Below the pieces are notes generated by a model. The model saw only the letters and a program-made list of their open reading frames with translations. It made no database searches and was not told where the DNA came from. Made by a program: the position numbers and the translations under genes. Positions 1 to 64,000 of a stretch of DNA of 64,000 bases are shown in pieces. How positions within the stretch are numbered: the first letter of the stretch is position 1; each line of letters starts with the position of its first letter. The stretch comes from Galerina marginata (lineage: Eukaryota > Basidiomycota > Agaricomycetes > Agaricales > Galerinaceae): contig JAECYW010000008.1 of NCBI GenBank assembly GCA_023014335.1, positions 3,100,001 through 3,164,000 of the forward strand. Reading direction: 5' to 3'.

Positions 1-2353
1 TCCCGGAACAAGCAGCCGCCAGATTGGTATTGGTCCGATTGTGGAACTCCGTCTTTCACCAATCTCGTACTCAGCACCTAAACAGTCGGCACTATACGGG
101 CTCACATTCTAATTTCCTTCAAGTCTGGAAGCTCTGGAAGCCCAAGCGATTTGTATTTCCCATCCATCTCGCGTCCTAGGATTAGCAAGCCACCCGAAGA
201 CTCGGAACTCAAAACAGGTCACCCGTGCTGCACATGAAAATTTGAAGTGACTCCCGATCATGCAGAGCGCGCGTTGTGTCTAGTGTTGATCAATGTTCTG
301 CGAACACGTCAAGAGGTTAGTCTAAGTCTCCCAGACCTAGCAACAGATAACCTTTGGTCAGCAATCTTAAGGTGTTCGTGCTTCCAAAGTTGGGATTTTA
401 GCACTGAGGCATTGGGGAGCGCCGCACGGCACCTAGTACAAATGTAGATGCTGGGAACTTGGGCTCCATAGTCTCTGCTATCCGTGGCTTCTGGTTGGTT
501 ATGAATGACGTTGACCTGCGATTGATGGAAAGGTAAAACAAAGGCGCCTAGTTACAGGGAGGCCATGAGTTTCCAATCCCTGAAGCAAAACGAACAAGAG
601 CATTGACTTCCTCTCAGAGACTTGGACACTAGTGTCGTTGGCTAGTATTCAAATACCAGAAGATAACCATTTTATGAGCCGTACACTCCCTAGGAAGCCC
701 GAGAGACGTTATAAATCCAGCATAGACAAATAGGTAGAATAGACTTGACGCCTCAGGGCGATGATCAAGTTGTCGGACAGCGTGGATGTCAACTGTAAGG
801 GCGTGTGATTATCCCTTATACTGGTCCGGCAGCCTCGGGCCGAAGAGAGTTTCCGGATTGGCACGCCTACTCCCTCGCACGGTTTATTTTTGCTTTGACC
901 AGCATGGTCTATGTATCCGCAATGCCGTTGGTCTGAGCTTCCGACATCACCCAACTGAGTCTTCATTCCTGCTTCCTACTGTCAATTGGTCGTCTCAACT
1001 TGCGATTCTCCATTCCTCTCACTGCCTGCCAGCTGGCAACGGCCATCGTTGATTCCTTTTTTCGCAAAAATTCTACTCGACGTAGAAGCTCCAACGTATG
1101 CCCATATTCATCAAGGTATTCCGGCTAACTCACTTGGATCATTTTTTAAGTAGTTCCCTGCGTCCGGATAAATAGTCCCTCCCTCGAAGCACGACCTTTT
1201 CTTTGGGACCCGATTCGCTGGATTCTCTCAAGATGCTGGAAAAGTACAGACAGAGGCTCGAGAGCCGACCTTATCCTGACCATCGTGATTACTCTTGTGA
1301 ACGGTAATATGGGTTTCAAAACGGTCAGATGCTGTCCCATTTCTCCCCCCTTGCGCATGCCGAGTTAAAGACTGACCTATCGCTATTCGGGCACAGCTTC
1401 CTCAGCACCATCGACTAACAATTTCGTTTTGACAAGCCATGAAAGCTCTCACATCTCATGGAAACTGAATTCAGTCCCAACATTGAACGCATGCCTTGTG
1501 GGCTTCACTTGTCTTCTTATGGATTACCCCTCGGCTTCGCAGGAGCTCAAAGTCTTGTTCTTCAGCTTCAAGATCGTTTGCTTCCACATTCCAGTACTCC
1601 ACACTCGGCTTGTAGTGCCAGCCGACTGTGCATGCCTTGCTTCTGGCAGAAATTTGGGGAGGAGTAGTCTAATAATCTAACGACGAAACAGCGAGTAAGA
1701 AGAATTCCTGTTGCGCGAACTTTAAGTAAGTACCTCCCTTCTCGCATAAATATCCCGGGTTGACTCGAACTGCAGCCTGGTCCTTAGGATTAAGCTTCAC
1801 TCGAGCAGAGATACAAGCATTTCTGTATTGTTACTATGAGACCCTGAAAACTTGACTCACGATGAGCATATGTATCCGGACTCATTGAGAATTTCAGCCC
1901 AGCCACAGTCCACGGGATTATACCACGAAGCGGATATTGTCATTTACATCTCCTACATTAACGATTTTGTGATCGCTGGGGATGTTAGCATTACGCATTT
2001 TCCATGCCAACTTGCCGACCGAACTTCTCTTGCGCGATCCAAGTTCTTTGTTGGTTCTCCGGTGCGTCTCATTCCCTTCATTTCTCTCCGGCCTTTTCCG
2101 TTATTTTTTAAGGCTTTTAGACACGAAATGCACCAGGTATCAAAGAGAATAAGTTTGGATTCTTCGTGAAGAAAAAAAAGGCTGTTCTAACTTCCGACCC
2201 CGGACCGGTTGCCTATCAATAATAACGGGCCGCGACTTGCGACTGGACGATTTTGTTATCGATCTCAATCACACATTTCTCAGCAGCTGCGGACATAGAA
2301 GTCTAGGTACAGAAGGGTAGAGAACTATCTCAGGAATTCCAGCTATCCCCGCC
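1..2353. other. Intergenic, no supported gene
   Basis: No reading frame here shows family motifs or a convincing exon chain. The open frames are short (under about 105 codons), are broken in all frames and lack the GT...AG intron pattern seen in neighbouring genes. The last few hundred bases are presumably the promoter of the amidase that starts at 2354, but no clear TATA box is visible. Confidence 0.5.
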
Positions 2354-4445
2354 ATGACCTCTTCCAATGTCCAAGACCTCCCTGATCTATACGAAGCGAC
2401 GATTGCAGAACTCCAAGGAGGCTTGGATGCAGGAACCTTTACCAGCGTTGACCTTGTGAAGGTAGTTATTTCGACGGCAACGACAATCCGATGAGATGCA
2501 TTCTACGGTCTAACTTTAGACTTGCTTTAGGCATACTTTGCTCGGATTGCCGAAGTGAACAGGGAAGGACCCTGCTTACGTGCAGTACTGGAAACCAACC
2601 CGAGTGCTCTAAAGCAAGCAGCCGACTTGGACGAGGAAAGAAAGGCGAAAGGAATGCGCAGCGCGCTACATGGGATTCCTCTCCTTATCAAGGACAATAT
2701 CGCTACGATGCACGAAGAAGGTTCTTGTCTATTTTTGCATATACCAAACTACGCCGCTAAATCTATCTCGCCGTCAGGAATGAATACGACAGCAGGTACT
2801 TTCCCTCTTCCGGACCGACTTTCATAACAAGCTCATATATCTTTACATAGGGAGTTACGCTCTCTTAAACTCCGTGGTTCCTAGAGATGCCACCGTGACG
2901 GCTAAGCTCAGAGATGCTGGTGCGGTAAGCATTTTGGAAATTTTGGATAGTAGACGTCGTCTTATATTGTGCTTCGATTGTCAAAAGATCTTCATAGGAA
3001 AAGCCCAGCTATCTGAATGGGCTAACTTTCGCGGAACTGTCCCAAGTGGTTTCTCTGGTCGTGGTGGCCAAGCAACAAACCCGTATTACCCCAAGGCTGA
3101 CGCGTCTGGATCTAGCACAGGAAGCGGGATCGGAACGGCTATCGGGCTTGCGGCAGGTTTGAACACATAAGAAACGTCGATAATTTATCTTCGCTCATTA
3201 TTTATACCAGGATCGCTCGGCAGCGAGACCGACGGCAGCATTACATCCCCGAGCAGTCACTGCAATATCGTAGGAATAAAGCCAACAGTCGGACTGACAT
3301 CCCGAGCCGGAGGTGACTTACATTCTGAAAGCAAAACTTTCTTTCTTATCATTTGCGCAGTTATCCCGATTTCAAGTCACCAGGACACTGTTGGGCCCAT
3401 GTGTAGAACCGTGGCCGACGCCGCAGTCGTTCTCAACTACATTGTTGGACCTGATCCCCTCGACGAAATTACGCTCTCACAACCAAAGGAAATACCCGAT
3501 TATACAAAGGCCCTGGATGTGAACGCTTTGAAGGGTGTTCGAGTTGGCGTGCCTCGACTATTTCAAGGTGATGATGAAGATATTATTACTGACTTCAATG
3601 CTGCTCTTGATACAATGAAGGAATTGGGCGCCGAGATCGTTGACCCCGCCGACTTCCCCAATGCAGCCGAACTCTTCGCCAATAAGGGCGAAGACCTCGT
3701 CCTTCGGGCCGATCTAAAGGTAAGAATACATTGGATTCATTTCGTTCATTAGTCGTCTTAAACTCGCTCGAGGTCGACCTGCAGAAATATTTGGAAGGAC
3801 TCGTAGAAGTTCCCAGTGGTGTACGAACGCTTGCAGATGTCATCGCTTTCAACGAAAAAAATGCCGACAAGGAACTTATAGAACCGTACTGGACTTCTCA
3901 ACAAAGGTACAAATTTTTATCCATCGTCTCACATCAGGTGTCTTTTCATCACGTTCTTGCAGAATGATAGAGGCGCAGGCCACACCAATGGACGATGCAT
4001 ACTTCAAGGCACTAGCAGCGAATGAACGCATGGGTCGCGAAGAGGGAATCGACGCTACACTAAAAAAATTCAATCTGGATGTGCTCGTTCTACCTGCATC
4101 CGGAAGAGCCGGCAAGACTGGCCCCGCTGCCGTCGCGGGCTATCCAATTGTCTGTGGTGAGTCTATCTGAAATAACGATCTATCATGAAGCGTATCTCAT
4201 ATCCCTCCCAAGTTCCTCTAGGATTTCATCCTGAGTCAATGACCGTTCCGCCTGCCGAGCCAATTATCAAAAATAAAGCACCTGGTTTACCACACGGCCT
4301 CTCTTTCATTGGGACAGCATTCTCAGAGTTTAAGTTGATAAGCTACGCTTATGCTTATGAACAGAAATCCCAAACTCGGCTCAAGCGCCTGGCTTATGCG
4401 GAAGCTATTCCCAAAACTCAGTTGAAAGATGTGATGATGGTTTGA
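2354..4445 (+). CDS. Amidase (amidase signature family), multi-exon
   Basis: This is an amidase-signature hydrolase, a family that releases ammonia from amides. The substrate cannot be told. The first exon (2354-2461) encodes about 36 residues starting MTSSNVQDLPDLYEATIAEL. The catalytic lysine lies in LLIKDNIA (about residue 90). The cis-serine is in the glycine/serine stretch GSSTGSGIG (near 3110), and the nucleophile serine is in GSETDGSI across the intron that ends near 3211. This gives a complete Ser-cisSer-Lys triad. Roughly ten exons are joined by short introns, and the end at 4445 follows an exon rich in PPAEPIIKNKAPGLPHG, typical of fungal members. The intron near 2925-2997 is ambiguous: a GTAAGC donor is out of frame, a donor at 2950 keeps the frame, and straight read-through is also open. 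No signal peptide is seen, so it is probably intracellular. Confidence 0.9.
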
Positions 4446-5035
4446 GCTCGGGTGTTGGGCATCCCTGAGTTTATTTATTGTAAATGCAGAAATTGGAAGT
4501 CAAGCTAAAAGTCGAGACTTTGTATGATACTTACCATGCACCGAACGGATTTAAAATGGCAGAGTTTACAGGTCCGGAAATATCTCGGGAACTGAGAATA
4601 AATTCCACATCAGCCGGCACGACGGCAGTCACAAATTTCGTCCGTCACGGGCCCACACCTCCAACGCCAACATCGCCCACAAATCACCCAATCCCCTTCC
4701 CGACTATGAATTAATGCAAAATTAATGGCGGGTTCACCGCTGTACTCGTTTACAAAGGCGCCCTTATGGACACGCGCGACTTCGCATCCAAAGAGCCCTT
4801 CGGACATGTTTCTTTGACTAAGAAAACCGAAAGCCGACAATCATCCATCAACAATTTTCCGACGAGAAATTCGACCTCAATGACGACAATCTTTGGGACC
4901 AGAGTTGTACTGAGCTGAAAGCTCAGGTATCATTGAAATATAAAGTCGTAGTACGTAAGTCTATATTATACTTGCAGTTTGGCTGCAGCCCTAAAACCGC
5001 TTCCAAGTTCCAACCGCAGGATTTCCTCCATCTTG
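4446..5035 (+). other. Gap with coding-like fragment before the FAD oxidase
   Basis: This stretch holds open frames with coding-like composition but no complete gene. One chain reads DLNDDNLWDQSCTELKAQ near 4870-4925, then a GTATCA...TTGCAG intron, then FGCSPKTASKFQPQDFLHLD and GFHPQAVFNCTTGA with a stop at 5080-5082. That overlaps the predicted start of the next gene in another frame. It could be the 3' end of a decayed secreted enzyme. The DGFHP string resembles block V of SGNH hydrolases, but no upstream catalytic blocks are found, so no function is assigned. Confidence 0.25.
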
Positions 5036-6956
5036 ATGGTTTTCATCCACAGGCCGTGTTCAATTGTACTACAGGTGCTTAGTGCATACACGACCATACT
5101 TTCAGTGGCATGTGCAAGCCTTATTTCCGACCTCAGAAGCCAGAACATCACAGTTCTTGCCCCAGGAGATTCTGGATACGCAAACGCAAGCGCGCCAGGT
5201 ATGACTTTCTCTTCATATAGAGGTATTGATCCATAATGTCAATTCCAAGTCAATCTTCGGTTTGCGTTCCAGCCCGCAGCAATAACCTTTCCATATACAC
5301 CACTCGATGTTTCAAAGATTCTCAAAATTACATCGTCCTATAATCACCAGGCCGTAGCACGCAGTGGAGGGCACAGCTATATCGCCAACGGCCTCGGCGG
5401 CAAAAGTGGCACTGTGGTGATCGACATGAGGAATTTCAACACCGTTACCATCGATCAGGCGACCAATATAGCTGTGATTGGGACAGGGAATCGACTAGGC
5501 GAGGTGGCACTGGCGTTGAATGATAAAGGGAGGGCTATACCGCATGGGGTTTGTCCATATGTTGGGATTGGAGGCCATTCAGGTGTGCACATGAAGAAAT
5601 TTAGCATCTGGGTCTCGATGCTGACCTCCACTCCTAGGTCACGGTGGGTTTGGATTCACCGCACGGAAGTGGGGCCTATTGCTCGACAACATTCGCGCTA
5701 TAGAAGTGGTCCTCGCAAACAGCAAGGTCATCACCGCTTCAAATTCAAACTATCCCGATCTTTTTTGGGTATGTCTACGACCTAATTGATCCGACCTGTT
5801 CTCTGACCGTACCCTACAGGCCTTACGCGGAGCCTCCAGCTCATTCGGTATTGTCACCGCTATCCATGTTGATACTTTCGCAGCGCCTCCATCGACTACT
5901 GTATTTCAATATGCATGGGACCTAGACCCCTCGTCCGCCGCATCTGCCACCGCCGCTTTCCAGTCCTTCGTTCAAAGCCCCTTCTTGCCCCAAGAATTTG
6001 GTGCTGAGATCGTCCTTGCGCCAGGATCTTCCCCAGGGCGCCTCTCTTTTGGCATCCATGGGGGGTGGTATGCTCCTGCGGACGAATTCTCTGCCGTCAT
6101 TGCTCCACTACTTTCAAATTTGCCTCCATCAGTCTCCGCCAACCTGACGGTTGGGACGTACATCGATAGCGTCGAGTTCCTAGGTGGCTTGGGAACTTTA
6201 AATACGACAGCTCCAGATATGCAAGCTGCGTTCTATGCCAAGTCGTTAATGACACCTGAAGCTACGCCTATGTCCAACGCGTCATTAAACGCTCTCGCGA
6301 ACTACTTGGCTACTCAGGGATTCATGACCAGCAACGTGGGTCTTCATTTTTCGGTATTCCCTGTTACTTATTTCTTACTTCTCTTTCTATCGTGATAGTT
6401 CTGGTTCATAGAAATCGAGCTCTACGGAGGAGTCAATTCGGCTATCAATAAAGTTCCGCTCGATGCTACGGCCTTTGCGCATCGTAGCTCGATGTTCACG
6501 ATCCAATTTTTTACAATTGCGCTCAATGTTTCGTTCCCTGCTGAAGGGTTCACCCTACTTGATGGTTCGCCCTCTTTCTTAGCCGCTGAGACAAGAGCTG
6601 AAATGTCAACGTTTCCGTTGGCGGTAAAGGAATGGTTGATGCGATTGTATCTAACAACCCTGCGGACTGGGACTACGGGTACGTCTCTAACGATCGCCGT
6701 GAATAACGACCTTTTCCACATTTCAAATTATCCAGGGCATACATGAACTACATAGACGACAGGCTGGATAACTGTGAGCTATATCCCGTGCTGTCGTTTT
6801 AATCAATAAGCAACCTATCTTCTACCTCTTTCAGGGCAGAGGCTCTACTTCGGGCCACATTACCCCAAGCTCAAAGAATTGAAAGCCTTGAATGACCCCC
6901 GAAACACATTTCGATTCCCTCTATCCATCGAGGAGGAAATACATAAATGGCGGTAG
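5036..6956 (+). CDS. Secreted FAD-linked oxidase, berberine-bridge type
   Basis: Predicted extracellular flavoprotein oxidase of the FAD_binding_4 plus BBE family, which oxidises sugars, alcohols or secondary metabolites using oxygen. With the start at 5036, the first about 27 residues form a plausible signal peptide ending LSVACA before SLISDLRSQ. The flavin domain contains RSGGHSYIANG, whose His is the usual 8-alpha-histidyl attachment site. It also contains HGVCPYVGIGGHSG, followed across an intron by HGGFGF; its Cys is the usual second covalent site. The C-terminal BBE motif reads AYMNYIDDRLDNW, then LYFGPHYPKLKELKALNDP. About eight exons end at the TAG at 6954-6956. The start is the least certain part, because another open frame overlaps it and a short upstream exon is possible. 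The amidase upstream lies on the same strand, but nothing shows a shared pathway. Confidence 0.85.
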
Positions 6957-7291
6957 GTGGGTTTATCCATTGGAAGTTGGGACTCTTGAAGTTATGCTCG
7001 GATCTAATATGGTGAACGAAGGTAATAAACTATCCGCGGACAACCTGTCGGAGCCAGAGTTGATTAATTGTACGATAGTGGCTGCAGGTTTCATAGGTAG
7101 TTAAGACGTCCCAAATACAACTATGGGCATTCCATCTATGATTCGATCGAACAACCATAATGAGTATAGATGGTTACACTGGGTGCAAGGAAATATATTC
7201 CAGCGGGAATATAGTTGGGATGCATGCTAAGAAATGGAACCTCAGATCCTGAAGGAAAGCCGACGTTGCAACGAAAGATGATAAGTTCACA
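6957..7291. other. Short intergenic between convergent genes
   Basis: Lies between the + strand FAD oxidase and a - strand hypothetical gene. It has mixed short frames and no recognisable motif. It probably holds the two 3' ends. Confidence 0.4.
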
Positions 7292-7870
7292 TCACGTCCA
7301 GGAAAGTGTTCCCCAAGGACTCGGACTAGATTTGGCAACAATGCGTTCCAAGTACCTCGGTGGGGCATGCCTTGGAAGTGCATCGGGAAGAATAGAAATA
7401 TGGATCGTTTCTGGAGGCATATTTGGACCCCTCACACATGGGACCCATGCGCTCTCAGAAATTCTTATACGGCGTGAATTATTCCCGACTTCCGTGAAGA
7501 ATGCGATGCGGTCAAATGTGAATTCGCTGAGTTCCTGAAATTCTCTCTGGGCAGTTTCGACAGCCTCCTAGAGGTAGAAAGTTCATTCAATTTCGAGGGA
7601 AGAGCCTAATGTGCGTACCTGATAGCTGGCTGGGGGTTTAATGTAGACAAGTGAGCTTTCGTACTGAAAGACCACTACACCCTGCAAAGGCGAGTGCGAA
7701 TAGCTAACGGAGTTACGAGCTCTCGTGGATGCCAACGGCGAGATAGCGGGGTAGAGAAGTCGGAACAGGAAAGCAATAGCGAAGATGGCGGGATAGACCG
7801 TGCTGTATACTATGAACAATAAGATTTTTGGTGTTGGTGGTGTGTTAGCTGCTCGGTAGATGGCATCCAT
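7292..7870 (-). CDS. Hypothetical membrane-anchored protein
   Basis: I do not recognise this family. Starting at the ATG at 7870, the first exon encodes a hydrophobic N-terminus (PKILLFIVYSTVYPAIFAIA and onward) that would be a signal anchor or one membrane helix. A stretch including VVVFQYESSLVYIKPPASYQ follows. A GTACGC...CTCTAG intron near 7570-7620 joins in frame to EAVETAQREFQELSEFTFDR and then NMPPETIHISILPDALPRHA, closing at a TGA at 7292-7294. The total is about 175 residues. The exon join and the amphipathic composition look genuine, but the 3' end may be wrong, since frames further left also stay open to about 7174. It is convergent with the FAD oxidase. Confidence 0.4.
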
Positions 7871-8214
7871 GATGTCGACTTGTTGTGGGAGGTTTGGAGA
7901 GTCGATTTATGGCCAATTTGGCGTAAGACAATTTAGGAGGTCTACATAATAAGATTGCATCTGAAACGCTATTCTAGTAGCCCACGAATGCACTCCCACT
8001 AATCTCAGACAGCCATTGGAAAGGAGGTTGTATCACGCAAGAGTCCGCAGGACCCCTCTGTGAACTTCATGAGTTATATCACTAGTTCACTTGTCAATCT
8101 ATCGATACAGCAAATTGTCGGATTTCCATGTTGAATGACAAGCTGAATCCACTTGAAAGCTGTCGTTCTCTTACTATATTATCCTGTTAGGGGGTTAGGG
8201 AATCTAGAATAGAC

Positions 8215-8420
8215 ACATCAGGCCTACCAAGCGTCCGAAGCCCTCGAAGCTCGGGAAGCGCATCGAGCAGTGCCACTGTCCCATTTTACGTCGCACGGAA
8301 GGGTAAGAGTGTAAGCTTGTGGACCGTAGGTGTCTAAAGACAGGCTGTGCTAGTGATGTCGATGCTGTTTAATCTAATAGAGCCTCGGGTAGCTCGGGCA
8401 AGATGTCACTGCTACATTGA
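8215..8420 (+). repeat. Dispersed repeat family, copy 1
   Basis: Shares ordered blocks with 55025-55260: ATCAGGCCTACC, then AAGCTCGGGAAGCGC, TCGAGCAGTGC, GTCGCAC, TAATCTAAT and an AGCTCGG block. Spacing is similar, with small indels. A more diverged inverted copy lies near 31080-31215. It has no coding capacity and looks like a small non-autonomous element. Confidence 0.6.
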
Positions 8421-8949
8421 GGGCGAAACTAGACGGCAGAATTAATGGAAACGGCAGCGGTGGGGGATTAAGAATAACAATTATTTCGCGCCTGTGATAT
8501 ACTGTGAGGGGTCCCCTCTGTCTACGCCCGAAAACCCCAATATTACGTCCGGTATCAAACCGCATGGTTCGTAAATTCGGCTCACATTCGATAGGTGTGG
8601 GCCAACTAAGACTTAACTGAGTTTGAAATTGATATAGTTCACGTGGAGGTGCAGTCACATGACCATCTCTCTGCGTCAATTCTGTCGTGTTGGAGCATTC
8701 CTGAATGCAAGACACGAGTATTCACAAATTCTAATCACCCAAATGAATCATAATTTAGTTAAATGCTGTCTGCCAAAAAATGGGAATTTTTGAAAGAATC
8801 TGTGAGCCACCAGTAGAGAATTTCTGAGAATTTTGTGCACCTAATTTATCACTTGATATGTCAACAACGGCTCCGATATTTAAGAAGAGAAATTTTCAAG
8901 AGTACTTGGGAGTACTGAGTATGACATCGAGACTTCTTAAAATGAGCAG

Positions 8950-9205
8950 CTGCGCGCGAAGCGCGCCCGGAAAAAAAAGGTTACACCCGTGTTTTGACCA
9001 TTTCACCAGAGACAAGAATTTTTTTAAATCAGAACAAAGGCTTTATATTTAATTTTAAAAGCAGGGAAACAGAAGTTCACAAGATCCACTTTTTAAGGAA
9101 GCAAAAACATTGATAGAGGCGCGAAGCGCGAGAGAAAAATCGTGCATATTTGATACATTTTACCATGCTGACCAAGTTTATCAGTCTCTGCGCGCGAAGC
9201 GCGCC
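8950..9205. repeat. Three copies of a GCGCGAAGCGCG palindrome
   Basis: The palindromic core GCGCGCGAAGCGCGC occurs at 8952-8966 and 9190-9204. A shorter form, GCGCGAAGCGCG, lies at 9119-9130. The first and third are followed by CCGGAAAAAA or CCGCAAAAAA. These GC islands sit in otherwise AT-rich DNA, so they are likely remnants of a small transposable element or a hairpin-forming repeat. Confidence 0.55.
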
Positions 9206-10105
9206 CGCAAAAAATGTCCTATTTTGTGTCCCGTATTCCCGAGTCCTCGCAAGGGGATTCTCAAATTCTTAGAGATTTAATTTGATGTGGGTGGTCTTAA
9301 TTAATTATTCTCTCTTCCTCTCTTCCTATTTAATTTATTTAATTTTATTTAATATTCGGCCCCACCACACCTATATAATGCGAGCCGTAAATTCTTATTT
9401 CATATATCTTTCCATTTTCGTACGCGTTCACGATGCGCCACATCGTCGATCATTTCTGAAACATTTCCCTCGTTTGATGACCGACTTTTCCCTTCCTACC
9501 ACCCATTTCGAAGGTATTTTCCTCCCATTTCTTCATTCCTCTGCCTAGTTGTTTCTTTTTCACCTTGTTTCATCAAATTTCCATTTCCCCATTTCGATCT
9601 CTACGTAGTCCTTAAATACTGGAACTCATGTAGTAGATCTTTAGTGGAATTCGAGTATTCTTCTCACCCCATCGTTGTTAGCACCTCGCGGCTCGGTTTC
9701 TACGATAGAAACGTCGCCTGGCATCGTTCTGGATCGCTCCCCGTCGTCTCGCTCTCGTCTCTCGCACCGAAAATTGTTTATTATCATTTTATCTACTAAC
9801 TATCACCCACCTTCCTTAGGATCCCCTCGAACCACCACGCAAACGGAGTTTGCGCCCCACTTCGTTTCCACGAAGTATTTCGAACTCACGCACTCTTGTG
9901 CATCTTCAATACGTCCTAGAAAAACGAAAGGAAGGGGAGGAAAAGATCACGCTAAAATTTGTACGATACAATCGAAAATATGGATAGAAAGAAGTAGCGC
10001 TGAATCTATCCGAAATAAAGAATATCAAGGCTTTCAACTCTATGCGAGTCGCCGAGCTGCAAACAGAATGGAATCAGTTAAGATATATTAACAACTGCTG
10101 GCGTT

Positions 10106-12365
10106 TCACGTATCTAATCGGGCCGAATTGCAACTCACCTTAAGCCCAATGACTCTCTCTTCATCCAGAAGTACCCCGTCAAATGTATACCGCTCCTCTG
10201 AGGCACATCCGACATACGGCAAGCCGCCCTCCACGCGTTCGGCAAATACATCTGTCTTGAGCTGCTCCATTTCAGAACTTGTCCAGATGCGATTATGTCC
10301 AAACCTGGACGGCGGGCACCATCGGGTTCGGAATGTCATTGAACTAGGAAGGACGAGTAGAAAACGAAGTAAGTTAAAAAGAAGATGAAACGACAGAAAC
10401 GGCATACTTATCGCTTGAAGTGGATTCCGTCTCCCAATCCTCGTCTTCCTCGTCTGGAGCAAATTGAAAATCATGATCACCTCCAAATATTTGTTGGGTA
10501 AGGGAATTGATGGTGGCGGCGGTAGGTTCTGTCGAAAAGACGATCGTTTCATGATCATGTAGGAGTTGGTGAAAAGATGCTGCGGCGTCGGCTATGACGC
10601 CAGACTGGGGAGGCGCATCACTGTGGTCTTGCGAAGGCGTTTGGGCAGGTGAGAGGTGGCCTACGGGGTCCGAGGCTGCCGTAGCGCTTGATCCACTGGG
10701 AGATCCCGCCTCATTAGGGCTTTCGCCTTGCATCACGGCTTCGCCCTTGTCGACCGCAGGCTCTATGTCGTCATGCTCGTCCATTTCGGCGCTTTGTCCA
10801 TTCCCGTCGATTTCCTTTCCCAAATACTTCTGCATTCTCCTGACATTCGCCTGGTTGAAATCCATGACACAGAGAGGGACGCCCGATCCAACCAAGTCCT
10901 CCTCCATGCGGGCATAACGCTGGCCCGTCGAAGACGTAATCCAATGGTTCGAAACCCCGTCCGATGTGAACCAGCGGGTGATTGGCGGGCCCCAGTCGGC
11001 CCAGATAAGTTTATTATTCCGTTTTTGCTCTTCTTCTTCAATCCCGCTGTTCGCGTATCTGTCAACTATGGAGACGAAAGCGCTCCGATGGACAAGGAAC
11101 GTGAGACGTTGCCTGGGCTGGCGGGTTTCGAAAAGTGCGCCAGCGGCAGCGTCGAGCTCAAATCCGAGGCCTTCGACGTAGATGTCAAATACGCACATGG
11201 CGTCCTCAGCACTAGGAATAAACGCCCGTTCCTGGTCCGAAGCTCGATCCGCACCTACGTCCACATCGACATTTCTAGCCTGACGCTTCTTCCTGGCATA
11301 TGACGCGGCACCAATGGGATTGGGTTCGGCGCGGGATGATATCCCACTTAGTGAGTGGTCAAACTCGAGCCTAGGAAGGCATAATGTCAAACAAGGGGTT
11401 GGAGAAGCAACAGTCGGCGTGGATGGGATGCGATAGATGTCAAGTGTTGCAATGTCTTTGTTTGGGAGCAGAATGACATCTTCAGTGAGGAATAAAATGT
11501 CTGCGTAACGATTCTCGGGAGCCAGAAAACTCTATAAGATAGAGTTTTGGCATTAGAAGGTGAGGAAAGGATTGTAGGGTGGACGTACCGCTTTGAGAAT
11601 GTTCGCTTGCCACTCATATATAAAAACGCGGCCATCAGGTTCGAGCTCGTTGGAGAATGACAGGGTAAGGGCGAGATGGTCGCCCACGACTTCGATACCG
11701 ATAGAAGGTAACTCCGATTCGCAGACCATGACGTGGATGCAGCTCTCTCGAGCCTGAGGATGGGGTTCTCCTGTAGAGAATTGGAGGAATACAAGTTCTA
11801 TTTTGTGCCTCATCGGTTCGTGAATGCTCTCTCGGTGCGGCGTCCTAGATGAGATCTCGTAAACGGACAACAGGGTAAGAAGGCTCGAAACGCACGTGGT
11901 AACGAGCACAAGCAAGTCGTGCTCATAAAGACAAAGACCAATGTCGATAATTTGCTTCTTCGACTCTATCGTTCTCCAGCTCAGCTCGTCTCCCTCCTTT
12001 CTGGGCAATTTAAGGCAATGTAGCACAGTCCGTGTTGAGTTACAAAGGAAATAAACCCCGCCAGTAAGGTCGTACACGCCACAAGGTGTCTCTGATACCG
12101 CGATCGATTTAGAGAAACCGGGGCGAACAAAGGCCCAGGATTTCTCTGCGGCATCCAGCTCCCGAAGTTTCTCTGAAATTGGGAGATTGGATGCCATATT
12201 GTTCTCTGCCTTCGCCGCTGAAAGGGCCGAGGCATACCGTACCACCACAGATCCGCGAACGATGTTGTTGAGATATTTGGTGGTGAGCTTGCATGCGAAT
12301 ATATCCTGTGGGTTTAAGTGGAGGAGAATATATACGATTACCTCCAGCGGTAGGTCGAGAAACAT
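10106..12365 (-). CDS. F-box protein
   Basis: The ATG at 12365 opens with LDLPLEVIVYILLHLNPQDI then FACKLTTKYLNNIV, a standard F-box motif at residues 2-40. F-box proteins recruit substrates to SCF ubiquitin ligases through Skp1. The long remainder (about 700 residues in all) lacks obvious WD40 or leucine-rich repeats. This matches the large lineage-specific F-box family of mushrooms, in which the C-terminal part folds unpredictably. Introns near 11530-11580 and 10345-10410 join in frame. A polar region rich in Asp, Glu and Ser precedes the last exon (EEDEDWETESTSSDK). The 3' end at 10106 assumes the last exon reads through KVSCNSARLDT; an additional small intron there is possible. Confidence 0.8.
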
Positions 12366-13457
12366 GTTGGCGAACGTAAATCGATGTGATGGGAACTGTC
12401 AAAGACTCAAAGGGTGTCGCGAAAAAAGCTGTGCAATGGTTGAACTTTTGATCTAATCTAATCTCTAGTTACGTCATCCACAAAACAGGTCCAAGTCAGT
12501 CCTTGGGGAAGGTTATTTGATGAACAGGATTTAAAAATTGCTAGACACCATCGTTCAAGTCATTTCCTTTCGATGGTTTAGCGTCCGAACTGACTCAGTG
12601 ACCATTGTGACTGGGGAGAAGAAATTTCCACTGGGTAATTAGATCACATGACTATTCGCACGTGCCGCAACGCGTCGCGGTCAAAGCCCCTTTTATCCGG
12701 ATTCTCATATACATTTATAGGTGTCTGTGGTGTAACGCACTATCTGCATACAGTATCAATTGACCTCAAGAGCACTGTTCTACTCCAGTTGTGAGTCGAG
12801 TTATTTTGTAACTACTAACGCGCCTGAACCGTCGTGTGCGTCACTCTGTAGAATGTCATCTTTCTAAATGACGGAACACTTGTAAAGTTACACGCAGATT
12901 TATTCTGATGGGAGACAGTTGTAAAAGGTTGATAGCATTGTAAAAAAGGTTTTCGACCCCCAAACCGTTGTCCTAATTGATTTGTAAAATACCGCTGGAA
13001 TGTGTCCTCTCGGTCAGACATACCCGAGTAGTAAACCACGCAAGTAATCTGGGCCAATATTTCTCTCACCGAGTTCCACGGAAGGCATTAGACGCATCGG
13101 GTCGGATATACATGGGTGAATGTAGAGTAACCGGTAGTGATGTCATTCACTCGCTTGACTTGATTTGATTTTGCGATATCGCGGGTAATGCGGCTGTGAT
13201 CGAAATTAGATGGGCGCCTAAGTTGTTCACATCATACGACTTCCAAGTTCGATTTGTTGACAAATAATTCATAATTTGCAACCAGGAAAATAATACAGAG
13301 CCAGTTCCAACATTTATGAGCAACGAATATATATGAGAAAAGATGCAGTGAGGTGAGAAAGTAAATGAAATAGGCGGAGCTACATCGCAAGGCAGGCCTA
13401 AACCTGGGGACTGGAAGCGCTGCGTTAGCATAAAGTATACAAGGAGTGTAAAATATC
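12366..13457. other. Intergenic, promoter of the F-box gene and 3' flank of the peroxidase
   Basis: About 1.1 kb without a recognisable gene. It contains ATCTAATCTAATCT at about 12450, a short motif also seen inside the dispersed repeat at 55190. No other structure was seen. Confidence 0.4.
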
Positions 13458-15091
13458 TCACATAGCCGGAACTGTGGTAGGCGGCCCTGGCTGAGTTGGC
13501 AAAACGGGGAATGACGCGGTGGCACACTGATTCGAGAGTTATTTTATATGCCCGGCAGTTGAGTTCAGAAAAACTCACAGCTTGTTCAATATCCTCCATT
13601 GTCTGGCCGGGTGGGAGTGTGGCTGATCCATGGAAAGCAATAGCGGAAGGAATAACTTCACTACAATCCACCATCTATGAAATATTACTATTTGTGGCAC
13701 GATCGCGCGGTATTAATGAGCTGCTCACCTTTGATGGGTTCTGGCCCAAGAGCGCAAGTTTCTGGACACCCGACGCAAAGAGTGTCTGAATCCTTTGTTG
13801 ATTGTCTTCACAGAATTTGTATAAGTATTGAAGATTAATCGATAGAATTAGACGGTTACTCACTGGCGAATGATTGCCATGCACAGTTCGTTGCCGAATC
13901 ACGAGCGAGCTGTGGAATTAGACATGTTAATTGATGTAAAGATTCATTACACCTCCTTGAATAGCTTACAAGATGGTCTGATTGCAATCGGACCAGACCG
14001 GCGACGGCAGATTGGACTTCTCCTTGATTGCCTCCTTGCCTACAATGCCACAGTTGGTGAGCCAGCATTTGTACTTAATCAACTGATTTGCGTACCCAGT
14101 AAACATCGTGCCGCGCAGCTGCACGTCGACGAAGATTTGGGCTGGGGACTGTTGAGTATTTCAAATTTATATTTTATTGAAGACTCACTGTCGAAAACGG
14201 AGGGGGTCTGATCGAATGGCACTCTGCAACGCGGTGAGTAATGTTGTTTCGTTACGCAGAATATAAAGCGTACCCCTCAAGGTCTGGGATAATGTCGTCG
14301 GCACCAGCAACACTGTGAGAACCGCCGATGACGGCTACGGTCTCTTCTAATGTCAGCCCGAGGGGTTCGAAGCGCTGGAGAATGCTCTGGACACTGTCAA
14401 ATGGCTCCGGAACGAGATTGGGTGGCGATGCAGCTTTCGGTGGGGCACGTCCCATAAGGAATTGTATACGGGGTGCACCCGGGCATTGAACGAGGCTGAC
14501 GGCACCGGCAAGTTGAATGCTACACGAGGGTGGGTGAAAAGCGGTCCCCTGAACGATAATTTCACCTACAAATCTCCTGGAGTTAAGACATTGGAGTGCG
14601 CTTGCATAAATGGGCCTATTTCGTCGAGGATATCGTCAATTCCGAGGTTGGCGTGGAAGGTCAGCTCGGTTTCGTTGAAAACGGCGATAGAGCCGTCGGC
14701 TCCTCCACCACTGTTTATTATAGTTGAGCAAGAGCGATAGGAACATTTTGAGGGCACATACCCTGTTGAACCAATCCCAATCGCGTCGTGGAACAAGAGA
14801 CGAAGAGCACCGTGAGCCTACGAGTACTTCAGAATCTGCATGTTCAATTACAAGCAATTACAGACCGAGTCACCGCACTCGTTGGTGAAAAAATTGTCCA
14901 CTAGATCTTGGACGACGGGGAACAAGGCGCAGCACTGCGCGTTGATGGCAGTGTTGACGCCATCCGGGCATGTAGCCCGCTTCGTCCTTAGTCCTACGAG
15001 AGAAATAAGCACGCGATAACGACTTTGTTTGAGTTTACGGACCATTGACAAGGAGAGGGAGTGCGAGGATGAGTGCCTTTCTGAAGACCAT
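13458..15091 (-). CDS. Class II fungal haem peroxidase, generic (non-Mn, non-Trp) type
   Basis: A complete secreted class II peroxidase of about 355 residues in about ten exons. The start at 15091 gives a signal peptide ([17 protein letters not shown]) and a Kex2-like KR site before ATCPDG. Visible haem-pocket residues are the distal Arg65 and His69 in [10 protein letters not shown], the calcium-site motif GGGADGS (about 80-86) and the proximal His194 in [10 protein letters not shown]. The C-terminal exon joins to [20 protein letters not shown], the family's tail. The Mn(II) site of manganese peroxidase needs three acids. Here the first is Asp58 (normally Glu), the second is Gly62 (normally Glu) and the third is Asp200 (kept). 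The surface Trp used by lignin and versatile peroxidases (five before the proximal His) is Val189. It is therefore predicted to be a low-potential generic peroxidase acting on phenols, or an atypical Mn enzyme. Confidence 0.9.
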
Positions 15092-18000
15092 TTTCCGTGT
15101 AGTATGAGTAGAAGACGAGCGCTGCCTTGGTTTTGGTCACCAGAAATCCACTGGTCTTTATACCCTTCTTGTGTGATGAAGAGTCCATTTCGATTGAATT
15201 CACCAGATGGATGGTAAGAGGGGCGAATAGGTCACGTAGGTATGGCAGGTATGGAACGGCTAACACAGTTGAGCAACTTTTCAACGAATGTGGGAATGTT
15301 CCATCGTTCGGGGTCGTCAACACGGATGATCGATTCTTCCAGCTAATCCTATTCTATTCTGGGCCGAAGTAGTTAGCAATTAGAAATGTTTAACCTGTAC
15401 GTCTTCGATTATTTACGTTATTACTGGGTGTTGTTCTGTGACAGCTTCGACACTTCTCCAACTGAGAACCAAATGGTTAATAACCTATCCCAATCGCGCT
15501 GTTAGAGACATTAATGTGGATTTGTTCTCTGTCCATTCGCATTGCCTATCACCACACGTTTAGAATACAATCCAAAAGCCTTCCTAAAAATAAATACCTG
15601 CAAAAGGTGGGACGGCCGCTATGTTTTTTCCTCGAGGCTCGAACCAACGTAAAGCCTTGAAATTTGTATTACAGTCGATCTCTAGTCACTCTCGCCCATA
15701 CACACCTGATAAGGCTATCAGACGATACCTTCAGCTTCATTTAATCGCTTTAACCGACAATTGCATCCAAATGCAGCCTTCGCGACAGAAGTATTCAAAT
15801 TTCGCACCAGGCGTACAGTAGCCTGTTATACTCTGCGCTAATTGTCACTTTTTGAAGGCGTCCCAAACATGGGATCAGGTATCCAGTAAGGGTGATATCA
15901 GTATTTCTGAAAAGGCAGTACGGGAAATCGTTATTAATAAATAAACGTGCCAAACACGACTGTGTCAACCCCGCGGCACGCACCAGTTGTTGTCTGGACA
16001 TTCCGACACTGGGGAAATACCCCCATGACAGTTCCACGGTCATGGAAATCTCCTGATCATAATATGTGAGTGGAAAACTTGAAAATTCCTAACACTTCCA
16101 TCTGTCCCGACGTCATTGTTGCCAAACAGGTGGTACTTTCAGCGCTCAGTAAAATAGTCTACAACCCGGTTTACCACACATAAAGCCGAAGTGAGCTTTT
16201 GTAAAGCTGCCGTTGATTCGGTTCCGAGAATTCGACAGTTTAATCGTGAAGACAGACTGTAGCTTGACCCAGAATAAGGGTGAATGTTATGACCAGAGAC
16301 GATTCTGGGTGAATTGGAGGATTCAACTCCACTCGTGCGAAATATGAAGTTTGTTGGCTGCCTTGCAAGCTTATATTCGCAGACAAACACGGCTATTTGC
16401 TATAATCAGTTTGCAAGCTCAGGGAGGTGAAACGGTTTCTTCGCCGGTTGCATAGACCCGGCACCACCCAGGATTTATCTCAACTTGTTCCTCAATTGTG
16501 GAAGATCTCGCTGTCATACAAAGCTAAAAAGTCTTACTGACATGAAGTTGAAAATCCCGTGGCTCATACCACTTCCACCTGTAATTGTAAGCGCCCAGGT
16601 TTGTGACTCCTACTCTTGTCCTAGCCGACAAACGAATATCTGCTTGGTCAATAGAAGATTGTTCAGTAAAATTCCCTTTTAATACAAAGACGGAAGGGAT
16701 ACTTAATCAAAACTTGACGAGAACGAGCTGAAAATAAACACGAAGTCAATTTGTCAATAGTCGAACATGAGAAACCGTAGAGAGAGAAGCCACTTATTCA
16801 AAAATCACACGAGCTAGACCTTGTGGTTCACATTTCCTTTTCGTGCTCTGATGAATTCTAGCACCGTAATAAGGATTTTGCAACATTTTACTCTGTTAAT
16901 CTATTCCGGAGGTAATTTTCTGGTCAAATGCTACAGGGTCACCGCAGCAATGGAGATGCGCGTCTTCGAATCCAAGCTCAAATCCAAGCTCACTGATAGG
17001 TTACCAGAACTTCGATCTTGAGTACATCGTACCTTCTGCCGCATGTCCAGGACTTGAAGCCGTGAAACCAGGGATTGGGTTAGCACAAATACGAAGTTCT
17101 TCTCGTGGAAATCACCCTCGTCTTCCCATAACATCTATTCCCAGATGCCTAGCATTTTGATTGACAAAAATAACCGCCCACTTGGTGGACAAATTTTAAT
17201 TAGACGGTCTAAAAATATAACCCCGTTATCGCCATCATTTTCAACCATGAGAAACTCAAATGCACACATCGTCCAGTCGCTTGCCTGACCACATACACCA
17301 CACGTCCAGAGGCCTGAAAAAGAGGCTGCTCACGAAAGATGAAAATATTTGACAGTCGGTTGGGCTGCCTTAGGCACCAAACCTATGTATTTTTGCCTGT
17401 CCTTGTCTGCACGATGCTCTGAGCCTCGACCAGTACTGTGGTCCAGTATTATTTTTAGGTTGTCTATATTTATGGTTTTAAATTTATACTGAAGTGTGCC
17501 CTTTATTACGACCGAGTATAAAGACATGAATTTAATTCATTTATACATTGTCTTTGTCCCGAATTTCATTGACGAGGTAATTGCAAAAAATGTACCCTGA
17601 GGAGTTCGTGGGCTACATATTTACTTTTTCAAGCAGTGTAATTTCATTTGAGTGTCCTCGAACTGTTCAACGGAGCATTTTGAACAGTCGAAGAAGTTGG
17701 GAACCCCGGATAAAAGATGCAGATAATCTTCTGGATAGTTATACATGAATAGAATGCATCTAACCCAAATATGACGGTTACAAGAACGCGAATGAATTAA
17801 CCGGGGCCGGGAAAGCTGAAGCCTATCATTTTTCCCTCAGGCTCGTGGGTTTAGGCGGAAGTCTTGCACTGACCTATCGGAGGGGATAGCAAAACTGATC
17901 AGCGCAGAGTACTAGGCGCGGTTGATTGGTTCCTATCTCAAGTATAATTCTGTCGTAGAAGACTGAATCAGAGATCATATATGAGTGCGGGGTTAGCGGG

Positions 18001-19089
18001 TCTATGAGCGGGAAAGAAACGAGAGATCTAGAAGAACCAAAGCACCTCACGATTCCAATGTTCCATTTAAATGTGGCAGACGCTCCAGATGAAGGTCCCA
18101 GATGCAGCAGTCCGCCACCACAGAGGCATTTGCGGTAAAGCGATAATATTTGTGAGATTGGAAACTCCGAGGAATGAATACGACGAGGCTCTTCAGTCGC
18201 AACACGGATGGCCTTTCTTTATTGACGTTTACCAAAAGCTTCGGTTCCTGGCCTCACTGTTTTTAGTCACGATTCATGGAGACACGTTCAACTCGATCCT
18301 CGGTCTTTGCTCTCGTTTTCTTGTGTAGTAGCAGCGGTGTGGATGATCTCATGCGGCGAGTCATGCCTTGCATCTGACCCGGAACGACTTTCGGAGTTCA
18401 AGGAGTTACTCATACTGTCCTGTCCACCTTTCACCATAAAATATCAGGCGAATACAAACTTGTTGATAGGTCCGACGTTATGATTACCCGGATGTTAACG
18501 GCGTCCTTAATATCCGAATAGCAGCGCCAGTATTTGAAGTGAAGTGACCTCGCAGCATTGGCCCTTGTCCACATGTGTGTGTGCGTTTGCTAAATTCAAA
18601 CCAGGCTTGATATTGTCTCTGACCTGGGAGGAGTTTTACTTCCTTCCGTCTTTCCATTTTTATCCCGAACCTTCTCGTCGATGTCTACTTATTCAATCTG
18701 TAGATGGGCCATACATGTACCACGGTACTCATAGTACACGAAATAGAAGAGGTTGACGAGCAACGCTTCGATTCCCACTTCTAATATATCGGAGGGCGGG
18801 ATGTTTTCCTGTTGTACCTTCTTCAAGGTTAAATTTCTTCCTGATTTTAAGGCGGAACGGCCCATATAACTCTGCCGTGGTCTTCGCGAGTAAGCAACGC
18901 TCATACTCGACGAGTCCATTAGCTCTGACGGAAGTTCACTCGCCTTTCCATGGTCACGAGGCCCCATTCTACTTTCCATTTCAAAACGAGAGTTGCTACA
19001 TTTGCCTCTGGCGACCAGAAACGATCAGCCGTTGTTCACTAGATATTCACGGATAACTTGAAGCAAATGCCCTCCAAATTACTCTCCAA
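15092..19089. other. Gene-poor region upstream of the peroxidase
   Basis: Four kilobases with only short frames on both strands. None shows a domain or a consistent exon chain. The first few hundred bases (15092 upward) must hold the peroxidase promoter. The composition is that of old decayed DNA. An open frame at 18689-18979 (-) was looked at and not supported. Confidence 0.4.
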
Positions 19090-19342
19090 ATTACAGCTAC
19101 TTTCATATCGATAGGCCTAAGCGAAAAATTTAGACACATAGCTCGGTTAGCTAACATCTGATCGGGCTCTCTTCCGAGGTCCGGCTTTGCCAGCCAGCCG
19201 TCCTACGTGGCGAACGGCTGGGCGCTTTCAGGCGCCGGTCATGGTTCCAGACTCTCGGCTAGTAAGGTCTGGAGTCCGCCCAAAGCCCGCCCATGTGTGT
19301 AAAATTTGAGCTTAGGCCTATCGATATGAAACTAGCTGTAAT
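19090..19342. mobile_element. MITE-like foldback element
   Basis: Inverted terminal repeats of 33 bp: ATTACAGCTACTTTCATATC, continuing through GATAGGCCTAAGC, at 19090-19122, and its reverse complement with one mismatch at 19310-19342. Weaker symmetry extends inward to about 50 bp (AAATTTAGACACAT against AAATTTTACACACAT). The element is 253 bp with no coding capacity. The left flank carries a tandem CTCCAAATTAC (19072-19094). No clear target duplication beyond AT is seen. Confidence 0.8.
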
Positions 19343-19750
19343 GACGCGACCCGGACTGAGAGCGCCCACCAGGCTGGCGTAGTCTCTTACCGTCCGCACT
19401 TCCGGTGAGTTTGCCTTGTGATTGAGCCGCAATTTTCCACTCGTTATACGGTCCTTTCGTCAGTAAAAAGTACATTTAAATTTACACGTAGGACAACTAA
19501 GGCCTCCTTTATCAATTTCGTAACTATATCCGGGTGAATGAAGAGGGAAGAGGAAGGGAATACAGTCCTTGTGGATGTCCGAGAATATAAACAAACGATC
19601 AGGTCAACTAACCTACACGACGGCCTGCTACCAAGTCCGAGGAAGCAATTTGAGTGCCTAAAAATTGGTACAAAGAAGGAGCAAGGAAAAAGAGAGTCAG
19701 TAGTAAATTGTTCGAAACAATTTGAGTATTTTCCTGCCTATTCAACTTTC
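19343..19750. other. Short intergenic, no supported gene
   Basis: Lies between the MITE and the 3' end of the FAD hydroxylase gene. A + strand frame at 19538-19765 has no motif and overlaps the gene end. Confidence 0.4.
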
Positions 19751-21182
19751 TTATCGGTTTCCTAACCCACTGACCTGCCAGGCAATCATCCGCCTAACTG
19801 CGGGTATAGCTCCCAGGGTCCTCAAGATCCAGTACGGCAGGTCCACGACACTAGTCGTGCCCAAAGTGGTGACCACGCCCATGATCCTCTTCGTCAAACG
19901 GATGACGGATAGCGCGCTCTTTCTGCGAGTCTCTCCGTGTACTTCAAGCGGATTGGCCGAACCCGATGTGTCTGGCGGGTGGGTTTGGTTCATATGGGCA
20001 ACAAGAGCTGATCCGAGCGCAATCGCATCCCTAATGCCGAGATTCATGCCCTGCCCGCCGGCAGGTGAGTGGATGTGGGCGGCGTCTCCAATAAGAGTGA
20101 CATATCCGCCTAAAGTATCGTCTCTAGCATGCAGGCGGAAGACGAACTTATCAGCGATGGCAGCATGCGTCCTGAATCGGGTGGCCCATAACGATTTAGT
20201 GATACTTATTGGGTTTGGGTTAACAGTGGGATCCGAGGAGAAACTCAGCGGTCCGTGTGTGTTTAAATGATCTTGGAGGTACTCGAGCGACGGTTTGGAG
20301 GGCGGTGGTCCGAGAGCGGCGGGGACGTTAAACCCAATGCGGTAAATCGCGTCCTGTGACTCTGAGTTGGGGTTGTCCGTGCTCCATTTTTGGAGTGGGA
20401 TGAGAAGGAAGAAGGCGCCTCCATGTATAGTAGCCATGACGTTATTCGTTGGGAGTGTGGGCAACTCGTCGGAGAATGTCACATCCGCGAGCACGATTTG
20501 AGCCAGCGACTCGTCGACGGGAAGACCGTCAGGGTCGGCAAACCCGATACCAGATAGCTGGCGGATCTGGCATCGAAACGGCGTTAGTGAGGAAGTGAAG
20601 AGGAGCGACGAGCGCACAGTGCCCACCGCTGACCGAGCGCCATCTGCACCAATAGTATACTGAGCCTTGATAACTTCCCCTGACTCAAACAGCACTTCAG
20701 TGTTGCCCAGCTCATCGACGTCACCTTTGATCCCGACAGCCTTATAGGGACGTTGAACATAGATTCCGAGGCCATTCAAATGCTCCTCCAGTACGTCCTC
20801 GGTCTTATTTTGCGGCAAAAGGAGTACGTAAGGGTATTTCGTATACTGGGCAAGCACTGAAACGTCCAAAGTGAAGAACCTTGCTGTTCGATTCCAAATA
20901 TTCAAACTCTCGCCTTTAATACCGAGCTCGACGAGTTTATCGGCACACCCGATGGATTCAAGTGCCTTGAACAAAGAAATGAGTGAATTGCATCATATTT
21001 AGAGGGTTTCGGACCTCCAGAGTGGCTGCGTGTATCGCCATCGCTCGGGAAGTATCAGGTGTCCGTTCGACGGCGTCCACGATGACAATATCCTTGCATC
21101 CATGATGGAGAAGGGAAATGGCAGCTGCAAGCCCAGCTGGGCCTGCACCTACAATAAGCACAGATGTTCGCTCTGGGAGCAT
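19751..21182 (-). CDS. FAD-dependent aromatic hydroxylase (FAD_binding_3 family)
   Basis: A single-component flavin monooxygenase like phenol or chlorophenol hydroxylases. It probably uses NAD(P)H and oxygen to hydroxylate aromatic compounds. The ATG at 21182 opens a Rossmann fold with VLIVGAGPAGLAAAISLLHH. Exon 1 (21182-21015, 56 residues) joins to exon 2 at 20965 through a 49-bp intron. Exon 2 carries the DG motif TIGADGARSAVG and the GD motif GDAAHIHSPAGGQGMNLGIR, both needed for FAD binding. The total is about 460 residues, so it lacks the C-terminal thioredoxin-like domain of true phenol 2-monooxygenases. No signal peptide is seen; it is cytosolic. A hydrophobic in-frame extension upstream of 21182 has no better start and is treated as 5' flank. 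It could serve lignin-fragment breakdown, but that is inference. Confidence 0.9.
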
Positions 21183-21820
21183 GCCAGTGCCAGTGGTAAT
21201 TAAGGCGAACAAGATCAGGTCATTTGGAAGTAAGTAGTTGGTGAGGAGCAAGCAAGTCAGGAGCAAGGACCAATGCTAATTATGTAATACGAATAAAATT
21301 ACGTCATTCTCTCACCCCACCATGTGGCTCATCCTATCGACCATGAATGCATGACCTGGAAGATATGTTCTCAGGCGCATTCGTCGTGACACGGTGACGT
21401 CGTCCCTCCCTTGGGACGGCCGGGTTGACACACAGCCACACTTACGTCATCCTCTCCCGTCCGCTCCTCTCTGGCCCTCGTCACAGCGCTTTGGCTGCCC
21501 TCCCTCCCTCGGCCTTGCGCCGCTCGTCACCACGCGTTCGCTGGCGGCTGCGCGCGGCGGTCACAACACTTTGGCGGGGTGCCGACCTACCGACCCTCCG
21601 ACCCTCCGTCCTCGCCATGTGCCTCATCCAACATCAACAGCAGCCCATGCTCCGTTGCTTGCCCGCCTCGGTTGATGCCTTCAGGGAAGTTGAAGAAGTT
21701 GAAGTTGAAGGCAGGCGTGAAGATCATTATATGTAGTGAATTGATATTCAGGCATCATTTATTCGGGCAAGTAGATTAAATACAGTCCCGTTGTGTTAAG
21801 AAGTTGTAATAAACAGAATA
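21183..21820. other. Intergenic between hydroxylase and nuclease
   Basis: A GC-rich segment (about 21380-21700) with several GTCAC/GTGAC words, including CGTCACCA at 21525-21532, which also occurs upstream of the Crypton gene. Long + strand frames here are composition artefacts of the GC-rich stretch. Confidence 0.4.
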
Positions 21821-23848
21821 TCAATCACTAATATCAATCACCTCGCCGTCGTTGCTGTCTACTTCCGCCCTTTTGTAGTGAGAAGCCGCTCTCGCAGACG
21901 ACCCCACATCGGGTTCATCACCTGTCAGATCAATGTCCACCGCCATCATGGTGTTGGTGGGGTTGCAGCGCTGAGCGCCCATTGCAGAAGACTCGGCTTG
22001 GGGTTCGTCGACAGTTAGGTCAATGGTACCAAGGAATTTTGGCGCTTGCAAGCTTATCGAGTGCTGGGTTCCTTGTTGTGCGGCGTCAATGTCCTCGGAG
22101 TCCAAAGCTTCCAGAAGTAAAGAGTTGTAAAGTTTGGAAGTTGACTCAACGACTGGAGACGGTCTCCTCAGCCTAAGAGGCACCATCGGAACTGGCACAA
22201 TGGACGAGAGCCTACGCACAGGGCCACAATCCTGAATTGATACTGACTTTTTTTGTTTTTCTTTCTTCACAGGAACGATAGTCGGAGGAAAGAAAACCGT
22301 TGGAGCCCAGACATTGAGTTTGTCGTCTCCTGATGTCCCCGGGGATAGGCCCATCATTTTGACGAAGTACTCGGTTGAAATCCGGACGCGGTACCAGAAT
22401 TTAATAGACGACAGGTGACGTGTTTGTCGGGGCTTTGGCTGAAGTTCGTATATAGTTGTCTGTAAGTTATTGGTTCGCATAATGTGGGTCAGTGAGTCGT
22501 ACAAGACCCATGGCTGGAGAAAGTCCGAGTCAGTATAATTCTAGACAATAGGTACGACTCGGAAGCGTACCGAAATTAACATTTGAAGAAATACGCCCTC
22601 CCAAAGATTGGCGTGAAATGTTTTGTGTAGTCCAGTCCCTTCCTTCCAACCAAGGTCATTTGCGCAAAAACTGGCAAGCCTGTTGATACGAATACTACCA
22701 GGTTTCCAAGGTGTTGGCAGGGGTCCAGGTGTTGGGAAAAACGAGGACACAGGCCGTACGTAAAACTCAATAACCTGCGGCGAAAGAAACTCTTGAGAGA
22801 TAGATGCCGCAAGTTGCAGTCGACAAGAGGGAAGAAAACCACGGCTGTTGGAAATCAGCTCTTTGCGGATATCACAGATCCAAGAATTTAAGAATGTGCG
22901 CAAGTTATCACCATCCAAGGTATTGATCGCGAGGAGAAGGCTGTCACCAAAGCCACAATTTACGAGACCATGGGCAGTTTTTTGGCCGCATCCCGCTAAA
23001 CCATCGGAGTAGTCACCGCCTATCATCAAAGCCATCAACAGGTGTCCTCCGAGTGTTAGGCCCTCTATGGCCTCAATAGCATCCGCAGTGTAAAGACCAA
23101 GCTCGTCCTTGTTTTCGGTTGGTTTGGCTTTCACAGTGGTGCTATAAAGACAATTAACTTAATCATTACACCATTCTCGAGGAAAACAAACCTTCGAAGT
23201 ACTGCCAAGGCCCCAAAAACAAAAACATCACTGTCGGTAGTGAGGACAACATCAATTAGGCCCCGAGAGCTTAATTGGCCAAGCTCAGCATCAGCTTCGC
23301 CGAGAGCCTGGTGAATGGTGAATGATGAGAAGAAACAGATTACTTGGTGCGGGTAAATCATACGCACTTGATGAACATGAAAACCAAAGCATTCGATGAG
23401 TGTTTTGCAGGGACCAACCCAAGACGGTGTTTTAGACGCTGGCACAATCTTTCCGCGCTTTAAGGTTGGACGGTCATGGCCGTCGAAAACGAAAACCCAG
23501 GTCACTGGACTGCGTAGAAATTTACAAAGCTTGTAAAAGAAAATCTGGAGATGTCCAGGGCCATGGACGTGGCCCTGGGGATGCGCGGCACCGATGCACT
23601 GTGCCATAATAGCACTTGTGAACGTAAATTTGTTAGTTATAACCATATGAATAAACGTACTCTGTGTCAACCCCAATAACAAGTGTATGATGCCCTCGTA
23701 CATTTCGCTCATAGCCCTCAATCACGGCAAGATCTTGAATGGTGGTGATTTTTTCGGTTGTTTGAATTAGCTGCGGTCTCGCATCAGTTTTTTCTTTCAT
23801 TTGAAGAGAAGCATTGCTTTGCACCTTCCATAAACCGTTTATACCCAT
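21821..23848 (-). CDS. XPG/FEN-type structure-specific nuclease with SIM-like tail
   Basis: Starts MGINGLWKV, the XPG N-region. Spliced in five exons (introns near 23660-23615, 23370-23310, 23190-23141 and 22555-22500), the frame is unbroken. Acidic active-site positions of the FEN1 family all carry acids: Asp61 (IGVDTD), Asp107 (VFVFDGHD), Glu149 and Asp151 (GEADAEL), Asp170 and Asp172 (TTDSDVFVFG) and Asp228 (GGDYSDGL). The usual APGEA reads ALGEA here, a Pro-to-Leu change. These nucleases cut flap or junction DNA. The C-terminal region (after about residue 390) is long and polar and has a basic VKKEKQKK stretch. It also has three SUMO-interaction-like motifs, TIDLTVDEP, DIDLTGDEP and EVIDISD, the last at the very end. 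The start lies about 200 bp downstream of the Crypton gene's stop on the same strand. Confidence 0.85.
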
Positions 23849-24047
23849 GTTGGAACTGAGATGGATTGCGTTAGGGAAGCAAACTTGAGGTGGAAGATGT
23901 GGAGAGGAGGAGAGTCAAAACTTATGTCTCAAACAAATCTAAGAGCCTATCAACAAAATGCTTGTATTGACGATCAAACAAAACATGAGTGAATACAAAT
24001 GAGTAAAGCCAAAGGAACAAGACAAATAGTACAAATTATCGCACACA
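23849..24047 (-). promoter_or_regulatory. Spacer between Crypton gene and nuclease
   Basis: 199 bp that must hold both the 3' end of the recombinase transcript and the promoter and 5' leader of the nuclease. Its shortness suggests the two genes travel or are expressed together. No terminator-like or TATA element is obvious. Confidence 0.4.
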
Positions 24048-27000
24048 CTAGCTGTGAATTCGTGATTTTTTAGGCTTGGGTCGACCACCGACTGTCAGGG
24101 CCCGACGCTTTGAACCTGTTGCTGTTGACACCACCTCTCCGTTATCTGAGCCACCCGAGTTTGATGCTGAATTGCCCTTTGTTTTCTCGGACTGAAAAAA
24201 TAAGCCAGTCACATCCACGGTTTTACATGGTTAATTAACTCAACGCACCTTGGCAGCTGCTTTTCTATTGGTAGCAAGAAGCTCGGCTAGCGCGCTTGTT
24301 CCTAGACGGCGCAATTTACCGGGCACGCATCTCATTTCTTCAAGCTCGGCCATCGCTTGTGCTGTATTAAACCCACTCTTTATCTTGATGTCAATCCACT
24401 CAGGGATCTCGCGAAACCGTTGCCAGGCCTTTCGATTCTAAAGAGAGATCAGCTACATTCGTAAAATGGACTGCAATGCTGGATCACCTTTTCTTCCTTG
24501 CGCCATTCCGAACCAAACTTTTGCTCAACCAACCGAAGTGGAGGTTTAATGCCAGTCTTCCTTCCATTCTCCTGAACACTCTCACCGACGTTATAGCAAT
24601 CCCAGACATCTTGAATGGACATTTGGTCAAGAGTCCTCGACGGCTTCCAAGTGTCCCAAAGAGGCCCGGGCTGCTTGATTTGCGTGAAGACATCGTTCCA
24701 TTGAATTGATCCCTGCCCTAAAACCGGATGATGCATGAGAAGATCTTCACCTAAATGAGCAGATGATTAGTAGTAGTCTGAAGATAGATTATATTTATAT
24801 TTGACTGACCCGGTGCACAAAAGGCAATGACAGGCGGCAATACAAGGTCCACTTCGGTGCGTGGACGTGGAGAGGTGGGCAAAGAAGGCGATGGCACAAC
24901 GAACCCACGAAGAGAATCATCATTCGCACAGTATACACCCGTGTCTTCTGAAGCCCGAGTTTCCGAGTCGATGACAAGTGCAGGTTCGAGACTGGTTGCG
25001 GCTGATGGCGGGTAACATGTGTCAACCTGAAATTCAAGTTGCCGAGAGACAGAGGCAACGACGCCTGCTGACCGATGGGATGTATAGTCCTTATTGTATG
25101 GAATAGCTTTTGCAGGGGTCCACTGCAAAGTTCGGCGGTGGATGATCTTCTTGAGCTCTTCAATTTGCACCATACTATTCCGAAGGACCTGATTTTGCAG
25201 GCTACTCTCTTGCCGAAGTTGTTCAAGAGATTTACGCAGGATTTCATTTTGAAGGCGTTCAAGGTTTACCGGGTCAGTTACATTTGAGTCGATTGTGGCG
25301 AGTTGGATAGGGAAAGTATTTCGCATCCAGAGCTGAACGTCATCTCGAGCCAAAGCAGGTAACCGGAAAATCTTGGAATTAGGCCGAACTTGGAAGATTG
25401 CGGCGGCGGCCTATATGAAAGCTGTGAATAACCTAACATTGTGGTACTGAAAAAGACGTACTTGGAATAGATAAGGGCAAAGGGAAATGACCATTTCCCA
25501 ATAATTTGTTGCGCCAACACGATCCTTGAGCCCTAAGCTTAATTTGGTTAAACTGCAAGGTACACTATACGAGCAACCTATTACCTTTCACCAATTGGAC
25601 GTTTGCTTCAGCCATCGGGCAAACCAGTGCTAGGAATGGCAAGGGGACCTCAACTTGGGTCCAAGCTGGGTTGTACGTCTCATGAACTCTATAGCCGTGA
25701 GCTCCCAAGATTGCCTACATTCATAGACTAAGCATATGATAAACAACAACAAGAAGAAAATTAGTACCGGCTTCGGGAGCGCTGGCGCATATGTATTCTG
25801 ATATGTATCGCGAGACCACCCAAGTTTGGATGTGTCCTCAGCTCGTACACTGTTTATCTCATTACTAAAAAAACTATAGGGCTAAACGAGAGACATACCC
25901 CATCTTTTCCTGGTGGTACCCAAGCATATGGCGAGCGAGATGAGCTTTTAGGTTGGACTCAACACCAGCCTTCTTGTAAGACTGACAGAACAGGTTTTGA
26001 AGGGCGGTTTCATTGTATGGGACAGTTGCAGACGATCCATGGATCAGTCTAATCTGAAAGAGTACCGGGTAAGTTATATTTTACAAACAAACTGGAAAGA
26101 CTCACAGAGCGCCATGACTTGTTCACAGTGTAATCAACATCATATTTTTCATCTATACTTGCTACGTCATGGATATAGTGTAAGTATAAGCTAAAAGCTC
26201 CTAGCGGACACATTTCGGGGTTCCTGTGGGCGATAAAACATGTGTAGGTAGGGTTTATTGTCTAAACGAGTATTTAAATTGTACTGTGGAGTTTAAACAG
26301 AAGAACTTCTTACCGTCTTCATTCCTTTGGAACGTGCTTTCTGTTCCATGTCCGACTGCAAACCGAGAACGGCCGGTATAGTCGTTTCACCGTTAGGGTG
26401 GAGAAAATGATAGGGCTGCATCTCACACAGCCGTAATGCGCGGATGTCGTCTCCTCGGTTACCACTTGCATTCATCATCGTCCACGCCAGATGTCCGTTG
26501 ATAGTAGGTTTAACTGAAGAAGTTTAGGGAAAAGTTAGTATCGCGGTGGTGGTCAAGTTCAGCCGGAACAGACATACGTTCTCGGTGGTCCAAAAAGCCG
26601 TACCGAATTCGCGTCAGGGTGTCGTCTGACAGCTGGGCAAGAAATGTGTTGGCGATAATGTCGGGGGCGTCTTCCGCAGGAATAAGGCCTCTACGAAAAG
26701 TTGGTCAGATGGCTCTAATTTTTATGAACTCGTTACTTACTCGCGTGCATTTTTCAATGCCTCATCCATGCGAGTCTTTACAGCGTCATACACATGGACA
26801 GTTGTAGCAGGACGCGTGGTGTTCAAAGTAGGATCCCGAGCGTCTTGCACCTTTCGGATACGCAAGGCACCGAAAAATTCTTTCTTGATCTGAGACTGTG
26901 GAGAACAGGTCATGTACGGGTCTAAAATAAAGGCAGAAAACTTACTGCGCCAATGCGAGTATTCAGTATGTACTCTCCTCTACGGTTACGCTTGCAACGG

Positions 27001-28032
27001 CCTGCGCAGAAGTTGATGAATAGTAGCAGCGCGTGCTCATCAACTATGTCGTCCCGAATCTTGCCTGCCGCAAGCGCTTCATTCTTGAAAAGCTAGAACA
27101 AAAGTGCAATGAAGACACAAAAACAAAAATGATAGCACCGTACTTACGTTCCATGATTTGACAATCGACCTCTGCGTCTTTCTTCCCCCTGCCCGCCGAT
27201 TTGCTTCTGTTCTTCGAGCTGCGGACACGCGCACACTTGTCTGGAATCTCTTATAGGTTTCTAGAAGGGTTAGTTTAGTTAGTTTAGTTTAAGTTGGACA
27301 GATCAAGTAATAATCATACCATCATCATCGAGGTTTTCGTCGTCGGAGTCGTCGGAGTCTTCTTCCTTGTCCTCATCCTCATCCTCAAGGCCACCTGTGT
27401 CCAGGGCTCCAAATATTGACTCAGCAACACCGTCGCCCACATCATACTCCCTCGCCAATGTGACATCGTCGACATCAACATCTGCTTCAAGGGCTTCCTG
27501 ATCGGCTCGGTCAGTCGGTAGACCCAAAGATTGAGGTGGTCGAGATGGGCGTGACGGGATGACAATGGAGAGGCTTTTAGACGGGCCAGGCTCTGGCGCA
27601 GGGTTTATGGTTGCTCGAGTAGGGTACCTGTAGGCTTGTTGATGAGAAATAATTTTAAGGATGTAGGACCAATCTTACCAGTGTCGTAGGAGGGCGCTCC
27701 GCAGGAAACCAAGGTTGGAGCGCGTCGCACAACGAATCTGAAGGTGAGAGCATGCTGCCCGCAGAGGCTCTCTCTTCTTTATGGTGTGGCTGAAGAGAAG
27801 GTGAGGTATGAAGAATGTGCACCTTGGGCAAACGGACTTACAGGTGGGCTTTGTACACTCCTTCCGACACAAGGCTGCCATCGGGCTTCCGGGCAGGAAA
27901 GCAGTCAACATAGAGAAGCGCGGGATCAATCTGGACATCAACACTTGATGGCGTTGATGCCGGCGGTGCGTTTCTGCTTGATGGGGGTATCAGGGCTTCG
28001 CAGGCTTCGTTATCTTCGTCACGCAGGCTCAT
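24048..28032 (-). CDS. Crypton-type tyrosine recombinase with GCR1_C-like DNA-binding domain
   Basis: About 17 exons splice in frame without a stop to about 1,030 residues. The N-terminal part is low complexity with an acidic run (EDEDEDKEEDSDDSDDENL, near 27330). The catalytic core has the tyrosine-recombinase residues: Arg in ASGNRGDDIRALRL (near 26440), CFIAHRNPEMCPLGAFSLYL just after it, HxxR in SNLKAHLARHMLGYH (near 25950), and LGWSRDTYQNTYAPALP with the Trp and Tyr (near 25820). A leucine-rich coiled coil follows (NLERLQNEILRKSLEQLRQE, about 25250). The C-terminal GCR1_C-like domain reads SIQDVWDCYNVGESVQENGR, then LRLVEQKFGSEWRKEE, then KAWQRFREIPEWIDIKI, ending in a basic tail. This is the make-up of fungal Cryptons (Ndc10_II-type core plus GCR1_C), which insert by site-specific recombination without terminal inverted repeats. 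It could be an active element or a domesticated gene. Confidence 0.88.
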
Positions 28033-28159
28033 GTTGGGCAGATTAGATACACATATGGTACACTAGACGCGAATAAATAAAATAAGGCGAGAAAGAGAGA
28101 GAGAAACGGCGGTGGTACAGAGAAAAGAGAATACGCGACGACTTTAGGTGAGCGCGCTA

Positions 28160-28230
28160 GCCGTCACCAGAGGATCGTGACCGCCTGCCAAATTCGGGAC
28201 GCCGTCACCAGAATCTGGTGACAAGGCAGG
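28160..28230. repeat. Direct repeat and nested palindrome upstream of the Crypton gene
   Basis: GCCGTCACCAGA occurs twice (28160-28171 and 28201-28212). The second copy is half of a 19-bp perfect palindrome GTCACCAGAATCTGGTGAC (28204-28222), itself enclosed by CCTGCC (28184-28189) and GGCAGG (28225-28230). It is a candidate recombinase-binding or regulatory site, about 130-200 bp upstream of the start codon. Confidence 0.5.
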
Positions 28231-29084
28231 TAAGAACCCCGCTGGGGTCTCCTCGTTCTTCCTGATTTCGATTTCCTGTAAGCATGATGCATGTCTGAAT
28301 GTCCAGTATTGTGCTTCCTTATCTCATCTTTTTTCTCCAGGCTTCAAAAAAATTCGGCGCTTTAGCCAGGGCTTAACCAGAATTTACTACGCGACTGGGC
28401 ACTGCGGCAATGGCATGTTAGGAGACTCATTCGCGTTATCCTCAATGAATGACAGCGGCCAACGGTGCCCGGTAGATCTATTTCCTCATCGAAGCTTCGA
28501 AAATGGCAGCGTGAGTTCACCCTTGATGTGGTTAAAGAATCTCCTGATTATCTGGTTATTTTCAACCGACGAACAACCCTTGCAATTGGGCACTCAGCAA
28601 ACTCTGTATAACGTCTTCCGGTCTCGAAATGAAGAGAAGGGGTTAGAACTATATCTCCATCCAACTAATAACGGGTCCATGGATCCAAACCTACAGGAGA
28701 AGCTATTCAAGTGAGCAGGAACTTCCATCTTTGCCTCGACTGTGGGGAAAGGTCGCTGATATCTTAGGTGTGTTTGAATCGTGTCAAGAGCCGGGCGCAC
28801 TAATCTAACCGAAGTTTACCCAGACATCTTCTACATGAGCCCGAGCTTGCAGTGGTGTCGAACAGTCGAAATGACAAACTGTACTTCCTTGGTATTCTCA
28901 TCGAGTGCTTTCAATTGACGGACACCGACATGTGGCAGTTATCCCCAGATTAATGTTCCTGAGACAACGGGATGGCTATATTATTATACCGCTCGACGTT
29001 GGGATCAATTGACCGTCACTGTAGATATATAACCTGTCTTCAAAGCCGCTTAACATCTACACTCGCTCCGACGTATCATTCAAG
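28231..29084. other. Intergenic, right flank of the Crypton
   Basis: Open frames at 28415-28714 (+) and 28594-28800 (-) show no family motif and no exon continuation. The right part serves as promoter of the WSC gene that starts at 29085. Confidence 0.4.
29026..29032 (+). promoter_or_regulatory. TATA box of the two-WSC gene
   Basis: TATATAA about 55 bp upstream of the ATG at 29085, in otherwise mixed sequence. It fits a TATA-type core promoter. Confidence 0.45.
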
Positions 29085-30861
29085 ATGCCAACTTGGTTTT
29101 TCACCTCCGTCGTTGCAGCGATGCTCCTCGCGATTTGGGTGAGCTGCGTTCTAATTATAACAAACCTTAGAGATTCTCCCATTGATCACCCAGCCTTTTA
29201 GGGAAAAACGGAACCTACTTTGGCTCTAGACGTTCGACAATCGTCCTCTAACCCGAATGCAATACTTCCTGGTTGGACGCGACTTGGTTGCTTCGTGTGA
29301 GTAAGTTTCGGACCCAGCACTTCCTGTAAATTTGTTGCTATCTGAATGTTGCAGAGACCAGGGAGGGATCCGCGTCTTGCTCAAGGCTTCTTTCACAAGT
29401 GCGAATATGACGCCCGCAGCGTGTATGAATCTTTGTACTCCTGGAAACTTTGCTTTCGCTGGAGTCGAGTTCCAAAATGTATGTATTTATAATTATCAAC
29501 AAGAATGAAACTCACAAAGATAACTCGTCCTCGTCGAAAGGAGTGCTGTACGTGCTCGCTCTATGATCTTATAATCGTTAAATGCCTTATTTTCTATTTC
29601 AGGGTGCGATTTTGCGATGCAAACCAACATCAGCTCCCCCGACGGCGCTTGCAATGACCCCTGCACGGGCGACAGCACATTAACATGTGGTGGAATGGGT
29701 ACTATTACCATATTCGCAAACTCTGCACCGAATGTAATCCACCCTGCCAATAAACCTTTCGTCAATACTTGGCAGTACAAAGGCTGCTTTTCGTGAGTCG
29801 CTTCGCCATCTCGAATTCGATTTTCGTCAGACTGACAGAACCATCGAAAAGTGAGCTTGATCCGGTTGAACAAGCGCCTGCCGCTCGCGATCTTCAACGC
29901 TTGGTTGGGATATCTGGGCCTGTATCAGTCGAGACTTGTACTGCGGCATGTAAAGCGAGCAATTTTGCCCTTGCTGGGTTGGAGAATGGGGGGGAATGCT
30001 GTACGTACAATTAACTTCTCAAAGCTGTTCAAATACTAACAAATTAATCCGCCGCTATATAAGGGTGTGGTAATGCAATGCTAGGAGGTGTAAGAGTAGC
30101 GGACAATAACTGCCTTGTCGCATGCACCGGAGACCCTACTGAATTTTGTGGTTCCTCTGGGTCAAACAACGGCGAAGGTCACACCCAAATATCAATTTAC
30201 CAAGATACCTCGGCCCCGCCAGTTAACTTCCAGAGCTGCTTAGCAACAAAAATCGTCGGGGATGTCCTCTTAAGGCCTGTATTTCAAAATGGTTCGTCAA
30301 TTCCGAATGTGCCCTTGCTAAGTGGATTATCGGATGCGACATTTCCCCATGGCTTCAATATCTTATCGGTAAGTCCCTATTCTGACGTAAAACTCATCCT
30401 TAACCATTTCCAACAATAGGGGTGCAATAATGGTCTCTGCCTCGACAACACGAATTTGGGACTTGTTGGCCCCGGAATATTGAATGGACAGGAAGCGGCA
30501 TCTTTCATAGTCAATCCGGGAGACTCTCCTGTGTCGGTTTTCGGAATTCCTGGGGCCACATTTTTCAATGGATACTGTTGGATGGTATGCGATAAAGTCT
30601 TTGTGGCTTATCCCTCCTAACGCGTGACTGCGTTTATAGGCCAACCCAGTGAATCCCGTTGGCTCACTTTTCCAGCCATTGTTGTTGGGCGTCAATTCTC
30701 GGGCGGATCTTTGGGCACTCTGTCCAAATATTACAGCCGGTGGGCGTTTGGACGTCGTATTTTCGCCAAGGAATGGTCACCCGAATTACCAGAAGAGTGC
30801 TTGTGAATCTATTTTCATACAGACGGACATAGAAACGCAAGTAGCCATAAAGTCTGTTTGA
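29085..30861 (+). CDS. Secreted protein with two WSC domains
   Basis: The ATG at 29085 gives a signal peptide (MPTWFFTSVVAAMLLAIW). The first WSC domain begins PGWTRLGCFVDQGG and includes CMNLCTPGNFAFAGVEFQN, an ECC exon edge, then CDPCTG-like and TLTCGG motifs. The second begins WQYKGCF and includes CTAACKASNFALAGLENGGE, then CGNAMLGGVRVADNNCLVAC and EFCGSSGS. WSC domains are eight-cysteine carbohydrate-binding modules of wall sensors and fungal secreted enzymes. A C-terminal region of about 170 residues (SCLATKIVGDVLLRPVFQNG onward, with GCNNGLCLDNTNLGLVGPG) is not recognised. No membrane segment or GPI signal is seen, so the protein is likely secreted to the wall. About eight exons, all joining in frame, end at 30861. 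Confidence 0.85.
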
Positions 30862-31700
30862 TTACGCCTCTCGGTGGGCTACCTTCATTTTGTTTCCGGT
30901 TTATAATTGCATTTCAATGCTTCCAACTAACATGGATTGAGATATGTATATATATTCATTATTCTCCGAGTCTCACACTTGATTTGTTGATTTCGAAAGT
31001 GGAAGATGTAAAGGGGTAAGCGTTGGATCGAAGTCATTCAGACTCCAGAGGTACCTGTCATCGAATTGCGATGACCCACTGGTCCGAGTTGCCCGAGGCG
31101 GGATTAGATTAGATAGCACTTGGGACTAAATATTATCAGTGGCACAACCCTGAGTGCAGCGATCCATGCGACGCATTCCTGAGCTTCTGAGCCAGCCTCG
31201 TACTGCTAGAATGGGACTGTACTCTAACAAAATTAAGTTCGTTTCGAGTTGCTATGGGCCCGCAGTTATTCCCCCTCCCCCATTACTGGGCTTTGTTGAC
31301 TTGTCAAGCCTCGTACGATCTTGCATCATGTTCACAGATGATCGATGATTTCCCCTTCTCAGAACATTGGCGCTAGGCCTCATTGGAGGTTGGTTAAATC
31401 CAGACTTCTACTCGCCTCCCCTATGATGCCTTCATGCAGCTCAAAGGCAGAGGGAGGCACATCGACCGGCTAGCCGCCTTGAATCCGGATCATGGGCACC
31501 TCGGCGATGAATTGACAGATATGGTGCATGATTTGTCGAGGAGTTTGAATGTCAGTTTATTTTCGGTCCATTGCGCAGCTATTCTATTCTAGGAACGGCA
31601 CACGATTCCTCACCCCTACTCCCAGGTAGGCTGGTCGCCAGCCAGGAGTCCAGGACCACTTTACTCCCAACTTCCTTCCTAACCATCACCATCGGCTACA
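30862..31700. other. Intergenic with an inverted dispersed-repeat copy
   Basis: No gene seen. Contains the diverged, inverted third copy of the dispersed repeat (about 31080-31215). The last part is the promoter of the four-TM gene. Confidence 0.4.
31080..31215 (-). repeat. Dispersed repeat family, diverged copy 3
   Basis: Read on the minus strand it shows AGCTCAGGAATGCGTCG, then CTATCTAATCTAATCC, CTCGGGCAACTCGG in the same order as the copies at 8215 and 55025. It is clearly more diverged than those two. Confidence 0.45.
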
Positions 31701-32503
31701 ATGAGATTCCTCAATACTCTGCGCTTGGTGATTCTTGGTCGGTATTTCCTCCTTGAATACCTACACGAACTTACCTCATGTTCCATTCCTCGACCAATCC
31801 AGGTGGTGTGACGTTGTTGAGCCTTGTCGTCCTTGGTTCATCGGCTTTCTTGAACTCGAAGTCATCTCCGATGTTCCATTGTAAGCGCTGAAGGGAAATG
31901 GATGGATTGGCATTAAATCTTGTTTAGATGCGATGTTCACCTTTCCGTTCGCCATGAGCATCATCACTCTTCTGGTCATCCCAACAATGTACGCCCATAC
32001 TTTCGATACCGCCATTTTCCATCACTGATCTTCTGCATTTAAGCACGATTATCGAACGAAAAACTAGAAACAGACGAGAGAAGCGCCTAGCGTTCCTCTC
32101 TACCGTAACCGTCGAACTGCCTCTCCTTGGACTCTTCCTTCTCCTGTGGTTCGTATGTGCCCATACTGGTATCTCAGAGTTCTTCGGCCCCTTTAGGCAC
32201 TGTAATCGTGGACAGGGTGTGGGTGTTGTTTCCGCAGGGTTGGACGTGCCATCCCACTGCAAAATCGTTGCGGTGGTACACGGGTCCGAATGGTTAAGCT
32301 GTTTTGGCTGTAAGTCTACTTTTCTGATATCTCGTCTATGTTTTATTCATGCATCGGCAATAGTTTTGATTATATGTGCCTTCGCTGGACTTTTTTCTCT
32401 GCTCGCCCTGCTGCGGCAGGGTAGGAATGTGTTCACTCTCCGGCTGTCCGAGTTAACTGTCACAGGTCATCCGATGCCAGGAACCGCAAAGGCATTCCAA
32501 TGA
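31701..32503 (+). CDS. Small four-helix membrane protein (MARVEL-like)
   Basis: Five or six short exons join from the ATG at 31701 (MRFLNTLRLVILG) through GVTLLSLVVLGSSAFLNSKS, MFTFPFAMSIITLLVIPTM, ERKTRNRREKRLAFLSTVTV, ELPLLGLFLLLWFVCA and finally FVLIICAFAGLFSLLALLRQ to a stop at 32503. Four hydrophobic segments with a basic loop between helices 2 and 3 and a long loop before helix 4 give the MARVEL-like plan common in basidiomycetes. Such proteins are membrane-shaping or of unknown role; no specific function is assigned. The reading through HTGISEFFGPFRHCNRGQGV has no intron in this model. Confidence 0.7.
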
Positions 32504-32686
32504 ACGTAGTTTACGAAGTTCTTTCTGTATACAATCTGCAGGCCATCTACGGGAGAGGACGGTGTGGTCTCAGAGGTCGTGTCAACTCGCATTTTTGTGT
32601 TAGGTAGTGTTAAAAACATCATGACAGCATATGTTGGAGCATCGTGAAATTCGTGAGAGACAATTAAACATCGCTAAACGAAGAGT

Positions 32687-34201
32687 TTATGACGTTACAA
32701 GAGACCCCTTAGCCGCAATTTTGGCAAGGAATATGTTCGTGTTAGCCAGGACAATAAGATTTCCGTCTCCTGCGAAGGCCATGTTGGCGACATCAGATCC
32801 AATGAACACCTTACCAAGCAGTACTCCATCCTTCCTGAAAATCTGCAAAGTCGTTGTTAGAGCGTACTTTCGTACAGGTAAGTGGTTTTTGCTCGCCTGC
32901 ACACCATCTCCGCTAGCAACATACACATTCTCTTTGGTATCAACTTGAATTCCATCAGGGCCACCAGAATCTATATAGGTGAATACCCGTCGATTATTGA
33001 ATGCGAAAGTCTCCGGATCGACGTCATAGGCATAACTGGACATTCCCTCAGTAAATCTGTATTTTTGTAGATAAAAAACCGCTTTCGAGGACATACACGG
33101 TTGATGGGAGAGTCTGATTAGTGATCCCGGCCGAGTCGCCTCTAGTGGATTTTATTTAGAGTGATCCCTCACGAAAAGGAGAAATTCATACACATAGGCG
33201 ATCTTCCCCGAGGGGTTAAGCGCAATGCCATTTGGAGTTACGAAGTTGTCAGCTACCATCCTCACGAGTCCCGTCTTCGGATCGAACATATAAACCTGAC
33301 TCGGTAAAAGTGGTGGAGGCTTCTGGTCACTCGTAAATCCTAAACTAGAGATGGGATTTAGCCTTTGAAGAGAGCTGCTGAAAGAAAAGGCACCTGTCAT
33401 CGGTGAAGAAAATATTCCCACTAGGATGAACTTTGAGGTCATTCATGGAGTTGAATTGGCGAGCAAAGAAATTGTCAAGCAGCACCGTAGCATTGTTAGG
33501 TGCCTTAGGATTGACGAGGACAAGGGCCGAAGGTAGGTTCCCTCGACCGCGAGTTGTGAGAAGGAGACCTCCTTGGAACGGTCCAGTCCCGCCGTTTGTA
33601 ATTTGGACTGTTTCTGGAAGAGCGAGCTGTATAACATGGATTCGAATTTTAGCTTGTGAATAATTGAGTATGAGATAACTCACTGTTTCAAAAGGAACGT
33701 TAATATCAGCCACCTTTTCCGCCAGAGCAATTTCGACAAGTGTCATATTAATCTTGCTTATCCGATTGCTGTGCGTAAAGCTACTTTCCGGGACGAAGAC
33801 GCTACTAGCGAAGAAGATCTCATTGGTGGGAGCATTGAAAATGGGAGCCTCAAAGGCAAAACCAGATGCAAATGTGGCGTTCGCGGCTATGGTTCGAACG
33901 AAGGCATTGGGACCGAGGACGGAAAGGAAGTCTGGGTGGAATATTTGAAAGAACGGAGGAGTGGAGTTGGTTGGATTGAAGTGTTCAACGAAACCGTTCT
34001 GTCGGAATGTTGCATTTTGTCCCAATACTGCGAATGAAGATGGTGGGATTGACTGCGGAGATGACGATTACTTTCTAGGATATTATTAATAATTGAACAT
34101 ACCACTGCCCCAGGCGGGATAGCAGCTGAATTGCCTATGTTTTGTGAAAGTGCTCGGGAGATGAGAGATAATGCGATGGCCAGAGCCGGTAGGTAATGCA
34201 T
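32687..34201 (-). CDS. Secreted SMP-30/gluconolactonase-like protein
   Basis: The ATG at 34201 starts a clean signal peptide (MHYLPALAIALSLISRALSQ). Splicing through four or five introns gives a six-bladed beta-propeller of the SGL family: NSMNDLKVHPSGNIFFTDD, VYMFDPKTGLVRMVADNFVT then PNGIALNPSGKIAYV, and PDGIQVDTKENVYVASGDG. These supply the metal-ligand positions expected in gluconolactonase and SMP-30 enzymes (Asn and Asp in the MND and PDG loops). Secreted fungal members are called lactonohydrolases; the natural substrate is unknown. The protein ends AAKGSLVTS at 32687. It is transcribed away from the BTB gene, sharing a 0.9 kb promoter region. Confidence 0.8.
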
Positions 34202-34248
34202 GACAGCGACGAAAACAAGCTCGATTTCCTTCTTCAAAGACGGAAAGG

Positions 34249-34257
34249 CTTTATAAA
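34249..34257 (-). promoter_or_regulatory. TATA box of the SGL gene
   Basis: On the minus strand TTTATAAAG lies about 50 bp upstream of the ATG at 34201. Confidence 0.45.
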
Positions 34258-35100
34258 CGTGCGGCAAAACTTCTAAGATTACGAACCACACCTATATGGG
34301 AGGAATAAATCCTATAAAAAGACTGGAATTCGACCGTGGCAATGACGGGGACTTGCTTCCTCCAACAATTTTCTCGGGTCGAGTCTTAGGTCATAAATTG
34401 AATTTGAGTTGGTGTTAAGTACCGTACGTCGATGAGCTTTGAATGTACGGAATGCCACGGCGACGTAGCAATGAGAAAACGTAAAACGACTTTGCTAAGA
34501 GGAATATATTCGGCTCAACATTTATTTTGATGAGACAGCGGTTATATAGTAGTGCCAGTGTCATTGGTAGCGCTTCCTCTGGGAAATACGAAGTACCACC
34601 TCCTTCTTGTGGTATTTTCTAGTGAGAAATTTCAAATTTGAGAGTTAAACCATCCCAAGCCTGTCGTACGAGGAAGTATCCAACAGAAAGCGACAGAGCT
34701 CGAAAATATTTTCAACTAAGCTCCGCCCGAGAAGCATTCACGAGTTTTCAAATATACCCAATGATAATAATTAGGCGGTGACATCCACGGGCAGGTCTAG
34801 AACAGGTCAAGTTGATAGACAAAAACGACCTCTATTCCTTTAACCATGACAAACTTCGAGGTATTGATGCTTTGAATTATTGATCCGTTTTGCCGATTCC
34901 GAAGGCCGCGCGATCCGTTCGAAGCAGTCAAATCAAGCATTGCCGCTCGCCTCTATGGACCCTATAGGTTGAGATTTTGGGCCAATGGAAGGTTGTGGAA
35001 GCGGGTAAAACCTCACTTAGTTTTAGCTTAAGGCATGTTCGAATTCGCCGCCAGAATTTTGCATTGCTACCACGCTCTTTCCCAACACCCATCCATCGAC
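34258..35100. other. Divergent promoter region
   Basis: About 840 bp between two divergently transcribed genes (SGL on minus, BTB on plus). No repeats or frames of note. Confidence 0.4.
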
Positions 35101-36099
35101 ATGAACCAGTCTGATGTTTTACATGAGTCCAGCGAAGAAACTCCCCAGCTCGCTATACCCGCGTGTACTGGTAAGTCCATTTAAGATGCCGGCTATACTA
35201 TGATATCGACACCGCATTCAGTTGTAGCGAACTGTCCATTAAGCGCCGACATTGTCCTCGTGTCATCTGATGGATCTCGGTTTGGTACCCACTGCCAAAA
35301 TCTAGGCGAGTTCACTGGGGCTTTCCCGCTACATATCGCGCCAGTCGATGGAGAAGATGTCTCGATACCTGATCTTGACTCCGAGGCGCTTGCACTCTTT
35401 CTTCGATTTGTCCATCACCACCGTCAACCGGACTTGAGCAAGGTCTCTTTTGAAGCCTTGAGTCAGCTGGCAGAAGCTGTGGAGAAGTATGAAGTTTATT
35501 CAGCGACGGAGATATGTAAGGTGTATATGAAGTAAGTCATTTGTCGCCTTATTTGTCTTCCACATTTCCAATGTGGGTTTCCAGATCGTTCGTAAAGGAT
35601 AAATGCGTTGAAGTGTTTCAATACGCATCCAAGCATGGCTGTCATAATTTAATGAACGATGCAGCGCGAATTGCGGTTCAAAGCAAATATTTGAGTAACC
35701 GAATTCCTGTTGGATTGTACCAACGCCCAGACCTGCAGGCTGCTTGGGTACGAGGTTTCTTGATTTCGCGCTCTGGAATTCAATTCAATTATTTAGAGAC
35801 GATATAACGAGCATTGGCTTGGGTTATTTGACGATTGCTACAATGAACCACCGCCCGTCCTTCACCGTGGTGGAGAGAAGGACTGTAAAATGTGGCGGAA
35901 ATTTAGGAACGTGGTCCTGTCGCAAGTAAAGCGCGAGGCGGCGATATTTTTAAACTTTGACTGCCTTGTAGATGGCGCGAAACATTACCTCAAGGATTGC
36001 TGCCATTGTGGAATACGCGCCGACAGATGGGCGGAGCGCGTGAAGAGGCACGGTTGGGAAGTCGAAAGCATGGGCAGCCCTTTTACTTCTTTTTTGTAG
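35101..36099 (+). CDS. BTB/POZ-domain protein
   Basis: Exon 1 (ATG at 35101) encodes a polar leader, and a GTAAGT...TTCAG intron joins TVVANCPLSADIVLVSSDG. The BTB core continues GEDVSIPDLDSEALALFLRF then YEVYSATEICKVYMK. Later exons give CVEVFQYASKHGCHNLMNDA, then, after an intron near 35749-35803, RRYNEHWLGLFDDCYNEPPP and CKMWRKFRNVVLSQVKREAA, ending at 36099. This is the standard architecture of the large BTB family in mushrooms. BTB domains dimerise or bind cullin-3; here the partner is unknown. It has about 285 residues with no second known domain. Confidence 0.85.
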
Positions 36100-36472
36100 G
36101 TTTATCAAGAACAGCTTGGAATTGGAGGTAGCAGTCGTAGATATACGGTTTTCAGAAGCCTCATCGGACTCCAGACAAAATCGATATTGTATTCTGCGCT
36201 ATTTACCCCTATATATTTTGTCATGCGGAGAACGGCCCGCAAGCTTTCTGAAGTTCCCATGGCGTTTTGTCGTCGCCGACAAACGCCGAGTTTTCACACC
36301 CGCTGCTACTCCATTCTGATGGACCCTATTCGAAACGATGTTGGTGCAGCATGGACAGAAGACCCCGACCGTCGACGTCGTCAAATTCTGCGTCTGCCTT
36401 GGTTTTATTTTGAGGACTCTCTCTACCTCTTCCTCAGCTTACTTTGGGCAAGGCCTAGAAGGCTAGACGATT
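36100..36472. other. Intergenic
   Basis: Open frames overlap the start of the next gene but show no motif. Presumed promoter of the membrane transporter. Confidence 0.4.
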
Positions 36473-39400
36473 ATGAACGACGTCAAACCCGATGACGATG
36501 TCAAGAACTCAAACCCTTTCGACGTTGAAAAGGGGTCCAGCACGCCAACAGCTGGAGATCGCAACCCATCACTAGGAAGGGCTAAACCGACACTTAATAA
36601 CGTGTCAAAGGAACCCAACACGAAGACAGTTGCCGTCGCAGATCGAAAATCTGACAACTCTTCAACTTCTTCTGACGGTGTTGACTTTTTTGCACCAACT
36701 TGGCTTCTTTCAATCGTGGGCTACCTTCAGAACAGTTGCGCCTGGATTCCTCAGCATTTGAACTGGAGCAACCTCAAACCTGCAATACGGTGTGCGGTGG
36801 TCGCATGGGTGTCACTGGTGCTGTTCTTGGTTCCCAGCATTGAGCTGTTGTTGGGGAACGCAGGTTTTTTAATTGTTATTGGTACGCCTCTCTTTTTGCT
36901 TGTCTTCAACATTATATTGCCGAGTTTTGGCTGAGATTTCTTTTAGCTGCTGTGTTATCGCCTCCTGCAGAGCCGTTTATTGAAGTATTCGAACGTGAAA
37001 TGTTGATTTTGCTGTTTGCAAGTGTTGCATGGGCGTAAGTGCGTGAAATTCACATTCGTCAACATCTACCTACCTCTTATTTAGGTGGTGCTGTTTCGGC
37101 CTCTTCTGTGCGAATCTCGCTCGTCGTGTCAAAGTACCAAACGTTACGCTGTTCCAAGCAGTCGACGGACGATACATCGAAGCAGGGCCCGCGGTCATCA
37201 TAGCAGTTTTCATATTCATTGGCAGTGGCGTCTTTCTTTCATTTCGCGCGAAGCAAGGCCCTGGGCCTTATTTATTCCCCTGCGTCCTCGCATGTTTATG
37301 CATTGGTAGGTTTATCCCTCAGTTCGTATAACAATTGCTTATCCTCCCTCAGATATTAGTCTAACGACTGGCGTGTTGTTCCCATTCCCATTTTACCTCA
37401 TTGGAAAGGCAATTTTGCTACCACTCGCCCTCCATACTGCCATATCACTCCTCGCTTCCATCGTTATCTTCCCTTCCACTGTTTCAGCACGCTTCACAAG
37501 TCGCCTCTCCAGCGCTCTTTCTCCCTTCCTTTCGGTGCTCGAAAAGAACCGTACCCTTCTGTCAACCCCCTTAACGGCTCCAGAATTTGCTCCACTGCTC
37601 GCGTCAGTCAGGGCTGATACCAAGAAATGCGAGGCAGGTCTCGTACCCCTCGCCTCAGCAGGGCGGTTACTCAAAAGCGACCTCATTTACGGACGCTTCT
37701 CCCCCAGAGACTTTAAAACGTTTCAAGGCATGTTTCGCCGGTTGGCCGGGCGGGCTGATGGGCTCGGACTTTTCTTCGCGTTAGTCGATCCAGCTAGAGA
37801 GAGATTTCCAGGGACTGGACGCCCGACGCCTGCTCCAACAACCCCTGGGACGCCTAAAGGCGACCTTTCTCGACCGGCTTCCAGAGCTCCATCCGTTGAG
37901 CGACCTGTTGGGGCCGTGGAAACCAACAGTCGCCATGATCTGGAGCCTGACTCACCACTATCACCCATATCCACGTCTCGTCGAAGTTTGCTATCCCAAC
38001 CGGTAGCACAAGGATCATCTCCTTCAGTATTGATTTCGCCAACTTTCAAGCATTCTCATTCTCTTTCGGTCTCACACGCACATCTTCACCTTCATAACCC
38101 ACTGCGTCACTCTCTGCCAACTGATTCAAACCATCAGCAGCATTCCCATTCCCATTCCCATGGACATATGTCGCTCTTCAACTTGGCGCGTGTTAGAGCG
38201 AGGAAACCGGAGTTCGCAGTTGGAACTTTCCAATCGCAACGGTATCTGGACCTGGAAGCGACTCATCTTTTCGACCCGGATGAAGAAAACTGGAACGAAA
38301 ACCTCGGTCGCCTATTGAACGACTGGTAAGTTCGCGCGGTGATCTGTACAGGAAAATTTTGTCTAACCTGAATATTATTGTTACCGCATAGCTGCGATCC
38401 TCTCCTAGAATCTTGTGTCCTCGGTCTGACATCAGTTGGAGGATGGCTATCAACTGTACGAGACGCTCGACTCTCGCAGCTCTTCCGATCTGTCTCTCAT
38501 TCAGGAGTACCCCTTATTTCGCCATTGTTTTCCTTCTTTGGATTTGGCGAAAAGAACGCTGCCGAAGAACGAACCGGAAGGCAGGAACGAATCGACAAGA
38601 TAAAGGAGCTTCGAGGGCAAATTGCCAACGTCCTGGAGAAGTTTAGGCAGGATACCAGGTCTGTTATTCGGTTTCTTTTGAGAGCCTCTCGGTCCGGTGA
38701 CTCAGTTGCTGGTATTACCTTCTAGACATGTTGTTCTGGAACCCTATCAGCACGGATTCGAGGACTCTAGTCCAATCGAAGAACTTAAGGAGCGGCAGGA
38801 AGGCCTTCATCGCAATGACGACGAGAAATCACTAGACCCGGAGAAGGAAGATGTGATGCCTCCGCATCGATATCTGTTCAACTGCTTTGTCTATCAATAT
38901 AACCTCATGCAGATAACCTCAATTATTCTTGAGATGGTGCGGTCCGGATTTTTTTCCTTGTTTTGTCAGCTTCACTCAATGACATTTGATTCCATTCGAT
39001 TTCGTACATAGCTGGACGAGATCATCCGGTTGGAAGACAAACGTCAGGAATGTCGGCTTTGGACTCCTGTACAGCGACTCTTCACGTGGACGCCGTGGTC
39101 ACTTTCTGAACCTGAAGGTCATTTCGGCGATGACGACGACCCAGGTGTGACCTCGTGCCCATTATTAGCCGTCTTCCCTACCTCAAATTCATACTTTATA
39201 AGATGTGATCCAGGGGATAAAACAGGACCAATCTGACACAGAGAGCGAGAGCGAAGACGCCACGCTGGCGCAATCGACAACTACAGACGCCCACATGCCT
39301 TCATCAACGACTGGACCGGCCTTCCGCCTCGACCCAGAGGAAGATCTTGGAATTCCTAAACGCCGAAACCCAGATGCGTTGCCGCCGCAAAACATGATCG

Positions 39401-41247
39401 AGTCGTTCATGGGATTTATCCATAAAATATTCGCAAACCTGGGCTCCATTCACGTTTTATTTGGAATTAAAACGGGTCTGCTGACTGTCGCCCTCTCTCT
39501 TCCGAGTTTACTAAAAAATTCGACTGAATTCGCGTACGGTAAGCAAACTCTAAGAGATGGAATCTTAGACCTAGTTTATGTGATTTTACGCTAATTTTTG
39601 GATTGTATAGACAATCGATTCGTTTGGGGAGTGTGAGTACATGTCATTCTTGTTGGGCTAGAACCCGTTCCTCTCTAACCTCAATATAGGTTCCTCGCCC
39701 AATTGACGACATCTTGTTTTCGCGGAGAGACCTTATTCGGTATCTCCACTGCGATCATCAGTACTTTCTTTGGTGCAATCGTTGGTATGACTATGTGGTA
39801 CGCCTATACGTTGTCCACCAGGAAATTCTCCATTCCAACCGTTCTAATTCATAGGTATATTTCCTGTGGATCAGGGCATGGAAACCCTTTTGGCCTTGCC
39901 GCCGTTTGCGCCGTATGCTTCCCATTCTTTTTCTACGCTAGGATCTATTGGCCGATTCCTCCAATGCGGAACATCATATTTTTTGTGACCATTATCCTTG
40001 TAAATACCTCCAATCGTGAGTTTACCAGTGAGGTCTGGACTGACTGTTTTTCGTTCCAGGTCATTGCGTATTCGTATCAAGATGTTCATCTTAAAGTTCC
40101 AGGGTCGCCTGGGTTCGGATTTTCTGTCGGTTGGGTACGTTTCGCATTTTTCGTTCCGTTTACTTAACTTGCCGTGGTATTGACCTGATATCTCAGAAAC
40201 GATTTGTCGCAGTGACGGGCGGCGTAGTTGCTGCCTTGTAAGTTTCAGCTTTTATCCTCTACGCTATTGGGTTTTCAGAGATCATTCTCCTCTCACTTAG
40301 TGTTGCCTCATTCTTTCCGCCGTCAACTACAATACGGTTGTATGAGCGCAACTTGCTTGCAAAAACTTCCTCCGAATTGGGCACCATATATTGCGCGATT
40401 CTATCGTTTGCCAATACAAAACATGAGCCAGAGATTCAGGAAATCATTTCCAGTCTGATTGCCGTACGAAACAAGTTGCAAAGGTCCGTCACAATGAGAA
40501 CAAATGTTGGTTATGAAGTGCGTTATCATTCGCTTTCTGCGTACATCCTCGAGGCTCAAGTTTGTAATTCTCAGTTTTCCCTGAGAGGTCGTTAGCCTGC
40601 AGACCGATATAAGAAAGTCACGGATTTACAGATGTCAGCAACATTATTCCTCGTATTCAATGTTGTACCCTAATCCCGTTTCTTAACAGCCTAATTTCTT
40701 TTTCCCTTTCGCATTTGATGTCGATTCTCGAACATCTGGATCCATCTTGGTCGCGAGCTTTGTTGAGGCGGACAAGATTTATGGATCCGACATTTCAAGG
40801 CGACGTTCTTGCCGTTATTTGTAGGCATTATACTCTCACTCAGTTAATTCCTCTCCAACTGATGAGATATCTTAGCTTTAATATCCTTTTCCTTGCGCAC
40901 GGGATGCCCACTACCACAGATAACGCCCTGTCCACTGATTGATCGCTTCATGTTTCGATACCATGGCCTTGAGGTAATACATAAAGACGCGGAGGAAGAT
41001 TACGGTCTACCTCGGACACTATCGATCGATCTATTAAAAGATGAACAATACCTGTGGGTGTAATTTTTTTTTCTTTTTCGCTTTAAATAACCAATTCATT
41101 TGTAGGATGTTTTCCGTCGGGATATCCACGGCGTTCGCACTTGTCACTCGCCTTGATCGACTCATGCTGGCTGTGAAGGAAATTGTTGGTGAACATTATC
41201 ACATTCACGGCGTTGGTCTCAGGCATGCAAATGCCGACCGGGTTTAA
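36473..41247 (+). CDS. FUSC/DUF2421-type membrane transporter (putative ER/aromatic exporter)
   Basis: A large protein in about 16 exons. A polar N-terminus leads to LNWSNLKPAIRCAVVAWVSL, VLFLVPSIELLLGNAGFLIV and LCANLARRV-like helices, the ArAE_2_N six-helix block (with YIEAGPAVIIAVFIFIGSGV and ISLTTGVLFPFPFYLIGKAI). A long cytosolic middle is rich in His and Ser (HSHSHSHGHM near 38150). The second helix bundle has IKTGLLTVALSLPSLLKN, LTTSCFRGETLFGISTAIIS and MRNIIFFVTIIL, followed by a DUF2421 tail ending VGISTAFALVTRLDRLMLAV. Relatives are related to fusaric-acid-resistance and aromatic-acid exporters; some are annotated as ER proteins. Substrate unknown. Exon joins in 39600-40250 are the least certain. 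Confidence 0.8.
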
Positions 41248-42094
41248 CCTTGGATGTAGCTGAGCTTTAGCGCTGCTATGGTACCCCGTCCATTCTGCAC
41301 AACATTTAACGGCTGGAGCGTCCATTCATCGAGTTGATTATGAGTCCAAGTCACTGGATTTACCCACTTTCTCAATTTTGCAGCCTAGCGGTATCACTGT
41401 CTTGTAGAAGTGTCTACGTTGCTCAAGGTATGATTTTAACGATCTCCATGTGCTGATCGAAATCGGACTGGTCACCCACGCAATCACGACCGCCTGCCGT
41501 TTTAATTATTGAATAAACCACATGTGAACAACTGTTCGATATGTCGTTTGGTCTTCTATATCAGGCTCATGCGGTCCAAAAATGATTATCTTTTTTCAAG
41601 ATAACAGCTGGTCTCGCCTAGATTCTTCTCAGTTCATTCCTAGATAACACTCGTTGATATCGGCCAACGCAGGACGTCGTCGATTAGGCTTTTGTCAGCG
41701 GGGTGTGGAAACTCATCTACATAGTAAGTCTCTTGGATATTAGTATATTACTATCAGGAACGGCCCTGACAGTGCGATTGAGGTTCGGATCGACGTGGAA
41801 AAAAAATACACTGAACTCAGAATGAACTTTTTCAGACTAGTTGTTGTGCAAGAAAACGGGGCATGCGAACATGCCTCCCGACCTGGGAGATGTTCTAAAA
41901 TAAAGCCCTTCAAATAAATTATGCCGCTCGAACTGCATCCAAACTTCACCCGTCAAAATGTATGTTGTTTTTGTTCTGCTTGCTGGCAGTTTTGACGTGG
42001 AATTTGATTAGGAAATTGCATACGCGAAGCCGCACAACTGCCCATAGTCGTTCCTATAAATTGCCCTGCTTCATCTGCCGATTTGGACGCGGAC
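41248..42094. other. Intergenic
   Basis: About 850 bp with no recognisable gene. An open frame at 41962-42153 overlaps the start of the next gene in another frame and is not supported. Confidence 0.4.
42055..42060 (+). promoter_or_regulatory. TATA box of the three-WSC gene
   Basis: TATAAA 40 bp upstream of the ATG at 42095. Confidence 0.4.
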
Positions 42095-43715
42095 ATGCTT
42101 TACAAGATCCCCACTCTGCTTTCCGTCGCTCTCTGTCACCAGTGGGTCAGTAAATCCCACTTCCATGACCTCGTATATTCTTACGTGGTTAAATAGGCTT
42201 CGGCGACCCCATTGGAATCAAGAGATTCGCCAACTGTGCTTTCACAGTTCCAGAACTTCGCTGCTGATGGCTGCTTCACGTTCGTCCTCTACAATAAAAC
42301 TGTCTTGTCTTTCTATATCCAACCTGTTTATGAAATAGGGCATCCTCGCTGTCTGTCCAACTGAGTAACAGCACAGATATGACAGTCGAAAGCTGCATTA
42401 GTACCTGTTCAGACGATGGCTTTATTAGAGCTGGACTGATTGCCGGAACACAGTGCTGTTCGTGTTTTCGCTACTTTTAAATGACTCGCAGGGCCTAATA
42501 TCCTAAGATATCGATAGGGTGCGGAAACGTCATCAGATCAGGAAACCATATCGTCGCAAACAGCTCTTGCGTCTCTGCCTGCCCGGGAAACGCGGACGAG
42601 ATATGCGGAGGTGATAGTAGCATGCTGGAGTACTCTGTTCGACCACCAGTCATCCCGCAGGAAGTAACTGCAGTTCGTGCCAATTGGTTCGTCATTTTTT
42701 GCGCACAGTAAGTTGAAGACCTCGCTTTTCTGCCTCAGTCGACCGAAAGCTAAGGAGTCGCCCATTTCGTTCGTTACGTTTACTAGAGACGATCCTACCC
42801 TACACACGCTCCACCATCGTCAAGAAGCATCGGACTTGATGACGGTGGAACGTTGTATCGACGCCTGTGATGCAGGAGGTTTTTCGATCGCAGGCCTCGA
42901 ATTTGGGCGAGAATGTTGTGAGATATTGTTTGCATTCTTAAAGTTGGACCTTGCTCGAGCTTATAACATTTCCAGGGTGCGGCAATGCAGACATGTATGG
43001 CCGTATTGGAAACACTGCACTCACCGGATGCACTTCCCCCTGTGCGGGTAATGCCACGGAGCTTTGTGGTGGCCCCAACCTTCTGAACGTTTACGCCAAT
43101 GAATTTAGGAGCGTTAGTATCGGACCACCTCATCCCGCTCCTGGACCCATTGAGTCGAGTGATGGAGCATGGTTTGGGCCATCTTGTGTGAAGTGAGTCA
43201 GTTCTGAACTTTGGCGACCAATGCTCACAAAAACGTTAAATTTCTTTTGAATGGTAGAGATGAAGCATTTCTGTGAGTAAACTGTCGACATAACTTTACT
43301 TATTTGCCTGAATGAATATTTAATCTCGTAGAACCGGTGGCCCGCGAACGCTGCCACACGGACCTAGCGTTCCAATTCCGCCAGAACATATGACGCCGTT
43401 CCTATGTGTTGATAGGTGCGCTGCAGATGGGTGGCACCTCGCGGGCATGGAGTTTAGTCAGGAATGTTGTATGTTTTCTTCGTTTCCATTTAACCTGACC
43501 TTTCTTTCCCTCTGGCATTTTGACTTATTTTTCTAACCCTGATGTCCCATTATAATATTAACAACATCCATTGTATTGTCCTGATAGGGTGCGGAGACGG
43601 GCAAATACCCTCTAACCTTGGGGCTCCGGACAGTGACTGCAACATGGCTTGCACGGATTTTGCGGACTTCACGTGTGGAGGAGCGAACAGGCTCACGGTG
43701 TATGGTAGAAGTTGA
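42095..43715 (+). CDS. Secreted protein with three WSC domains
   Basis: The ATG at 42095 gives a signal peptide (MLYKIPTLLSVALCHQWASA). WSC 1 covers FAADGCFT, ESCISTCSDDGFIRAGLIAG then CGNVIRSGNHIVANSSCVSA and EICGGDS. WSC 2 has ERCIDACDAGGFSIAGLEFG, then CGNADMYGRIGNTALTGCTS and ATELCGGPNLL. WSC 3 has LCVDRCAADGWHLAGMEFSQ, then CGDGQIPSNLGAPDSDCNMA and FTCGGANRLTVYGRS, followed by a TGA at 43713-43715. Introns (42149-42200, about 42260-42320, and others) split each domain at the conserved C-C edge, as in the first WSC gene at 29085. With three tandem modules and no catalytic domain it is likely a wall-binding or glycan-binding secreted protein. The start of the second domain (near 42700-42790) is the least certain join. 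Confidence 0.8.
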
Positions 43716-46460
43716 TCAAACCGCACAAATTGATAGTGGATGTTAACCGAGAAAAAGATAGATGAAGTGTCAGACTCTGAGTCCGGGAAGCGGCGAATCC
43801 AGAGGCGTAGATTATGATATTATTACTATTACTAATTTATAGTTGGAGCATTTTGCCGGCTACATCTGGAATTAGAGAAAATTGGTAGTAGTAATACGAG
43901 CAAGAAAGAAAATACAAAGGACGCCAGATCTACATTGCGGTGGTTATTTTGCGGCTATCTACAGGACGAATTTAAGTCGCTAGCCTAAGTGGAGAGTCTG
44001 AACTCTCGTGACCTAGAGAATCTGTAGAAGGGCAAACGTTGAACGAAGGACCTAGAATCGTTCAACGGCCAATTCTACGGAGAAAGGAAGACTCTGAGTG
44101 GGGAAAGCATCGCTTTGCAGACGGAGATAATGATTGGGAAATTGGTAAGCAACGGAAAGATAGCAACCCGATTTCAGATACTTCAGCAAACACAAACCGT
44201 GGCTTATAGTTTCATGCTGTCTGGTATCAATGGGAATAGCGACACCGCAGACATAGGAGACATTCAAGTCGTTACCCCACATCCACCCTCGCAGAGTCTG
44301 CCACCGTATTGTTTAATCGTGGCAGACTACACGTAGAATGTCAAACAACATTTGCACGTTGCATTGAAAGAGTCGTTCGACGACCGATTCTACGGAGAAA
44401 GCAACGGCGGGTCAGACTCTGAGAAGGGAAGCAGCGACTTGAGGGACAGATTATGGAATAAGAGACCTTAATGCGCGTCGAGAACTGTCTCCGAGATTAG
44501 GCACGTCAGAGACGCATGCGCGGAGCTTTATCCGCAGGCATTTGGTGTCAGAAACCGCGGTACCAACTGAAGAGTGAAATGGACCCCAGTCGTTAGCCCA
44601 TTATTGGAGAGTCTGACCGAATAGGACCGAATTCCCGAAGCCCTTAAATTATCCATAGTCGGCGAGCAACGAATGATGAGGCGTGGATCGTTCGAGGTTG
44701 ACCAACACGGAAAGAAAGGAGCGGAGCGGTCAGACTCTGCGTATAGGAGGGGGCTTGAATTTTTAATCGTAGATCACGGAGCCTGCAGCGTGATGATGAA
44801 ATGGTTAAGGCATAGTCTGGAATGAGATGTTATAATAGACAGCACATGGCCGGGTAAGAAGAAAAATTCGCAGGCCCCACTTCACAGGCCCACGTCTACA
44901 TCGCTTGATCGATAAAAACTGAAAGATGAAGACGTACGGAAGTCGCTAGCCTGCAAGTGGAGTCTGACCGCTCGCCACTTTCAAAACCATTTTCCGTAGA
45001 CTGGCGAGCATCGACGATGTAATTCGATGCTAAGTAACACGGAAAAGAGAAAGAAGCAAAGTAATCAGACTAATCAGACTCTGAGTAGGGGAAGCAGTAG
45101 CTCGAACCGTAGATCAGGTAGGCCACAAATGGATGAGGAAGTTGTCAAAGGCATGCTTTAGAGTGAGAAATATAACTGAGTAATCCCAGCCGAAAGATGA
45201 TCGATGATTGATGAAGATGTATTCGAGTCCTAGCCCACAAGTAGAGAGTCTGACCGCATTCCAGCTCGACTGGATTACCGTCCAATCCGTAGACTGGCGG
45301 GCAATGAACTAATGTGCGGATAGTTCGGAGGTGACCAATACGGAGAGCTGAGCGGACGGGTCAGACTTTGAGCATGGGAACCAGTGGCTTGAACCGTAGA
45401 TCGGGAGATCGGGCAGGAGTGGTCAGACTCATAGCTCAAAGTCGAAAGGTTTCATCTGCAACGAGATATTAGATAGCAACAGTGTGTGTGGCAACGATGG
45501 TCATGGCTAAAGGACAAAGACATAGTCGAGTCGCTTGCCTACGCGTGGAAAGTCGCATTCCGATACATATCATATAGCATTCGTAGACTTCTGAGCGCCA
45601 ATCGATGTTCATTTGAGGCTAACCTAAGCGAAGGGGGTACCAGATATAGAGCAGACTTTAAGAATGGGAGGCGGAAGGGGAAGCGGCTCGTGGAGGGCAT
45701 AGGTCGCGGCGCTTTATAGAAATAGCGTCGTGGGGTCTGATCAACGGTCATCGAAGGCGTTAGATAATTCAGAGGATGCACGAATGAAGATGAATTTGAT
45801 GAGATGGATAGGGGATCGTTCATCGCACAGAGCTTTTGGCTTTGTAATCTCCATGTTGAGTTTGCATTTGTTTACATAGCTGTGCAGATAAGATAAGATA
45901 GCCGAGTAAATATAGACGAGGGGCTGGGGTTGAGAGCAGCATCAACTTTAACATCACTCGCACGGAAACACGACGCAGGGGTTGTGTGGATCACTCGGTT
46001 CTGCGATTTCTCTGCAAGAATCGAGGATCGAGAGCCTCCTACACCTCCTGGACCGGCCAAGATCATACGCCGGGTCTGAGTTTCAAGGACAGGACAGAAA
46101 TTAGAGGTGTAAGAAGACTCATGAAAGTAGCTATAAAAACAAAGACAGAGAAACGTAGGACTCACTAACAGAATCATGTCCAGTCTGTTTTCCGACTCGA
46201 TCTCCTGGATGAATATTACCAACATTGGCAATATTGACATCGATGTGATACGATACAAGCCATGCCCAAGCAACGTGCAGGAGATATGTCCACAAGCTCC
46301 GATATATGGTCCACGGAGTCACGTGACTAAAAGCTGACATTTGACTCTTTTCTAATACCATCGCAGGGAACTGAAGCCTACATATCGGGCTGGTGACGGC
46401 GCATAGGAAAGGGCGGATATGGAAAGGAAAGCGGCAAGGGCGATGCTTCATTGTCTTGAA
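43716..46460. repeat. Foldback-unit array A
   Basis: At least four full units with outer arms at about 43993-44098, 44608-44738, 44961-45082 and 45245-45370. Right-half remnants lie at 43771 and 44411. Each full unit carries an outer AGAGTCTGACC-like arm, a TCCGT...ACGGA pair and an inner stem. Inner stems: CGTTGAACGA (44037) with TCGTTCAACG (44058), GCATCGA (45008) with TCGATGC (45024), and GAACTA (45306) with TAGTTC (45321). The right flank (45720-45830) resembles the flanks of the other three arrays. Frames on either strand are inconsistent between units, so the array is not coding. Confidence 0.8.
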
Positions 46461-47354
46461 GCCTGAAACTGCTGCATTGACGAAGCAGTGGAACCGAACG
46501 AACCAAGTAATGGAATTGAAGAGGTGAAGCAGTCATTCGGGAGGACGAGGAAGATTGGTGATGGTGGGCCGCATTGACTGTTAGCCTGGGAATATGGGAA
46601 AGCCGGACACAGAAGGTGCATGGCCACCGGACTCCCATGTAAGCTTCTCGTCCGCCGGCTCCGTCGACAGTAGGTGTCAAAATTTTACTGTTTCAGGTTG
46701 AGTGACGGGAGCAGGTTGGCCGAACTCTCGGGGCTCGGCTCTCGAGGTTGTCAGCTTTCAGGTAGAAACTTGGTGTCAAGGAATATCGAAATGCCGGGTG
46801 TCCGCTGGCAGGGTAGGGCGGAAAAGTGCTCGAGCGCAGCAAGGAAAGTGTTATTGTCTGTGTTGAGAGAATGAAGCAGTGAGGTTAACATAGCGTTAAA
46901 CTTTAATTAAGATGCAGAGGAGTTCGAGATAATATGCGAAAGATACACGCACATGTATTAATACTTTCGCGAAAGTGGTGTGAAGCAATTGGATCGTGCC
47001 GCGTAATATTCTCCTACACACGAGTGCCAGTTATTGCTGAATATGTGAGGAAAATGTCCTTAATTAAGTATTGGATAGTATATGACACTTAATCTACACG
47101 CGGGATTGTGCTCTAGCGGTCAAGACTCGTAACTCGGTAAAGCTGAACAAAACTTGACAGTCTGGGTTTCCATAGTAGCTTGCCATATCGAACAGCGTAT
47201 CCCTACGAGACATTCCATATTCGGGTTTTGTTTTTCCTACGAGAACTTGTTCCTCCAATTAAAACTCCTCGTAGTAACAGTACCAGTTGTAGATGGACGT
47301 GTGGAAAAGCATGGGAGATAAGCACGAGCCGGAATGAAAGGAGCACCTTGACAG
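46461..47354. other. Intergenic after array A
   Basis: No gene seen. A CACGTGAC word lies at about 46320. The right end serves as promoter of the Y3-like gene. Confidence 0.35.
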
Positions 47355-47362
47355 TATTTAAA
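47355..47362 (+). promoter_or_regulatory. TATA-like box of the Y3-like gene
   Basis: TATTTAAA about 70 bp upstream of the ATG at 47428. Confidence 0.4.
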
Positions 47363-47427
47363 CCTCAGAACCGATTATACTCTCCTTCCAGATTCCCTTT
47401 TTCACCGCTTCATTGCAAACGCTGAAA

Positions 47428-48094
47428 ATGTTTACCGGAGGCACAGCTGTGAGTTACTACACACTGGACTTGTCTACCCAGTTAATGACTACAATTTATC
47501 AGGTTATTCTTGCGACTTTCTTCACAGTTCAGGTGGCCTTGGGTCAAATTGCTTGTACAAATATAGGCGCGCCGCTACTGACGGGCAAAAGTAACTGTTC
47601 CAGCTTAATCCCGGCTTACTGCACTCGTATTCAAGACTCGGGCACTACGGTAAAATCTTCTACATCTGCCTAGAAAATATTATCTTCGTAATAATTCCTC
47701 ACCTCATTCCATAGTTCAAAGGCGGTGATCAATTCTTCCGCTGTTTCTACAGCCCAGAGGCAAATTCGACTTGTACGTTTGTGGCTTCCGTTGCAAAGTG
47801 TGATCTATTGATGTAGAAGGTTCATTTTGTTCGTCCGACTTCACAGGCTACCTGGGTATCACAGGAAACACCGGACTATCTGTGGTCCAATCAGACAGTG
47901 CTACTTGTTCAACCTCTCTTTTTGGCGTTGCCGCGCAATGCCCCATGGTAGGAAATTTAGTCTAGAGTCTGAGGTGTTGTTCTGATATGCGATTATACTA
48001 GGGTGGGTCCGACAGTATAACGAATCTGGGCATCACGTATTCAATCACCGCTCGTTTTGGAGAATGCGGCTTGCAGATTGTTAACAAGCCATAA
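47428..48094 (+). CDS. Small secreted glycan-binding protein, Y3-like
   Basis: Five exons give about 130 residues. Exon 1 encodes MFTGGTA, and a GTGAGT...ATCAG intron joins VILATFFTVQVALGQIACTN, completing a signal peptide that ends near GQ. The mature part has NCSSLIPAYC, RCFYSPEANSTC, then CSTSLFGVAAQCPMGGSDSI and YSITARFGECGLQIV, ending at 48094. The RCF, CPMGG and GxC pattern fits the Y3 family of mushroom glycan-binding proteins, which bind LacdiNAc-type or other glycans and can act in defence. No catalytic motif is present. It lies between arrays A and B. The family assignment rests on remembered motif pattern, not on a search. Confidence 0.65.
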
Positions 48095-49760
48095 AATTTG
48101 TCGGGTACTACCCTTGTATAACAGGGTCTCTGGATTAAAGCATTTCACAATATTACCACATTAAAAACAGGAGAAAAATCGGAGACTTCCCAGAAGGTGT
48201 ATCTGGACAGAAGAGTAATTAGACTGTCAGTATTTCATCCATAACAAAATAAGCCTCTAGGCTAGCTGCTCTGCAATGAACGTAATTTTTCACCGCTACG
48301 TGCCGGAATCGGACAAATTCGAGTCGCTAGCCCACACTTGGAGAGTCCTACCGCATTCAAGGATTGTCCCCAAAATTATCCGTAGACTGGCGCGTCGAAC
48401 GATGCTCATTCGAAGCTAGCCAACACGGAGAAGGGGTCAGAAACGGTCAGACTCTGAGTACGGGAAGCAAGGACTTGACGCATAGATTATGATTGAGAGA
48501 AAAAGGCACACACTGGTGATACCCCGCGTCTATTTATCTGATAACCGCGGTATGGCAAGTGTCGAACGAAAAACTTGTGGATTGTTCGAACTTGGCCAAC
48601 ACGGAAACCGAGGCAAATGGGTCGAACTCTGAGTGCGGGAAGCATGGCTTGCAATATACTCGAGTAGAAAGGGTAGAGCGACTACTATGTGGGCAAATCT
48701 GAAGAACTTTCTTTGAATATTAGACGTCATATACTTCAGCGAGAATGAAACACATACGAACTAAAGCCTACAAATGGCGAATCCGGCCACGGGATACGGA
48801 TGAATACTGAAGGTTTCGTCTGTCAAATGGAATGAGACATCTGATCGGCTGCACTGCTGCATTTCCAGTCTGATAATCCATACAAGTTGAAGGATGAAGA
48901 CGCATTCAATCGATAGCCCACGTTTGGAGAGTTTGACCGCATCTCTACTATGCGCGCAGGCGAAGATCCAGAGGGGAGGTGAAGTGAGGCAGCGGGTAGA
49001 ATGGCTTGCTAGGAATTAACGGAGATATGCCTCATCCAAGTCGCCGGTCCACACTGGGAAAGTCTGATAACGTTGCCATAACTGTTATCCATAGACAGGC
49101 GGGCGTCAAACGATGTCCATTCAAGGCGATCACGCACGGAAAACGCAGTGAGTAGGGGCAGACTCTGAGCATGGAAGTCGGTATGTTGGTCATGATGCAT
49201 GATGCTTTACTGCGTGAGGATTGAAGTTGATCGATATCTTCGATTAGACAGTAAGATCGAGAAATAATAATGAGTTGTGATTACTCACCTGCGTCGAGGT
49301 GTATTGACGAAAATTCTGATCAAAGGCGATCAAAGGCTCAGAGATCAGAGCATGCACAAAGGGCACGAAGCCTATAAGGTGAAGTGGATAATTCGTCAAT
49401 CGTCTATCGCAAGGTCCTCGAGAATGAAAGTGTGAACCTGAGCCGCTCATCATTCCCCTCTTCTCCAAATCTGTAGAAGAGGATTCAGGATCGAATCTCC
49501 TCTATCCCTGGCACCACAAGTTTAGGCAGCGCGAGCGGCGAGGTAAGCGTGGCTTTACTACAGTAAGCAGGAGAATCGAGATTCAGAACAAGGTCAACCC
49601 AGTGGAAGCATAAACGAACGTGGATGGGAAGCAGATGGGATGTGTGGAGAAGGTTGGATAAACCGACGGATTGAAGGGTGGGAACGCGGAGGATAAGTGC
49701 CACGTGATCGCGACCGCACAGTACTTAAACGCAAAGAAGCCTTTGCACGGTTTATTACCT
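48095..49760. repeat. Foldback-unit array B
   Basis: Two recognisable units have outer arms at about 48342-48455 and 49058-49168. Partial ones lie near 48540-48640 and 48927. The first keeps TCCGTAGACTGG, CCAACACGGA and an inner TCGAACGATGCTCATTCGA foldback. The right flank (49240-49500) shows a minus-strand exon-like segment related to that of array C: acceptor TATAG, about 70 bp, donor GTGAGTAATC. Confidence 0.7.
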
Positions 49761-50539
49761 GACCTCAACGATTAATAATGCGAAGCCGTACTAGTAGGTG
49801 TGGGACTAAAATACTTTGACTATGAGTGAGGTTAATGCTAGAAATCTGCTCGAAAGCGCCATCGTAAAGATCGGACAGCAGACTGGAACGAAATTATTTC
49901 TCCAGTTTAAAGCCTGGTAGACAGATAGAAAGGACTTGGTAACCAACAAGCAAACGAAACAAGCAAGGCTACAAATTTTACGAGACGCAAATCAGGTGGA
50001 TTTGGCCGTAATCTCGCGTGGAGTCTGGAAAATAACAGCTGCTTTCGGAACGCTGGCGTGTTTCAAATAGTGGTTCACTGTCGATGGTCCTGTTGATTCT
50101 CGTCAAGATTAAATTACAAATCTTGAATCATTTTGACTTAAGGCAGCAGTAGATCGTTGTAGGCCACGCTTTCGTCTAATAACGAGATAGATTTGTTGTA
50201 TGTTGTCGTTAAATAGTACACTTTTTTACTTGTAAGGCAAAGATTTAATCCTCTAGTTACCTCGTCGTCCACCCCAACAGAAAGAGCAACGGCCGCATTC
50301 CCTCCTAGATCACTCGCTGTGACTCGCATAAAAATTATTACATTCGTGGTACGCCATTGTCAGTGAGAAATGAAAAATTCGATATGGCGGACTTAACTAG
50401 ACCCGCATTGGAAACGAAGTAAAAAAGAATACACTTCGGAACAGAATAATTTCTGGAAATGTCTGCGGTTCTTGATACGAGCCGTCAATAACCTGGTTCG
50501 CGGTGTATATTCTTAACATAGCTCTTACCCTATGCTGCT
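49761..50539. other. Intergenic
   Basis: No supported gene. A minus-strand frame at 50138-50329 shows no motif. Confidence 0.35.
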
Positions 50540-52264
50540 CTATCCTTTGATTGTAATGAACAGGTGTTGATGATCTTCGGTCATCAGTTCCGATTGCGGA
50601 CTATTAGTCGAGCGCACTTTACGGAGCTCGCCAGGACGGATAGTAGCGGAGACGTCATGGCCAGAGTCCAACGTTGTGGAGGCCCGATCAACCTCGTCAT
50701 AGTGGGATTGAAACGACGCCCAATTGGGTGGTTGGGCGAGGTATTTCACGAAATCCAGGAACGATTCATGCTGCCACGTCGATGGACTTGTGACGATGCA
50801 CCACAACTCTGGGCTCTCAAGTTTAAGAGACCCTTGCAACTTGGTAGCCAGGATGACGATCGATTGGCAGCCTGGTTTCGCTTCAAAACCTAACAGGAGT
50901 ACCGCAACGAGAAATTTATTTTTGAATTTCTCAAGAAGGGGGAGACGGCGAAGTGGCCGATCGAACTCAATGATTGCGGGGTTATAATATGAATCCTCCA
51001 CTCTGTACGATCTTCCGGGGGGTGAGTTGATAGAAAGGTGCGCAGCATATCGGGACTTAGAAGGCGGCGGTGTGGGGGAAAAATACCTGGCCGAAACATA
51101 GATGTCCTGCTGTTTGACGCTGCGGGGGTCAGCTGCGTAGCGAGCTTCATTAACAAGCAGGCGAGAATAGCGCTCCGTCACTTTGGGTTCGCTTGAAAAT
51201 GGAAGTGTCAAATAAATGGCGATCCGCTTAGACCGGCTCCCAACTTCGCAGTTGAGCATGGCCTGGTAAATATTGGTCATCCCGATTTTCACCAATGGCA
51301 GCTTTATTTGAAGGCCATTGTTGGTCATTGAGAAAGGCGATCGAGCTGATCGTCCGTCGCGGTCCCCGTATGGCGTCACGTTTTTCGAATGACGGAAATC
51401 TGCTGGCGAGCTGGCTAGGAGACCACACGTAGGGGCCTTTGCGTCTTCCAGAAACCTCTGAACCTTGTAGTAATCTGCCGGTTTGTCGTCGAACCAATCT
51501 TCTGGTGAATGAGGTTGGAAACTCGGAGGCATCCACGCGAAAATGGTTTCGTCAGACGTCTCCTTCATGATCTCTAGTTGTAAGCGGATGAATGCCCTCC
51601 AGCCCTCTCCATATAATGTTGGCATATTCACGTCGAATATCCCCATCAGAGAGTACGCCGCGTCTTCAACCCTTGTCGTTTGCCTCTTCGCCGCCCATGA
51701 CATACGCAATGCCACACAAAAATGGCTCGCCGGTGTTCTCGACATCAGTACCTCGTATGGAATCCCTGTTATTTCCTTGATCTCGTTCCACAGTGAGGAC
51801 CGCGTCCCGATGTCGACCCAGTCGCTACTGTAGAACACGAGCAGTGGAGGAGCAATCAATTCCTGTAACGTCCAGCCTCGAGTGAACCACCGGCTTCGCG
51901 CGAATTTGGAATTCTCGGCCTGAGGGTCATCGCTGGACGGCACATCTGACAAATACGCATAACAGATCCTTGCGGCTTTGTACCATTGATACATCGAGTT
52001 GATCGCCTCCGAGAGCTCGGCGCTGCTTGTTTTGTCAATGCAGCATGTATCAATCCAAACGTACTTGAAGCCGCACTGGCTTGCCAGCTCGCAGGTTTTC
52101 GTGATTTTGGCATATCCCGCCATGGATTTCGCAGCAGGTGTCGAGATTTGCTGGAAAGAAACCTCCCCTTCACCCCATGTGTGCGAAAGGGCAGCGTAGG
52201 TAGGACAACTTCTTTCGTCCATGAATTCTTCGACTTTCAGGGTTCGCACATTGAGGAGACGCAT
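50540..52264 (-). CDS. HET-domain protein
   Basis: A single-exon gene of 574 residues starting at the ATG at 52264 (MRLLNVRTLKVEEF). The HET domain occupies about residues 20-140, with ALSHTWGEGEVSF, then FKYVWIDTCCIDKTSSAELS, the hallmark of heterokaryon-incompatibility proteins, and SRWFTRGWTLQELIAPPLLV. Downstream, RVEDAAYSLMGIFDVNMPTL then YGEGWRAFIRLQLEIMKETS is the conserved segment after HET in basidiomycete members. There is no NACHT or repeat domain, so it is the short form. HET proteins trigger cell death on non-self recognition in ascomycetes; the role of basidiomycete copies is mostly unproven. An in-frame non-ATG extension upstream was not used. It sits between repeat arrays B and C. 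Confidence 0.9.
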   Translation of the reverse strand: MRLLNVRTLKVEEFMDERSCPTYAALSHTWGEGEVSFQQISTPAAKSMAGYAKITKTCELASQCGFKYVWIDTCCIDKTSSAELSEAINSMYQWYKAARICYAYLSDVPSSDDPQAENSKFARSRWFTRGWTLQELIAPPLLVFYSSDWVDIGTRSSLWNEIKEITGIPYEVLMSRTPASHFCVALRMSWAAKRQTTRVEDAAYSLMGIFDVNMPTLYGEGWRAFIRLQLEIMKETSDETIFAWMPPSFQPHSPEDWFDDKPADYYKVQRFLEDAKAPTCGLLASSPADFRHSKNVTPYGDRDGRSARSPFSMTNNGLQIKLPLVKIGMTNIYQAMLNCEVGSRSKRIAIYLTLPFSSEPKVTERYSRLLVNEARYAADPRSVKQQDIYVSARYFSPTPPPSKSRYAAHLSINSPPGRSYRVEDSYYNPAIIEFDRPLRRLPLLEKFKNKFLVAVLLLGFEAKPGCQSIVILATKLQGSLKLESPELWCIVTSPSTWQHESFLDFVKYLAQPPNWASFQSHYDEVDRASTTLDSGHDVSATIRPGELRKVRSTNSPQSELMTEDHQHLFITIKG

Positions 52265-52620
52265 TGTGTAGTGGGCGGTGTGAGTGGTTGTAAGCAAAGA
52301 CCGGGATGAAATAATCAACGAGATTGATCTGTCGATAAGGTCGGGCTTTAGACGCAACAGTCAAAAACGGAAACGAAGTCACGAAACCTTGGTCTGACAT
52401 CGAAATATTGACAGACAGACTTTCCGAGGCAGGTGGTATTTTGACGGATTTGTTAATTCGGTTCCATCGGCTTTCGGGAATGTAACTGAGAATGGGAATC
52501 TGTGAAATAATACGCTTCAGTAAGAATATAACACGGCTCCCGCCTGCACACCCACGCCCTCTGAGAGACGTGGTATTAGCTGAAAAATCATCGATGAAGT
52601 TTTGAAGACCCATTTAAGTT
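52265..52620. other. HET gene promoter region
   Basis: No independent gene seen. Confidence 0.35.
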
Positions 52621-54900
52621 GCTAACCTACAAGTAGCGTCTGACCGCAAATAACGAGATCTTACTAATGATTCGTAGACTAGGGCGCAACGAACGATCAA
52701 CATGTGGATCATCATTCGAGGTGGAGTTCAATATGAAGAAGAGAGCGGACGGGTTAGACTCCGAGCGCAGACAGCAGTGGTTGGACTTGAGCTGTAGATC
52801 AGCAGCTTGCAGAGTGATCATGGACCGATCGACGCCTAAATGCTTCGTCAGGAATGTGATATTAGATACCACATATTTTCGGAAGATAAAAACACACCTC
52901 CCGGGAGTCCTGGCTTCACCTCTATGCTGTCTGATCATCGATTAATAACCACAGTACTAGTTGAAAGATGAAGAATGGATGCATATTCGAGGCGCTAGCC
53001 CACAAGCTGAGAGTCTGACTCCCTTCCGACGCCCAAAGAGAGCATCGGTAGATTGGCAAGTGTCGAACGAAGAACGCGTGGATCGTTTGCACTTGGCCAA
53101 TATACGGAGACTGGCGCGAATGGGTCAGACTCTGAGTGCGGGAAGCAATGGCTTGAAATATAGATTGGGCAGAGCGAAGCTGAAGTGATCAAATCAGAAG
53201 GGCTTCGTTTGGATATTACGGATCATATACTTCAGCAAGAATGAAACACGTGAAAACTAGACCTCCTCTCTGGACGACGGCCTCCACAGCGACAATTTGA
53301 TAATTGAGGGATGAAAAAAAAAAAAGGTGAAGACAAATTCCAGTCGCAAGCCCACAAGTAGGGAGTCTGACTAAGTGCCCCAGACAGCATCCGTGGATTA
53401 GCGAGCAGCGAACCGCAACTGCATAGATCGTTCGAGGGTCACTTTCATGGAGAACTTAGCTGACGTGCCAGACTTCGAATATGGGAAGCAGTGGCCTGGA
53501 TCATAGATCGGGTAGATCAGAGCGATGACGGAGTTGTCGAAGCCGAAAGGCTGCGCATATAGAATGAGACATTAGACAGGATGTACCACAGCGAGAATAA
53601 AACACAAGGGGACCATCCCTCATAGTATACGCCTGATTACACAGTCTGGTGTCGTATCAGCTGAAGGATGAAGGAGTATCGAGTCACTAGCCCAGAAGTA
53701 GAGTCCGACCGCATCGAAGATACAAGCCAAGTATCCGTGATTTGCTCGCCTTCAAACAATTAACATGCGGAACGTTCGAGGGTGAGCAACACGGAAGATA
53801 GCTCGATGGAGTCAGACTCTGAGTATGGGACGCAGTGGCTTGCACCATAGATGTTGGCGGAGCAACGATGGCGGGGTCAAAGCCTAACGACTTTGATTTT
53901 TCGTTTGGAACCAAACATTAGACAGGATCTAGGACAACAAGGATAAAACGAAAGCGGACCATACCTCCCAGCTGTAACCCAGTTTACACAGCATGGTAAC
54001 CGCACCAGGTGAAAGATGAAGACATAACGAGTCGCCAACACAAAAGCAAAAGTCGAGTCTGATCGCATTCTTACTATAACCACAACATATCCGTAGACTG
54101 GCAAGCATCAAACGATAAGTGCGTGGATCGTTCGAGGTAAACCAGTAGGAGAATAGAGCAGAGGGCGATCAGACTCGGAGAACAGGCTGGCTGGCTCAGC
54201 TCGGAGTGAAGGCGAGGTTGAGGGTTACAGCAGGTAGGAACCGCTAGGATGTCATCGACAAATGCCTTATCCAACCATGTCGCCAGTCCACAGTTGATCG
54301 TAGATGGATCAGCGTCCAACAATGTTCATTTGCGGCTAACAAACACAAAGAAAATACCAATTGGGCCAGAGTCTGAGCAAGGAGTGGGGCGTTGGACAAA
54401 TCGTTTTACGGCCTTGCGATCAAAGGCTAGAGTGTCTGTGAGTAGACCGTAAGATATAATAATGGATTGGGATTACTCACTTGCACGCCGTAAATGTTGA
54501 CAAAGATCCTTATCGATGGCGATGGAAGGATCAGAGACCATAACCTGTACGACGAGGAGCATAGGGAACCTTCAATCGTCCATCGTAGGTCCTCGAGAAT
54601 GAAAGTACGAACCTGACCCTCTCTTCCCACCTGGGAAGTGTCAGGCGGCAAATGGCCAAAAAGCTGGGGAATTCGGGGATGAGTGGGCTCGGTCAAGGAG
54701 CGCGGAGCAACCGGAATCGGAGTTGTGGCGGCACTAATAATGGATTTACCCGGGACCTGTCGGGGCCGGTAGCTGACAAATATTCCAAAATGTTGTATCC
54801 CGTGATCGCAGCACGCAGCACGCAGCACGTCGGACGTGCCTCGCCCAAGCCTCACCCCGCCTGCTCTCTCGAGCGCGATCGTCTATTGGTCTGTACTCGT
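52621..54900. repeat. Foldback-unit array C
   Basis: The most regular array. Units have outer arms at 52634-52761, 53010-53133, 53361-53475, 53700-53820 and 54055-54178, giving a 339-376 bp period, plus a diverged unit near 54280-54375. Between hairpins each unit has a shared stretch with TGAAAGATGAAG, ATCGAGTC, CACAAGTAG and, on the minus strand, CTGGGAGGTATGGT. The right flank near 54460-54640 has a minus-strand exon-like segment (acceptor GTACAG, donor GTGAGTAATC). Confidence 0.8.
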
Positions 54901-56280
54901 CAGTATTCATTAAATAACGTCAACTTATAGTCTTAGAAATGTAATTTTTGATCGGTCGTACACATGTACAGATTCAATCATTTTTAAAAAAAATGTACGC
55001 AAGACCTACGCACCCGTTGGGATATGCCTATCAGGCCTACCCTACCAGTCCAAGTCTGGGAAAGCTCGGGAAGCGCGTCGAGCAGTGCGCTATCGCGTCG
55101 CACGTAGTGGCAAGAACCAAGCAAAGGTTGGATTCTGCAAAGGGAAACGCGCTGGCACACAAACCATGCACAGCCGCTGATGGATCTAGCTATCTAATCT
55201 AATCCACACTCGGGCAGCTCGGCCCAGAGCTCACGTCCCATGTACTCTACAGTTACAGATCTATGCCGCTGCTAGTATTGGACTCAAACTCTCTTTAGGA
55301 CAAATTGAGCTAGTATAGCGCGGAGAAATTATTTAATACTAGTCGTGTATAACCTGCTGAACTTTTTTTCGATTCTCGGAGAAGTAAAAATAGAAAGGCA
55401 CTGGGCAACGCGACAAGTTCAATAATATTAACAGAACGAGTCTTATAAATAGAACTGGCAAGGCATTCACGGCAGACAGTGACTTGCACCCCCTTTATGT
55501 AAGCGCCCGAGCGCTCAAATCAGCCGAGGTGAAGTCGAGATCCGCCGGATAAATTTTAATATTGCCTGGGCCTACGTTTGTTTATTTCGCGGCTGAAGAA
55601 ATGCCGTCGTGGGTCGAAACTTGATAGTAATATCTTTGTCAATACGTTAAGCAACATCCCTACGTTTTGGTGAAGCCCTTAAATTCCCAATGTTCTAATA
55701 ATAATTTCCATTCCTTCGTCAAACAAACCCGCTGTTTCATCCACTGAAAATTATGGCCAATGACGTTAACCCCCATCCGTCAATGACACCTCCATCTCGA
55801 CGGTCGACCATTACATTCTCTTTAGGCCATTTTCAGCCCTCAATATTTCTTCTCTATTCTTCTTGAGCGGAACGGAGACTTCCTACCTTTGTATTTTTAG
55901 ACCAGGTATTACAGTCCGGATTCAGAGGTGGTGCCAACGTAAATTCAGGCCTGGGACGGCTGAGTATTACGGATTATGAAGTGGGTTAATAATGGACACG
56001 GCGTTCTGATACTCATCCCCAGCTTCCGAGGATCGGAGGCAGGGCAAGAGTGTTTCGACTCGAATTCTGCAGTGGGTCAACAAGTTTAAATGTTTTCCCA
56101 CTTCAAGTTTCCACCCCCGGCGTTCCATTATTTAAATGCAATCGACAATGCCGACCCGACACCAACGCAACGTCGCAAACTTGAATTCTACATCATCATC
56201 CTGATTCATAACAGTTTCCAACTGGATCTACTTTGGATGTATGACACCACAAATACACCACCTGCGTCCCTGGTAGTTAG
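54901..56280. other. Intergenic with dispersed-repeat copy
   Basis: No gene seen. Contains the dispersed repeat at about 55025-55260. The remainder is unremarkable. Confidence 0.4.
55025..55260 (+). repeat. Dispersed repeat family, copy 2
   Basis: Direct-orientation relative of 8215-8420 (shared ATCAGGCCTACC, AAGCTCGGGAAGCGC, TCGAGCAGTGC, TAATCTAAT, CTCGGGCAGCTCGG). Confidence 0.6.
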
Positions 56281-56287
56281 TATAAAG
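56281..56287 (+). promoter_or_regulatory. TATA box of the cysteine-rich protein gene
   Basis: TATAAAG about 75 bp upstream of the ATG at 56357. Confidence 0.45.
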
Positions 56288-56356
56288 CCCGACCTTTTTC
56301 TTTCTTAGTTTCCCCACAACCGCCAAGCGTTCGAGCAACATCTCCAAGCGTACGCC

Positions 56357-56849
56357 ATGTTTATTTCCAAGACCACTTTCCCTGTCCTCGCAATTTCTCT
56401 TCTTTCCCTTCTTGGAAGGGTGAGTTCGACTACAGTTCCGATCGACGCCAGGGCAGGTGTGTATTTTCTGTTCATCGCCCGTCTCATAATTTGCAATCTA
56501 AATCGTTTCTCAGCCCAGGCTGACGATCCCGTTAACTGCACTGGTGTGATCAATTGTCCGCTTATACCAGCCGTCTGCCCTGTTGGATATCACCGTACGC
56601 CCTCATTCATTTCGCGTCGTCTGTTTCTGAATAGAAAATATTAGTTGGAACTGAAACCGGGGCGTGTTGTGAATCCTGCATCAAGTGCAACCCATTGACT
56701 TGTCCAAGAATCCCAGTGATCTGCGGTCCCGGTTTCAAGGGTATGTAACATTCGTTCCACAAACAATATCTCCAGCTCTAACACTTCGGATTTCAACAGC
56801 TGGGGTAGCACCCAATGCGTGTTGCACAACCTGCATACCCGCAGCGTAA
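56357..56849 (+). CDS. Small secreted cysteine-rich protein with duplicated motif
   Basis: Four exons give about 100 residues: a signal peptide (MFISKTTFPVLAISLLSLLG, then RVSSTTVPIDARA), then two copies of one cysteine motif. Copy 1 reads CTGVINCPLIPAVCPVGYH, then GTETGACCESC. Copy 2 reads CNPLTCPRIPVICGPGFKAG, then APNACCTTC. The shared pattern is CPxIPxxCxxG, a spacer, then ACCxxC. Exon joins at the CACC intron (acceptor AATATTAG) and the AAGG intron keep the frame. I do not recognise the family. Its size, signal and cysteines fit small secreted effectors or antimicrobial peptides of mushrooms. It is flanked by array C (about 1.5 kb left) and array D. Confidence 0.7.
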
Positions 56850-57159
56850 TCTATTGAGACGTAGCGTAATAGTGCTCGTTCCTACCTTCGAATTTTTACA
56901 ATCTTCCCTAGATATTATGTACTTACAGATTCCTCCTAGTTGGTAGGTGTACTCATTCGATGGTCATATATTCTCTCAGAGCAGAGTAAATCAGCGTGAA
57001 TTATCGTCTGAACTTCTTTTCGTTTCTCCTCAGGCATGCAATGAACAACCTCAACAGTCAAACGATACTAACATTAACGCATGTTTTCTGTGCAATAACG
57101 GGCCGATTAGCCACTCCGGAAAACTGGACATGGTAGCAAGCTGTGTTTCCCGTGCATCG

Positions 57160-58960
57160 CACCTCATTTTGCTGCCGTGCGTGCGGGAATCGATTCGAGT
57201 CGTCGCCCGCACTTGGAGAGTCTGACCGCCTTCGCCTTCAAATTCAAATTCTCCGAAAGCTGACAAGCATCGAATGATGTTTATTCGAAGCTTACCAACG
57301 CGGAGGAGTGAAGGAAGTGGAGGGGTCAGACTCTGAGTGCGAGAAGCAGTGACTTGAACCTTAGATCAGGCAGATAGAAATATCTTGAAACGAAAGAAAC
57401 ATACCTCCCAGCGACACGCCTTTATTTGTCTGATCGATTTACCGGCTGAAGGATAACAGATGACAGAATCAAGTCGTTAGCCCGCAAGTGGAGAGTCTGA
57501 CCACCTTCGACACTTTGTTCTCCATGCGCCATCCGTAGACTGGCAAGCGTCGAATGATAATAATTCGAAGCTCACCAACACGGAGAAGAGAAGGAAGCAG
57601 ACGGGTCAGACTCTCAGCGCGGGAAGCGGCGAATTTGAACATGACTCGTAAATTGGGCAGGCGTAGAGGGATGGATGGAGTCGACGAAGCCTAAATACTT
57701 AGTCTAGAATGATATATTAGATAGCATATAACCTTAGAAAGCAATAACCATATCTTCCAGTCGTACGCCTCCACTGACTGTTGAATATTCAAGTCGCGAG
57801 CCCACAGTGGAGAGTATGACCGCCATCTAGCTTCAACGAGGATCCGTAGACTGGCGAGCTTCGACGATGAAGATTCGAAACTAACCAACACGGAGAAGAT
57901 AACGGAATAGAAGACGGTCAAACTCTGTATATCGGAAGCGGTGACTTGCACTTGAACCATCTAGATCAGCCAGTGATGATGGAATGGTTGGAGCCTAGAG
58001 GATTGGTTTGGAATTAGATAGCATATACCTGAGTGAGAATGAAACACAAGCTCACCATACCTTACTAACTGAAGGATAAAGACGTATCGAGTCGCCAGCC
58101 CACAAGTACCGGAGAATCTGACCGCAATCCGGCACGAAAATACACCCTGAGCATCCGTAGCTTGGCCAGCAACGAACAGTAAGCGCGTAAATTGTTCGAG
58201 GGCGACCAAAAATGAAAGGAGAGCGCACTGGTCAGACTCGGAATACAGGATGTATCACGAAATTGGGCAGTAGTGATGGAGTGATCAAAGGGCCGAAGGC
58301 CCAGATTGGTAAACTGCAGTACCAGCTGGAGAATGAAAACAATATTCCATTCGCAACCTCACAAGCAGAGAGTCTAACCGCATTCCGGCCCCCAAGGTGA
58401 ACATCAGCATCCGTAGAATGGCGAGCAACAAACGATAAACGCGCGGATCGTTCGAGGCTAACCAGCACGGAGAAGAAGGCGGACGGCCAGACTCTGAGCA
58501 TAGGAGGTGGAAGGGGGAATGGGGGAGTGTGGGCGTAGTTTACGTCCTGGGATTCGAAGGCTATCTCTGCGATTTGACCATAAAATTTAAAATCCAGATC
58601 TAATAAAGAATTGAACAAATCGCTCACCGGTACGTCAGACTTATAGCTGCATGGACGACCATTCTGATCAAAGGCGATCGAAGATGTAAGAAAACAAGGA
58701 AGATGCACGACCAGTGCGAATGAAGTTGAGAAGATGAAGCTGATAAGTTGGATCAAAGATCGTCGAAGACGACGTCGAGGTGGTGGACCAGGATATAATG
58801 GGTTGAGGGGTGCACGTGCCGGGAGAGCGGAGTTGGGGTTGCACAGCGGATACGGGGTTCTGTAGGCGGGAGGCGCTTAGCTACACGCACAAAGAATTGA
58901 AGAGGATATCGAGGCGCGGGCAGCCTGATGCAACTTCCATCTACCCTATTATCTTTCGAT
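57160..58960. repeat. Foldback-unit array D
   Basis: Five units with outer arms at 57217-57334, 57492-57614, 57811-57926, 58113-58240 and 58369-58495, at a 256-319 bp period. The second has the inner palindrome CGAATGATAATAATTCG. The third pairs TTCGA (57860) with TCGAA (57875), and the fifth pairs AACGAT with ATCGTT. The right flank (58590-58760) is homologous to 45720-45830 and 49300-49340, and includes ATTCTGATCAAAGGCGATC, which is identical to part of flank B. Confidence 0.8.
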
Positions 58961-59130
58961 GAGTCTGGTCGCATTCAAGGAAGCTTGTGTAGCACAACAA
59001 ATCAACCGCCAAGGCAGGATTTTTGGAAGACGGCTAATCATGCAAGGTAACCAGCTTCGTATTCACAGTCGTACTAAATGACCTAAATAACCTTCAGCAT
59101 GTACTGCCAGTATAATACCCAATTTACAGT

Positions 59131-61121
59131 TTATGGCAGGAGAAACTCGTCAATGGCATCGATTACATTCTTCCAGAATTGTTTCACTGTATTCTCTTCG
59201 AAGCCATTCTCGTCATACCCGAAACTCACCCATAGCTTCTCCACGAAGGTATAGCCAAAGAGAAGCATCCCACCAGAGCGTTGACGCCACCCACCCGTCA
59301 AAGTGTGAAACTTGATATCGGGGAAGGCAGAATGTTTATATATTTCGTCCAGATTGCCCAAGAGCGAGAGTCCCATCAGAGCGGTAGACGGGGGCTTCGG
59401 TTTAGACAGTGAAGCAACAGCCTCTGGGACAGGGGCGGGTTGTTTAGGTGGTATACCCATCGCTTTGTCGTTGTTTTCTTTCGCCCAAATACGAGCTTGT
59501 CGACCTCGTTCTTTCGCCATTTCACGACAGCGCGATACGCTCAGTGGGCTTTTGGCCGCCTTGGCGGTTTGGATCTTGGCAGAACGCGCACGATGCCAAA
59601 AGATACCGGTCAAGTCACCTTCGCGGGGAAAGAACGATGGAAGGATCACGTTGAAATATCCAATCGCAAGAAACCAGTAGGAGGCGTTCAGGCGCTTATC
59701 TGCCATCAGGTTAGGACGGATGTTGAGGGCAGAATACATCATTCTAGGCCAAGCTGGCGTTAGATTTTATACGTACAAAATAGGTAAGGTTATCTTACAT
59801 TGGCAACTCCCGGTTCGTGGAATGTGTCCTTGCCCATGCGATGTTGCAGATAGCAAAAAGTGCATTGGATATGGATACCCCACGTCGCTTACAGTTACCC
59901 AGTATTTTCTTCGTCCTTTCGCGGTCAATGGAGGTTATTGGGAAAACGGTACGACGAGATCCCTTTGAATCACGAGGGAATGTGTGCCCGCCCTTGAAAA
60001 AGGCCTTATTTCAGGAAAATGACGAGGAAAATGGAAAAACCTAGCTCACAATTTGTTTCCGCTGATTTAGTATGAAGTCAACGCGCGTCCCGAGGCGGCC
60101 GAGTCCTCCCGCTCCGAGGGCGGGTAATCTTTCTTCCATCGAAGAAGGCAGGGTCGGGACCTAAGCACGAAATCATGTCAAGGTCCGAGTCCTGTCAAAA
60201 ATACTCTGATGTGAAAGGCATACCCTGTCTCGTCCTTGGAAGCATCGTTCCGACCATTCTGTCAAAAGTATCTCTCGCAGGCCGGTGAGGTCAGAGGGAC
60301 TCCCGAGTAAGGAAAAGAAATCGTTCGCAAACTGGTGACCCCCCATGCCGTCGCCTAAGAAGTGAGTTGCGCAAATCAAGAAATCATAGTTCCTCTGCGT
60401 CTCGCTGGATTGATCCGCACAAGAGACAATCAGATACGATAAGCGTTCATTGGACAATGTGCGAGGACCATTTAGATACGCGTCGATTAGCTCTATTGTG
60501 GTTGGTGCATCAGCCTCCCTGGTCGCTGAATGAATGAGGATGGATTGCTGACCGTCTTTCGACTGACTTCGGTATTCAAGGGATTGTTCGGCTTTGATTA
60601 TCGCTTCATTCGGCGACCGCGGTGGGTTATACCTGGAAAATCCAGACCAAATCCAGACGTTATTAAAGTTATAAAGTCTACGATAATCTCAAATACGCAC
60701 ACGAAAGAGATATCTTCATAACTATTCATCTTGACTGTGGACGCGATAAGGGGGTGTCTGATGCGCATGATCGTCCATACGAGGGAGACCCTTGGATGCT
60801 CCACCAGATGCGGTGGGGCATGACAACCCAAATGTAGATACCTGAGAGGATGTTTAAATCATGTCCGTCGCCACTGGTGCGACTGGATGAGGAGACGTAC
60901 ATATCATTTACACCGTCTTCCAGAGAGGGCAAAAAGTAAGAGACTTCAAGCTCTCCAAGTTTACGTTCGACTGGTGGACCATGATCCACTGAATGGATGT
61001 AGGAGCGTTGGTTGGAGGCGGCCTTCAGCGTCGTAGAAGAATTCTCAGGCATCCACTTTTCCCGCATCACAGCGCCGACGTGTTCCACTTTTGAAGGTAA
61101 GAAGTCCGAGATGGTTGGCAT
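59131..61121 (-). CDS. HXXXD acyltransferase (alcohol acetyltransferase-like)
   Basis: About six exons join from the ATG at 61121 (MPTISDFLPSKVEHVGAVMR) to the TAA at 59131-59133, giving about 560 residues. The catalytic motif is in LICATHFLGDGMGGHQFAND (H-F-L-G-D), the HxxxD centre of the condensation/AATase/trichothecene-acetyltransferase fold. Further family features are GCHAPPHLVEHPRVSLVWTI upstream and SNALFAICNIAWART downstream. The last exon gives SALNIRPNLMADKRLN, then FWHRARSAKIQ and GMLLFGYTFVEKLWVSFGYD near the C-terminus, as in the DFGWG region of such enzymes but altered. It likely transfers an acetyl or acyl group from CoA to an alcohol or amine. No signal peptide is seen. It is not in an obvious biosynthetic cluster. 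Confidence 0.75.
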
Positions 61122-61611
61122 TGCCACGTGAGTGAAATGTTGAGCAGGAGAGGGAAACAGGTACGGGGTTGTGGTGGAAATTGGGGTTCGGTGTGGATGT
61201 GATAGACATTTTAAAGAACAGCAAATACCGGGGGCTGACAGGATTCAATCGAAGCACCTGGAAACAGGCAAACACGATCCACATCTGTTGACATGCTAAC
61301 ATCAGTTCCTGCCGTCTTATACAAGGGAAGGAAGCTAAGGTATGTAGTGTTGTCGCCGGAGAGAGGTGACCTCGAGCTAAACTCCGCCTCGCCTCGAAAA
61401 TTGGGCTTCTTGAATGACCGCGTCGAAAACGAGATAGCTCGAGGTACCTCTAGTCTCTCCTAGCCAGACTGCGATATATGTGATGTACCCTACGGATCAC
61501 GATAGAGGATCAGCAGCGCCTTGAGGGGCGGCGTCCTGGCGCGGGTTCCGGTTGATCGTGCACTGGACCATAAAGACCGTGACCTCTGGAACCCAAAAAA
61601 TATGTCAGACC
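61122..61611. other. Intergenic, promoter of the acyltransferase
   Basis: Short region without a supported gene. Frames here are short shadows. Confidence 0.35.
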
Positions 61612-61894
61612 CTACGTCGGGCAGCAAAGAAGACGGAGAGCCGCACCGCCCAGGAGTTTGGGGTTGGCCAGGACAGTCTCGACCCTCTTCTTAACGCCAG
61701 GGGCAACCTCTGCGAGGCGCAAGGACAATCACGAGTCAGAGGTGGACGCGTATAATGACGAAGTGGCTCACTGTCAGTAAGGTACCCCAGCTGGGCGAGC
61801 TCTTCGGGGGTCAAATCGACGATCTCTGCGAGAAACACTCAGTACGCGTAAGGAAGAGGAAAGACGGACGCCACTCACTCTTGTTTGGATCCAT
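61612..61894 (-). CDS. Very small three-exon protein gene
   Basis: Three exons on the minus strand join in frame: MDPNK, then KIVDLTPEELAQL, then EVAPGVKKRVETVLANPKLL and GGAALRLLCCPT, stopping at 61612. Both introns have good splice signals (GTGAGT...CTCGCAG and GTACCT...CTCGCAG). The product is about 50 residues with no signal peptide. A LTPEELAQL helix start and a hydrophobic C-terminal end with CC are the only features. I do not recognise it. It could be a conserved micro-protein, or a chance join in GC-balanced DNA. Confidence 0.4.
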
Positions 61895-63353
61895 AATGGC
61901 AGAAACTGTTGGAGATAAGGCGGTAGCAAAGCAAAGCGCAGTGGGGGGAGTAACTCGTCGACGGGGAAGAGTTGGGGAGCGATGGGAGACGCACCTCGCG
62001 AAACAAATTGCATCAAACTGGACACGTGATCAAATCGCGTGTCCATTTTTGGTCGCCGCTTCATATGCTGCGACACTTTACCAACTTTCTTACAGCTCTT
62101 TCTTTGATTCGGCCATTATTTTAGGTGTAACGTATTGGCATTAATACTACTAAGAGTTCCTTCGAGTCTAATAACTTTTTGGCCTCTTTTTCCGTCAGAT
62201 GTACAGAATCTCACGATTTCAGCCTTGGTCTTTTAAAGAGGTTTCTCTTCGTATAATATCGGGTTTAGACTTTAAAATCACACCCAAGGTAGCTATACTG
62301 CAATGGTGAAAATTCATGCCAAAATTACTACAGAAATTGTGTTGTAGTAAAAGCGTGACACACAGATTTGTTGATCGAAGACAGTGTGGAAACACCTTTC
62401 CTCAGCCACTTGACAGTCTGGGAATACCTTTCGAGGCGCTGTCAGATCGCGTCAAGAAGCACAAAGTCAATCAGGCAACGACATGGATTTTTGATTTTGA
62501 TAGAATAGGCGCTATTTCGTTTGATGCTGCGTTTTAACCGTAAAATCCAGAGTAAATCTGAATGCATGCAGGGAGTTTAAACATAGCTTGCTGACAAATT
62601 ACTGAGGGATGATACTGACTTCGTATCGCATGAACTGGAGGTTAAACGAGAGAGGTGGACCGGCAGAGCCTTGGGTCGAATTTGTTGAGAGCTAATGATC
62701 TACTAGTAGAATATAGTGCACGGTGTGCTTATGCATTGGAGCACAAAAAGGGGATACACTGTCTGGATCAATAACATTGGTGTAGAAGGCTTGAATGGGA
62801 GCGATCTTACTTGATATAATGCGAGTGACCATTGCAGCTAAATCCATCGATAGGTTAAGATCAATGTACATTATCAACTCCATATCCTATTATCCCGGTC
62901 CGCGAAGGTTTTAGCTACTTGCCCAGAGAAAGGGGACTGGCACTGATTGTGTCGATAACACCGATTTAGAACGGCACAGCCTTTGATGTCGACGTCACAC
63001 GAGGCATCGGTTCGCTTCAACAAAAAGACGAGACGAGTTTGCAGCTCAAGTGCAAGTGAATTGAATTAAAAGATCAAATGACCCAGGTTGTTTAAATTGA
63101 GACCTTACTATCGAATTTGATCAGTAGGATTAAGTATCGTGCTTTTACTGTGGCGAAAGATGCTCACCCCGTGCTAGCCTGTAAGATGCACGAGGCTTCC
63201 GTCCAAATTTACGCCATGGACGAAACAGGTTGAAGTGACCCAACCAATTAAACAAAGAAAACGTGGCTTTCAACTATAACATGCTGAGCGTAGGAAAGTT
63301 TCTCCACGAACTCTCCAGAACGGATCTTCATACGCACTACGAATAGGTTCACA
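61895..63353. other. Intergenic
   Basis: Frames at 61755-62144 (+), 62316-62537 (+) and 62692-62883 (-) carry no motif or splice chain. No other structure was noted. Confidence 0.35.
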
Positions 63354-63963
63354 ATGAGCTCAGACTTTCGCGGCGCCAGCGTTGGTGGGTATATTCAAAG
63401 TGGACCTTATATAAATGGCACGACCTTATTCTTTCAGCTTCAGGTAGGGGCGGAGCGGGTCCGGGGGGAGGACGCGGGGGTGATATCGGATCGTACAACT
63501 ATTCCGGGACGAGCCATGCCAATTCGCACAACGACAACAGCCTCCACCATCGGGTCGACGGTGGGCATTTTCGATTTGATGACTATTTCCCATTTTAATT
63601 TTACGCTACTTTTTCTGACATTTTTCGAACCCAGGCGATAATTACGCAAGCCCAGTAGACAAAGGCGACCAGTATAACGGCACTATTAGCCATAGCGCTG
63701 TTGGTGGACGCGGGAATTCCAACCAAATTACCAACAACGATAGTTCGGAGCTGGGTAAGGAATCGTTTTTTTGGCTAGGAAGTCAAAGTATCAGCGCATC
63801 TCATGTAGCTTCAGGAGATCAGAAATTATCCGACCGGGAAATCGAAGCGATCGAGCGCCTCAAGCAGGCGAGGGCGAAGGTGGCAGCGAAAAAGGAGAGA
63901 GAGCGCATAAAGCGATTGGAAGACGAAGTTAAGCAATTGGAACGCGAGCTTGAGGAGGAGTAG
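63354..63963 (+). CDS. Hypothetical Gly/Asn-rich protein with C-terminal coiled coil
   Basis: The ATG at 63354 starts MSSDFRGASVG. Splicing with GTGGGT...TTCAG continues to GRGGAGPGGGRGGDIGSYNY, then to DNYASPVDKGDQYNGTISHS and AVGGRGNSNQITNNDSSEL. A last exon gives SDREIEAIERLKQARAKVAA, then KKERERIKRLEDEVKQLERE, ending LEEE. The tail is a strong charged coiled coil, and the middle is Gly/Asn-rich. Whether GTAAGG at 63754 is spliced is uncertain; both versions stay in frame. The function is unknown. The stop at 63961-63963 lies at the window's edge but the gene appears complete. Confidence 0.55.
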
Positions 63964-64000
63964 AGACTTACTACGTAGCTGCTATGAACGATGAAGGAAT

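Follow-up and report, generated by a model that had tools for sequence, protein, structure and literature searches.

The window (the whole 64-kb stretch of DNA analysed) contains four clusters of a repeat unit of ~340 nt, built around a long hairpin, in the neighbourhood of several proposed genes. Among these neighbours, the HET gene named in the initial annotation was recognised by Pfam (E 2.1e-14), and the three-WSC gene was recognised in part, with one WSC piece above the curated cut-off (E 5.4e-7) and the other two (2.6e-5 and 1.7e-4) below it. ORFs scanned at the places labelled Y3-like, cysteine-rich and acyltransferase gave no convincing Pfam match. The clusters were traced by the covariance-model (CM) search that the annotation had recommended, which yielded 22 array-sense unit matches in the window, 20 of them at E < 0.01 (weak matches: 48904-49018, E 0.13; 43735-43805, E 0.32). 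Matches were distributed over cluster A (43735-45686, 7 matches), cluster B (48317-49193, 4 matches), cluster C (52612-54399, 6 matches) and cluster D (57193-58522, 5 matches). Four clusters of a single orientation had been predicted, comprising at least 15 units; the model recovered this arrangement over 43.7-58.5 kb with more units than claimed. The clusters do not fill the intergenic DNA, as had been stated, since 45.9-47.3 and 54.7-56.3 kb are free of model matches. Opposite-strand matches (22 of the 68 listed by the model), often at the same places as array-sense ones, arise because the unit is a foldback. All window matches to the consensus motifs of the arms and middle fell inside 43-59.5 kb (11/11, 14/14 and 16/16), as did 15 of 16 for the inner-right motif; a fifth motif of 15 bases was unspecific (10/22). 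An array of the foldback unit was absent from the output of Tandem Repeats Finder, presumably owing to unit divergence. The features are given below as positions in the 64-kb window, where (-) marks the putative transcript strand.

43735-43805 (-): array A, weak unit fragment (right arm) at distal end; CM E 0.32
43970-44122 (-): array A, foldback unit; CM E 8.4e-25
44262-44446 (-): array A, foldback unit; CM E 1.6e-12
44583-44762 (-): array A, foldback unit; CM E 3e-31
44936-45109 (-): array A, foldback unit; CM E 8.6e-29
45221-45396 (-): array A, foldback unit; CM E 8.4e-40
45524-45686 (-): array A, leader-proximal unit (type-1 clade); CM E 3.8e-25, clade of leader-proximal units
48317-48482 (-): array B, foldback unit; CM E 1.6e-39
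48492-48657 (-): array B, foldback unit with eroded left arm; CM E 1.7e-12
48904-49018 (-): array B, partial, weak unit; CM E 0.13
49034-49193 (-): array B, leader-proximal unit (type-1 clade); CM E 9.9e-28, tree
49283-49288 (-): array B, leader splice-donor-like hexamer GTGAGT; flank alignment, anchor search
49289-49510 (-): array B, putative leader exon / conserved upstream flank, outer limit approximate; array-flank alignment, 68% DNA match to array C flank
52612-52789 (-): array C, foldback unit; CM E 5.4e-30
52985-53160 (-): array C, foldback unit; CM E 5.9e-39
53337-53503 (-): array C, foldback unit; CM E 2.6e-36
53678-53847 (-): array C, foldback unit; CM E 1.5e-33, fold z -7.5
54026-54204 (-): array C, foldback unit; CM E 1.1e-33
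54273-54399 (-): array C, leader-proximal unit, shortened (type-1 clade); CM E 3.3e-4, tree
54475-54480 (-): array C, leader splice-donor-like hexamer GTGAGT; flank alignment, anchor search
54481-54640 (-): array C, putative leader exon / conserved upstream flank, outer limit approximate; array-flank alignment, DNA match to array B flank
57193-57361 (-): array D, foldback unit; CM E 1.6e-33, fold z -6.9
57467-57641 (-): array D, foldback unit; CM E 1.1e-36
57787-57953 (-): array D, foldback unit; CM E 1.4e-34
58086-58264 (-): array D, foldback unit with weak fold (z -0.8); CM E 7.3e-33
58344-58522 (-): array D, leader-proximal unit, outside type-1 clade; CM E 5.5e-40, tree
58622-58627 (-): array D, leader splice-donor-like hexamer GTGAGC; flank alignment, anchor search
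58628-58790 (-): array D, putative leader exon / conserved upstream flank, outer limit approximate; array-flank alignment, 74% DNA match to C42 3.215-Mb leader

The foldback itself was confirmed, but its proposed size of ~105-135 bp was too small: pairing continues outward beyond AGAGTCTGACC/GGTCAGACTCT as a looser helix, and most whole foldbacks therefore measure about 150-185 nt. Pairing involves 80.5% of cells across 17 units of the window, compared with 25.8-44.1% when partners were slid by 1-3 columns. Dealing letters within columns still gave 78.2% pairing (2/500 reached 80.5%), a small gap that reflects the conservation of the columns. Fold energy exceeded that of shuffled sequences, a control the annotation had called for, with a mean z of -2.75 on the plus strand and -2.84 on the minus strand (43 of 46 units kept, from the window, C7, C30 and C42 3.2-Mb arrays). 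On the plus strand, z was below -2.2 in 24 of the 43 units and reached -7.5 in the strongest, while the other 19 were individually unremarkable. The units are thus long inverted repeats capable of forming dsRNA, as hpRNAs are, albeit with imperfect arms.

The four window clusters belong to a family with at least 11 arrays, most of which lie near contig ends. In this genome the covariance model has so far given 59 unit matches in these arrays (7, 4, 6, 5, 7, 6, 11, 4, 2, 3 and 4 per array), and 10 of the 11 known arrays are no more than 100 kb from a contig end; 11 arrays is a minimum and the placement is biased, because the model was run on far less than 1 Mb of the 69-Mb genome, in stretches picked for their proximity to known arrays, HMG copies or contig ends. 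DNA and pattern searches of the whole genome found arrays at C42 right, C30, C7 and C28 only, the DNA searches missing three at the C42 left end. Five arrays adjoin copies or fragments of one HMG-box gene, several of which are truncated or carry stops, and telomere repeats occur at three array-bearing contig ends. The annotation's statement that no named element has this plan was upheld against Rfam (no matches in 64 kb at gathering scores, and none in 1.8 kb when E values up to 1 were allowed). No tRNA or tmRNA was detected, and searches of open-licence PMC text brought up no paper describing such an array.

Units within the arrays are ordered. In a tree of 55 of the 59 matches, the leader-proximal units of 9 of the 11 arrays formed one clade that excluded all other units (support 0.80), and most units did not group by array, which argues against a homogenised tandem satellite. 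In a flank alignment of seven arrays, built without reference to splice sites, a leader hexamer GTRAGY was aligned in all six arrays not gapped at that place, its G, T, A and G being invariant. Nine arrays have a leader that can be recognised, and an anchor search, which newly added donor-bearing leaders at C28 and the C42 left end, placed a splice-donor hexamer in eight of them (8.7% for a donor-type hexamer in the same span at random places); columns of the donor-anchored lineup are invariant partly by construction, and the unanchored alignment is preferred. The retained donor and the distinct leader-proximal unit imply that whole ordered arrays were copied, and the arrays look like ordered noncoding gene-like elements. 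The leader acceptor stays putative, because the YAG found 45-79 nt after every leader donor also occurs at 74% of random places.

Further intron-like signals were observed within the units. Read on the minus strand, the unit consensus holds GTATGT, CTAAT and CATTCCAG in order (such a string occurs in 75/2000 shuffles). Intron-like strings numbered 10 in sense over 20.4 kb vs 2.85 expected (two share an acceptor and some lie in leaders), and 4 in antisense vs 2.7 expected. Most of the putative unit introns are broken. A wobble test for the RNA strand was weakly in favour of minus (115 vs 86, p 0.048, cells not independent). Read on this strand, the arrays look directional and gene-like.

We assessed compensatory change in 42 of the 46 array-sense matches (those over 130 letters), with a relatedness-matched control in which partners were exchanged between stem pairs of like type. 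In a sequence-only alignment, double changes that stayed Watson-Crick occupied 32 cells vs 16.2 ± 3.3 in the control (0/500 as high). This excess was 19 vs 7.4 ± 2.0 for window units (0/500 as high) and 13 vs 9.0 ± 2.5 outside the window (41/500), suggesting that compensation is clear in the window copies and weak elsewhere. Transitions from G-C to A-U accounted for 21 of the 32 double changes, for which strand-symmetric C-to-T mutation could be a partial source. Larger values from the covariance-model alignment (47 vs 13.1 ± 2.9; held-out, 27 vs 6.8 ± 2.1) were set aside because that alignment was fitted to the structure.

The best explanation, to which we give a probability of roughly 0.38, is that the arrays are subtelomeric spliced noncoding genes giving tandem-hairpin RNA, similar to Drosophila hpRNA clusters. 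The four clusters would be members of a mostly subtelomeric noncoding gene family on the minus strand, each gene beginning with a leader exon, followed by a short GT-AG intron and a run of ~340-nt hairpin-bearing units, whose spacers probably once held further short introns. Folded, the primary RNA would form a string of hairpins, a tandem hpRNA-like precursor that Dicer would cut into small RNAs. This was most likely a past role, and some copies may still work.

About as likely is that the arrays are a decaying subtelomeric duplicon: a once-transcribed tandem gene, copied between chromosome ends (in some cases with HMG-box genes) and now drifting, its hairpins an inherited shape with no present function. 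Across six unit pairs from three paralogous arrays, 32 single changes broke pairs vs 15 that kept them, by our own estimate about what is expected without constraint. Moreover, hairpins are no better conserved than spacers (75%-89% identity for four hairpin pairs; 93% and 81% for two spacer pairs), as judged by whole-segment identities, a paired/unpaired split being biased when the structure is chosen from the same two sequences. The broken unit introns, weak held-out compensation, defective HMG copies and concentration of known arrays towards contig ends are also in keeping with decay. However, drift sits poorly with the donor hexamer retained in most leaders, the compensation among window units well above the relatedness-matched control, and the very strong folds that persist in many units.

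A transposable-element relic, namely an array of foldback or MITE-like elements, is quite improbable, although the arms are inverted and several copies occur over several contigs. Of 14 genomic occurrences of the spaced-arm pattern, 13 are inside arrays (control, 2); the arm 11-mer was counted 60 times, 28 of them within arrays, and the 32 outside match the 32 of its control. There is therefore no sign of dispersed single copies, and a dispersed MITE is not supported by these counts, which could miss diverged single copies. The ordering of units behind a common leader likewise counts against a relic.

Less probable still is an element acting as DNA, in which cruciform-forming tandem units would function in subtelomeric recombination, replication or chromatin, and template switching rather than RNA would keep the arms matched. 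Consistent with this, Watson-Crick double changes were in excess and G-U intermediates were not (73 vs 83.2 in the control; C-A, 86 vs 99.1), and telomere repeats cap three array-bearing contig ends. Nevertheless, the oriented leader with its retained donor and the position-specific first unit suggest a transcribed gene.

Two paralogous arrays are without a coding signature, unlike the adjoining HMG gene that served as positive control. Leader substitutions fell 20/18/15 by phase with 8 of 12 indels out of frame, compared with 17/5/5 and 0 of 3 for the HMG gene. Seven array stretches showed no consistent codon-phase bias and had 23 of 34 indels out of frame, one short spacer being phase-skewed (6/1/1 of 8 substitutions). 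A repeated-exon protein-coding gene, intact or decayed, is the least probable alternative: it has in its favour the minus-strand intron-like strings, a stop-to-stop reading frame of 206 codons in the leader region of the C30 array, and a first half of the unit that in several units can be read in one common frame, but it failed the phase and indel test, the unit consensus has stops in every frame, and the 214-aa ORF lying across the array D leader found no homologous protein among 812 candidates.

For the tandem-hairpin RNA reading, candidate machinery is encoded in the genome (Dicer_dimer at 3 places; 31 Piwi exon matches). No candidate target emerged: three DNA queries gave no match outside the arrays, in searches that were not very sensitive and would miss a single siRNA-length target, and k-mers in common with three HMG copies stood at chance level. 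On these k-mers the HMG gene is not supported as the source of the arms either. Transcription, splicing and dicing are inferred, as would be any silencing role and its target. We consider it doubtful, though worth stating, that the family corresponds, in a fungus, to the tandem hpRNA clusters, with subtelomeric, spliced noncoding genes giving strings of Dicer-ready hairpins, that it spread partly with HMG-box transcription-factor genes and that it may control such fast-evolving subtelomeric genes or be in conflict with them. If transcribed and diced, the arrays would constitute an hpRNA-cluster system in a mushroom, partly adjoining duplicating HMG-box genes, and an endogenous hairpin RNA role in fungal subtelomeres would become directly testable. 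Should the arrays prove silent, a noncoding tandem family that is ordered, has a common leader and was copied from one chromosome end to another still represents an uncommon architecture, which gene finders could mistake for failed gene models or unnamed repeats.

Foldback and MITE transposons are inverted-repeat units at several places, as are the arrays described here, but the latter lack signs of dispersed single copies and have a common leader and order. With subtelomeric satellites and subtelomeric lncRNAs the arrays share tandem units near chromosome ends that are copied between ends, and they differ in having few diverged units, a common leader and a distinct first unit, without homogenisation. 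Fungal milRNA loci are hairpin precursors in fungi with Dicer and Argonaute, as the arrays would be, whereas the loci here are ordered arrays of long hairpins. In the Drosophila clusters hp-CG4068 and the Nmy/Tmy/tHMG hpRNAs (PMC10317233), tandem hairpins derive from a common transcript, vary in copy number and multiply locally. Compared with these, the arrays here are fungal, mostly subtelomeric, imperfect in their arms, and without target complementarity found; they resemble the Drosophila clusters in a predicted common transcript, in variable tandem hairpin number (2-11 matches per array), in local multiplication and, coincidentally or not, in having HMG-box genes nearby.

Galerina marginata carries ordered, oriented arrays of hairpin units, lacking a coding signature and standing behind a leader with a retained GTRAGY donor motif. 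The initial annotation had described a recurrent foldback-bearing unit, and a covariance model built from 17 window units scored 22 matches in array sense inside the window, which spans C42:3100001-3164000, and a further 24 in three loci outside its training (seven on contig C7, six on C30 and 11 in the 3.2-Mb array of C42). The alignment rests on conserved arms (left roughly TCGAGTC..AGCCCACAAGTGGAGAGTCTGACC, right GGTCAGACTCTGAGTGCGGGAAGCAGTGGCTTGA) that enclose the inner pairs TCCGT/ACGGA, TGG/CCA and CGAACGAT/ATCGTTCG. Scanning another 24 stretches, of which three had been scanned already, added 13 units in stretches L007, L012 and L013; one extra row in L019 was an overlap with L007, and the remaining stretches held no match better than E 0.78. 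In total, the 69.3-Mb genome (43 contigs) yielded 59 matches in 11 arrays, 57 of them at E < 0.01. The sole spaced-arm pattern match outside arrays (C24:573374-573495) has an apparently unrelated inner sequence.

Arm complementarity, a feature of the initial description, exceeded that of shuffled controls. Across 43 units, fold energy lay below that of dinucleotide shuffles (mean z -2.75 on the plus strand, with 24 units below -2.2, and -2.84 on the minus), and the two halves of a unit aligned to each other with a mean z of 3.1. Among the 17 window units, 80.5% of cells paired, versus 25.8-44.1% with slid partners and 78.2% when letters were dealt out within columns; both sides had changed at 17 of 35 pairs (9.4 ± 2.2 shuffled). 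Compensation was assessed on a structure-free alignment, against a relatedness-preserving control in which stem pairs of equal consensus type exchange partners. Both sides had changed yet remained Watson-Crick in 32 cells, versus 16.2 ± 3.3 in the control (0 of 500 as high). Window units supplied most of these (19 vs 7.4 ± 2.0), the other loci contributing 13 (vs 9.0 ± 2.5; 41 of 500 as high). As 21 of the 32 were G-C to A-U, strand-symmetric C-to-T mutation could help to yield such double changes, a contribution that the partner-swap control, which preserves column composition, does not fully remove.

Protein coding was rejected on substitutions per phase (highest to lowest) and out-of-frame indels between the C30 and C42 3.2-Mb arrays, with the adjoining HMG-box gene as contrast:
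Leader: 20/18/15; 8 of 12 indels out of frame
Type-1 (leader-proximal) unit: 16/12/11; 5 of 6
Three other unit pairs: 12/9/9, 8/6/4 and 16/14/9; 6 of 12
First spacer: 6/1/1; zero indels
Second spacer: 13/11/10; 4 of 4
Adjoining HMG-box gene: 17/5/5; 0 of 3
A 214-aa ORF across the array D leader had no homologous protein among 812 candidates.

Read on the minus strand, the leader lies upstream and is common to arrays. When seven array flanks were aligned without regard to splice sites, GTRAGY coincided in all six flanks with letters at that column, with no variation at its G, T, A and G; the array A flank is gapped there. A 25-base leader anchor, searched against every fetched stretch, recovered nine leaders and was not found for the two remaining arrays. 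GTRAGY lay 26-54 nt from the anchor start in eight of the nine, including the newly added leaders of C28 and the C42 left end, and was absent from that span in array A; the chance in an equal span at a random place is 8.7%. YAG followed 45-79 nt after the donor in 8/8 leaders and was also found at 74% of random places, so only the donor counts as splice evidence. A second intron-like string (GTATGT..CTAAT..CATTCCAG, 49 nt) occupies the spacer of the unit consensus, which was drawn from 40 full units, and arose in 75 of 2,000 shuffles. Over 20.4 kb of array DNA, such strings numbered 10 in sense (2.85 expected) and four in antisense (2.7 expected), and most unit introns are broken. Support is fairly good for the leader donor and only moderate for the putative unit introns.

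A tree of 55 units grouped nine leader-proximal units into one clade that included no other unit (support 0.80); these came from arrays A, B, C, C7, C30, C42 3.2-Mb, C28 and two at the C42 left end; those of D and the third left-end array fell outside. The C30 and C42 3.2-Mb arrays aligned over 2,278 nt at 74.8%, spanning the leader and the HMG-box gene end. Together these imply that whole arrays were copied, with at least the first position kept.

Ten of the 11 arrays lie less than 100 kb from a contig end:
Window arrays: 69-84 kb from the C42 right end
C42 3.2-Mb array: 13-16 kb from the C42 right end
C42 left-end arrays: 28-42 kb from the end
C28 array: 10 kb from the contig end
C30 array: 73 kb from the contig end
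C7 array: 237 kb from the contig end (the exception)
The C42 left-end arrays came from stretches fetched around HMG-box copies there; arrays found by genome-wide search lay within 100 kb of an end on three of four contigs. The right ends of C42, C30 and C7 terminate in TTAGGG arrays, which are absent from the C42 left end and both C28 ends. Telomere matches on C1, C2, C7, C10, C13, C22, C30, C34, C41 and C42 were all forward TTAGGG (71, with 0 reverse) and, on the contigs of known length (C1, C7, C30 and C42), sat at the right end, a bias that may stem from assembly or trimming. The final 10 kb leading up to the C42 telomere (C42:3217750-3227749) hold several short tandem repeats with periods of 32, 65, 36 and 17 nt, among others.

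An HMG-box copy or fragment lies within ~1.5 kb of five arrays (C7, C30, and C42 at 3.216 Mb, 24-27 kb and 39.7 kb), four of which are downstream of the copy in the same direction. Members of this HMG-box gene family lie at:
C7:1603462-1605585 (7340-9589 of locus L001)
C42:24475-26612
C1:4311814-4331114 (copies)
C30:360294-361037
C42:3216430-3216840
No array was found in the 30 kb surrounding two C1 copies, and the other six arrays, the window's four included, had no equally near match among the HMG copies listed. Some copies are open and others truncated or with stops, several being near contig ends; the three proteins closest to the family are paralogs from Galerina marginata CBS 339.88, the closest to one gene at 85% identity. 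Arm k-mers matched the HMG-box gene at chance level. Other neighbours include an avidin-family gene near the C7 array (L001:1195-1710, plus strand, Pfam E 3e-22) and, in the stretch separating arrays B and C, a HET-domain open frame of 606 aa (window 50540-52360, minus strand).

Whether the arrays are functional or a decaying duplicon is about an even question. Between the C30 and C42 3.2-Mb arrays, hairpins were 75-89% identical (four pairs) versus 93% and 81% for spacers; across three arrays, six unit pairs showed 32 single changes that disrupted a model pair and 15 that preserved it, and wobble asymmetry between strands was weak. These observations speak against function and fit pairing that was formerly important and is now loose or lost in some copies. 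Under the functional reading, polymerase II would transcribe the arrays on the minus strand, and the transcript would be spliced and form a multi-hairpin RNA for Dicer to cut; the machinery exists, since Dicer_dimer was matched at three genomic places and Piwi exons gave 31 matches. The nearest working model is the tandem hairpin RNA (hpRNA) clusters of flies, whose copy number varies according to PMC10317233 (20 tandem hp-CG4068 copies in D. melanogaster, nine in D. simulans). The same paper describes D. simulans hpRNAs that repeatedly target testis HMG-box genes; given the chance-level k-mer matches between arms and the HMG-box gene, the HMG-box neighbourhood of the arrays is suggestive only.
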